Shown here: piece after piece, positions 1 to 39,710 of the stretch
Position numbering within the stretch: the first letter of the stretch is position 1
How the letters are laid out: each line of letters begins with the position of its first letter
NCBI GenBank assembly: GCA_017435525.1
Contig: JAFSEW010000041.1
Span: 1 to 39,710 of the forward strand
From: Oscillospiraceae bacterium
Lineage (GTDB): Bacteria > Bacillota > Clostridia > Oscillospirales > Oscillospiraceae
Direction: 5' to 3'
DNA: 39,710 nt
Translations under genes and position numbers: made by a program
Notes under the pieces: generated by a model
The model's input: only the letters and a program-made list of their open reading frames with translations
What the model was told of the DNA's origin: nothing
Databases searched by the model: none

Positions 1-434
1 ACGACGTCGGAGTACATCTGGATGAAACGGCGGTAGCAGTCGTAAGCCCAACGGGGGTTGCCGGACTTGGCAGCCAGAACCTCAACGACTTCCTCGTTCA
101 GGCCCAGGTTCAGAATGGTATCCATCATGCCGGGCATGGATGCTCTGGCACCGGAACGGACGGAGACCAGCAGGGGGTTCTCCTTGTCACCGAACTTCTT
201 GCCGGTGATTTCTTCCAGCTTCGCAACATGCTCCATGATCTGAGCCTGGATATCAGCGTTGATCATGCGGCCATCTTCGTAATACTTGGTGCAGGCTTCG
301 GTGGAAACAGTGAAGCCCTGGGGAACAGGCAGGCCGATGTTGGTCATCTCTGCCAGGTTTGCGCCCTTACCGCCCAGCAGCTCACGCATGGAGCCATTGC
401 CTTCGGTAAACAGGTAAACATACTTGTGAGACAT
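1..434 (-). CDS. ppdK: Pyruvate, phosphate dikinase, N-terminal part (cut by window edge)
   Basis: Only the first 144 codons are present; the gene continues beyond position 1. The product interconverts pyruvate, ATP and phosphate with phosphoenolpyruvate, AMP and pyrophosphate in the cytoplasm. The visible residues match the start of the ATP-grasp domain of PPDK: the KYVYLF opening, the glycine-rich [10 protein letters not shown] segment, [14 protein letters not shown], and [19 protein letters not shown]. The start is the ATG at 432-434, preceded by an AAAGGGG ribosome site about 11 bases upstream. The 5' leader contains a small GCGGC/GCCGC stem closed by a GAAA tetraloop (463-476). In anaerobic Clostridia this enzyme commonly serves pyrophosphate-linked glycolysis or gluconeogenesis. 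Confidence 0.95.
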
Positions 435-509
435 TTTTGGTATTACCCCTTTCGTTTAATAAGCGGCTTTCGCCGCCGGATTTGACTTGACATATTTTTA
501 CGCGCATAT

Positions 510-538
510 ACTATAGCACACGGAAGGATAAAATGCAA
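510..538 (-). promoter_or_regulatory. Promoter of ppdK
   Basis: On the minus strand TTGCAT (533-538) and TATAGT (510-515) are separated by exactly 17 bases. The transcript would have a leader of about 70 bases containing a short GNRA-capped hairpin. Confidence 0.6.
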
Positions 539-611
539 ACCTTTTTATGGGAAAAACTTAAATTTTTTGCCTTTTGTGAAAACTTCCCCAACTACTGGCC
601 GAAATGCAAAG

Positions 612-639
612 GCAGGTTTCGCAAAACGGCGAAACCTGC
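612..639 (-). terminator. Probable terminator after lexA
   Basis: An 11-base perfect stem (612-622 with 629-639) and a six-base loop lie just after the lexA stop codon. The following T content on the minus strand is modest, so termination may be partial. Confidence 0.5.
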
Positions 640-649
640 TTGAAAACCC

Positions 650-1228
650 TTAATATTCCCGATACACGGCCTTCACAATCCCGATAATTTCCGCCTGGGA
701 GCCGTCAATGGGATCGAAGGCGGGGTTCTCCGGCAGCAGCCATACCTGGCCGTTTTTCCGGCTCAGACGCTTCACGGTGGCTTCGTCTTCGATCCGGGCC
801 ACCACGATCTGGCCGTCATCGGCGCATTCCTGGGGGCGCACCACCACCCGGTCACCGTCCAGGATACCGGCACCCATCATACTCTCGCCCCGGACCCGGA
901 GGGCAAAGCACCGGGGGTCACCTTCCCAGGGCATGGTTCCCTCCTGGTTTTCCACCGCCAGAATGGGCAGACCTGCCGTAACCACGCCCACCACCGGGAT
1001 CTGGCCGGGACGCTGGGCGGTAACGATGGCCCGTTTGCGGCCCTTGGCACCGGGGTCCTGAAGCATCCCCTTCTCCTGCAGCTGCCGCAGATGATAGCTC
1101 ACAGACGCGGTGGACCGCAGACCCACCGCCGCACCGATCTCCCGCACAGAGGGGGCATAGCCGTTCTGCTGGACAAATTGGTTTACATAATCAAGGATCT
1201 GCTGCGCCTTATCGCTGGTTCTGGGCAT
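650..1228 (-). CDS. lexA: LexA repressor (SOS response)
   Basis: A 192-residue LexA. The N-terminal winged helix-turn-helix reads PSVREIGAAVGL followed by SVSYHLRQLQEKG. The C-terminal S24-type self-cleaving domain has the Ala-Gly cleavage site in VVTAGLP, the catalytic serine in RGESMM and the catalytic lysine in EATVKRL. It represses DNA-damage genes until RecA filaments stimulate its self-cleavage. I chose the ATG at 1226-1228 because AGGAGA lies about 8 bases before it; the ATG at 1252 has no ribosome site. LexA-box-like sequences upstream indicate self-repression. It stands alone, between ppdK and a repeat. Confidence 0.95.
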   Translation of the reverse strand: MPRTSDKAQQILDYVNQFVQQNGYAPSVREIGAAVGLRSTASVSYHLRQLQEKGMLQDPGAKGRKRAIVTAQRPGQIPVVGVVTAGLPILAVENQEGTMPWEGDPRCFALRVRGESMMGAGILDGDRVVVRPQECADDGQIVVARIEDEATVKRLSRKNGQVWLLPENPAFDPIDGSQAEIIGIVKAVYREY

Positions 1229-1259
1229 GGCCATCTCTCCTAAACAGTTCATTTGCCCT

Positions 1260-1310
1260 ATTATAGCACAAACATTCGAAAAAAGAAAGTAATTTTTCGA
1301 ACATTTGCTT
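1260..1310 (-). promoter_or_regulatory. lexA promoter with two LexA-box-like operators
   Basis: The -10 TATAAT is at 1260-1265 on the minus strand. Two sequences resemble the Gram-positive LexA box (CGAAC-N4-GTTC type): CGAACATTTGCTT at 1298-1310 and, on the other strand, CGAATGTTTG ending at 1269. They bracket a perfect 9-base inverted repeat, TTCGAAAAA at 1275-1283 and TTTTTCGAA at 1293-1301. The arrangement fits autoregulation of lexA. Confidence 0.6.
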
Positions 1311-1354
1311 TAAAAATTCCCCGCAGCATCCCGGCAGACTTTCTCTTGGGGTGC

Positions 1355-1464
1355 GGATTCTTCGGCTACGCATCTTCGATGCGAGCCTCAGAATGACAGC
1401 AAGAATGGGGGAAGCCGATTCTTTCGCATGTCATTCTGAGCAAGCGCAGCGCGCCGAAGAATCC
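1355..1464. repeat. Inverted extragenic repeat (CATTCTGAG family)
   Basis: About 110 bases with imperfectly complementary ends: GGATTCTTCGG at the left pairs with CCGAAGAATCC at the right, and TCAGAATGACA pairs with TGTCATTCTGA inside. Elements with the core CATTCTGAGC...CGAAGAATC are dispersed in many gut Firmicutes genomes, as non-coding palindromic or MITE-like units. No open frame lies inside. Confidence 0.65.
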
Positions 1465-1472
1465 GTTTCCCT

Positions 1473-1507
1473 AAAAAACTCCCGGCAGCAAGCTGCCGGG
1501 AGTTTTT
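1473..1507 (-). terminator. Intrinsic terminator of glmM
   Basis: A 12-base perfect stem (1478-1489 with 1492-1503) with a very tight loop, flanked by six A on the left and five T on the right. It therefore has a U-tract in either direction. It lies directly after the glmM stop codon. Confidence 0.85.
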
Positions 1508-1511
1508 GATC

Positions 1512-2894
1512 TTACACTCTTGCGTGGCCTCTGGCGCAGATCACATCCACCACATCGTCCACATATTTCTGGCATTCTTCTTCCGTGGCAGCTTCCACCA
1601 TCACCCGGATCACAGGCTCGGTGCCGGATTCCCGGACCAGGATGCGGCCGGTGTCCCCCAGGGCTTCCGCCACGGCAGCCACAGCCTTCTGCACTTCGGG
1701 GTCGTTCTGGGCATCGGGCTTGGATTTGACCTTCACATTTTTCAGCACCTGGGGATAGATGGTCAGATCCTCGCACAGCTGGCTCAGCTTCTTCTTCCGG
1801 GCCAGCATCACTTCCATTACCTTCAGGCTGGTGAGGATGCCGTCGCCGGTGGTGGCGTACTTGCTGATGATGATATGGCCGCTCTGCTCACCGCCTACCC
1901 GGCAGTGGTTCTGCACCATATACTCATACACATACTTGTCGCCCACCTTGGTTTTGGCGTACTCGATACCCTTCTTGTCGAAGGCCTTGTACAGGCCGAA
2001 ATTGCTCATCACGGTGGTGACCACGGTGTTGTTATCCAGCTGACCCCGCTCCTTCATGTAGCAGCCCAGAAGATACAGGATATGGTCGCCGGTGACCACA
2101 TTGCCCTTTTCATCCACGCACAGGCACCGGTCAGCGTCGCCGTCGTAGGCAAAGCCCACATCCAGGCCGTTATCCACCACAAATTTCTGCAGCACCTGGA
2201 TATGGGTGGAGCCTGCATTGCGGTTGATATTGGTGCCGTCGGGCTCGGCGTTGATTACATAGGTCTTGGCACCCAGGGCATCGAACACGCTCTTGGCAAT
2301 GTTCCAGGAGGAGCCGTTGGCGCAGTCCAGACCCACCTTGATACCCTTGAAGGAGAACACGCCCAGGCTGATCAGGTAGCCGATATAGCGGTTACGGCCG
2401 GAGACATAGTCCACCGTGCGGCCGATCTTTTCCCGGGTGGCGAAGGGGATTTCCTCGTAATGGGCGCCGAATACATTCAGGTCGCCGTCGATATAGGCTT
2501 CCACCAGGTCGATGGTTTCCTGATCCATCTTCTCGCCGTTGCCGTTGAGCAGCTTGATGCCGTTGTCATAGAAGGGGTTGTGAGAGGCGGAGATCATGAC
2601 GCCGCAGTCAAATTCGTCCATCCGGGTCACATAGGCCACGGAGGGGGTGGTGGTGACATGCAGCAGATAGGCATCGGCACCGGATGCGGTGATGCCCGCA
2701 GCCAGGGTGTACTCAAACATGTAGGAAGAGCGCCGGGTATCCTTGCCGATGAGGATCTTGGCAGGCTCTGCACCGGCGGGGCGCTTGATATTATAGTACC
2801 AACCCAGGAAGCGGCCTACCTTATAGGCATGGTCCGCCGTCAGGTTTACATTGGCTTCTCCACGGAAGCCGTCAGTTCCGAAATATTTTCCCAT
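1512..2894 (-). CDS. glmM: Phosphoglucosamine mutase
   Basis: A 460-residue protein of the alpha-D-phosphohexomutase family, close to the usual GlmM length. It converts glucosamine-6-phosphate to glucosamine-1-phosphate for UDP-GlcNAc and so for peptidoglycan. Visible hallmarks are the N-terminal GTDGFRGEAN, the phosphoserine loop ISASHNPFYDNGIK with the active serine near residue 104, the metal loop DGDADR, and the C-terminal phosphate-binding RESGTEPVIRVM. AAGGAG lies 7 bases before the ATG. It follows the GlmU-C-like gene by 14 bases, so both are probably one transcript serving amino-sugar nucleotide synthesis. Confidence 0.95.
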   Translation of the reverse strand: MGKYFGTDGFRGEANVNLTADHAYKVGRFLGWYYNIKRPAGAEPAKILIGKDTRRSSYMFEYTLAAGITASGADAYLLHVTTTPSVAYVTRMDEFDCGVMISASHNPFYDNGIKLLNGNGEKMDQETIDLVEAYIDGDLNVFGAHYEEIPFATREKIGRTVDYVSGRNRYIGYLISLGVFSFKGIKVGLDCANGSSWNIAKSVFDALGAKTYVINAEPDGTNINRNAGSTHIQVLQKFVVDNGLDVGFAYDGDADRCLCVDEKGNVVTGDHILYLLGCYMKERGQLDNNTVVTTVMSNFGLYKAFDKKGIEYAKTKVGDKYVYEYMVQNHCRVGGEQSGHIIISKYATTGDGILTSLKVMEVMLARKKKLSQLCEDLTIYPQVLKNVKVKSKPDAQNDPEVQKAVAAVAEALGDTGRILVRESGTEPVIRVMVEAATEEECQKYVDDVVDVICARGHARV

Positions 2895-2908
2895 AGGATA
2901 GCTCCTTT

Positions 2909-3565
2909 TCAGCGTTTGGGGGTAATGGTATCGTCCTTCTTGTAGATGCTGCGCTCCGGCACAACGCCCCGGACGCAGCTGGTGGGATAGACCATGGAAT
3001 CTCTGCCGATGACAGTGCCGGGATTCAGCACACTGTTGCAGCCGATCTCCACCCGGTCGCCCAGCAAGGCACCCACTTTTTTGATGCCCGTGGCAATGGG
3101 GGGCTGGGTGTGAATCACTACCAGGCTCTTGTCGGATTTGACATTGGAGGTAATGGAGCCTGCGCCCATGTGGGCCTTGTAGCCCAGGATGGAATCGCCC
3201 ACATAGTTGTAGTGGGGTACCTGTACGCCGTCAAACAAAATCACATTCTTCAGTTCGGTGGAATTGCCCACCACGCAGTTTTCTCCCACCAGGGCATTGC
3301 CCCGGATAAAGGCGCAGTGACGCACTTCGGTACCCGCTCCGATGATGCAGGGCGCGCCCAGGTAAGCGGTGGGGGCTACCTTTGCGCTGCGGTGGACCCA
3401 GACATTGGAAGAAACTTCTAAGAAATCGTCTTTATTCAGTGTTGCACCCAGCTCCAGAATAAAAGCCTTGATCCCGGGCAGAGCCTCCCAGGGATAGGTG
3501 AAGCGGGCAAGATATTCCTTTGCTGCCGTATGCTCCAAATCGTAAAGAGAATTGATGTTGCACAT
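2909..3565 (-). CDS. Left-handed beta-helix acyltransferase-like protein (GlmU C-terminal-like)
   Basis: A 218-residue protein that is mostly hexapeptide-repeat left-handed beta-helix from about residue 55 to 205 (for example CIIGAGTEVRHCAFIRGN, HMGAGSITSNVKSDKS, VIGRDSMVYPTSCVRG). It resembles the acetyltransferase half of GlmU, but the N-terminal nucleotidyltransferase half is missing and is replaced by a short helical segment. It sits in one operon with glmM, which supports a role in UDP-GlcNAc supply, probably acetylation of glucosamine-1-phosphate or a related sugar. The precise substrate is an inference. A second gene for the uridylyl step would have to lie elsewhere. Confidence 0.75.
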   Translation of the reverse strand: MCNINSLYDLEHTAAKEYLARFTYPWEALPGIKAFILELGATLNKDDFLEVSSNVWVHRSAKVAPTAYLGAPCIIGAGTEVRHCAFIRGNALVGENCVVGNSTELKNVILFDGVQVPHYNYVGDSILGYKAHMGAGSITSNVKSDKSLVVIHTQPPIATGIKKVGALLGDRVEIGCNSVLNPGTVIGRDSMVYPTSCVRGVVPERSIYKKDDTITPKR

Positions 3566-3606
3566 AGAAAAAAGACCTTTCTGCAGGACAGTCTCCTGCG
3601 CATGCG

Positions 3607-3635
3607 ATTATACCACAAATGATATTCAGAATCAA
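3607..3635 (-). promoter_or_regulatory. Promoter of the GlmU-like/glmM operon
   Basis: Minus strand: TTGATT (3630-3635), a 17-base spacer and TATAAT (3607-3612). Confidence 0.7.
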
Positions 3636-3670
3636 TATTTTTTTGGATAGCCCGGGTTTTGACAAGGCTC

Positions 3671-3699
3671 TTGCATATTTTCCCGGGGCGAATTATAAT
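3671..3699 (+). promoter_or_regulatory. Promoter of the thrE-like pair
   Basis: TTGCAT (3671-3676), a 17-base spacer and TATAAT (3694-3699). The start codon follows 28 bases later behind AAAGGAGG. Confidence 0.7.
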
Positions 3700-3727
3700 A
3701 GGGATATTCCAAAAAAGGAGGTGCGCC

Positions 3728-4492
3728 ATGCATCCGGAACAACTGCTGACATGCGCCCTGGATATGGGCGAAATGATGCTGATCAGCGGCGCGGAAATCG
3801 GCCGTGTGGAAAACACCGTGCAGCTGATCTGCGCTGCCTACGGCTGCAGGCGCACGGATGTTTTCACCATCACCTCTTCCATGGTGGTGTCCATTGAGGA
3901 TCGGGATCGGAAGTTCTACACCCAGACCCGCCGGATCACCGGCACCCAGACCAATCTCTCCCGGCTGGATCAGCTGAACAGCCTTTCCCGGGAGATCTGC
4001 GCCAAGAAGCCCAGCTACAGCTTTATTCAGGCCAAGCTGCGGATCATCCGGGAGATGCGTCCCTACCCCCTGTGGTTCCGGGCCGTATCCAGCGCCCTGA
4101 TCGCCGGTGCCTTTACGGTATTTTTCGGCGGCGGCTGGGCGGATATGGTGGTGTCCGCCATTTTGGGCTTCGCCCTGTGTTTTTGCACCCATTGGCTGCA
4201 GCGAGCCGGCATGAACCAGATCTTTGTCAATGTGGTGGCCAGCTTCCTGGTATCCCTGGCAGCCATTGCCCTGGTGGGCGCCCATTGTGGGCAGGATGTC
4301 AACAAAATCATCATCGGCAACATTATGCTGCTGATTCCCGGCATTGCCCTGACAAATTCCCTGCGGGATATGATCAGCGGCGATATCATGTCCGGCATGC
4401 TGCGGTTTTTTGATGCCATTCTGGTGGCTGCGGCCATTGCCGCGGGCTACATTCTGGCGGCGCAGCTGATAGGAGGTAGCCTATGGATCTGA
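3728..4492 (+). CDS. Threonine/serine exporter ThrE-type, large subunit (DUF1212 family)
   Basis: A 254-residue membrane protein. The N-terminal soluble part (residues 1-110) carries the family features: LDMGEMMLISGAEIGRVENTV, then the TDVFTITSSMVVS strand. About five hydrophobic helices follow. In Corynebacterium ThrE this part and the DUF3815 part form one exporter; here, as in many Firmicutes and in YjjP/YjjB, they are two genes. The start at 3728 was chosen for the AAAGGAGG site directly before it. The next gene overlaps by 10 bases, so both subunits are made together. The transported substrate (threonine, serine or a dicarboxylate, as for YjjPB) cannot be told from sequence. Confidence 0.85.
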   Translation: MHPEQLLTCALDMGEMMLISGAEIGRVENTVQLICAAYGCRRTDVFTITSSMVVSIEDRDRKFYTQTRRITGTQTNLSRLDQLNSLSREICAKKPSYSFIQAKLRIIREMRPYPLWFRAVSSALIAGAFTVFFGGGWADMVVSAILGFALCFCTHWLQRAGMNQIFVNVVASFLVSLAAIALVGAHCGQDVNKIIIGNIMLLIPGIALTNSLRDMISGDIMSGMLRFFDAILVAAAIAAGYILAAQLIGGSLWI

Positions 4493-4956
4493 CAGGACTG
4501 ATTCAGATTTTCACCGGTTTTCTGGGCAGCCTGGGTTTTTCCATCCTGTTCAATATCCGGGGCAGAAAGCTCTGGGTCGCATCTCTGGGCGGCCTGATCT
4601 CCTGGACCATTTTTTTGCTGCTGGAGCCGGTTTTCCCGGGGGAAGCCTCCCGGTATTTCTTCGCGGCAGCGGCGGTTACCGTGTATTCCGAGGTGTTCGC
4701 CCGGATTCTGAAAACCCCCACCACCACCTTCCTGGTATCCTCCATCGTGCCCCTGATTCCCGGCGGCTCATTGTACTACACCATGAATTACGCCCTCAAC
4801 GAGCAGTGGGATCTGTTCGTGCAGAAGGCCTTCTCCACCTTGGAGCTGGCCCTGGCTCTGGCTGTTGGCATCATCGCCATCACCACCCTGACCCGGATGC
4901 AGACCGCCCTGCGCCGCAAGCTGAAAAGCCCGGAATTTCACACGATATTCCACTGA
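4483..4956 (+). CDS. ThrE-type exporter, small membrane subunit (DUF3815 family)
   Basis: A 157-residue integral membrane protein with four to five hydrophobic helices and the family motif VSSIVPLIPGGSLYYTM. It starts inside the 3' end of the preceding gene, behind an AGGAGG site. It is the partner of the DUF1212 protein and together they should form a complete secondary exporter in the cytoplasmic membrane. Confidence 0.85.
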   Translation: MDLTGLIQIFTGFLGSLGFSILFNIRGRKLWVASLGGLISWTIFLLLEPVFPGEASRYFFAAAAVTVYSEVFARILKTPTTTFLVSSIVPLIPGGSLYYTMNYALNEQWDLFVQKAFSTLELALALAVGIIAITTLTRMQTALRRKLKSPEFHTIFH

Positions 4957-4971
4957 GACACCCCAACATAA

Positions 4972-5002
4972 AAATCCCGCGATCGTTTGGATCGCGGGAT
5001 TT
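4972..5002. terminator. Bidirectional terminator between convergent genes
   Basis: A 13-base perfect stem (4972-4984 with 4990-5002) and a 5-base loop lie between the exporter pair (plus) and the PlsC-like gene (minus). Short A and T runs flank both sides. Confidence 0.8.
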
Positions 5003-5004
5003 GT

Positions 5005-6279
5005 TTACTCTTTCACTCTGCGGCGCTTTTTCATTTTATACAGCTCTTCCACGGCCATGCGGGTCTTAGCCACGCAGTCGCCGCCCTTGGGGAAACAGAA
5101 GTACAGCACATCGTGGTCACCCAGGCAGATCACATCGCCGATCTCATACCACAGATAGTCCACATTGATGCTGTGGCCGGAAAGGGGACTCTGGGTGTAG
5201 TTCAGCTTGCCGTCGCAGCCGGTGAGCCGGAAGCCTTCGCTGTCGTGCACCAGACGGCCGGAGCCTACCATATAGATAGCCTTATAATCCACCAGCACAC
5301 CGATCTCCACCTCCCGGTCCAGCCGGTAGGTGCCGTCTTCCAATTCCTTCTTCACCTGCTGGCGCTGCCAGCGGTACCAGTCGGGAATGTGGTCAAAGCG
5401 GGTGTCCCCATCGGTGGCTTTCATAAAGCCGGTTTCCGTCAGTTCATACTGCTTGCCGCAATTGCGGCAGGTCCAGTGGACGCCCTTGCCTTCGGTGTTG
5501 CCCTCGGTATCACAGTGGGGACAGCGGAAGAGAATCCGATTCAGGCCGTCAGCCCGGAAAGGCTCGTCGATGATCACGCCGTTTTCCTGCTGATAGCGGA
5601 ACTGGTCAAAGCCGAAGGCGGCATCCAGCCCGGCATCCAGCTCTGCCACGGTTTTTTCCTTGATCTCCTGGGCGGTGAACAGGCAGGTTACATCCGCACG
5701 GACTTTCACCTTGCGGATCTGCAGGCCGTTATACAAAGGGTCTCTGGCAAAAGCGCCCTGGGTGATTACCGTCACCACCGGCACACCCAGCTTCTTCATC
5801 AGCACGCCCAGCTTCCGGGGCAGTTGGGTGGTGGTGCCGTCAAAGGAATAGCCCGCCTCCGGGTACATCAGCACACTGGTTTTCTTCTCCTTCAGCATAT
5901 ACTCCATGTCCTTGATCAGGGTCATGTCGCTGAGGAATTTCCGGGTGGGGATACAGCCGATAAGCCGCATCAGCCACTCCATGCCCACAAAGCTGTCCAC
6001 AGAAGCTACGATGGCATATTTTCTGGGATAGAAAATGGCGGAAGCCACCTTCATATCCGTGAAGCTGGAATGGTTCATCAGGATCAGCATGGGCTCCTTG
6101 GGGTCCAGCAGCTCCATCCGGTGCTTTTCGTAGGTAAATTTCGTCTTCCACAAAGAGGGGATGCTGCCGACGCGGATCACAGACTGCAGCGCAAACAGGG
6201 GCTTCAGGGGTTTCTTGTGCTTGGGTCGGGGCAGGGCCATGACCTTGTCATAGTCCATTTTCTTGGTGGGGATCTTCAT
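5005..6279 (-). CDS. PlsC-like acyltransferase with C-terminal zinc ribbon
   Basis: A 424-residue protein. Residues about 45-230 are an LPLAT/PlsC acyltransferase: the catalytic NHX4D motif is N69-H70...D75, and the usual PEGTR block appears as YPEAGYSFDG (140-148). The family transfers fatty acyl groups to lysophosphatidic acid or similar acceptors at the membrane. Residues 251-280 form a zinc ribbon with C253-x2-C256 and C271-x2-C274. The remaining 140 residues look like a beta-rich domain of unknown role. There is no obvious transmembrane helix. A GGAG site lies 8 bases before the ATG. The acceptor substrate is not known; lysophospholipid is an inference. Confidence 0.8.
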   Translation of the reverse strand: MKIPTKKMDYDKVMALPRPKHKKPLKPLFALQSVIRVGSIPSLWKTKFTYEKHRMELLDPKEPMLILMNHSSFTDMKVASAIFYPRKYAIVASVDSFVGMEWLMRLIGCIPTRKFLSDMTLIKDMEYMLKEKKTSVLMYPEAGYSFDGTTTQLPRKLGVLMKKLGVPVVTVITQGAFARDPLYNGLQIRKVKVRADVTCLFTAQEIKEKTVAELDAGLDAAFGFDQFRYQQENGVIIDEPFRADGLNRILFRCPHCDTEGNTEGKGVHWTCRNCGKQYELTETGFMKATDGDTRFDHIPDWYRWQRQQVKKELEDGTYRLDREVEIGVLVDYKAIYMVGSGRLVHDSEGFRLTGCDGKLNYTQSPLSGHSINVDYLWYEIGDVICLGDHDVLYFCFPKGGDCVAKTRMAVEELYKMKKRRRVKE

Positions 6280-6312
6280 AGACAGCGCTCCGATTCTATA
6301 AAATATATCCGC

Positions 6313-6341
6313 ATTGTACTATATCCCAGGGTCATTATCAA
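6313..6341 (-). promoter_or_regulatory. Promoter of the PlsC-like gene
   Basis: Minus strand: TTGATA (6336-6341), a 17-base spacer and TACAAT (6313-6318). Confidence 0.65.
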
Positions 6342-6368
6342 GGGAAAAGACACAATTTGTTCATAAAT

Positions 6369-6398
6369 TAAGGCGTGCCGGGAAATCGGCACGCCTTA
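6369..6398 (-). terminator. Terminator of the ymfF-ymfH-lgt operon
   Basis: A 12-base perfect stem (6369-6380 with 6387-6398) and a 6-base loop lie immediately after the lgt stop codon. The region beyond is AT-rich but lacks a clean U-tract. Confidence 0.6.
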
Positions 6399-6401
6399 CA
6401 T

Positions 6402-7271
6402 TCAGTTTTCTTCGGGGGTTGCTTCTTCCGCGGGGACTTCTGTCACCCGGTTGCAGAACATCTTTGCCTTGTCGTGGGGCCGGAAGGCCAGCACCACCAG
6501 CACTACCACCGCCGCAAAGCAGCTGATGGCCGCCAGCAGCTGGCTGACCCGGAAATTGCCCCAGTAGAGGCTGTCCACCCGCAGGCCTTCAATGAAGGTG
6601 CGGCCCAGGCCGTACCAGGCAACATAGCCCAGGGCGATCTGGCCGTCGTACTGCCGGTGCTTGCTGAGAACATGCAGCAGCACGAAGCCCAGGGCATTCC
6701 ACACGGATTCATACAGGAAGGTGGGATGGTAATACTCCACTTCCTGGGTAATGGTGTTGAACAGGCCCATCCGGAAAAAGCTCTCGGTAGCGGCGCCGAA
6801 GGCCTCCCGGTTGAAGAAATTGCCCCAGCGTCCCATACTCTGGCCGATGAGGAAGCCCAGGGCCACCAGATCCAGCAGCGCGGGAAGCTTCAGCTTTTTC
6901 ACCAGGCACAGCACCGTCACGCCGATGGCGGCGCCCAGCACACCGCCGTAGATGGCCAGGCCGCCCTCCCAGATGTAGAGCACCGAGATGGGGTTGTCAG
7001 CATAGCTCTCCCAGGAGAAAATGCAGTAGTACGCTCTGGCGCAAAGGATCGCAAAAGGGGTAACCCACAGCACGCCGTCCAGGATATCATCCTCCGTAAA
7101 GCCGAAGGTCTTGGCGCGCTTCATGCCGTACCAGACAGCCAGCAGCAAGCCGCAGGCAATCACCAGACCATAGAAATTGATGGTCAGCGGGCCCAGGTCG
7201 AAGCCCCGTCCGGGGTTCACTTCCAGACCCAGCCAGGGAAACGAAATGCTAGAATAATTGGCAGGATTCAT
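6402..7271 (-). CDS. lgt: Prolipoprotein diacylglyceryl transferase
   Basis: A 289-residue multi-pass membrane enzyme. It transfers diacylglycerol from phosphatidylglycerol to the lipobox cysteine of prolipoproteins, the first step of lipoprotein maturation. The Lgt signature GRWGNFFNREAFG is at residues 147-159, and WEGGLAIYGG (101-110) and HPTFLYES are also present. About seven hydrophobic segments are visible. The ATG follows the ymfH stop after one base; its AAGGAGG ribosome site lies inside the last codons of ymfH, so it is tightly coupled. At least two lipoproteins elsewhere in this window depend on such an enzyme. Confidence 0.95.
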   Translation of the reverse strand: MNPANYSSISFPWLGLEVNPGRGFDLGPLTINFYGLVIACGLLLAVWYGMKRAKTFGFTEDDILDGVLWVTPFAILCARAYYCIFSWESYADNPISVLYIWEGGLAIYGGVLGAAIGVTVLCLVKKLKLPALLDLVALGFLIGQSMGRWGNFFNREAFGAATESFFRMGLFNTITQEVEYYHPTFLYESVWNALGFVLLHVLSKHRQYDGQIALGYVAWYGLGRTFIEGLRVDSLYWGNFRVSQLLAAISCFAAVVVLVVLAFRPHDKAKMFCNRVTEVPAEEATPEEN

Positions 7272-7272
7272 A

Positions 7273-8541
7273 TTATGCCTCCTTCATCGGGTAAATCACA
7301 GACAGGCAGCTGCGCTGCCGGGTGACTACCCGGCGCAGAAATGCCTGCACTTCTTCTTTTTGAATACTCTGGTACAGTGCGGGGAATTGGGGATAATCAT
7401 ACCCGCTGAAATGATAGGCGCAGAGCCGGAAGCAGGTGGAATCGAAGCTGTCCAGCTCCCGAATCCGGCGGCCCAGGGCGCTGCGCTTCATCCGCAGGAA
7501 GTCCGCCTCCGGGATTCCCTGCCGCAGCAGCGTTTCCAGACCTGCCAGCACCGCTTCTTTCACCCCTTCGGGGTGATTGCTGTCGCCGGAGCAGGTGAGC
7601 ATCGCCATGCCGTCCACTGTTTCGAAGCCGCCGCCGAAGGAGGAGTCGATAAGCCCATCCTCATACATCTGCAGATACAGGGCTGAAGATTCTCCGAACA
7701 GGGCCTCCGCAGCCAGATCGCCGATGATCTCCTGCCGCACGGCAGCTTCCCCCTTGCCGGGGGCTTCGCACTTGAAGCCCAGCTGGAACATGGGCATTGC
7801 CACTTCCATGCAGGACTGCACCAGATTCTCCGGACAGTCCATCATTTCTTCAGGAATAGGCTGCTTGATGCCCACAGGCTTTCTTTCATCCCCCAGCACT
7901 TCCCGTGCCATGGCAGCCACAGCATCGGCATCCACATCACCCACCACGCACAGCACCATATTCTCCGGGGTGTAGAAGGCCCGGTGGCAGGTTTCCAGCA
8001 CCTGGGGGGTGATGCCCGCCAGGGTCTTACGGGTACCCAGAATGGTCTCCCGGATTCGGTGGTGGGGGTACATGGCTGCCATCAGCTGCTCAAACACCCG
8101 GCTGTCCGGGCTGTCGGCGGCCATATCGATCTCCTGACCGATGATGCCCTGCTCCTTGGCCACGCTTTCTTCCGTAAAATACGCCGTGGACACAAACTGC
8201 AGCAGCAGCTTCAGACAGGGCTCAAAATTCTCCGTGCAGGAGAAATAATAGGCGGTCATATCATAGCTGGTGAAGGCGTTGGGGTTGGCGCCCATGGCGG
8301 CAAAATCCGCCGACACTTCTCCCCAGGGCATATCGAACATCTTATGTTCCAGATAGTGGGCCACCCCCTGGGGTGCTTCGTAAGCCACGCCGTCCAGAGT
8401 AAAGCACCGGTGGATGGAACCGTAGTCCGTGACGAAATAGGCCAGCTTCTTCCGAAAGCCCGGCCTCGGCATCACCAGCACCGTCAGGCCGTTTGGCAGC
8501 ACCTGCCGGCAGACGGTTTCTTCCAATGCGGGATAATACAT
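7273..8541 (-). CDS. M16 zinc peptidase, YmfH type
   Basis: A 422-residue M16 (insulinase/pitrilysin) peptidase. The inverted zinc motif HYLEH is at residues 62-66, and the downstream glutamate ligand is in GQEIDM (about E137). These are intact, so this is the catalytically competent partner. In Bacillus the YmfF/YmfH pair is linked genetically to modification of EF-P; elsewhere such pairs process peptides. Its ATG shares one base with the stop of the upstream gene (TGATG), which indicates translational coupling and a heterodimer. The actual substrate cannot be read from the sequence. Confidence 0.85.
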   Translation of the reverse strand: MYYPALEETVCRQVLPNGLTVLVMPRPGFRKKLAYFVTDYGSIHRCFTLDGVAYEAPQGVAHYLEHKMFDMPWGEVSADFAAMGANPNAFTSYDMTAYYFSCTENFEPCLKLLLQFVSTAYFTEESVAKEQGIIGQEIDMAADSPDSRVFEQLMAAMYPHHRIRETILGTRKTLAGITPQVLETCHRAFYTPENMVLCVVGDVDADAVAAMAREVLGDERKPVGIKQPIPEEMMDCPENLVQSCMEVAMPMFQLGFKCEAPGKGEAAVRQEIIGDLAAEALFGESSALYLQMYEDGLIDSSFGGGFETVDGMAMLTCSGDSNHPEGVKEAVLAGLETLLRQGIPEADFLRMKRSALGRRIRELDSFDSTCFRLCAYHFSGYDYPQFPALYQSIQKEEVQAFLRRVVTRQRSCLSVIYPMKEA

Positions 8542-9806
8542 CAGCTCTGCACCCCCTTCAGGAAAAATACGGTGTGGGGCCGCAAGGTCTTTGCCGCTGC
8601 CACGATCTGCTCCAAAGTGGCTGCTTCCACCGCCCGGATATAGGTATCCGGGGTCAGGGGCAGGCCGCTGAGGGCGGCGGTGGCATAGTAGCCTTCCAGC
8701 GCCCCTGGAGAATCCTGGGTAGACAACAGGGAAGAACGCAGGGATTCCTTGGCTGCGTTCAGCTCTTCGGGGGTAATTTCACCCCGGCAGCAGGCATCCA
8801 GCTGGGCCAGCACACCCCGCTGCACCGCTTCTTTCATGCCGCTGTCGATACCTGCGGACACGGTCACAAGGCCCTTGGAGCCGTGGAAGCCGGAGCCGAT
8901 GGCATAGCACAGCGACTGCCGCTCCCGGATTTCCATAAAGAGCTTACTGGTCATGCCGCCGCCAAAAATATGGTTTAATAGCTGCATAGGCACAAACCCT
9001 GCATCCCGGATGGTGATATCGCTCACCAGACCCATGCACAGCTTGCCCTGATTCACATCCATCTGGCGGACGGTATCGCTTTCCGGGCCGGTACGCAGTG
9101 GGGACTGTTCCGGCAAGTTAACATAATTTCTGTCAATCCGGTCAAAGAGTTCTTTCAGCAGCGCTGCCACCTGCTCCTGGGGGGCGCTGCCCACATACAC
9201 CAGCTCCACCCGGCTTTCCCGGAGGATCTTTTGGTAATGGTCATACAGGTCCCGGGGCGTCACAGCCTGGGCATCGGCAATTTCACCCAGCCGGGGAATG
9301 CCGAAGGAATCTCCCTTGCACATGGTGCGGATCATCTGCTCCATGGCATAAGCCCGCTTGTCGTTGAGCTGGGATTCGATGGAAGCGATGAGATTGCGCT
9401 TTTCGCTTTCCACAAAATCTTCCCGGAAGCAGCCGTCCTCCAGCACAGGCTCCAGCAGCAGCTGGCCTACAAATTTCAGCATGGGCTCCAGAATGGCATC
9501 GCCCTCCAGGGCGAACCTGTCTTCCATAAAGCCGCAGTAGAAGCCGGTGGTCTGATAGTCGCCCACCCGGCGCACCAGGGTGCCGACGCTGGCACCGTAG
9601 AGGTCATCCAGCCGCAAAGTAATGGCCCGCAGATCGGGATATTCCCGGGTACCCCGCAGCAGCACCGCAGGCAGCAGCGCATTGCGGGATGCCTCCTCCC
9701 GGCACATGGGGCGCACCAGCTGCAGGCTCAGGCAGCCCTGCTTGAAGCGGCTGTCGGGGATGCAGCGCAGCCGGATTCCCGGCCCCAGAGAAAGGGTTTG
9801 GTTCAT
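8541..9806 (-). CDS. M16 peptidase-like subunit, YmfF type (probably non-catalytic)
   Basis: A 421-residue M16-fold protein with no HxxEH motif, as expected for the inactive partner in two-subunit M16 peptidases. The C-terminal M16 half shows the conserved LLNHIFGGGMTSKLFMEIRE and ERQSLCYAIGS segments. The start is the ATG at 9804-9806: AAAGGAG lies 7 bases upstream, while the ATG two codons earlier is only one base from that site. It is first gene of an operon with the YmfH-type peptidase and lgt. Confidence 0.8.
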   Translation of the reverse strand: MNQTLSLGPGIRLRCIPDSRFKQGCLSLQLVRPMCREEASRNALLPAVLLRGTREYPDLRAITLRLDDLYGASVGTLVRRVGDYQTTGFYCGFMEDRFALEGDAILEPMLKFVGQLLLEPVLEDGCFREDFVESEKRNLIASIESQLNDKRAYAMEQMIRTMCKGDSFGIPRLGEIADAQAVTPRDLYDHYQKILRESRVELVYVGSAPQEQVAALLKELFDRIDRNYVNLPEQSPLRTGPESDTVRQMDVNQGKLCMGLVSDITIRDAGFVPMQLLNHIFGGGMTSKLFMEIRERQSLCYAIGSGFHGSKGLVTVSAGIDSGMKEAVQRGVLAQLDACCRGEITPEELNAAKESLRSSLLSTQDSPGALEGYYATAALSGLPLTPDTYIRAVEAATLEQIVAAAKTLRPHTVFFLKGVQS

Positions 9807-9837
9807 GAACATGCTCCTTTTGCGAATAATTGGCTTC

Positions 9838-9866
9838 ATTATATATCAGTTTCCCCCAAATAGGAA
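9838..9866 (-). promoter_or_regulatory. Promoter of ymfF-ymfH-lgt
   Basis: Minus strand: TTCCTA (9861-9866), a 17-base spacer and TATAAT (9838-9843). Confidence 0.6.
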
Positions 9867-9896
9867 GAGGGCAACAAAAATTTAACAGCTTATCCG

Positions 9897-9925
9897 TTGC
9901 CTTTTTCTCTGCTTTGCGGTAGAAT
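9897..9925 (+). promoter_or_regulatory. Promoter of prmA
   Basis: TTGCCT (9897-9902), a 17-base spacer and TAGAAT (9920-9925). Confidence 0.55.
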
Positions 9926-9961
9926 AGGGTGAGATATTATGCACGCAAGGGAGGTTCCCCC

Positions 9962-10918
9962 ATGGCTTGGCTGGAACTGAAAATTGACACACTGCCCACA
10001 GGCATTGAAGCTGCCGCCGCAGCCCTCACCGCCGCCGGCTTTGAAGACCTGGTGCTGGAAGACCAGGCAGAATTTGAAACCTTCCTGGAAGGCAACAAGG
10101 CCTACTGGGATTATATCGACGAAGATCTGCAGCAAAAGCTTCAGGGGCTTTCCTGCATCAAGCTGTACCTGGAAGATACCGACGCAGCCGGTATGGAGCG
10201 TCTGGAAGCACTGTTGGAAACTCTGCGGCAGCGCGCAGATCTGGGCGGTCTTGCGCTCACCGTCAGCCCCCTGCCGGAAACGGACTGGGAGGAAAGCTGG
10301 AAAGACAATTATCCCCCCCAGGAAATGGGCAGCACCCTGGTGGTGCTTCCCTACTGGCTCGCGGATGCCGATACCCAGGGCCGCCTGCCGGTAATTCTGG
10401 ATCCGGGCCTCACCTTCGGCACCGGTGCCCACCCCACCACTCAGATGGTGGTGGAAGCCATGGAAGCCCTGCTCCCCAAAGGCGGCAGCTGCCTGGATCT
10501 GGGCAGCGGCAGCGGAATCCTCTCCATTGCGGCATTGCGGCTGGGTGCCGGAAGCGCCATCGGCGTGGACATCGACCCCAAGGCCGAGGACATTGCCCGG
10601 GAGAACGCCGCCTACAACGGCTTTGCCGCCCCGGAATTCACCGCCCTCACCGGCAATGTCACCGCCGACAAAAAGCTGATGGATCAGCTGAAGCAGCAGC
10701 CCTATGATCTGGTGCTGGTAAACATTGTGGCGGATGTGATCATCCATCTGGCTCCGGTGCTGCCCCAATTTCTCACAGAAAGCAGCACCCTGATCCTCTC
10801 CGGCATTCTGGACAGCCGCCTGCGCGATGTCACCGGTGCCATCACTGCCGCCGGGCTTTCCGTTGAAACCATCCGCGCCAAGGAAGAATGGCGCTGCATT
10901 ACCGCAAAAAGGAGATAA
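9962..10918 (+). CDS. prmA: Ribosomal protein L11 methyltransferase
   Basis: A 318-residue class I S-adenosylmethionine-dependent methyltransferase that trimethylates ribosomal protein L11. The N-terminal L11-binding part (1-100) is followed by the PrmA hallmark LDPGLTFGTGAHPTT and the SAM-binding loop CLDLGSGSGILSIAA, then VDIDPKA and the catalytic-region LVNIVADV. AGGGAGG lies before the ATG at 9962. The downstream gene starts three bases after the stop, so the two share a transcript. Confidence 0.93.
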   Translation: MAWLELKIDTLPTGIEAAAAALTAAGFEDLVLEDQAEFETFLEGNKAYWDYIDEDLQQKLQGLSCIKLYLEDTDAAGMERLEALLETLRQRADLGGLALTVSPLPETDWEESWKDNYPPQEMGSTLVVLPYWLADADTQGRLPVILDPGLTFGTGAHPTTQMVVEAMEALLPKGGSCLDLGSGSGILSIAALRLGAGSAIGVDIDPKAEDIARENAAYNGFAAPEFTALTGNVTADKKLMDQLKQQPYDLVLVNIVADVIIHLAPVLPQFLTESSTLILSGILDSRLRDVTGAITAAGLSVETIRAKEEWRCITAKRR

Positions 10919-10921
10919 TCT

Positions 10922-11953
10922 ATGATCATACCCTATCGCACACGGCGGTTTTTCAAAGGGCTGGCAACCTTTCTGCTGGCGCTGATCCTGCTGTTTATTC
11001 TGGTGTGGGGCGTGTGGATTCTGTGGCTGGACCGGTTTGTGGTCTACTCCCGGGACGGTGCCAAGCTGGACTTCACCTTGCAGGAACCCCAGTCCGGCCA
11101 GCTGGCTGTGCCCCCGGCTGCGGAAGATCCCATTACCATCTACTATAACGAAGGCGAAAACGCCCTGAACACCAGCACCGAGCTGACGCAGCTTTCCGGC
11201 TACTACATCACCACCACCATGCTGATGGAAAATCCCACCCAGGTGCTGGATCTGGTGCGCAAGCTGCCGGACCAGGCCCCTGTTCTCATTGAAATGAAGG
11301 ATATTGTAGGCCGGTGTTACTATCAAAGTGAAGTGGCTCCCGTGAAAGAGGATGTGGACATGGACACCATCTCCAAGATCGTGGAGCACCTGACCCGCTC
11401 CAACCTCTACGCCATTGCCAGAATCCCCGCCTTCCGGGATTACACCTTCGGCCTCAACAATGTGCCCTTCGGCCTGCCCCATAAAAGCGGCAGAGGCCTG
11501 TGGATGGATGAAGCCCGGTGCTACTGGCTGAATCCTGGCAGCGACGGCGCGCTGAATTATCTGGTAAGCCTGGTGGAAGAGCTGAAAGCCATGGGCTTCA
11601 ACGAAGTGCTGCTGGGGGACTTCCGTTTCCCGGCCACCGACCAGATCAAGTTCAGCGGCAGCAAATCCGAGACTCTGATCAGCGCCGCACAGCGGCTGAC
11701 CACTGCCTGCGCCACCAACCAGTTCTGCCTTTCCTTCCTGATTGACGACACCGCCTTCACCCTGCCCGAAGGCCGCACCCGTGTGTATCTGGAAAACCGC
11801 ACCGCCGCCGATGTGAAAACCCTGGCGGAAGAACTGATGCTGGAAGATCCCACCGTGAAAATGGCCTTCATCACCGACCTGAAGGACACCCGTTTCGATG
11901 CTTACGGTGTGCTGCGGCCCATCACCTCGGTGGATCCTGAGGAATTATCCTGA
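10922..11953 (+). CDS. Membrane-anchored putative glycoside hydrolase-like protein (DUF4015-like)
   Basis: A 343-residue protein with a short basic N-terminus and one hydrophobic helix (about residues 12-35), so it should be membrane-anchored with the bulk outside the cell. The rest resembles the DUF4015 'putative glycosyl hydrolase' TIM barrel: TKTxVEHL-like helices, NLYAIARIPAFRDYTF, a WLNPGSDGALNYLVSLVEEL helix and GFNEVLLGDFRFP, which corresponds to the family's GFDEIQ..DYVRFP strand. The match is by pattern and not proven. It is transcribed with prmA, but no functional link is evident. A terminator follows at 12117. Confidence 0.6.
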   Translation: MIIPYRTRRFFKGLATFLLALILLFILVWGVWILWLDRFVVYSRDGAKLDFTLQEPQSGQLAVPPAAEDPITIYYNEGENALNTSTELTQLSGYYITTTMLMENPTQVLDLVRKLPDQAPVLIEMKDIVGRCYYQSEVAPVKEDVDMDTISKIVEHLTRSNLYAIARIPAFRDYTFGLNNVPFGLPHKSGRGLWMDEARCYWLNPGSDGALNYLVSLVEELKAMGFNEVLLGDFRFPATDQIKFSGSKSETLISAAQRLTTACATNQFCLSFLIDDTAFTLPEGRTRVYLENRTAADVKTLAEELMLEDPTVKMAFITDLKDTRFDAYGVLRPITSVDPEELS

Positions 11954-12116
11954 TTTGTTCATAAAATCGTCGCATTTTGTTTTCATTTGGGACATTGGCT
12001 GTTCAAATCCGGCAGCTATCTTAATAACAGAAAGGTTGCGGAAGCCGTGAGCCGCCTCCTTTCACCTCCGTAAACCTCTTTTCTACCTCTCTTCTTTCCA
12101 AACCAATAGCGAAAAG

Positions 12117-12144
12117 TCCCACCGCTTCCGCGGTGGGATTTTTT
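12117..12144 (+). terminator. Intrinsic terminator
   Basis: A 9-base perfect stem (12117-12125 with 12130-12138), TTCC loop and six T. It ends the prmA transcript. The 160 bases between the stop codon and this hairpin show nothing recognisable. Confidence 0.85.
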
Positions 12145-12158
12145 CCGTGCCGGCTGCA

Positions 12159-12186
12159 TTGACATTTCTCCGGGGCGCGGTATAAT
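12159..12186 (+). promoter_or_regulatory. Promoter of the phosphoribosyltransferase gene
   Basis: TTGACA (12159-12164), a 16-base spacer and TATAAT (12181-12186): both boxes are perfect consensus. Confidence 0.8.
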
Positions 12187-12220
12187 GGAAGTATCGAAAC
12201 TGTAAAGGAGCGTTTATCTT

Positions 12221-12775
12221 ATGGTATATCCTATGCATGTGGCAGGCCTGAAGCGGGAGCTTCCCCTGTGCAAGGTCAATGACCATCTTTATATCGGCGC
12301 ATTCGTCATCTTCGGCGACCAGGAGCTGACCGTAGCCTGCGCCCGGGATCTGCTGGCAAAGGCCCCGGAATACGATTACATCATCACCGCCGAAGCCAAG
12401 GGCATCCCCCTGGCCCATGAAATGGCCCGTCAGGCAGGGGACGCCAAGTACATCCTGGCCCGGAAAGCCCCCAAGCTGTATATGACCGACCTGTTTTCCG
12501 CCACGGTGCGCTCCATCACCACCGCCCGGGAGCAGACCCTTTACCTGGACGGCACCGATGCCGCTCTCATGAAGGGCAAGCGCATCCTCATTGTGGACGA
12601 TGTGATCTCCACCGGTGAGAGCCTGGCCGCTCTGGAAAATCTGGTGAAAAAGGCCGGGGGCATCATCTGCGGCCGCATGGCAATTCTGGCAGAAGGCGAC
12701 GCGATACAGCGCAATGACCTGATCTACCTGGAAGAGCTGCCCCTCTTTAACCCCGACGGCACCGTTATGAAATAA
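12221..12775 (+). CDS. Adenine/xanthine phosphoribosyltransferase-like protein
   Basis: A 184-residue type I phosphoribosyltransferase. The PRPP-binding signature is ILIVDDVISTGES and the early loop ITAEAKGIPLAHEMA resembles the Apt/Xpt family (EARGF type). Such enzymes salvage a purine base with PRPP to the nucleotide. Whether the base is adenine, xanthine or something else cannot be said. AAGGAG lies 10 bases before the ATG; a second ATG four codons on is possible. It is a single-gene unit with its own strong promoter and terminator; no purine riboswitch fold was recognised in the short leader. Confidence 0.8.
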   Translation: MVYPMHVAGLKRELPLCKVNDHLYIGAFVIFGDQELTVACARDLLAKAPEYDYIITAEAKGIPLAHEMARQAGDAKYILARKAPKLYMTDLFSATVRSITTAREQTLYLDGTDAALMKGKRILIVDDVISTGESLAALENLVKKAGGIICGRMAILAEGDAIQRNDLIYLEELPLFNPDGTVMK

Positions 12776-12780
12776 GCACT

Positions 12781-12812
12781 GCCCGGCACGTAAGTTCTGT
12801 GCCGGGCTTTTT
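12781..12812 (+). terminator. Intrinsic terminator
   Basis: A 9-base perfect GC-rich stem (12781-12789 with 12799-12807) and five T, five bases after the phosphoribosyltransferase stop. Confidence 0.85.
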
Positions 12813-12822
12813 CAAAAATATC

Positions 12823-12852
12823 TTTACACCCCCGAAGCCCATCTGCTATAAT
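12823..12852 (+). promoter_or_regulatory. Promoter of the MscS-type gene
   Basis: TTTACA (12823-12828), an 18-base spacer and TATAAT (12847-12852). Confidence 0.65.
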
Positions 12853-12884
12853 CCCTCTATACAAATGAAAAAGGAGTGTCTCTT

Positions 12885-13685
12885 ATGGATGTAATCAAAA
12901 CCTGGTTCTCTCTGGCTGCCACCTTCCTGGGTGCCAGCATTCTGCCCGCCGTGATTCTGCTGGCTCTGGGCATTGTGGCCATTCGCCTTGCCATGGGCAT
13001 CACCGAAAAGCTGCTGCAGAAGCTCAATTTGGAAAAAGCCGCCTGCGGCCTGATCAAAACCGTGCTGCGGGTGGTGCTCTGGGGTCTGCTGGCCCTGATG
13101 GTGGCTGACAAGCTGGGCATCGATGTCACCGGCGTGGTGGCCCTGGCCAGCGTGCTGACTTTGGCAATTTCCCTGTCCGTCCAGAACGCCCTGACCAACC
13201 TGATCAGCGGTTTCACCCTGCTCTACACCAAGCCCTTCGTCTCCGGCGACTATGTGGAGATCGCCGGTCAGAGCGGCACCGTCCAGGCCATCGGCCTCAC
13301 CTACACCAAGCTCTCCACCCCCGATAACAAGATGATCTCCATCCCCAACGGCTCCGTCACCTCCGCCCAGATCGTCAACTACACCGTCACCGGTACTCGC
13401 CGGGTGGACATTGCCGTGTCCGCCTCCTACGATGCCCCGGTGCAGCTGGTGCTGGAAGCCCTCCGTCAAGCCGCTGCCGTGCCCACCGCGCTGGAAGATC
13501 CCGCTCCTTTTGTGGCCCTGGACAGCTACGGCGAAAGCGCTATGAACTATGTGGTTCGGGTGTGGAGCACCTCTGCCGACTACTGGGATACCTACTTTGT
13601 CATCACCGAAAACATCAAGAAGTGTTTTGACGAAAAGGGTATCGAAATGACCTATCCCCACCTGAATGTCCATGTAAGCCAGTAA
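12885..13685 (+). CDS. mscS: Small-conductance mechanosensitive channel (MscS family)
   Basis: A 266-residue MscS-type channel that opens under membrane tension to release solutes after hypo-osmotic shock. Three hydrophobic helices lie in residues about 10-110; the pore helix TM3 is VVALASVLTLAISLSVQNALTN, with the family's small-residue packing. The beta domain follows with KPFVSGDYVEI, NKMISIPNG and the C-terminal alpha/beta domain. Length is typical for MscS. The ATG at 12885 has AAGGAG 8 bases upstream; a GTG three codons earlier overlaps that site and is unlikely. Confidence 0.92.
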   Translation: MDVIKTWFSLAATFLGASILPAVILLALGIVAIRLAMGITEKLLQKLNLEKAACGLIKTVLRVVLWGLLALMVADKLGIDVTGVVALASVLTLAISLSVQNALTNLISGFTLLYTKPFVSGDYVEIAGQSGTVQAIGLTYTKLSTPDNKMISIPNGSVTSAQIVNYTVTGTRRVDIAVSASYDAPVQLVLEALRQAAAVPTALEDPAPFVALDSYGESAMNYVVRVWSTSADYWDTYFVITENIKKCFDEKGIEMTYPHLNVHVSQ

Positions 13686-13705
13686 AAACCTTCCTGGCAG
13701 CAACT

Positions 13706-13803
13706 TGTAGGGGAGGGTCTTGACCCTCCCGTTACCGGGTGCGTTGATTTCCGGGCTGATACAGAAATGCAGGCTGACGGGAGGCTCAAGAGCCTCCCCT
13801 ACA
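13706..13803. repeat. Inverted extragenic repeat (GTAGGGGAGG family)
   Basis: A 98-base unit with complementary ends. The left arm begins TGTAGGGGAGG and the right arm ends CCTCCCCTACA; inside lie GGGTCTTGACCC and GGCTCAAGAGCC, themselves palindromic. About 50 unpaired bases lie between the arms. Repeats of this form (GTAGGGG...CCCCTAC) are scattered in many gut Clostridia. No open frame. Confidence 0.65.
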
Positions 13804-13822
13804 GGTGCATGAAAGAACAGAA

Positions 13823-13887
13823 AAGCGTGTGTTGTAAAATCGTTGCAACACACGCTTACCGGCAGGTCGATACGACCTGCCGGTTTT
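13823..13887. terminator. Back-to-back terminators between convergent genes
   Basis: Two perfect 12-base stems. The first (13823-13834 with 13846-13857) has its T-tract on the minus strand and fits the end of the ABC exporter transcript. The second (13858-13869 with 13873-13884, loop ATA) is followed by T on the plus strand and fits read-through from the MscS gene. Confidence 0.75.
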
Positions 13888-13942
13888 CTTGTCTATGTTC
13901 TTCTGTGCAGCTGTCCTGTTTACCCAAGACTTGTCTTCCGGG

Positions 13943-15667
13943 TTATTGAGATATTGTGTATAGCGAGTAGAAGTACCCTTTCTTCTCCACAAGATCGTCG
14001 AAGCTGCCGGATTCCGTGACGCTTCCGTTTTTGAGGGTCAGAACACAATCATACCGCTTCAGCAGATTCTCATCAAGGGAATGCGTAACAACGATGCGGG
14101 TCAATTCCTTTATGTTCAGGATCGCATTGGATACCTGGAAGGCTGTCTGCGCATCCAGCGCCGCGGTTGCTTCATCCACCAGCAAAACCTGGGACTTCTT
14201 CAGCAGGCTTCTGGCAATGGAGATCCGCTGCTTCTCACCACCGGAAAGACCACTGCCGTTTTCACCGCAGAGGTAATCCTCGCCGCGTTCTGCTATCAGC
14301 TTGGACAGGCCGGACAGTTCGATGGCACGATCCACTTCCTCTCTGGGGAAGTCTGAGAACATGGTGATATTATCCCGGATGGACGCATTGAAGATAAACA
14401 CATTCTGTTGAATCACCGAAACCATTTCATACAAGCTTTCGCTGCTGATCTGCCGCAGTTCGGTATCGTCATAGCAGATGGAACCGGCATAACCATTATG
14501 GGATGCTATCAGCAAATTCAGCAGGGTACTCTTGCCGCTGCCGGATGCGCCAACAATGGCATAGCTCTTGCCTGCTTCGAAGGTGAAGTTCACATCCTGC
14601 AATACGCATTTTTCCGCTTCGTAACCAAAGGACAGGTTATTTACCGTGATGCCACGGCTCAGTTCCTTCTTATTGTCCAAACCTTCTTCCCGGACATGAT
14701 CTTCCAACGCATCAGCCAGCTTGTCGATCAGGGCGCAGGACGCTTTACATTGAGCCATGTACTGCGGAACGGAACCGATGGGATTGACCACATAGTTCAT
14801 CAGGTTTACGAATGCAATTAATGTACCGGCAGAAATGGCATGACCGTGCATTGCCAGCGCGGCACCGGCGATGAATACACCGAACTGGGCCATAACACCG
14901 GCCACAATGCCCATGCAATGTACCACGATGGCTGTCTTTCTGCGTATCGTCTTGGCGACGGTGACTTCCCTGATCCGCTCTGCGAACAGACGGCACATGG
15001 CTGCTTCTGCCTTGAAGGACTTCACGACAGAGAAGCCGGACAGACTATCCGTGAGCGTAGACACATAAGATTCGTTCTTTTCGGACACCTTCTTTTCTGC
15101 TTCTGCCACACGGTTACCTGCCAAAACGGAAGCTACCACAGGCAGAAGCGCCAGCGCAATGCCAATTGCGGTTAGCAACGGAGAGTACCACAGCATCAGG
15201 CCAAAAGCACCGATGAACAACAGGATATCATCGATCAGTAGGAAGATATTTGCGAGATAGTCCGTTTCGATGGTATTGGCATCGTTGCTCAGCGCGGAGA
15301 TATAAAAAGATGTATTCTCCCCGGCAAAGGCAGAAATACCCTTCTGGGATATCTTCTGGAATACGAACTCTTTGTACTGTCCGATTGCCTTTGCAATAAA
15401 CCTGGGTTTGGACAGATAGGCCAGCCACATACCAAAGGCGAAGATCGCAATACAGACTACACAAAGTCCGGTCACCTGGATCAGTGTAAACTCCGTATCC
15501 GTACCGGTAGTCACATCGATCAGCTTCTGCATAAGCCAGGAGATCATCAGATTGGCACCAACCATGATAATCGTTTCCAGAACAGCTACTGCAAATGCAC
15601 TGGTGTTTCCCTTATAGAATTGCCGTGTAAAACTGCGACGGCGCTTGCGAATTGCCGATTTGTTCAT
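13943..15667 (-). CDS. ABC exporter, fused permease and ATPase
   Basis: A 574-residue type IV half-transporter that should act as a homodimer. Six hydrophobic helices fill residues about 20-300. The ATPase half has Walker A GASGSGKST (373-381), a Q-loop in VIQQNVFIF, the signature LSGGEKQR (474-481), Walker B VLLVDEATAALD (494 on) and the switch histidine in VVTHSLDE. GGAGG lies 10 bases before the ATG. Codon use and base composition are more AT-rich than the housekeeping genes to the left. The only neighbour on the same strand is an HTH-TPR regulator, so drug, lipid or peptide export under that regulator is plausible; no substrate gene is visible. Confidence 0.85.
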   Translation of the reverse strand: MNKSAIRKRRRSFTRQFYKGNTSAFAVAVLETIIMVGANLMISWLMQKLIDVTTGTDTEFTLIQVTGLCVVCIAIFAFGMWLAYLSKPRFIAKAIGQYKEFVFQKISQKGISAFAGENTSFYISALSNDANTIETDYLANIFLLIDDILLFIGAFGLMLWYSPLLTAIGIALALLPVVASVLAGNRVAEAEKKVSEKNESYVSTLTDSLSGFSVVKSFKAEAAMCRLFAERIREVTVAKTIRRKTAIVVHCMGIVAGVMAQFGVFIAGAALAMHGHAISAGTLIAFVNLMNYVVNPIGSVPQYMAQCKASCALIDKLADALEDHVREEGLDNKKELSRGITVNNLSFGYEAEKCVLQDVNFTFEAGKSYAIVGASGSGKSTLLNLLIASHNGYAGSICYDDTELRQISSESLYEMVSVIQQNVFIFNASIRDNITMFSDFPREEVDRAIELSGLSKLIAERGEDYLCGENGSGLSGGEKQRISIARSLLKKSQVLLVDEATAALDAQTAFQVSNAILNIKELTRIVVTHSLDENLLKRYDCVLTLKNGSVTESGSFDDLVEKKGYFYSLYTISQ

Positions 15668-15711
15668 GTTATGTAAACCTCCATATCTTAGCCATTGTGC
15701 TTATGATACAT

Positions 15712-15774
15712 CCGGGGGTCGGTTGATACAAGCAACTATATTTCGAGTCGGTGTTTCTATCCAACCACCCCCGG
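15712..15774 (-). other. Long hairpin between regulator and ABC exporter
   Basis: CCGGGGGTCGGTTG (15712-15725) pairs with CCAACCACCCCCGG (15761-15774), with one bulged C and a loop of about 35 bases. There is no U-tract. It lies in the intergenic mRNA of the two genes and could be a processing site, partial terminator or expression-balance element. Confidence 0.5.
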
Positions 15775-15780
15775 TTGAAT

Positions 15781-16860
15781 TTATTCTTCTGTTTGAATTT
15801 TGGCCCACAGTGGACGAAGATTCTTTCCCGCCACTTCATCCGCCATGTAGTTTTCAATCATTGCCATGCCGGTGTCACCCATATCATCGTAAGACATGAA
15901 TTTCTCGCTGCTGTGGTAATACTTCATACCATATGCGGTTCGATACTGCGGATTGGCATCAAATCTGAGGGCAGTCCTCCTGGCTTCTCTCAGCCACTTT
16001 TCGGCACCGGCTTCGTCGCCTTGCAGCATTCGCATTTCTGCCAGGATCGTATAGATCCGTACATCGGTCTTGTCGATGATATTGACCGCATCCGGGTGCT
16101 TCAAGCCCCAGCCCATATGCAAAAGCCAATGCATCATATCTTCAATGGGTTCCAGCTTCTCCATCGCGCCATAGGCATTGGCGTAACCGATACAGATCTC
16201 ATAGATTCGGGCATAGGAATTATGCAGCGCATCGGACAAATAGCCAAGAGCTTCTTCCGCTTTTTCCGGGTCCTGGGACATCAATAATCCAATCTTGGCA
16301 TCGTTCAATCCGCCGATATTGTTCTGCTTCAGCACATCAACGGCCTTTTCCATATTACCCAGATAACAATAGCATCCGGCGATTTGATTCTGAATGGTGA
16401 TAACACCAATGGTTTCATCCGTATTTTGATCGATCAGCTCAATGGATCGTTCCAGAAGTTCGATGGCTCTCCGGGCGCTTTTCCCACGGTGGTGAACCAT
16501 GGATATAAAGTAAAGCAGTGCGCTTTCATAGACCACATCGAAGCTGTTGGGATATTTCTGGAGGGCGCGCTCCGCAAACCGTATGCCTTCTTCGAAGTTT
16601 CGTTCATTCTTAAAGGCACTGATCCGCTGTGCGGTTTGCCCCATACTCAGCTTCTGCCAGCCGTAGTTCAGTATGGCATCTACGGAGGTTTCAAAGAATT
16701 CCGCAATATCCACAAGCATCTCCAGTTCCGGGGTAGCCTTGCCGGACTCCCACTTATGGACGGCGCTGACCGACACGCCCAAGGCTTCCGCAAGCTGCTC
16801 CTGGGTAAAACCTGCTTCCTTACGAAGTCTGCGGATGCTCTCACCCAATCGAATCTCCAT
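15781..16860 (-). CDS. XRE-family regulator with TPR repeats
   Basis: A 359-residue protein. Residues 5-60 are an XRE/SinR-type helix-turn-helix (RRLRKEAGFTQEQLAEAL, VSVSAVHKWESG). The rest is helical and TPR-like, such as EGIRFAERALQKYPNSFDVVYE and AIELLERSIELI. This layout occurs in regulators that sense peptides or small ligands (RRNPP-like) and in orphan HTH-TPR proteins. I chose the ATG at 16858-16860 because GGAG is 8 bases upstream; the longer reading begins inside the promoter. It precedes the ABC exporter by about 110 bases on the same strand and probably controls it. No signalling-peptide gene was found beside it. Confidence 0.8.
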   Translation of the reverse strand: MEIRLGESIRRLRKEAGFTQEQLAEALGVSVSAVHKWESGKATPELEMLVDIAEFFETSVDAILNYGWQKLSMGQTAQRISAFKNERNFEEGIRFAERALQKYPNSFDVVYESALLYFISMVHHRGKSARRAIELLERSIELIDQNTDETIGVITIQNQIAGCYCYLGNMEKAVDVLKQNNIGGLNDAKIGLLMSQDPEKAEEALGYLSDALHNSYARIYEICIGYANAYGAMEKLEPIEDMMHWLLHMGWGLKHPDAVNIIDKTDVRIYTILAEMRMLQGDEAGAEKWLREARRTALRFDANPQYRTAYGMKYYHSSEKFMSYDDMGDTGMAMIENYMADEVAGKNLRPLWAKIQTEE

Positions 16861-16891
16861 CTGCACATCTCCTTTGCGACTTTGTGCCTTC

Positions 16892-16920
16892 ATTATAGCA
16901 CCGCTGGTTGAAAAGTCCAC
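16892..16920 (-). promoter_or_regulatory. Promoter of the HTH-TPR regulator
   Basis: Minus strand: GTGGAC (16915-16920), a 17-base spacer and TATAAT (16892-16897). Confidence 0.6.
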
Positions 16921-17007
16921 AGACTAACAGTAAAGAGAGTAAAGCGTTTTTTTGACCAATGGTAGAATTACTATAGAAATTTCCTTATTATCCCACATAA
17001 CGGCAGA

Positions 17008-17040
17008 AAACCCAGTTGAGTAGTATCCTCAACTGGGTTT
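17008..17040 (-). terminator. Terminator of the PstS-like fusion gene
   Basis: A 13-base perfect stem (17008-17020 with 17028-17040) and a 7-base loop, ending in a T run on the minus strand, 50 bases after the stop codon. Confidence 0.8.
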
Positions 17041-17092
17041 GTATGCAAAGCATCTACCCGATTTATCGCACTTTATCAGCAGAGCATTCCTT

Positions 17093-18919
17093 TTATCCTT
17101 GCAGGGGCGTTACGCCGCAGCGGTCCAGCAGGTCTGCGCTGATGGGGCAGCCGAACCAGTTAAAGAGCCGTCTGGCGGGGCTTCCTTCCGGTTCATCGGC
17201 GCGGATCACCAGGTAGCCCTGGGTATGATAGGCATAGGTGCCGTCCGCCACAGTTTCCGGGGATGGGGACACACCGTTGATGGAGAACACCCGCAGGGCA
17301 TCCTCCCCGTAGACATCCCCCAGATAGGTCATGATGGTGTAGCCGATGGCATAGGGGTCCCACTGCACCATATCCACAATGCTGCTCATGGCATCTTCAA
17401 TCTGGAAGCCCAGCGCCCCGAAATCCGGAATTTCCTCGCCTTTCCACACCAGCTTTTCAAAGAGACGCTGGCTGCCGGATTGATCGTCCCGGTAGTACAC
17501 GGTGATGGGGGCATCGGGGCCGCCAACTTCTTTCCAGTTGGTGATTTCCTTCCGGTAGATGGCCAGAAGCTGTTCGTGGGTCAGGTTTTCCACCGGATTT
17601 TCCGGGTTGCCGATAAACACCAGGCCATCGCCGCCGTAGAGCTTCATCTCCACTTCCACACCCTTTTCATCCAGGTAGGCCTGTTCTTCCGGTGTGGGTG
17701 CCGCCAGCAGAGCCAGATCCGCCACACCGTCGGCAATATTCAGCCAGGCCCCGTGGGTGGTGGAGCACAGAGGCTCCTCTCCTTCGTAGCCATAGTTTTT
17801 CACAAACAGGGTATACAGCTCTGCCGTTACGGGCTTTCTGGCGGTGGAACTGTCCATCACCGGGAAATCTCCCCCGGCAAAGAGGCTGCCCGCTTCACCT
17901 GTGGCATTTACATCCGTAATGGTACCGTCGCTGCGCAGAAGGGAATACCGGGTGGGCAGGGCATAGTTTTCCCGGTAGCCGTATTCATTCACCGGGCCCC
18001 ATTCCACATGGGCATAGTGCTCCAAAAGGAAATCGCCATCTCCCAAAGGATGCACCGCATAATCGGCATCGGGGTCTGTCTGGGCCAGCAGGGTGGCTTC
18101 GCCCTCCCAGGTCTGCCGCCACAGCTGGCTGTACGCAGGCGTTCCGTAGAAATACCGCAGGTACAGCACCTGCTCCTCATCGGCGTAGAAGGGATCGCCT
18201 TCTCCAATGCCTTCCAGCTGCCCGGTGGTTTCCCCGTCGGCGCTGACATACTTCCAAACGGTTGCGTCCGCTTCCCGGTAGCTGTAGCCAATGCCGTCTG
18301 CCAGGGGCAGAATGCCGTAGGCATAGACATCCCCTTCCCAGATCATCCGGGTTTCTCCGGTGGCAGAGTCCAGGCAGTAGATGGAGGTTCTGTCCGTATA
18401 TTCACCGTAGCGGAAATAGTAGCCCAGACCGTCCTTAGCGGCGAAGCGAACAAAGTTCTCGGTGCAAAGCTTGCCGCCAGCGCCGGTTCTGAGGTTTTGC
18501 CAGTACAGTGTTTCATCGTAGTTCTCTTCAAACTGGCCGTACAGCAGGCAGTCCCCGCCGATGGTATACTCGCTCACATTCTGCGCAATGCACTGTTTTT
18601 CCTGACTCGCAAGATCCCAGCTGCAAAGCGTCCTGTCCTGCATAAAATACACGGTGTTTTCCCACCGGCTCACATCGGTGCAGTATGCATCCAGCACCAG
18701 ACGGGGCGCATCTCCATCGGGAGTCTGGCAGTACAGCCGGTTATATTCCAGGCTGTTGGAGAAAAAGAAAGCATCGTCCTCCACAGGTTCCGTGGGCGCT
18801 TCCGTGGACTGTGTGGGTTGTGTGGTCTGCGCCGGAGGCGGCGTGGTTTCCGGAATTTCCGGGGTGCCGCAGCCTGCCAGCAGCAGGCAGAGTATGATGA
18901 TCGCAAGCATCCGTTTCAT
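17093..18919 (-). CDS. Lipoprotein: beta-propeller-like domain fused to PstS-like binding domain
   Basis: A 608-residue lipoprotein. The signal peptide ends in the lipobox LLAGC with the lipidated cysteine at residue 17, followed by a Thr/Pro/Gln-rich linker. Residues about 50-335 show repeated blade-like units with YYF, YCLDSATGET, VWKYVSADGET and similar strands, resembling the DUF5050-type or WD-like propellers. Residues about 345-608 resemble a phosphate-type solute-binding protein: VFIGNPENPV, LLAIYRKEITNWKEVGG and YYRDDQSGSQRLFEKL correspond to the PstS segments NPV, IF.G.I..W and R.DGSGT. No pstCAB genes are near. It may sense rather than import a ligand. Confidence 0.75.
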   Translation of the reverse strand: MKRMLAIIILCLLLAGCGTPEIPETTPPPAQTTQPTQSTEAPTEPVEDDAFFFSNSLEYNRLYCQTPDGDAPRLVLDAYCTDVSRWENTVYFMQDRTLCSWDLASQEKQCIAQNVSEYTIGGDCLLYGQFEENYDETLYWQNLRTGAGGKLCTENFVRFAAKDGLGYYFRYGEYTDRTSIYCLDSATGETRMIWEGDVYAYGILPLADGIGYSYREADATVWKYVSADGETTGQLEGIGEGDPFYADEEQVLYLRYFYGTPAYSQLWRQTWEGEATLLAQTDPDADYAVHPLGDGDFLLEHYAHVEWGPVNEYGYRENYALPTRYSLLRSDGTITDVNATGEAGSLFAGGDFPVMDSSTARKPVTAELYTLFVKNYGYEGEEPLCSTTHGAWLNIADGVADLALLAAPTPEEQAYLDEKGVEVEMKLYGGDGLVFIGNPENPVENLTHEQLLAIYRKEITNWKEVGGPDAPITVYYRDDQSGSQRLFEKLVWKGEEIPDFGALGFQIEDAMSSIVDMVQWDPYAIGYTIMTYLGDVYGEDALRVFSINGVSPSPETVADGTYAYHTQGYLVIRADEPEGSPARRLFNWFGCPISADLLDRCGVTPLQG

Positions 18920-18943
18920 GGCATTTTCTCCTTTCGAAAGGCA

Positions 18944-18967
18944 AAAGGCCGCCCGCAGGCGGCCTTT
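18944..18967 (-). terminator. Terminator after the PsiE-like gene
   Basis: A 10-base perfect stem (18944-18953 with 18958-18967) with a CGCA loop lies between the PsiE-like gene and the PstS-like fusion gene. The T-tract is short, so some read-through into the downstream gene is possible. Confidence 0.65.
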
Positions 18968-18971
18968 GTGT

Positions 18972-19430
18972 TTACTCCATTTCCACCATTTCGCTTTTCA
19001 GCTCGCTGCGGCGGATCAGGAAACGACGGATGGCAAAGAGCCCCGCAATGCATGCCACACAAGCCACATTGCTCCAAGGGTCATCGTGGCTCAGGATAAC
19101 ATGCCGGGTAATCGCCACCGTCAGCACTTCCAGAATGCTGGCAGGGGTGGTGTCGATGAGCATTCGCACAAACTCCAGGCCCACCACGATAGTAAGCACA
19201 CTGTGCAGGTAATGGTCCAGATCGGCGATATATTCCCAGTTGGTCACGCAGGTGTAAAGTTCCGCCACCAGGGCAACCACCAGAATCACCAGGGTGATAC
19301 CGGCGATCACCCGCTCAATATTATGCAGAATCCGGCGGAAGACATGCTCCACCCGGTAATCGTGCTTTTCAAGCCTTGCCAGGCGCTCCACCAGTTTGGG
19401 GTCATCGGGCATTTTTGTGGGATGGCTCAT
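18972..19430 (-). CDS. PsiE-like membrane protein
   Basis: A 152-residue protein with a charged N-terminus of about 40 residues and four hydrophobic segments. The pattern TIVVGLEFVRMLI, then VLTVAITRHVILSHDDPWSNVA, follows the PsiE family (compare the FEFIALI and [20 protein letters not shown] segments of E. coli PsiE). PsiE is phosphate-starvation inducible in E. coli, with unknown biochemical role. AGGAGG lies 8 bases before the ATG. The next gene on the strand encodes a PstS-like lipoprotein, which weakly supports a link to phosphate or anion limitation. Confidence 0.6.
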   Translation of the reverse strand: MSHPTKMPDDPKLVERLARLEKHDYRVEHVFRRILHNIERVIAGITLVILVVALVAELYTCVTNWEYIADLDHYLHSVLTIVVGLEFVRMLIDTTPASILEVLTVAITRHVILSHDDPWSNVACVACIAGLFAIRRFLIRRSELKSEMVEME

Positions 19431-19506
19431 AGGCGTACCTCCTGTGTGTCTTTTTTCTTATTTTACAGGAAAAGGCTGCAAATTGGAAGAGGCCTAAAAA
19501 ATTTTC

Positions 19507-22041
19507 TTACGCCTGATAGTGCTTTACCATTTCCTTTTTGGCATTTTCCACTTCCTGCTGCAGCTCCCGGGCGCTCATGCGCAGTACGCCGCTGCGCAGG
19601 CTGCTCAGCTGCACCAGAGAATCGGAGGTTGCCACCCGGAGATTGTAGTTGGTGCCCACCTGACTTACCAGGGCTTCGATATAGGCATCCGCTGTCTCGC
19701 CTTCGGCGGTGTATACCACCTGAATATTGTGAAACTGCTCTTTCTTTCCGGGGCTGCCTTTGACCTTGTAGCCGTCAAACACCAGCACCAGGCGGCATTT
19801 CTTGAATCCCGCGTAGTTGGACAGGGCATCGCACAGGCTTCTTCTGGCGGCATCCAGATCGTGCTTCGCCGTTTCCGCCAGAGAATCCCAGGCGAAAATA
19901 ATATTGTAGCCATCCACGATCAGATATTGCTGCCGGGGTGGCCGGATGGTCAGCTTTTCCTCCGCAGGGCGGTTCTCCGGAGCTTTATACAGGGTGGTGG
20001 TAAGGTCGCCGAACTGCCTGCGCATGATCTCTTCCAATGCCTTGTCATCGGGCTGCAGATTCCGGGTAATCACCGCGGGCTTTGGCTTTAGGCCGCTTTC
20101 CAGGTGCATATAGTCCTTCACCCGGTTCCAGGGCACATGGAATCCGGCACCGTGATCGCAGAACACGGAATCCGGGGTGTTGGCGATGTCCGCCAGAGGA
20201 TCGTAGCCCATTTCCTCCACCACTTTTTCGGCGTTGTGGCAGGGGGCGTAGCCGTGCAGCGACAGCTGCAGCTGTCCTCTGCCCTGGGTGTAGGCCGCCA
20301 GCTGATCGGCGTAATCTCCCAGTTCCGAAGCAGGCACCTGGCCTTGCAAAGTGGAGGTATTGCCCACGGCTTCCGGGGCATCAAATTCGCCGCCCATGGC
20401 CCGAATATCCGTAATGGCCCGGCCGATCTGCTCTGTGGGCAGGGTCAGCCGGAAATCATACCAGGGTTCCAGCAGTACGCTTTTTGCCTGCATCAGGCCC
20501 TGGCGCACTGCCCGGTAGGTGGCCTGCCGGAAATCGCCGCCTTCGGTGTGCTTGATGTGGGCTCTGCCGATGAGAAGCGTGATCTTCATATCGGTGATGG
20601 GCGAGCCGGTGAGCACGCCCACATGGGTCTTTTCCAGCAGGTGCGTCAGCACCAGATTCTGATAGTGGGCTTCCAGCACATCCGCAGAGCACCGGGTGGA
20701 AACCACCAGACCACTGCCTTGAGGCAGGGGTTCCAGCAGCAGATGTACCTCCGCATAGTGGCGTAACGGCTCATAGTGACCCACGCCCTCCACCGTATCG
20801 GCAATGGTTTCCTTATAATAGATGCGGCCCTGATCCAGATTCACATCCAGAGAAAACCGCTGCTGTATCAAACTTCGCAGAATTTCCAGCTGCACCTTGC
20901 CCATGATCTGCACGAAGATCTGCTTCAGCCGGTCGTTCCACACCACATGCAGCTGGGGATCTTCCTCCTCCAACTGCCGCATTTTGGGCAGGAAGGTCAT
21001 AGGATCGGTGCCGGAAGGCAGGGCCACCCGGTAGGTCATAACCGGCTCCAGCACCGGTGCCGGGGCACCTGCTTCCCTGCCCAAGCCCTGGCCCGCCCAG
21101 GTGCCGGAAAGTCCCGTAACGGCCACAAGCATACCGGCCGTGGCCGTATCCACCGCCGTAAATTTTTCGCCGCTGTAAAGCCGCAGCTGCACGGCCTTTT
21201 CTTCCAGCTGCTCGTCCTTGGTATTTTGATAGGAAATGACACTGCGCACCGGCAGACTGCCGCCGGTGATTTTCAGCCAGGTAAGCCGGTTGCCCTGGGG
21301 GTCCCGGGAAATCTTATACACCCGGGCGCCGAAATCAGCGCCCCACTGCTGCCGGGGGGCATAGGTATCCAGCACATCCAGCAGTTCCTTCACGCCCTCC
21401 AGCTTCAATGCCGAACCGAAGCAGCAGGGGAACAGCTTCCGCTTCGCCACCAGGCCCCGGATATTGCCGGGGGTCACGGTGCCGGTTTCCAGATAGTTTT
21501 CCAGCAGCGCCTCATCGCATAGGGCCGCGGCTTCCGCAATTTCCTCTTCCGACCCGCCAAAATCCACGCAGCCGGTGCTCAAATTCTGCCGCAAAGAGGA
21601 AAGCAGCTTTTCCCGGTTTATACCGGGCAGATCCATTTTATTGATAAACAGCACCACCGGCACCTGGTATTTTTCCAGCAGCCGCCACAGAGTCAGCGTG
21701 TGGGCCTGCACCCCGTCGGTGCCGCTGATTACCAGCACCGCGCAGTCCAGCACAGGCATGGTGCGCTCCGCTTCCGCGGAAAAATCCGCGTGACCGGGGG
21801 TATCCACCAGGGTCACATCCAGATTTTCCGTGGTCAGCCGGGCCTGCTTGGAGAAAATGGTGATGCCCCTGGCCCGCTCCAGGGCATGGGTATCCAGAAA
21901 GGCATCCCGGTGATCTACCCGGCCCAAAGTTCGCCGGGCACCGGATACATAGAGCAGTGCCTCCGAAAGGGTGGTTTTCCCCGCGTCCACATGGGCCAGC
22001 AGGCCAGTACTGATATGAGGCTTTTTAGCCTGTTCTCCCAT
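19507..22041 (-). CDS. TetM/EF-G-like ribosomal GTPase fused to Rae1/YacP-type NYN endoribonuclease
   Basis: A single uninterrupted frame of 844 residues. Residues 1 to about 650 match ribosomal protection proteins such as TetM: G1 AHVDAGKTT (16-24), switch RGITI (58-62), G3 DTPGH (80-84), G4 NKMD (134-137), then domains II-V, including the domain IV-like FRLTLPTEQIGRAITDI. A linker of about 50 residues follows. Residues 704-844 match Rae1/YacP, the ribosome-associated A-site endoribonuclease of Bacillus: LIVDGYN, VLVFDGYKVKG, ETADAYIE, VATSD and RMSARELQQEVE. All acidic active-site positions are kept (D710, D756, E782, D785, D807). The start is the ATG at 22039-22041 behind AAGGGGGTG. TetM-like annotation would miss the nuclease. 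Tetracycline resistance is possible but is not shown. Confidence 0.88.
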   Translation of the reverse strand: MGEQAKKPHISTGLLAHVDAGKTTLSEALLYVSGARRTLGRVDHRDAFLDTHALERARGITIFSKQARLTTENLDVTLVDTPGHADFSAEAERTMPVLDCAVLVISGTDGVQAHTLTLWRLLEKYQVPVVLFINKMDLPGINREKLLSSLRQNLSTGCVDFGGSEEEIAEAAALCDEALLENYLETGTVTPGNIRGLVAKRKLFPCCFGSALKLEGVKELLDVLDTYAPRQQWGADFGARVYKISRDPQGNRLTWLKITGGSLPVRSVISYQNTKDEQLEEKAVQLRLYSGEKFTAVDTATAGMLVAVTGLSGTWAGQGLGREAGAPAPVLEPVMTYRVALPSGTDPMTFLPKMRQLEEEDPQLHVVWNDRLKQIFVQIMGKVQLEILRSLIQQRFSLDVNLDQGRIYYKETIADTVEGVGHYEPLRHYAEVHLLLEPLPQGSGLVVSTRCSADVLEAHYQNLVLTHLLEKTHVGVLTGSPITDMKITLLIGRAHIKHTEGGDFRQATYRAVRQGLMQAKSVLLEPWYDFRLTLPTEQIGRAITDIRAMGGEFDAPEAVGNTSTLQGQVPASELGDYADQLAAYTQGRGQLQLSLHGYAPCHNAEKVVEEMGYDPLADIANTPDSVFCDHGAGFHVPWNRVKDYMHLESGLKPKPAVITRNLQPDDKALEEIMRRQFGDLTTTLYKAPENRPAEEKLTIRPPRQQYLIVDGYNIIFAWDSLAETAKHDLDAARRSLCDALSNYAGFKKCRLVLVFDGYKVKGSPGKKEQFHNIQVVYTAEGETADAYIEALVSQVGTNYNLRVATSDSLVQLSSLRSGVLRMSARELQQEVENAKKEMVKHYQA

Positions 22042-22087
22042 GTCAGACACCCCCTTAAATGGTTTCATGCAGGGATTATAGCATGAA

Positions 22088-22119
22088 AAAGGGCTTTCGT
22101 CGATAGGGGAAAGCCCTTT
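22088..22119 (-). terminator. Attenuator-like terminator in the leader of the GTPase-nuclease gene
   Basis: On the minus strand AAAGGGCTTT (22119-22110) and AAAGCCCTTT (22097-22088) form a 10-base perfect stem followed by TTTTTC. It lies only 47 bases before the start codon, so it must be read through for expression from the upstream promoter. A TATAAT at 22075-22080 just beyond it could alternatively give a short direct transcript, but no good -35 is at the right distance. Confidence 0.7.
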
Positions 22120-22236
22120 GGGGGCAAAATTCTGATCTTGCCCGCCCATTGGAAGATTGTAAACACCGTTTGTTATCTTGAGTGGGCAGTGCTTTGATGG
22201 CAATGTCAAAACCGTGTATCGTGCCCTTTGTTGCAT

Positions 22237-22305
22237 TTAAGGCCATTTTGATGCTTGCGTTCCTGAGAAGCTTGGCATAGAGATGTGCTTTTTATTATCG
22301 TTCAT
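22237..22305 (-). CDS. Candidate 22-residue leader peptide
   Basis: A short frame starting with ATG at 22303-22305 and ending in TAA at 22237-22239; the peptide begins MNDNKKHISM and ends QASKWP. A GAGAGG-type ribosome site precedes it, and that site lies in a small AGAAG/CTTCT hairpin. It sits between a promoter-like sequence and an intrinsic terminator ahead of the TetM-like gene, the layout used by tetM leader peptides for attenuation. An in-frame ATG of the main gene's extended frame follows its stop directly. Coding status is unproven. Confidence 0.3.
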   Translation of the reverse strand: MNDNKKHISMPSFSGTQASKWP

Positions 22306-22330
22306 TGGAGAAGCCTCTCTTCTTTTACTC

Positions 22331-22360
22331 TTATTACAGAGAAAAATCGTCCTGATGCAA
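22331..22360 (-). promoter_or_regulatory. Possible upstream promoter of the GTPase-nuclease gene
   Basis: Minus strand: TTGCAT (22355-22360), an 18-base spacer and TAATAA (22331-22336). The transcript would run about 280 bases before the main start codon, through the candidate leader peptide and the terminator hairpin. Confidence 0.4.
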
Positions 22361-22365
22361 TGGAA

Positions 22366-22397
22366 ATATCCCCCACATCTTGCGGTGTGGGGGATAT
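22366..22397. terminator. Hairpin downstream of the Lys/Pro-rich lipoprotein gene
   Basis: ATATCCCCCACATC (22366-22379) pairs with GGTGTGGGGGATAT (22384-22397) with one G-T pair and a TTGC loop. It lies after the lipoprotein gene on the minus strand and probably ends its transcript, although the U-tract is weak. Confidence 0.55.
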
Positions 22398-22419
22398 CCA
22401 TAAGAAGGGAGGTCTAAAA

Positions 22420-22443
22420 ATGAAAAGACTTATTTGGTTTTAA
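22420..22443 (+). other. Seven-codon open frame with a strong ribosome site
   Basis: A perfect AAGGGAGG site lies 7 bases before an ATG that opens only MKRLIWF before TAA. The site follows the hairpin at 22366-22397. It looks like the severed start of a lost gene or a tiny leader peptide; nothing follows it on the plus strand. Confidence 0.3.
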
Positions 22444-22842
22444 TTATTTCTTTCCGCCGGGTTTCTTTGAGGGGGTTGTGTTCCCCGGCTTGGTTTCTGG
22501 TTTCTTGTTGTTATCCTCCTCCCTGTCGTTGAGATTTGTACCTGTTGTGCCATTCTCCTGTGTGGGCTTGTTCTGCTCTGGTTTATTCTGAGAAGGCTTG
22601 TTCTGCTCAGGCTTGCTCTGGCCGGGTTTCGTATGACCGGGTTTCGTTTGGCCAGGCTTGTTCTGAGAAGGCTTTTTGTTATCACCAGGCTTGTTCTGAT
22701 CCTTATCCTGCGTCACAGAACTGGAAGGCTTTCTGTTATTGGGCTGCTTCTTTTTGGGAGCAGTACAGCCAACCAGACTGCTGCAAGCAACGATGATCGC
22801 CAGCACAAACGCAGCAACACTTTTTACGTACTTGTTTTTCAT
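22444..22842 (-). CDS. Low-complexity Lys/Pro/Gln/Asn-rich lipoprotein
   Basis: A 132-residue protein with a basic start, a hydrophobic segment and the lipobox SLVGC (lipidated cysteine at residue 26). The mature part is almost all low complexity: short units of the form NKPxQ and TKPGx recur from about residue 45 to 95, with a Lys/Asn/Thr tail. There is no globular domain. Such strongly basic tethered chains can bind wall polymers or anionic lipids; that is an inference. It lies downstream of the sensor kinase on the same strand and carries an operator like that of the divergent lipid operon. Confidence 0.7.
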   Translation of the reverse strand: MKNKYVKSVAAFVLAIIVACSSLVGCTAPKKKQPNNRKPSSSVTQDKDQNKPGDNKKPSQNKPGQTKPGHTKPGQSKPEQNKPSQNKPEQNKPTQENGTTGTNLNDREEDNNKKPETKPGNTTPSKKPGGKK

Positions 22843-22928
22843 ATGCGATTTTTATCCTTTCTGTCTCCGGCGTTCCGCGGTATTGCCGGAGGTAATGAGA
22901 ATCGGCAGACGGTTTTCTGCCTGAGTTC

Positions 22929-22982
22929 AGCATAACAGCAGGTTCTTAAAATCAGCATATTCTTTTCCTTAAGGATTCTGAA
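22929..22982 (-). promoter_or_regulatory. Promoter and operator of the Lys/Pro-rich lipoprotein gene
   Basis: Minus strand: TTCAGAATCC (22982-22973) followed by TTAAGGAAAA (22972-22963), then exactly 28 bases, then the -10 TATGCT (22934-22929). No good -35 is present. The distance and first half-site are the same as in the promoter at 25166-25219, which points to activation by the same response regulator. Confidence 0.5.
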
Positions 22983-23077
22983 ATTCGCCGGGACAGAAAC
23001 TTTTCCGACAGGAAGACGAAGACGGCAGCAGATACCAATATCATTATTTCATACGAATCTGAAGAAGTGCGTATAGT

Positions 23078-23097
23078 AATTCTGAAAAATTCTGAAA
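23078..23097 (-). promoter_or_regulatory. Tandem TTCAGAATT operator
   Basis: Two copies of TTCAGAATT in 10-base phase on the minus strand (23097-23088 and 23087-23078), the best match in the window to an OmpR-family tandem direct repeat. It lies upstream of the lipoprotein promoter and just after the sensor kinase gene. Confidence 0.5.
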
Positions 23098-23104
23098 TTC
23101 CTTG

Positions 23105-24400
23105 TTAAATGACAGGAAGATCAACGGTTACGCAAAAGGTTCTTCCATTATTCCTTGCCTTGAACGCACCACCCATCTGAGTAATGACCCGCCTGCAGGT
23201 ATTAAGGCCAATGCCTGTGCTTTCCTTTTTGTCCCCATCCTGGCAAATCCCATTGCTTATGGAAAGAGAAACACAGTTATCCTTTTTCTGATAGGATATC
23301 CAAATGGTATCCTTGGGATCTGCATATTTTTGAAGATTAGAATACAGATTGTCCAGCGCCCGCTGCAGCAAATCGGTATTTGCCATAATTCTTCCCGATG
23401 TGGGTTCAAAACGCAGTTCTACATTCAGATCCTTACTTTCCAGAGAGTCGATATAGTCGGCCAAAATCTGTTGGAACAGTGTATCAGCCTCCGTCAGCTC
23501 CATATCTACAGTTTCCCACTCAGTAGCATATACCAGGAAATACTCAAAAAGCTGATCTGCCATGGTTTTGATTCGTAAAGTCTGGGCAATGCATTTGTGG
23601 ATCAGGTTGTGCATCTGTTCCTCGTTGGCATACTTCTTGCGTTCAACCAATTCCAAATAAGCAAGTAAGGAAGTGAGCGGTGTACGCAAGTCATGGGACA
23701 TAGCTGTAATCAATTCTGAATTTGCTGAACGCATCTGATTTTCTATTTCGTTATGCTTTTGAATCGATTGGCGCATTTGGTCAATTCCCAAAGCCAGTTC
23801 TCCCAGTTCATCATGGCCCCGTATTGTAACCGTATACTCCATTTGACCGCCGGACAAAATATCCAATTCCTGCCGAAGCTGCTTGATGTATTTGATTTTC
23901 TGATTGATCAGCAAAATAAAGCATAGCGAAAACCCAAGGAATGCGATCATTCCGGACAGGAACAGCAGCAGGTAATAGAATCCGTCGCCTGCGTAATAGT
24001 AGAGAAATGCGCGAACCTGCATATCCTCCTGAAGCGTTAGAAGATATTCGTTTTCCGGGTCTTCCATATCCGGATGAAATTCCTGTGCGGATGGTTCCCG
24101 CGTGACCTCGCCGGATTCATAAATCAACAGATCATCCTGATAAAGCGTAAGGTACACTTTTTCGCCCCGGTTGCACCAAACATTCAGCCTGCTTACGTTT
24201 TTCAGAGAGATTCCTTCTGTTTCCACATAGCTTTGCAGCTGCTGGAAATATCGGTCTGACATCTTCTGTGCAAAGGCATGGCCGTATACGGTTTTATCCA
24301 GAAACGAGTTCCCCAGCAGATAAACAGAGGCAAAGAGAATAGCGCCAACAAATAGCGACATCAGCACAGCGCAAAACAGCTGCCGTCTAAGTCCTGTCAT
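23105..24400 (-). CDS. Sensor histidine kinase (VanS/OmpR-partner type)
   Basis: A 431-residue membrane kinase. Two hydrophobic helices (near residues 8-30 and 145-170) bracket an extracytoplasmic domain of about 110 residues. A HAMP-like linker follows (LRQELDILSGGQMEYTVTI, HDELGELALGIDQMRQSI), then the phospho-acceptor H-box AMSHDLRTPLTSLLAYLE, the N-box RALDNLYSNLQKYA and a G-box STGIGLNTCRRVI. The start at 24400 follows the response regulator stop by one base. The ligand is unknown; the linked lipid and lipoprotein genes suggest an envelope signal. Confidence 0.88.
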   Translation of the reverse strand: MTGLRRQLFCAVLMSLFVGAILFASVYLLGNSFLDKTVYGHAFAQKMSDRYFQQLQSYVETEGISLKNVSRLNVWCNRGEKVYLTLYQDDLLIYESGEVTREPSAQEFHPDMEDPENEYLLTLQEDMQVRAFLYYYAGDGFYYLLLFLSGMIAFLGFSLCFILLINQKIKYIKQLRQELDILSGGQMEYTVTIRGHDELGELALGIDQMRQSIQKHNEIENQMRSANSELITAMSHDLRTPLTSLLAYLELVERKKYANEEQMHNLIHKCIAQTLRIKTMADQLFEYFLVYATEWETVDMELTEADTLFQQILADYIDSLESKDLNVELRFEPTSGRIMANTDLLQRALDNLYSNLQKYADPKDTIWISYQKKDNCVSLSISNGICQDGDKKESTGIGLNTCRRVITQMGGAFKARNNGRTFCVTVDLPVI

Positions 24401-24401
24401 T

Positions 24402-25097
24402 TTACTCAATACGATACCCCTTTCCCCATACTGTGCGGATGGTATGGCTATTTTGCGGATCATCGTGAAGTTTACGGCGGATATTGCGGATATGTACCAT
24501 TACATTGTTGTTGGAGGAATATGTGTACGGTTCATTCCAAACGATTTCATATATATTCTGCGCAGAGTACACCCGTTTTGGATGAGAAGCAAGAAGTAAT
24601 AAAATCCGGTATTCTATGTCTGTGAGAAAGACTTCTTCCCCATCCACTTTCACCTGGCAGCGGCTGGTATCGATTTCGATGTTTCCGCAGCAGTATATGG
24701 TTGTGCTCGCCTCTGCGGTTTTGGCCCCATACACATAGTATCTGCGCAGGATCGCCTTTACGCGGTTTGTCAGTTCACTATATGAAAATGGTTTTACCAG
24801 ATAATCGTCTCCTCCGGCACTGAATCCCAGCGTTTTGTCCGAATCCTGGGATTTGGCCGTCAAAAACAGAACAGGAACCGTATAGCGCTTTCTAATCTCT
24901 GCGCACACTGCATAACCGTTCATCTGCGGCATCATCACATCCAGAATCACAAGATCAACGGTATGGTCTATCTTCTCAAGCACTTCCTGTCCGCAAGAGG
25001 CTTCCACTGTTTCGTATCCTTCGCAGGTCAGCAATAATTGAAGCGCTTCTCTGATGTCGGATTCATCATCTGCAAATAAAATTCGTTTCTTTTCCAT
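24402..25097 (-). CDS. Response regulator, OmpR/VanR family
   Basis: A 231-residue two-domain regulator. The receiver (1-120) has the acidic pair D10-D11, the phospho-acceptor D53 in VILDVMMP, the T in FLTAK and the K in VKPF. The C-terminal winged helix (about 135-231) has LTDIEYRILLLLASHPKRVYS and VMVHIRNIRRKLHDDP with the final VWGKGYRIE. It is translationally joined to the sensor kinase. It is divergent to the lipid operon; TTCAGAAT-type tandem sites at the lipid operon, at the lipoprotein gene and after the kinase gene are good candidates for its binding sites. Confidence 0.92.
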   Translation of the reverse strand: MEKKRILFADDESDIREALQLLLTCEGYETVEASCGQEVLEKIDHTVDLVILDVMMPQMNGYAVCAEIRKRYTVPVLFLTAKSQDSDKTLGFSAGGDDYLVKPFSYSELTNRVKAILRRYYVYGAKTAEASTTIYCCGNIEIDTSRCQVKVDGEEVFLTDIEYRILLLLASHPKRVYSAQNIYEIVWNEPYTYSSNNNVMVHIRNIRRKLHDDPQNSHTIRTVWGKGYRIE

Positions 25098-25111
25098 ATA
25101 ACCAGCCTCCT

Positions 25112-25139
25112 TTTTCGGCCATTATATATTTGCCGAAAA
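25112..25139 (-). promoter_or_regulatory. Promoter of the two-component operon within a palindrome
   Basis: TTTTCGGC (25112-25119) and GCCGAAAA (25132-25139) form a perfect 8-base inverted repeat around the minus-strand -10 TATAAT (25121-25126). A repressor bound here would cover the -10 box. Confidence 0.55.
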
Positions 25140-25165
25140 CAGAGCAAAAGCCTTTTTCGATAAAA

Positions 25166-25219
25166 TTCAGAATTCTTCATAACTCTCAACAGCAGAACTT
25201 CAGATTTCTCCTCTATACT
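25166..25219 (+). promoter_or_regulatory. Promoter and operator of the phosphatidylethanolamine operon
   Basis: TTCAGAATTC (25166-25175) is followed in 10-base phase by TTCATAACTC (25176-25185), then exactly 28 bases, then the -10 TATACT (25214-25219). The -35 region does not match consensus, which fits an activator-dependent promoter of the OmpR type. Confidence 0.55.
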
Positions 25220-25245
25220 GAGCATGAATAAACAGGAGGGAATCT

Positions 25246-25824
25246 ATGAAATCACACGAATCCATAGTCAAAACTGCTGTGATTGCCAGTTTGGCTGTTT
25301 TATTTGCATTGTCTGCCTATTTCCTCATAAGAGGTTGGGCCGGAGGACATTTCGACTCCGTGGAGACATTTCGTACCTATGTTGCTTCTTTTGGATTTTG
25401 GGCGCCGGTGATTCTTACGCTTATGCAAATGTTCCTGGCAATATTGCCGATTTGTCCAAGTTTTACAGGCTGTATAGCCGGTGCCGCATTATTTGGCGCG
25501 GCGGGCGGGTTTTGGGCAAATTACATTGGCATCAGTGTCGGTTCCATCGCGTCGTATATGCTGGCAAAGCGGTTCGGTCTTCCCTTGGTAAACAAGATGG
25601 TTCCCATGCACAAGTATGAAGCTTACATAGAGAAAATCAACAGGAGCAAGAGTTATCCGAAGCTTCTGTTTTTGGCCATTTTGCTGCCCCTGGCACCGGA
25701 CAATTTTCTTTGTTACTTTTCCGGGCTTGTGAATATGCCCGCAAAGAAATTCATCACCATTATCATTGCTGCAAAACCCTGGTGCATCTTGGTTTACAGT
25801 ATCTTTTTTGCGTATTTCATTTGA
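25246..25824 (+). CDS. VTT-domain membrane protein (TVP38/TMEM64, DedA-like)
   Basis: A 192-residue membrane protein with about five hydrophobic segments. The VTT/SNARE-assoc hallmarks are the re-entrant loop region PICPSFTGCIAGAALFGAAGGFWANYIGISVGSIASYMLAKRFG, given here only as positions 67-108 in part, and the second loop LLPLAPDNFLCYFSGLVNM. DedA and TVP38 proteins act in lipid scrambling, undecaprenyl phosphate recycling or PE flipping in various bacteria. AGGAGG lies upstream of the ATG. First gene of the lipid operon, so a role in moving the operon's product across the membrane is plausible. Confidence 0.82.
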   Translation: MKSHESIVKTAVIASLAVLFALSAYFLIRGWAGGHFDSVETFRTYVASFGFWAPVILTLMQMFLAILPICPSFTGCIAGAALFGAAGGFWANYIGISVGSIASYMLAKRFGLPLVNKMVPMHKYEAYIEKINRSKSYPKLLFLAILLPLAPDNFLCYFSGLVNMPAKKFITIIIAAKPWCILVYSIFFAYFI

Positions 25825-25841
25825 TGAGAGAGTAGAGAAAT

Positions 25842-26462
25842 ATGATAGGATTTTATAATTACACGGTTATCTTAACCTACGCCGGTACATTTTTCGGCTT
25901 TATGGGCATTATCTGTGTTTTGGAAGGAAATTTGAAAGAAGCGTTGATTTGCCTGATGATCGCAGGATTCTGCGATATGTTTGACGGTAAAATAGCATCT
26001 ACCATGAAGCGAACCAAACAGGAAAAGCGATTTGGAATTCAAATCGACTCGCTCAGCGATCTTGTTTGCTTTGGTGTGCTCCCGGCGCTGATTGTGTATC
26101 GATGTTCCGATAAGGAGCGTATATATGTTGTTGCCTGTGTGATATATCTGCTTTGCGCGCTGATCCGCCTTGCCTGGTTCAATGTGGATGAAGAGGAAAG
26201 GCAAGCCCGTGAGGAACATGGCAGAGAATGTTACCTTGGTCTTCCGGTAACCACATCCGCAGTGCTGCTTCCTTTGTTTATGGCAACAGCAGCACGGCTG
26301 AAGCTACCCAGCGGCGATATCGCACCTCTCATCCTTTTCTTCATCACTGCTGCATTTATCTCGCCCTTTACTCTGAAAAAGCCGGGGCTGCTGGGTAAAA
26401 TAATTTTGATGCTCTGTGGCCTGACCGGACTGATTCTGGTACTGACGGGAGGTGTGGTATGA
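25842..26462 (+). CDS. pssA: CDP-diacylglycerol-serine O-phosphatidyltransferase
   Basis: A 206-residue membrane enzyme of the CDP-alcohol phosphatidyltransferase family that makes phosphatidylserine from CDP-diacylglycerol and serine. The metal-binding motif is visible: D45-x2-D48-G49-x2-A52, then G65-x3-D69-x3-D73 (FGIQIDSLSD). The residue after A52 is Ser where most family members have Arg. The spacing to G65 is three longer than the general consensus, as I recall for Firmicute PssA. The next gene overlaps by four bases (GTATGA-type junction) and encodes the decarboxylase for its product, which settles serine as the likely substrate. Confidence 0.88.
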   Translation: MIGFYNYTVILTYAGTFFGFMGIICVLEGNLKEALICLMIAGFCDMFDGKIASTMKRTKQEKRFGIQIDSLSDLVCFGVLPALIVYRCSDKERIYVVACVIYLLCALIRLAWFNVDEEERQAREEHGRECYLGLPVTTSAVLLPLFMATAARLKLPSGDIAPLILFFITAAFISPFTLKKPGLLGKIILMLCGLTGLILVLTGGVV

Positions 26463-27289
26463 GGAATACTTCTAAAATGGTTAGCTTTTTATACGGGACG
26501 AGCTTCGGCAGATGCCTTTTGAAAATCATCATGAAGCTGCATCTGGATCGCGTCGTGACAAAGTTCCTTTGGTCACCCTGCTCCAGACCACTCATCGGAT
26601 GGTACATACGGCACAATAGTATATCTGTAACGAAAGCAGAAATGATGTCCTTTCGCTCCTTCCGCGATCTGTTTGCCCGCAAAAGAAGCGGCATTATCAT
26701 TGACCCTGTTCCGGAGCATTTGATTAGCCCCTGTGATGGCTGGTTAAGCGCCTTTCCCATTGACGAAGAAAGCTGCTTTTCCATTAAAAACTCCCATTAT
26801 AAAATCAGTGATTTCTTACAGGATGATACCTTGGCAAAGAACTATATAGGCGGTACCTGTTTGATCTTTCGGCTGTGCGTGTCCGATTATCACCATTATT
26901 GCTACATTGACGATGGTTACCAAGGCAAAAACCACTTTATCCCCGGCGTGCTCCACAGTGTCCAGCCCATTGCCTGCGATACCTATCCGGTGTTCGTGCT
27001 GAACAAACGGAGCTGGTGTCTGCTGACAACGGAAAACTTTGGTCCGGTGGTACAATGCGAAATCGGCGCATTGGTTGTCGGCGGCATCTTCAACGAAAAG
27101 GAAAATACACGCTTCTGGAAAGGCACAGAAAAAGGTCATTTTGAGCTCGCCGGTTCTACCATCATCCTACTGTTTGAACCCGGACAAATGGAACTCAGAC
27201 CGGAGTTTGTCGGTGATCTGTTTTATCAGGATGAAGTTCGTGTAACACAAGGACAATGGATCGGTACCAAAGGAGGGTACAGCTTATGA
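26459..27289 (+). CDS. psd: Phosphatidylserine decarboxylase proenzyme
   Basis: A 276-residue proenzyme that decarboxylates phosphatidylserine to phosphatidylethanolamine. The self-cleavage motif appears as LAGST with G232-S233, where the serine becomes the pyruvoyl group; the usual LGST has an Ala inserted position-wise. Other family segments are SPCDG (catalytic Asp), FRLCVSDYHHYCYIDDG (catalytic His) and FNEKENTRF. It belongs to the larger Gram-positive PSD group. Start overlaps the pssA stop, and its own stop overlaps the next ATG (ATGA). Confidence 0.9.
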   Translation: MRNTSKMVSFLYGTSFGRCLLKIIMKLHLDRVVTKFLWSPCSRPLIGWYIRHNSISVTKAEMMSFRSFRDLFARKRSGIIIDPVPEHLISPCDGWLSAFPIDEESCFSIKNSHYKISDFLQDDTLAKNYIGGTCLIFRLCVSDYHHYCYIDDGYQGKNHFIPGVLHSVQPIACDTYPVFVLNKRSWCLLTTENFGPVVQCEIGALVVGGIFNEKENTRFWKGTEKGHFELAGSTIILLFEPGQMELRPEFVGDLFYQDEVRVTQGQWIGTKGGYSL

Positions 27290-27489
27290 CTCATAGAAAA
27301 AGAAAGCAAATGATTGCAAACATCGTCATTTTTACCATCAGTGTTGTCCTTGCATGGGGCGGGTTGATCTATGCAACAAATGACCCTGAGCAATTCAGAA
27401 TTATTGGTGTTCTTGTGTCTTTTGTTGGTTATGGTATTTTCTTCTGGGCGGTAGTTCGTTATGAAAAAGATGCTGAAAAACAAGCCTGA
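27286..27489 (+). CDS. Small two-helix membrane protein
   Basis: A 67-residue protein with a basic start (MTHRKRKQ), two hydrophobic helices (about 10-28 and 38-56) and a charged tail. AAAGGAGG lies before the ATG, which overlaps the psd stop codon as ATGA. The next gene overlaps its 3' end by 29 bases. I do not recognise the family. Its position between psd and the PAP2 gene suggests an accessory subunit of lipid synthesis. Confidence 0.7.
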   Translation: MTHRKRKQMIANIVIFTISVVLAWGGLIYATNDPEQFRIIGVLVSFVGYGIFFWAVVRYEKDAEKQA

Positions 27490-28135
27490 CTCCAGAGAAA
27501 CAGCGCTTGTCTTGGGTATTGCCTTCCTTTGGAACGAAGTGGTATACCTTGGTGCCAGACAGATCGCCCAATCCTGGTACCATTACGATATGACAACTGC
27601 TATTGACAGAATTGTGCCGTTTTTGCCGTGGACCGTTTCGATCTATTTTGGTTGTTATCTGTTTTGGTGTATCAACTACTATCTGTGTGCAGCACAGGAA
27701 CAGACAGAACGAGACCGCTTCTTCTGCGCCGATGCTCTGGCAAAAGGGATTTGCTTTGTGCTGTTTCTGCTGGTTCCTGCCACCAATATCCGCCCAGAAA
27801 TCATCGGAGAAACGATATGGGACACGCTGATGAAGCTACTTTACAGAATTGACGCTGCCGACAATCTGTTTCCGTCCATCCATTGCCTTGTCAGTTGGCT
27901 TTGCTGGATCGGGGTCAGAAAGCGAAAGGGTATTCCTGTGCTGTATCGGCAGTTCTCCCTTGTCATGGCCGTGGCGGTGAGCATATCAACCTTGACTACC
28001 CGACAGCATGTGCTTGCTGATGTGATTGGCGGCATAGTGTTGGCGGAGGTCAGTTACATCCTTGCAGGATCCACAAAACTATGCAGGTATTACGCCAACG
28101 GTATATCTCCGATAAAAAACAAACCGTTTCCATAG
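27461..28135 (+). CDS. PAP2-family membrane phosphatase
   Basis: A 224-residue protein with about six hydrophobic segments. Motifs of the PAP2/IPC-synthase group are PSIHCLVSWLCWIG (C2) and TRQHVLADVIGG (C3), both with the catalytic histidines; the C1 motif is reduced to NIRPE. Enzymes of the family remove phosphate from phosphatidic acid, phosphatidylglycerophosphate or undecaprenyl pyrophosphate, or transfer phospho-head groups. As last gene of the PE operon it may trim a lipid intermediate. Its ATG lies within the preceding gene; a second ATG three codons on is equally possible. Confidence 0.82.
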   Translation: MKKMLKNKPDSRETALVLGIAFLWNEVVYLGARQIAQSWYHYDMTTAIDRIVPFLPWTVSIYFGCYLFWCINYYLCAAQEQTERDRFFCADALAKGICFVLFLLVPATNIRPEIIGETIWDTLMKLLYRIDAADNLFPSIHCLVSWLCWIGVRKRKGIPVLYRQFSLVMAVAVSISTLTTRQHVLADVIGGIVLAEVSYILAGSTKLCRYYANGISPIKNKPFP

Positions 28136-28183
28136 AGCACTGCAAGCTCCCCGTTTCTTCAAGGGTAGCTTGCAGTGCTTTTT
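28136..28183 (+). terminator. Intrinsic terminator of the lipid operon
   Basis: A 13-base perfect stem (28136-28148 with 28167-28179) and five T immediately after the PAP2 stop codon. Confidence 0.88.
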
Positions 28184-28192
28184 CCTGGTTGA

Positions 28193-28744
28193 TTAGCGCA
28201 TTACTTTTACAAAGCGGAACATTTCATCCGGGCCTTCACCAGGGTTATGATTTTCTGCATCCGGAAAATCCTGTTCCGGCCGAAAATACGCGCACCAAAA
28301 CTGGTCGATCTGGAATCCGCACTTATTCACATAGAAATGGATGTTTCTCTTTTCAAAATACGGCGTACAGGTCTCCCAGACAACTGTTTCAGAGTGGAGT
28401 GCTTCTATGGCCTGCCATGCGCCATAGCCGATGCCTTTGCTATGCTCATCGGGCAAAGTGAAAAGAATTTCCAGTTCGTTGTGATGTGTTTCCTTGTTGA
28501 TCTTCAGGATCACACCGCCAACATGTTTGCCCTCCACAACAATGCGGTAGGTTTCGTTTTTCGGATCGTCGATACAGCGTTCAATAGTATCACGGGAAAT
28601 AATCTCTCCATCATCGTCAATATGGTCATCCCGCTCGCCGAACTCCAGCATGGCGCCGTATTTGAATGCCCACTGATTGTCCAGAATAAATTGCTCCCGG
28701 TCATCCGGCGTTAAGGGAACAAGTGTTACATGTGTGTGCTTCAT
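28193..28744 (-). CDS. GNAT-family N-acetyltransferase
   Basis: A 183-residue GNAT protein. The acetyl-CoA site (motif A) reads LEILFTLPDEHSKGIGYGAWQAIEAL, with a variant of the Q/R-x-x-G-x-G/A loop (HSKGIG). The end pattern, ETCTPYFEKRNIHFYVNKCGF, is the usual GNAT motif B. Substrates range from antibiotics to amino acids; none can be inferred. The ATG at 28742-28744 has AGGAGG 6 bases upstream. It is preceded by a structured leader with a terminator, so its expression is probably switched after transcription starts. Confidence 0.82.
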   Translation of the reverse strand: MKHTHVTLVPLTPDDREQFILDNQWAFKYGAMLEFGERDDHIDDDGEIISRDTIERCIDDPKNETYRIVVEGKHVGGVILKINKETHHNELEILFTLPDEHSKGIGYGAWQAIEALHSETVVWETCTPYFEKRNIHFYVNKCGFQIDQFWCAYFRPEQDFPDAENHNPGEGPDEMFRFVKVMR

Positions 28745-28764
28745 AATTAACCTCCTGAAAATAT

Positions 28765-28802
28765 AAAAAGCCCAGTTATTGCGTAACTGCAATAACCGAG
28801 CT
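28765..28802 (-). terminator. Leader terminator upstream of the GNAT gene
   Basis: Minus strand: AGCTCGGTTATTGC (28802-28789) pairs with GCAATAACTGGGCT (28782-28769), followed by five T. It lies between the promoter and the ribosome site of the GNAT gene, so it is an attenuator rather than an end-of-gene terminator. Confidence 0.8.
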
Positions 28803-28905
28803 CACTCGACATCTTATCTGACAGGCGGCCTGCATGATTGCGGTGCAATCCTACGATCCCCTACACTACGGTGTACTGTCCTCCGATGACATATATTGAT
28901 TTGAT
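28803..28905 (-). ncRNA. Structured 5' leader (riboswitch-like or attenuator aptamer region)
   Basis: About 100 bases between the expected transcription start and the leader terminator. On the minus strand I see a TACAC/GTGTA hairpin with a CGTA loop, a GATTGC/GCAATC hairpin with an ACC loop, a possible closing pairing of GGACAG with CTGTC around both, and CGAG (before TGAG) pairing with CTCG. The CTCG bases belong to the terminator stem, so the last pairing would act as antiterminator. It does not match the T-box or any riboswitch consensus I know. Confidence 0.45.
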
Positions 28906-28908
28906 GAT

Positions 28909-29019
28909 TTAATTATAGCAGAAGAGACGAAAAAAATCAATTGGCTCTATGATAATTTGCATTATCATTCTTTCTCTCGTTTTCTTACATAAGTTGATTT
29001 TCTTGATTTCTTCAGGCAC
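28909..29019 (-). CDS. Candidate 36-residue small protein
   Basis: GTG start at 29017-29019 with AAGGGGG 7 bases upstream; TAA at 28909-28911. A promoter-like pair, TCGACT (29076-29081), 17 bases, TATAAT (29053-29058), precedes it. The peptide is basic at the start (MPEEIKKINLCKKTRERM) and hydrophobic later. It runs across the GNAT promoter, which argues against it. I do not recognise it. Confidence 0.25.
   Translation of the reverse strand: MPEEIKKINLCKKTRERMIMQIIIEPIDFFRLFCYN
28912..28940 (-). promoter_or_regulatory. Promoter of the GNAT gene
   Basis: Minus strand: TTGATT (28935-28940), a 17-base spacer and TATAAT (28912-28917). Confidence 0.7.
28949..28968. promoter_or_regulatory. Perfect palindrome ATGATAAT-N4-ATTATCAT
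   Basis: An 8-base inverted repeat with TTGC between the arms, just upstream of the -35 box of the GNAT promoter. The arms resemble the half-sites of a Fur box (TGATAAT/ATTATCA), but the spacer is four bases instead of one. A site for a dimeric regulator is likely. Confidence 0.45.
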
Positions 29020-29101
29020 AGCGCTGCCCCCTTGTTTCAAAATAGTATGTGCATTATAGCAGGTCAGCCGCCATAAGTCGATAGCGAAACCGGTTTTTCC
29101 G

Positions 29102-30274
29102 CTACAGGTCTACCCGGCGGCCTTCTTCTGCGCTGAGGTAGGCGGCGTACAGGATTTTGGTGGTTTCATAGGCAATATCGAAGCCGGAAGTGGGCACCCG
29201 GTCGAAGGCTACCGTTTCCATAAAGTCCTGCATTTCCCCCATATAGCCCCGGATCACCTCATCGGAAACGAAAGCTTTGTTCCAACCCAGCTTTGCAGGG
29301 AGCATCTCCGCCAGGTACACATCTTCCAGGCCTTCTTCGTCCAGGAAATAGGTATTCAGGATATCCGTGGGGGTGATATTGCATAGGAGGGTACTGTCGT
29401 TGCTGTAAACCTCGATGTAATTTTTCGTGCCCCCCAGTACCGTATCGCTGGCGATGGTCAGGCACTTGGTGCCATCGGAGAAGGTGACGGTCACGGCGGC
29501 ATAGTCCTCCACATCCTCCGGCCGGGCGCTGATATGCCGGTGCTCCTGTTCCGTCAGGCAGGCGGTAGTGACGCCCACATCGGCGCTGACGCTTTTGACG
29601 GTAATGGTCTGCCCTCTCGCGGCAGCTTCCTGCTGCTTCAGCCAGAGCATGCCTGTCAGGGGATGGGTGCCGGTGCGCACCAGGATGCCGCCGCCGGTCT
29701 TATTCCACTTGCCCGCCACAGGAGAGCTGGAACCCTTCAGGCTCTCCTCGCCCTTCATAAACAGCACCTTGCTCTTTTTCGCCCGGATCAGCTCCGCAGC
29801 CTTCTGCACCGGGGTGGCATAGACAAAGTTCTCGGCGTACATGAACTTCCGGTCGGTAGCTTCCACCACCTGTTTCAGTTCGTCCATTTCAGACAGCACC
29901 TGCTGATACATATAGGATTTTTTTGTGAAACCCACATTTTCTTCCCCGGGCTTTCCGAAATAGCCCGTCAGGGGCTTTTCGCAGATCACATGCTTGCCTG
30001 CGCGCAAAGCCTTCATGGCCATGGCGCAGTGCAGAAACGGCGGCGTGACAATATCGATCACATCGATTTCCGGATCTTGCAGCATCCGGTCAAAATCCGC
30101 AGTGGCCTGCTCATAGCCAAACTGCTGCTGCACCTGCCGGGCCAGTTCCAGGTTCACATCGCAGATGGTTTTCAGCCGCACATGGATGCCGCTGACACGG
30201 GCATAGCCGCTGCCATGGAGCCGTGCGGCATAACCGGCACCCACAGTGCCGACGGTTACGGTAGGATTGTTCAT
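29102..30274 (-). CDS. Gfo/Idh/MocA-family oxidoreductase
   Basis: A 390-residue NAD(P)-dependent dehydrogenase. The N-terminal Rossmann fold has VGTVGAGYAARLHGSGYARV; the family signature with the catalytic lysine is HVICEKPLTGYFG; the C-terminal beta-sheet domain contains GGILVRTGTHPLTGMLWL, with the conserved histidine. Members oxidise or reduce sugars and cyclitols such as myo-inositol. I chose the ATG at 30272-30274 (AAGGA upstream). It lies 14 bases after the HMG-CoA-lyase-like gene in one operon and divergently faces TIM-barrel, TPP and aldehyde dehydrogenase genes, which suggests sugar- or polyol-type catabolism. Confidence 0.85.
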   Translation of the reverse strand: MNNPTVTVGTVGAGYAARLHGSGYARVSGIHVRLKTICDVNLELARQVQQQFGYEQATADFDRMLQDPEIDVIDIVTPPFLHCAMAMKALRAGKHVICEKPLTGYFGKPGEENVGFTKKSYMYQQVLSEMDELKQVVEATDRKFMYAENFVYATPVQKAAELIRAKKSKVLFMKGEESLKGSSSPVAGKWNKTGGGILVRTGTHPLTGMLWLKQQEAAARGQTITVKSVSADVGVTTACLTEQEHRHISARPEDVEDYAAVTVTFSDGTKCLTIASDTVLGGTKNYIEVYSNDSTLLCNITPTDILNTYFLDEEGLEDVYLAEMLPAKLGWNKAFVSDEVIRGYMGEMQDFMETVAFDRVPTSGFDIAYETTKILYAAYLSAEEGRRVDL

Positions 30275-30288
30275 AGGCCTTTCCTTTC

Positions 30289-31209
30289 TCACGCGTGGGC
30301 GGCAATCAGATCTTCCGATCGCCCGGCCCGCAGTACATAGCTTTCCATAGGGTGACCCAGCAGCGTCTGCAGCTGCCGGGAGAGTTCCATCACTTTCAAA
30401 AGATCGATGCCCGTCTCCACACCAGAGCCCTGGCACAGATGCACCACATCCTCCGTAGAGAGGTTGCCCGCAGCCCCCGGCACGAAGGGGCAGCCACCCA
30501 GTCCGCCAAAGGACGTATCAAACCGGGTCATTCCCGCGTCCATGGCTGCGATCAGATTGGCCATGGCCATGCCCCGGGTGTTGTGGAAATGGAGCCACCA
30601 GGAGGCCTGGGGATATTTCTGCCGCACATGGGTGCACAGGCGGCTCACCTGAATGGGGGTGGCCATGCCGGAAGCATCAGACAGGGAAATTTCCGCAATG
30701 CCCACTGCCAGATAGGCTTCGATAATGGCATCCACGGTTTCTATCGGGGTCACACCTTCCCAGGGGGAGGCAAAGGGCATGGAGATGGAGCCGGAAATGC
30801 CGATTCCGGCCTCCCGGGAGGCTTCCACGCAGGAAGCAAAGCCCGCCACACTTTCCTCCGGGGTCATATTCAGGTTCTTCAGATTGTGCTGCCGGCTGGC
30901 GGAGACATTCAGCTTCACCTTTTTGCAGCCGCAGCCGATGGCCCGTGTGACACCCCGCAGATTGGGCACCAATGCCCGAAGCTCCGCGTCTGCCACATCC
31001 CCCAGCGCCCGGAACACCTCATCGGTATCCGCCATCTGAGGCACCGCCTTGGGATGGGTAAAGGAGCCCACCTCGATGCAGCGAAAGCCTGCATCCAGAA
31101 GCTTTCGCACCATAGCGATTTTTCCTTCCGTGGGAATCACGGTCTTTTCGTTTTGCAGGCCATCCCGCAGGCCCACTTCGCACAGCGTAACGCTGCCGGG
31201 TTGCTTCAC
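30289..31209 (-). CDS. HMG-CoA lyase-like DRE-TIM metallolyase
   Basis: A 306-residue TIM-barrel carbon-carbon lyase. The substrate and metal segment EVGLRDGLQNEK (the DxR motif), the metal ligands in LHFHNTRGMAMAN, and the glycine-rich loop FGGLGGCPFVPGAAGN with the catalytic-loop cysteine are characteristic of hydroxymethylglutaryl-CoA lyase. I chose the GTG at 31207-31209 because GGAGG is 7 bases upstream; the ATG eight codons earlier lies within a few bases of the predicted transcription start. It may act on HMG-CoA or on another 3-hydroxyacyl-CoA formed by the neighbouring enzymes. Confidence 0.85.
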   Translation of the reverse strand: MKQPGSVTLCEVGLRDGLQNEKTVIPTEGKIAMVRKLLDAGFRCIEVGSFTHPKAVPQMADTDEVFRALGDVADAELRALVPNLRGVTRAIGCGCKKVKLNVSASRQHNLKNLNMTPEESVAGFASCVEASREAGIGISGSISMPFASPWEGVTPIETVDAIIEAYLAVGIAEISLSDASGMATPIQVSRLCTHVRQKYPQASWWLHFHNTRGMAMANLIAAMDAGMTRFDTSFGGLGGCPFVPGAAGNLSTEDVVHLCQGSGVETGIDLLKVMELSRQLQTLLGHPMESYVLRAGRSEDLIAAHA

Positions 31210-31247
31210 AGGAATCCCTCCATTCCTTTGCATGGTTTTCTGATTCT

Positions 31248-31276
31248 ATTATAAGGCACTTTCCGGCAAATACCAA
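31248..31276 (-). promoter_or_regulatory. Promoter of the lyase/oxidoreductase operon
   Basis: Minus strand: TTGGTA (31271-31276), a 17-base spacer and TATAAT (31248-31253). Confidence 0.65.
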
Positions 31277-31292
31277 TATATCTTTTGAATCA

Positions 31293-31307
31293 ATTTATGA
31301 GAAAAAT
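31293..31307. promoter_or_regulatory. LysR-type operator candidate, copy 1
   Basis: ATTTATGAGAAAAAT, an ATTT-N7-AAAT dyad of the T-N11-A kind. Its centre is about 60 bases upstream of the expected start of the minus-strand operon, where LysR regulators bind. Confidence 0.55.
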
Positions 31308-31387
31308 AAACAGTTGGGTTTTGAATTTTACATATATCTTCGCCATTATCAAATAATTTTCCGTTCGTTTTCCTATGTTTCATTTTT

Positions 31388-31402
31388 ATTTATGAGAAAA
31401 AT
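31388..31402. promoter_or_regulatory. LysR-type operator candidate, copy 2
   Basis: Identical 15 bases to the copy at 31293-31307. Its centre is about 68 bases upstream of the expected start of the plus-strand operon. Confidence 0.55.
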
Positions 31403-31427
31403 CGATGGATCTATGTAAAACCGATAG

Positions 31428-31456
31428 TTGACCCGATCCTCCTGGCGTACTACAAT
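31428..31456 (+). promoter_or_regulatory. Promoter of the isomerase-lysR-TPP-ALDH operon
   Basis: TTGACC (31428-31433), a 17-base spacer and TACAAT (31451-31456). Confidence 0.7.
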
Positions 31457-31508
31457 AGCGATAGAAAACCATGACACCTCTCACCTTGTTTTCAGAGGAG
31501 GAATTGCC

Positions 31509-32306
31509 ATGCCAAGAGAATTTTCCCTCGCTTACCTGACCCTGCCGGGAATCGACCCTCTGGAGCAGATCCGCATTGCTGGAGAAACCGGCTACGACTG
31601 TGTGAGCCTGCGCACCATCCCTATGGGCCAGCCAGGGGAACCCCAGACCGTCCTGGAAGCGAACCCTCAGCTGTTCCGTCAGCTCCGGCAGCAGATGGAA
31701 AGTTGCCATGTGCGCCTTTTGGATATCGAGCTGGTACGGATCCGTGAGGATCTGCCGGAAGATTACCGGGCTGCCTTTGACCGGGGCGCGCAGCTAGGTG
31801 CCAAGCATGTGCTTTCCAGCGTATGGACGAAGGATTTCAGCTTCGCCGCAGAGCGCTATGCCGCCATCTGCGACCAGGCCGCGGAGTTTGGCCTGGATGT
31901 GAATATGGAATTTCCCATTGTGTCCTGCATGACCACCTTCCGGGAAACCGTTGCCATGCAGAAGCGGGTCGGAAAGCCCAACCTGAAAGTTTTTGTAGAT
32001 ACCCTCTACGCCCACTTTGACCGCATGACCCCGGAGGACTTTGCGTCCATTGCCCCGGAGGACTATGGCATCATCCACCTGTGCGACTGTCCCAAGGACA
32101 CTTCCGGAGACATTACCGCCATCGTAAGAGCAGGCCGGGAATACTGCGGTCTGGGTCAGGCAGACCTTGCCATGATGCTCCGGGCCCTGCCGGAGCACCC
32201 CTGCGCCATCGAACTGCCCAATCTGAAAAACATGGCCCTCTATGGTCCGGAAGGACACGCCCGGCGCTGCCTGGATACTGCAAAGGCACTGTTTTCCAGT
32301 CTGTAA
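31509..32306 (+). CDS. Sugar phosphate isomerase/epimerase-like TIM barrel (AP_endonuc_2 family)
   Basis: A 265-residue TIM barrel of the xylose isomerase-like/AP-endonuclease-2 superfamily, to which IolE, IolI and hydroxypyruvate isomerase belong. Visible segments are AGETGYDCVSLR, LGAKHVLSSVW, VNMEFP with a metal-binding Glu, KVFVDTLYAHFDR with Asp and His ligands, and IIHLCDCPKD. The start at 31509 has GAGGAGG close upstream. It opens an operon with a LysR regulator, a TPP enzyme and an acylating aldehyde dehydrogenase. The substrate is not known. Confidence 0.8.
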   Translation: MPREFSLAYLTLPGIDPLEQIRIAGETGYDCVSLRTIPMGQPGEPQTVLEANPQLFRQLRQQMESCHVRLLDIELVRIREDLPEDYRAAFDRGAQLGAKHVLSSVWTKDFSFAAERYAAICDQAAEFGLDVNMEFPIVSCMTTFRETVAMQKRVGKPNLKVFVDTLYAHFDRMTPEDFASIAPEDYGIIHLCDCPKDTSGDITAIVRAGREYCGLGQADLAMMLRALPEHPCAIELPNLKNMALYGPEGHARRCLDTAKALFSSL

Positions 32307-32318
32307 AGGAGGCGGCCT

Positions 32319-33236
32319 ATGAATCTGCGGCAGCTGTACTATTTCAAAACCATTGCCGAGCTGGAGCACTATACCCGGGCCGCGGAGACCCTGTATGTAA
32401 GCCAGTCCAGCCTCAGCCACGCCATCCGGGAGCTGGAAAATGAGCTTCATGTGGAGCTGTTTACCCGGCAGGGCCGCAACATCAAGCTGACCAAGCACGG
32501 CGAGCTGTTCTATCCCCATGTAAAAAAGACCATTGAGACCCTGGAAAACGGCATTTCTCAGCTGCAGGACTATATAGACCCCAACCGGGGCACCGTTTCC
32601 CTGTCTGCCTTCTCCTCGCTGGATGCTTTCGTATCCGATGCCATTGTGCAGTATCTTTCTGCCACAGGCCGGGTGGATGTGCGGTTTCAGTATGAGCACG
32701 ATGGCTTCCATGAGATCCATCAGAAGCTGATCCGGGGCGAGATCGATCTGGCCTTCTCTACAAAAATCGACGACCCCAGAATCGACGGTGTACGCATCGG
32801 CGCCCACAGGCTGGTGCTGCTGGTGCCGGAGAAGCACCCCTTTGCCAAAAAGGAGAGCATCAGCCTGAAAGAGCTCAGCGGCGAGAACTTCACCACCTAC
32901 GATGCCGACAGTCAGCTGGGTGTACAGATCAAGGAATATCTCCGGCAGATGGATGTCAGGCCCAATATCGTCATGGAAGCACGGCAGGACATCGTGATCT
33001 ACGGCCTTGTTTCCTCCGGCCACAGCGTGGCCATCACCCCCCTGCCCCTGTCCGGTGCTCCCTACAATGTGACCCCCATTCCCATCAGCGATCCCATCCC
33101 CCAGCGGGACATCTATCTGCTGTGGAACAAAGAGCGGTATATGCCCCCGGCTGCCGGATATTTTCAGGATTTCATCGCCGGGAAAAAGGCGCTGTTTGAC
33201 CAATTTCTTCTGCGCTGCCCGGGCTGCCAGCCCTGA
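32319..33236 (+). CDS. LysR-family transcriptional regulator
   Basis: A 305-residue LysR protein. The N-terminal winged helix (1-65) reads MNLRQLYYFKTIAELEHYT, YVSQSSLSHAIRELENEL and LFTRQGRNIKLT. The effector-binding periplasmic-binding-like domain covers about 90-300. It closes with two cysteines (RCPGCQP). It lies 12 bases after the isomerase gene and 36 before the TPP gene, so it is transcribed with its likely targets. The paired 15-base dyads in the divergent control region are its probable sites, with positive regulation of both arms. Confidence 0.9.
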   Translation: MNLRQLYYFKTIAELEHYTRAAETLYVSQSSLSHAIRELENELHVELFTRQGRNIKLTKHGELFYPHVKKTIETLENGISQLQDYIDPNRGTVSLSAFSSLDAFVSDAIVQYLSATGRVDVRFQYEHDGFHEIHQKLIRGEIDLAFSTKIDDPRIDGVRIGAHRLVLLVPEKHPFAKKESISLKELSGENFTTYDADSQLGVQIKEYLRQMDVRPNIVMEARQDIVIYGLVSSGHSVAITPLPLSGAPYNVTPIPISDPIPQRDIYLLWNKERYMPPAAGYFQDFIAGKKALFDQFLLRCPGCQP

Positions 33237-33272
33237 GCCCAGCGCACCATATCATTTCAGGAGGTTGTTCCC

Positions 33273-35108
33273 ATGGCCAAAAAACTGGTTGCCGACCTGA
33301 TGGTGGATTACCTGGAACGCCGGGATGTGAAATACATCTTCGGCCTCTGCGGCCACACAGTCATCGGCATGCTGGACGCCCTGTCCAGAAGCAAGAAGAT
33401 CAAATATATCTCCAACCGCCACGAATCCGTGGCTTCCACCGCCGCCGATGGCTATGCCCGGCTGACCCACAAGGCATCCGTAGTCATGTGCCATCTGGGC
33501 CCCGGCCTGACCAATGTGCTCACCGGCGTGGCCAACGCCGCCTTTGACTCCATTCCCATGGTGGTCATCGCCGGCGATGTGCCGAGCTTCTATTTCGGCA
33601 AGCACCCCCATCAGGAAGTGAATATGCACGGCGACGCCACCCAGTACCGGATTCTGGAGCCGGTGGTGAAGCGGGCCTGGCGCATTGACGATCCGGAGTC
33701 CCTGCCAGACATTCTGGACAAGGCCTTCCGGCTGGCGGAATCCGGCCGCCCCGGCCCTGTGCTCATCGACATGCCCATGGACATGTTCTCCCGGGAAGTG
33801 GAGGAGGCCATCTGGGCAAGAACCTACCGCGACAGCAGCTTTACCTGCCGCCCCGCCATGGACCCCGACGCAGTGGAGGAAATGGCCCGGCTGCTTCTGG
33901 AAGCCAAAGCTCCGGTGCTTCACGCCGGCGGCGGCATCCTGCTGGCGCAGGCTTCCCGGGAGCTGGCTGATCTGGCGGAATTTCTGGATATCCCCGTATC
34001 CCGCACCCTCATGGGTCAGGGCTGCATCCCCGATACCCACCCCCTGATGATCGGCCAGACCGGCTTCTGGGGCACCGAATTCACCCACAGCCTCACCACC
34101 AAGGCCGATGTGATCCTGGGCCTTGGCACCCGGTTCGCCGAGGCGGACAGCTCCAGCTGGTACCAGGGTGTCACCTTCGACCCGGACCGCACCACATTCT
34201 TGCAGATCGACATCGACCCTGCGGAGATCGGCCGGAACTATCCTGTAAAGATCGGCGCCATTGCGGATCTGAAGATCGCCCTGAAGCAGCTGCTGGCAAA
34301 AATCAGGGAGCTCTGCCCCGAAGGCAGAAGCAACCCCGCCCTGCGGCAGCAGATCGCCCAGGCCAAAGCCGCCTTCAAAGCTTCCAACGAAGCCATCTCC
34401 ACCGATGACCGGTTCCCCATGACCCCCCAGCGGATCCTCCACGATGTGAAGGCCGTGATCCCCGAAGATGCCTGCATCTTCACCGATGTGGGCTGGAACA
34501 AGAATGGCGTTGCCCAGCAGTTTGACATCACCGTTCCCGGTGGCATCCACCATTCCTCCGGCCTTGCCACCATGGGCTTCGGCGCTTCTGCCGTGCTGGG
34601 CGGCAAGCTGGCTGCCCCGGATAAGATCTGCCTGACCCTCACCGGTGACGGCGGCTTCGGCGTGAATCCCACCTGCCTGGCCACCGCGGTGGAGCAGGGC
34701 ATCGCCTGCACCTGGGTGGTGATGAACAATTCCGCCTTCGGCACCATCGCAGGATTGGAAAATGCCAACTATCAGACCAAATTCGGCACCACCTTCCAAA
34801 CTCCCGACGGAGAAAGCTATTCCCCCCGCTGGGCGGATGTGGCCAAGGCCTACGGCGTGGAAGCCATCTGCGTGCAAAGCGCCGCGGAATTTAAGCCCGC
34901 CCTGGAAGCCGCCATGGCCGCCAACCGGGCAGGCCGCCCCTTCCTGGTGGAAGCCCCCATGGAAAACATCGCCGTGCCCACCCCCGGCTGCTGGAATATC
35001 AATGATATCTACCGCCCCAGCGACTATGTCAGCCAGGGCAAACTGGTAAAGCAGGAAGAAGGCCGCTGGCTGAAGCCCAGCCACGGCAATTCCCACAAAC
35101 CCAAGTAA
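33273..35108 (+). CDS. Thiamine-diphosphate-dependent enzyme (acetolactate synthase-like)
   Basis: A 611-residue enzyme of the acetolactate synthase/benzoylformate decarboxylase fold. The N-terminal pyrimidine domain has the catalytic glutamate in NRHES (E51). A central domain follows, and the pyrophosphate domain has GDGGFGVNPTCLATA (from 458) with the closing NN about 27 residues later. AGGAGG lies before the ATG. The family makes or breaks bonds next to a carbonyl (2-oxoacids, 2-hydroxyacyl-CoA, cyclic diones). The next gene is an acylating aldehyde dehydrogenase 15 bases on, so an aldehyde product handed to it is likely. It does not look like IolD, IlvB or Xsc on inspection. Confidence 0.82.
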   Translation: MAKKLVADLMVDYLERRDVKYIFGLCGHTVIGMLDALSRSKKIKYISNRHESVASTAADGYARLTHKASVVMCHLGPGLTNVLTGVANAAFDSIPMVVIAGDVPSFYFGKHPHQEVNMHGDATQYRILEPVVKRAWRIDDPESLPDILDKAFRLAESGRPGPVLIDMPMDMFSREVEEAIWARTYRDSSFTCRPAMDPDAVEEMARLLLEAKAPVLHAGGGILLAQASRELADLAEFLDIPVSRTLMGQGCIPDTHPLMIGQTGFWGTEFTHSLTTKADVILGLGTRFAEADSSSWYQGVTFDPDRTTFLQIDIDPAEIGRNYPVKIGAIADLKIALKQLLAKIRELCPEGRSNPALRQQIAQAKAAFKASNEAISTDDRFPMTPQRILHDVKAVIPEDACIFTDVGWNKNGVAQQFDITVPGGIHHSSGLATMGFGASAVLGGKLAAPDKICLTLTGDGGFGVNPTCLATAVEQGIACTWVVMNNSAFGTIAGLENANYQTKFGTTFQTPDGESYSPRWADVAKAYGVEAICVQSAAEFKPALEAAMAANRAGRPFLVEAPMENIAVPTPGCWNINDIYRPSDYVSQGKLVKQEEGRWLKPSHGNSHKPK

Positions 35109-35123
35109 GAAGGAGAGTACCCT

Positions 35124-36560
35124 ATGGCTAGAGAAATTACACCGGAAGAACTGGAAATGCTCGATGGCATCGTGGCCCGCGCCAGAGCCGCTGCCCACAT
35201 CATTGCCACCTATGACGAACCGAAGCTGAACCGGCTGTGCCAGGCTGTGGCCGCCGCCCTTTACGACCTGAAAACCTGGGGTCAGCTCTGCGACGAAGCC
35301 GTGGACGAGACCCGGCTGGGCGACAAGGTGACCAAGCGGGGCAAGCGCAACAAGATCAAGCTGATCCTGCGCGACTGCCTGCGCAGCAAGAGCGTTGGCA
35401 TCATTGAGGAAGACCCGGAGAAGGGTCTTGTGAAGTACGCCAAGCCCATCGGCGTCATTGCCACCCTGGTGCCCACCACCAACCCCTGCCTGACCCCTGC
35501 GGGCCAGATCCTCTACGCCATCAAGGCCCGGGATGTGCTGGTCTGCTCCCCCCACCCCAGAGCCAAGAACATCACCAACAAGTGCATTCAGATCGTCCGG
35601 GATGTGCTGGTGAGAGAGGGTGCCCCTGCGGATATTATCCAGGGCATTGAAAAGCCCTCCATCGCCGTGTCTCAGGAGCTGATGAAGCGCTGCGACCTGG
35701 TTATCGCCACCGGCGGCCGCCCCATGGTCAAATCCGCCTATTCCTCCGGCACCCCTGCCTACGGCTCCGGCGCCGGTAACGCCACGGTGATTATCGACAA
35801 CACCTGCAATACCCCCCAGCGTCTGGCAGAAGCTGCCATGAACTCCCGGATCTCCAAATGCTCCGACTTTGGCTCCGGCTGCTCCTGCGACGGCAACCTG
35901 GTGATCCACGAATCCATCTACGATCCCTTTGTGGAAGCCCTGGTGGCAGAAGGCGCCTACCTTGCCAATGCGGAAGAAGCCGAAAAGCTGAAAGCCGTCC
36001 TGTGGGATACCGAAGGTCACCGGCTGCCGGATACCGTGGCCGTCTGCCCCCAGGTGCTGGCAGAAAAGGCCGGCTTTACCATCCCTGCTGACCGGAAGTT
36101 CATCGCCGTCACCGGCGGCGGCATGGAAGGCATCGGCAAGGAGCATTTCTTCTCCGGTGAGAAGCTTACCACTTTGCTGACCCTCTTTAAGTACGAAGGG
36201 GAGTTCGAAAACGCGCTGGATATGATGCGGGCCATCTTTGAAGTGGGCGGCAAGGGCCATTCCTGCGGCATCTACTCCTTCGATGACGACCACATCCATC
36301 GCCTGGGCATGGCAGCCCCCGTCTCCCGGATCATGGTGCGCCAGCCCAACAACAAGGGCAACGCCGGCTCCCCCACCAACGGCATGCCCCCCACATCCTC
36401 CATGGGCTGCGGCACCTGGGGCGGCAACATCGTCTCCGAGAATATTACATTGAAGCACTACATGAACACCACCTGGGTGGCACGGCCCATCGCCATGGAC
36501 ATGCCCTCCAACGAAGACCTCTTCGGCGATTTCTGCAAGGCCGATCTGGATGAGGAATAA
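35124..36560 (+). CDS. Acylating aldehyde dehydrogenase (CoA-dependent, SauS/AdhE-like)
   Basis: A 478-residue aldehyde dehydrogenase of the acyl-CoA-forming group. Visible family segments are PIGVIATLVPTTNPC, the helix VVCSPHPRAKN-type stretch, GGRPMVKSAYSSGTPAYGSGAGN, the nucleophile region with three cysteines (C246, C253, C255 in SKCSDFGSGCSCDGN), and TSSMGCGTWGGN near the end. It would oxidise an aldehyde with NAD and CoA to an acyl-CoA. It resembles sulfoacetaldehyde dehydrogenases and the aldehyde domain of AdhE; which cysteine is catalytic is not clear, C253 or C255 being most likely. It ends the operon before a strong terminator. Confidence 0.85.
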   Translation: MAREITPEELEMLDGIVARARAAAHIIATYDEPKLNRLCQAVAAALYDLKTWGQLCDEAVDETRLGDKVTKRGKRNKIKLILRDCLRSKSVGIIEEDPEKGLVKYAKPIGVIATLVPTTNPCLTPAGQILYAIKARDVLVCSPHPRAKNITNKCIQIVRDVLVREGAPADIIQGIEKPSIAVSQELMKRCDLVIATGGRPMVKSAYSSGTPAYGSGAGNATVIIDNTCNTPQRLAEAAMNSRISKCSDFGSGCSCDGNLVIHESIYDPFVEALVAEGAYLANAEEAEKLKAVLWDTEGHRLPDTVAVCPQVLAEKAGFTIPADRKFIAVTGGGMEGIGKEHFFSGEKLTTLLTLFKYEGEFENALDMMRAIFEVGGKGHSCGIYSFDDDHIHRLGMAAPVSRIMVRQPNNKGNAGSPTNGMPPTSSMGCGTWGGNIVSENITLKHYMNTTWVARPIAMDMPSNEDLFGDFCKADLDEE

Positions 36561-36571
36561 TCCCAAGCCCC

Positions 36572-36605
36572 AACTGCACCAATGGCAAATGTCATTGGTG
36601 CAGTT
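36572..36605 (+). terminator. Intrinsic terminator of the catabolic operon
   Basis: A 13-base perfect stem (36572-36584 with 36593-36605), 8-base loop and a T-rich tail, 11 bases after the aldehyde dehydrogenase stop. Confidence 0.8.
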
Positions 36606-36625
36606 TAATTTCCGGCGTAACCCCG

Positions 36626-36654
36626 TTGCAAACAGACGGGATTTGTGCTACTCT
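36626..36654 (+). promoter_or_regulatory. Promoter of tdh-kbl
   Basis: TTGCAA (36626-36631), a 17-base spacer and TACTCT (36649-36654). The -10 is weak. Confidence 0.5.
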
Positions 36655-36688
36655 TTACATGATAATGAAACTTACAGGAGTGATTGCC

Positions 36689-37735
36689 ATGCAATATATG
36701 GACGCCATTGTAAAAGCTGCCCCGGGCGTAGGTCTGGAGCTTCGGAAAGTGCCTGTGCCGGAGCCCGGCCCCGGCGAAGTGCTGATTAAGGTGCATAAAA
36801 CCGCCATCTGCGGCACCGATGTGCATATCTACAACTGGGACCCCTGGGCCACCGAACATATCAAGCCCCCCATGACCATCGGCCATGAATATGTGGGCGA
36901 GATCGCCGCCATGGGTGAAGGCGTTACCGGCCTGCATCTGGGCCAGCGTGTTTCCGGCGAAGGCCACATTACCTGCCACCACTGCCGCAACTGTCACAAC
37001 GGCAACATCCAGTGGTGCAAGGATACCAAATCCGTGGGCGTGGATCGGGACGGCGCCTTTGCTGAGTATGTGTGCATCCCCCAGGAGAATGTGATTCTCA
37101 TCGACGAGAGCCTGCCGGAGGATGTGGTGGCGTTCTTTGATGCCTTCGGCAACGCCACCCACACCGCTTTGATGTTCCCCCTCATCGGTGAGGATGTGCT
37201 GATTACCGGTGCCGGTCCCATCGGCATCATTGCCGCCGCCGTGTGCAAGCACGCAGGTGCCCGCCGTGTGGTGATTACCGACATCAATGACTGCCGCCTG
37301 GAACTGGCTAAAAAGATGGGCGTGGATGCCGCCGTGAATACCGCCCGGGAGCATCTGCCCCAGATCATGAAGGAGCAGGGTCTGGTGGAAGGCTTCGATG
37401 TGGGTCTGGAAATGTCCGGCAACGGCGCGGCCCTGCAGCAGATGATCGGCGTTATGCGCAACGGCGGCAAGATTGCCCTGCTGGGCATCTCCAACAAGCC
37501 GGTGCCCATGGACATGAACACCATTATTACCAAGGGTCTGACCCTGCAGGGTATCTATGGCCGCCACCTGGACAACTGGCACCAGATGAGCTACATGGTA
37601 CAGGGCGGCCTGGATGTGAGCCCCGTAATCACCCACCGGTTCCACTACACCGATTTCCAGAAGGGCTTTGAAGCCATGAATTCCGGCAAGTCCGGCAAGG
37701 TCGTGCTGGACTGGACTGCCAAGAAGGAGGACTAA
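36689..37735 (+). CDS. tdh: L-threonine 3-dehydrogenase
   Basis: A 348-residue zinc alcohol dehydrogenase. It oxidises threonine with NAD to 2-amino-3-oxobutyrate. The catalytic zinc ligands are in AICGTDVHIYNWDPW and GHEYVGE; the structural zinc motif C-x2-C-x2-C-x7-C is CHHCRNC followed by NIQWC. The Rossmann loop is ITGAGPIGIIAAAV. The YNWDPWATEHIKPPM stretch is diagnostic for Tdh. The ATG at 36689 follows ACAGGAG. The next gene starts three bases after the stop and encodes the enzyme for its product. Confidence 0.93.
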   Translation: MQYMDAIVKAAPGVGLELRKVPVPEPGPGEVLIKVHKTAICGTDVHIYNWDPWATEHIKPPMTIGHEYVGEIAAMGEGVTGLHLGQRVSGEGHITCHHCRNCHNGNIQWCKDTKSVGVDRDGAFAEYVCIPQENVILIDESLPEDVVAFFDAFGNATHTALMFPLIGEDVLITGAGPIGIIAAAVCKHAGARRVVITDINDCRLELAKKMGVDAAVNTAREHLPQIMKEQGLVEGFDVGLEMSGNGAALQQMIGVMRNGGKIALLGISNKPVPMDMNTIITKGLTLQGIYGRHLDNWHQMSYMVQGGLDVSPVITHRFHYTDFQKGFEAMNSGKSGKVVLDWTAKKED

Positions 37736-37738
37736 ACC

Positions 37739-38926
37739 ATGAAATCTGCACTGTCTGCCATCTCTGCTGAGCTGGATGCCATCCGGGAAGCCGGTACCTG
37801 GCGGGAAGAGCGCATTATCACCACCCCCCAGTATTCCCGCATCGACACCACTGCCAAGCCCGGCGTTGTGAATTTCTGCGCCAACAACTATCTGGGCCTG
37901 TCCACCCATCCGGCGCTGATGCAGGCCGCCAAGGAAAGCTACGATCAGTGGGGCTTCGGTCTTTCCTCCGTTCGCTTCATCTGCGGCACCCAGCAGATCC
38001 ATAAGGATCTGGAAAAGAAGATCTCCGGCTTTTTGGGCATGGACGATGCCATTCTCTATTCCTCCTGCTTCGATGCCAACGGCGGCCTCTTTGAGACCCT
38101 GCTGGGCAAGGAGGACGCGGTGATCTCCGACGAGCTGAACCACGCTTCCATCATCGACGGCGTGCGCCTTTGCAAGGCCATGCGCTACCGCTATAAGAAC
38201 AACAACATGGATGACCTGCGCGCTCAGCTGGCAGCCGCCAGAGAAGCCGGTGCCAGGAAGATCCTCATTGCCACCGACGGCGTGTTCTCCATGGACGGCT
38301 ACATCGCCAACCTTCAGGGCATCTGCGACCTGGCTGACGAATTCGATGCCCTGGTGATGGTGGATGACAGCCACGCCGTGGGCTTTATGGGCGAGCACGG
38401 CAAGGGCACCCACGAATTCTGCGGCGTCATGGATCGGGTGGACATCATCACCGGCACCTTCGGTAAGGCTCTGGGCGGCGCTTCCGGCGGCTACACCGCA
38501 GCCCGTCAGCCCATCGTGGATCTGCTGCGTCAGCGCAGCCGCCCCTACCTGTTCTCCAACACCGTGGCTCCCGCCATCTGCGCCGCCACCATCCGCACCA
38601 TCGAGCTGCTGGAAGAATCCACCGCTCTGCGAGATAAAGTCCACGCCAACGCCCGGTATTTCCGCAGTGAAATGGAAAAGCTGGGCTTCGACCTGCTGCC
38701 CGGCGAGCATCCCATCGTGCCCGTGATGCTCTACGATCCCAAGGTGGCTCACGAATTTGCCAAGCGGATGCTGGAAAAGGGCGTGTATGTGGTGGCCTTC
38801 TGCTACCCTGTTGTGCCCAAGGGCAAGGACCGCATCCGCACCCAGATCTCCGCCGGCCACACCAAGGAAGATATCGACCTGGCTGTAAAGGCCTTCGGCG
38901 AAGTGAAGAAAGAAATGGGTCTGTAA
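37739..38926 (+). CDS. kbl: Glycine C-acetyltransferase (2-amino-3-ketobutyrate CoA ligase)
   Basis: A 395-residue PLP enzyme of the alpha-oxoamine synthase family. It cleaves 2-amino-3-oxobutyrate with CoA to glycine and acetyl-CoA. Family features are [39 protein letters not shown] (PLP aspartate and histidine) and the PLP lysine in [14 protein letters not shown]. Its ribosome site AAGGAGG lies in the last codons of tdh. With tdh it forms the complete two-step threonine-to-glycine route. Confidence 0.95.
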
Positions 38927-38932
38927 ACTGCT

Positions 38933-39508
38933 ATGAACAAGAAAATTCGTTGGATCACCCAAACCGCCGTGATGCTGGCGCTGCTGGTAACGCTGCAGTG
39001 GGTCGGCTCCTTTATTCCGGAGCAGATGACCAAGCAGCTGATCACCGGCACCATGGTCAATTGCGTGCTGGCTGTGACCGTTCTGCTGGTGGGGCTCAGC
39101 AGCGGCATCACCGTGGCGCTGATCTCCCCTGTTTGCGCATTTTTGTTTGGCATCGCCCCCAATTTTATCACCGTGGCTCCCATTATGGCAGGTAACTGCT
39201 GCTATGTGGCGCTGCTGCACCTGATCGTGGGTAAGACCCGCAAATTCGGCTGGCAGCAGATCGTTGCTTTGGTCAGCGCTGCTGTAGTGAAGTTCGGCGT
39301 GCTGTATCTGCTGGTGGTGAAGCTGATCTGCGGCATCGCCTCCGATGCCCTGCTGGGTAAGAAGCTGGGCGAAATCGTGGTGCTGGCACCGCCCATGCTG
39401 AAGATGCTGCCCACCATGTTTGCATGGCCTCAGCTGGTCACCGCCCTGTGTGGCGGCATCATTGCCCTGGCCATTCTCCCGGTACTGCGCAAGGCGCTGC
39501 ATAAGTAA
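38933..39508 (+). CDS. ECF transporter S component-like membrane protein
   Basis: A 191-residue protein with about six hydrophobic helices. The pattern of short loops and small-residue helices (GLSSGITVALISPVCAFLFGIAP, VAPIMAGNCCYVALLHLIVG, ALCGGIIALAILPVLRKAL) fits substrate-binding S components of energy-coupling-factor importers, which bind vitamins or related small molecules. No ATPase or T subunit is near; S components often share these. It starts six bases after kbl with only a weak ribosome site, so translation is probably coupled. A ligand linked to threonine/glycine metabolism is possible but unproven. Confidence 0.7.
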   Translation: MNKKIRWITQTAVMLALLVTLQWVGSFIPEQMTKQLITGTMVNCVLAVTVLLVGLSSGITVALISPVCAFLFGIAPNFITVAPIMAGNCCYVALLHLIVGKTRKFGWQQIVALVSAAVVKFGVLYLLVVKLICGIASDALLGKKLGEIVVLAPPMLKMLPTMFAWPQLVTALCGGIIALAILPVLRKALHK

Positions 39509-39518
39509 TTGCATACAG

Positions 39519-39550
39519 GAAGCCCCGGTTCCTTTCGGAACCGGGGCTTC
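39519..39550 (+). terminator. Hairpin after the tdh-kbl-ECF operon
   Basis: A 14-base perfect stem (39519-39532 with 39537-39550) with a TTTC loop, 10 bases after the stop. No T run follows at once. Confidence 0.7.
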
Positions 39551-39561
39551 AGACTGTCAAA

Positions 39562-39637
39562 ACCCCGGCATTTAGCGGGGTGTTTATAAGACAGTAACAA
39601 AAGCAAAAGGCGTGACGAAAGTGGTCGCGCCTTTTGC
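39562..39637. terminator. Two further hairpins at the right end
   Basis: A 6-base stem (39562-39567 with 39576-39581) and a 10-base outer stem (39603-39612 with 39628-39637). On the minus strand both are followed by TTTTG, so they may end a leftward gene starting beyond the window. The remaining 70 bases show no recognisable gene. Confidence 0.5.
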
Positions 39638-39710
39638 CTTATGTGGATAGCTGCTTTCGAGGCGCAAGAGGAATGCAGTCCCTTGCTCGGAACATAGTGA
39701 CGCAAAACGC

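Follow-up and report, generated by a model that had tools for sequence, protein, structure and literature searches.

A translational GTPase fused to a Rae1-type nuclease domain in Clostridia, a candidate ribosome-dependent mRNA endonuclease

EF-G-like factors bind the factor site of the ribosome and place domain IV in the decoding region. The ribosomal protection proteins Tet(M), Tet(O), Tet(W) and Tet(S) are EF-G-like multidomain GTPases with the same G motifs, and sections of PMC7456112 report that Pro509 of TetM overlaps tetracycline. Passages of PMC6613710 describe Rae1 as an endoribonuclease of the A site that may gain greater access when ribosomes stall, and A-site cutting, according to parts of PMC12320835, frees ribosomes for tmRNA-SmpB. 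Sections of Atkinson 2015 (PMC4342817) report ten clostridial species in which 'Tet' proteins carry a YacP-like NYN domain, and raise the use of an RNase in resistance as a suggestion.

The window, by which we mean the whole stretch of 39,710 nucleotides of Oscillospiraceae DNA analysed here, encodes a protein of identical architecture: an EF-G-type translational GTPase is followed by a C-terminal extension, a flexible linker and an NYN_YacP (Rae1) nuclease domain, as assigned with Pfam. The architecture itself is already known, having been in print since 2015, so that the initial annotation, which knew of no characterised protein of this kind, holds only in that no functional study was found in the literature searched, a scope beyond which most subscription papers lie. 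In that earlier work the proteins are filed under Tet, whereas the present comparisons set the GTPase apart as a separate subfamily and point to the NYN half as a substitute for rae1. Domain order and predicted fold are those of EF-G and EF-G2, but the loop KHTEGGDFR replaces the EF-G sequence at the tip of domain IV, and the identity to two EF-G-like rows is 27–29%. From the Tet proteins, with which it shares ~30% identity, the window protein differs by the domain IV tip, the C-terminal extension and the nuclease. The NYN domain resembles Rae1/YacP of B. subtilis (5mq8, 5mq9) in carrying all four aspartates; Rae1/YacP, however, is a free protein encoded beside sigH in the sampled genomes, whereas the NYN domain of the window is joined behind a GTPase, and the final ~24 positions of the profile are missing from it. 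Given that Rae1 cuts in the A site and that EF-G-like factors bind the ribosome, the fusion would most simply be a nuclease that a GTPase brings to ribosomes or keeps there. We consider it reasonably probable from sequence comparison that the protein is a fused Rae1, that is, a GTPase-delivered, ribosome-dependent mRNA endonuclease that feeds ribosome rescue.

The fusion gene and its surroundings

The minus-strand frame 19507–22236 is open for 909 codons with no internal stops, and residues are numbered here by this frame (subtracting 65 gives the numbering of the 844-aa protein). ATG 22041 is the likely start codon, because the ribosome-binding site AAGGGGGTG (22048..22056, read directly) lies 7 nt upstream and is preceded by a promoter-like site (22075..22103; TCGACG-17 nt-TATAAT, with TG before the -10); the fusion gene (19507..22041, minus strand; open frame, Pfam and upstream signals) would thus encode 844 aa, residues 66–909 of the longest open frame. 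The promoter-like site is a consensus match only (10/12), and the four such sites in the region are not above chance, shuffled sequences giving a mean of 2.7 (sd 1.7). With this start, the coordinates and the single intact frame of the initial annotation were reproduced. No junction error was seen at ~19,930, where one had been considered, as fusions with 67–70% identity are present on six separately assembled MAG contigs; the intact frame, these six contigs and fused-size frames in 13 of 13 near-complete congeners rule out an assembly frameshift or a chance fusion.

All features of the protein lie on the minus strand. The G domain (GTP_EFTU, residues 72–294, 2e-51; 21355..22023) contains the motifs AHVDAGKTT, RGITI, DTPGH and NKMD. 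Domain II scores just under the Pfam cut-off (EF-G_D2, 24.2 against 27), EFG_III is matched between the G domain and EFG_IV, and domains IV (EFG_IV, residues 470–585, 2e-18; 20482..20829) and V (EFG_C, residues 587–669, 2e-18; 20230..20478) follow, so that the G domain and domains III, IV and V occur in the order of the EF2/EF-G family (Pfam, fold match). The C-terminal extension (residues 661–715, aligned as C666...SVFCxHGAG...W...MH; 20092..20256) leads into a linker of low model confidence (residues 719–770; 19927..20082), and the NYN_YacP domain (residues 772–908; 19513..19923) was placed with Pfam and the YacP structures. Among 16 full-length rows, 48 of the 116 positions of domain IV (41%) are conserved at a level of at least 95%, compared with 24% of the G domain, 17% of the NYN domain and 4% of the linker. 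A structure model from the single sequence was useless (pLDDT 36.7); the model from the 16 rows was fair, with a pLDDT of 79 and a pTM of 0.58; it does not fix the placement of the NYN domain relative to the GTPase. The predicted fold is EF-G-like. The two-part architecture first proposed, GTPase motifs followed by a complete NYN domain, is borne out by Pfam, by the match to YacP structures and by residue conservation.

The fusion gene is flanked by a PsiE-like gene downstream and by a short frame with no Pfam match upstream. No general neighbour genes were found among 18 fusion loci from elsewhere, and an operon partner was rejected, the recurrent neighbours being common to 3–4 of the 18 loci at most and mostly in close relatives. 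A defence system was likewise set aside: the best PADLOC hit, LeoBC, has an E value of 0.0045 and 14 bits, lies within the G domain and is no real match. Elsewhere in the window, 7273–8541 and 8541–9839 (minus strand) encode members of the YfmH and YfmF families, for which the NCBIfam name is EF-P 5-aminopentanol-modification associated; loss of Rae1 suppresses an efp mutant in B. subtilis according to passages of PMC6613710, and a functional link of YfmH/YfmF to the fusion is not implied. A response regulator and a sensor kinase (23105–25097, minus strand) are nearest to VanR/VanS models, far below the cut-offs. The frames of 1104 and 969 aa at 33252–36566 and 36605–39514 (minus strand), which have no Pfam match, are read as shadow frames because the opposite plus-strand genes do have Pfam matches (TPP enzyme, aldehyde dehydrogenase, alcohol dehydrogenase, aminotransferase and ECF transporter).

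The GTPase, its domain IV tip and the Tet(M)-type proteins

The tip loop of domain IV, AHIKHTEGGDFR (residues 559–570, from the alignment; 20527..20562), carries Lys562 at the column of TetM Pro509. Lys occupies this column in 44/48 fused and 20/21 unfused GTPases, whereas the four Tet rows have Pro; the His and Thr that follow are invariant. Judged by the conservation of domain IV and by Lys at the Pro509 column, the region that would extend to the decoding site is strongly constrained, yet unlike that of TetM. The extension of ~55 residues after domain V is common to fused and unfused GTPases and absent from the four Tet proteins compared; C666, D683, S690, C693, G696, W703 and H711 are nearly invariant. 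C666 (47/48 fused, 21/21 unfused), C693 (45/48, 21/21) and H711 (45/48, 21/21) are conserved, as the ligands of a putative metal site in the extension would be, whereas Lys replaces H695 in 14 of the 21 unfused rows. The unfused relatives, from Ligilactobacillus salivarius plasmids (~50% identical) and from clostridia, share all of these domains including the extension, but their 21 loci end 0–12 residues after it and have neither linker nor NYN domain.

Such a tip, strongly conserved and unlike those of both TetM and EF-G, may read a different A-site ligand. It is conceivable, though in our estimate unlikely, that the protein protects or resets ribosomes blocked in some other way, by a drug, stress or hibernation, with the NYN domain acting on rRNA or tRNA, as suggested in parts of Atkinson 2015 (PMC4342817). 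Of the 20 genomes in which the GTPase is unfused, seven are without any NYN_YacP, so that the GTPase must be useful by itself. Against this, the studied member of the nuclease family cuts mRNA, in the sections of the literature that describe it, and reading of the upstream sequence together with Rfam gave no sign of drug-induced attenuation.

The best NCBIfam match of the GTPase is the tet_protect model (NF012153), at 406 bits about half of the 775-bit cut-off, while the elongation factor G models reach 341 bits at best and TIGR00484 gives 278.6 against its equivalog cut-off of 659.4. Among solved structures the best matches are EF-G, with TetO close behind. In an alignment that left out three rows with a wrong open frame (L014, L026, L055), the identity was 30% to TetM, ~30% to Tet(M/O/W/S) and 27–29% to the two usable EF-G-like rows, so that by overall similarity the GTPase is near-equidistant from TetM and EF-G. 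A tree of 48 fused, 21 unfused and four Tet rows, rooted with 9 of 53 EF-G-like rows and built without TetQ, OtrA and TetB(P), places the 69 fused and unfused rows in one clade (support 99) and Tet(M/O/W/S) in another (support 100). By these comparisons the GTPase tests as a separate subfamily and not as a Tet(M)-type resistance protein. The initial annotation had called it TetM-like in the drug-displacing sense, which is not supported, given the ~30% identity, the clade apart from Tet(M/O/W/S) and the Lys at Pro509.

We regard it as improbable that the protein is a tetracycline ribosomal protection protein to which the NYN domain adds an RNase, as sections of Atkinson 2015 (PMC4342817) suggested. 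This reading draws on the rank of tet_protect above the EF-G models (406 bits compared with 341 and 279), on public records that name relatives as Tet proteins, on two named relatives that stand on records filed as plasmids and on the sister position to Tet(M/O/W/S), which was obtained with only these and the EF-G-like outgroup and is partly forced by the rooting. The score, however, falls far below the model's cut-off, and the Tet(O/W/S) proteins share 67–80% identity with Tet(M) compared with ~30% for the GTPase here; the structure matches favour EF-G, with TetO close behind, and the residue reported in passages of PMC7456112 to overlap tetracycline is replaced. In addition, the relatives L125–L127 carry no resistance call although all four tet loci do, the fusion is present in 13 of 13 near-complete congeners, and transcription from the promoter-like site, if that site is used, would leave too little space for a leader peptide, unlike in the tet(M) record. 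A leader or attenuator was also rejected as a feature of the locus, Rfam giving no match in the window. On cut-off, tip residue and distribution, Tet(M)-type resistance was rejected as the leading interpretation. The concern that a tetracycline label would hide the nuclease proved justified: in the public record, filed as a plasmid, that contains the Agathobacter rectalis fusion (L127:5001-7802), the protein bears the misleading name TetM/TetW/TetO/TetS tetracycline resistance protein.

The nuclease half and the apparent replacement of rae1

The NYN domain matches NYN_YacP (PF05991) at 3e-45 and 154 bits, far above the cut-off of 24.6, and on its own it matches the solved B. subtilis YacP (5mq8, 5mq9) at ~3e-22 over 132 residues. 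D775 (19912–19914), D821 (19774–19776), D850 (19687–19689) and D872 (19621–19623; all minus strand) are invariant in 79/79 fused and 28/28 standalone NYN rows aligned, which upholds the proposed Rae1-type nuclease with its conserved acidic residues (the D710 and D756 of the initial annotation are D775 and D821). The match in the window ends at profile position 139–142 of 166, without the C-terminal tail. Among the fused rows listed, 51 of 90 stop at or before position 155 and 38 of 90 reach at least 160, as do 86 of 88 standalone NYN domains (the exceptions being G160 and G266). The missing tail lowers the case for a full Rae1, not for a domain that works like Rae1, and may have been lost because the GTPase makes it unnecessary.

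The linker, whose low model confidence is as expected of a tether, measures 52–115 aa (median 68, 76 distinct cases) and is mostly poorly conserved apart from a short helix (residues 731–743; 20008..20046, minus strand). In the linker alignment, with rows mostly from the genus, I737 is kept in 43/46, R740 in 42/46, F or Y742 in 46/46 and G743 in 45/46; by a loose pattern the helix is present in 58 of 76 linkers and missing from 18. A long, variable linker and the existence of unfused GTPases would suit two halves that work apart, the fusion merely co-expressing a housekeeping GTPase and Rae1 with the linker cut or passive. We give this little credence, as the fusion is kept across 24 family groups, the helix is conserved in most linkers (I737 and G743 above, with rows biased to the genus), and the tail kept by 86 of 88 standalone domains is missing from 51 of the 90 listed fused ones.

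Absence of the fusion from related genomes, which would have told against it, is contradicted by the congeners. NYN_YacP was present in 33 of the 60 genomes searched, the window's own included, and was of fused size in all except two partial frames (498 and 271 aa); among congeneric genomes at least 90% complete, a fused-size frame (843–1013 aa) occurs in 13/13. In a class sample of 292 genomes besides the window's own, in which the GTPase with its extension was searched at 1e-60, NYN_YacP is found over cut-off in 190 and the GTPase with extension in 122. The frequency of the fusion, a question left by the initial annotation, is high in this sample, at 103/292 (96 frames of at least 780 aa, all NYN-positive, and seven cut or interrupted); unfused GTPases occur in 20 genomes and standalone NYN domains in 88. 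In these counts the cut fusion of G228 is deduced from pieces on two contigs, G259 is taken as unfused from a broken 293-aa frame and G317, a 19-position NYN fragment, is dropped from the standalone count. Frame lengths are two-peaked, with standalone frames of 160–216 aa, one of 342 aa (G342), and fused frames mostly of 840–950 aa; the 29 further standalone-candidate genomes gave 27 frames of 160–197 aa, besides the G317 fragment and the frame of G342. Counted as family groups, 18 have the fused form alone, 25 have the standalone form alone and six are mixed. In a phylum sample searched for the GTPase at 1e-50, 13 of 199 genomes including the window's were positive, 12 with fused-size frames and one with an unfused frame of 651 aa. 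Genome G163 holds two unfused GTPase paralogues (L159, L160) beside a separate rae1. IMG/VR contains two loci with the GTPase; L232:1-2181, an unfused GTPase with extension, starts at a contig end, and phage carriage was rejected, since this locus is probably the host flank of a prophage (a lysin-like gene adjoins it by eye).

Fused and standalone NYN domains occur together in a single genome (G340) compared with ~31 expected if they were independent (Fisher p 1e-19, kinship ignored), in agreement with the idea that fused genomes would have no separate rae1. Three fused genomes of one genus (G177, G230, G264) have a second NYN_YacP-like match of 21 bits, below cut-off and covering positions 3–49 (47 positions) in frames of 163–165 aa (for example G177:C1:2323953-2324090), which could be a remote NYN-type protein or a chance hit. 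The sigH locus was examined in eight fused genomes besides G340. In five of the eight (G081, G177, G247, G294, G347), rlmB and sigH adjoin with no rae1 between them, and in the other three (G223, G192, G329) rlmB was not recognised and the locus is uninformative. The gene does lie between rlmB and sigH in G340, as it does in G163 and G202, both of which combine a standalone NYN with an unfused GTPase. From the near-perfect mutual exclusion and from the absence of rae1 from the rlmB-sigH slot in five fused genomes, the fusion seems to be the lineage's form of Rae1, standing in for a separate rae1. As to its own position, the fused gene of G247 (L222:1783-4440) lies ~3.5 kb downstream of sigH, near the slot left by rae1, and those of G081, G294, G347, G223 and G192 lie far from sigH. 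The function is dispensable, as 102 of the 292 class genomes have no NYN_YacP over cut-off. An unfused GTPase and a separate rae1 were rejected as co-occurring parts: among genomes without the fusion, no significant association was found (13/20 vs 87/189, p 0.10).

In an NYN tree that took 54 of the 78 fused domains, a branch with support 94 separates all 54, together with L205 and L204, both labelled standalone, from the other rows. Despite its label, L205 is a cut fused copy, whereas L204:2943-3590 (genome G197) is a real standalone NYN of 216 aa inside the fused clade, possibly a detached copy of a fused domain. In a quick GTPase tree a few fused rows fell below the unfused clade. Trees constrained to keep the fused rows with L125 (L. 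salivarius) together were 16.6 log units better than the free tree (p-AU 0.70), and those that keep all unfused rows together were 1.9 log units better (p-AU 0.53); as neither is rejected, either order of fusion and loss remains compatible, and one origin of the fusion is not rejected by these alignments.

A possible GTPase-delivered Rae1

For the fused Rae1 that we favour, we infer ribosome binding, the use of GTP, mRNA as the substrate and the order of events. The EF-G-like GTPase would dock on a paused ribosome at the factor site and extend domain IV into the empty A site, and the tethered NYN domain would then cut the mRNA in or beside the A site, after which the usual tmRNA-SmpB pathway would free the ribosome. 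Since the A site has no space for domain IV and the NYN domain together, we assume either that one gives way to the other once GTP is hydrolysed or that the mRNA is cut just outside the A site. The rescue pathway that would act downstream is present in the genus, SmpB having been found in 12/12 congeners searched (of 13 near-complete); in the window's own 77%-complete MAG, SmpB was not found and tmRNA matches lay below cut-off. Further points against the favoured reading are the 102 class genomes with no NYN_YacP over cut-off, the non-significant association of unfused GTPases with separate rae1, the lack of general neighbour genes and the 18 linkers in which the helix is missing.

We further entertain, more tentatively and with the odds somewhat against it, a one-protein no-go-decay machine, in which an unnamed GTPase subfamily with a KHTEGGDFR A-site probe and the extension would sense stalled ribosomes through entry into the vacant A site and hand the tethered Rae1 nuclease onto the exposed codon, and which would have replaced free Rae1 in about one third of the sampled class genomes. 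As far as literature searches go, the non-Tet(M) tip, the unfused sisters with a shared extension and the evidence for a stand-in for rae1 are new.

A gene frequent in gut clostridia can thus be filed as tetracycline resistance although its sequence argues against this, which matters for resistance surveys. As a natural covalent fusion, it lets a rae1-less Bacillus be used to ask how nucleases of the Rae1 type reach the A site, and also whether there are mRNA-cutting nucleases that a GTPase escorts to bacterial ribosomes. If the no-go-decay reading were true, bacteria would have, in a single chain, a counterpart of the GTPase-assisted rescue of ribosomes that is coupled to endonuclease cleavage.
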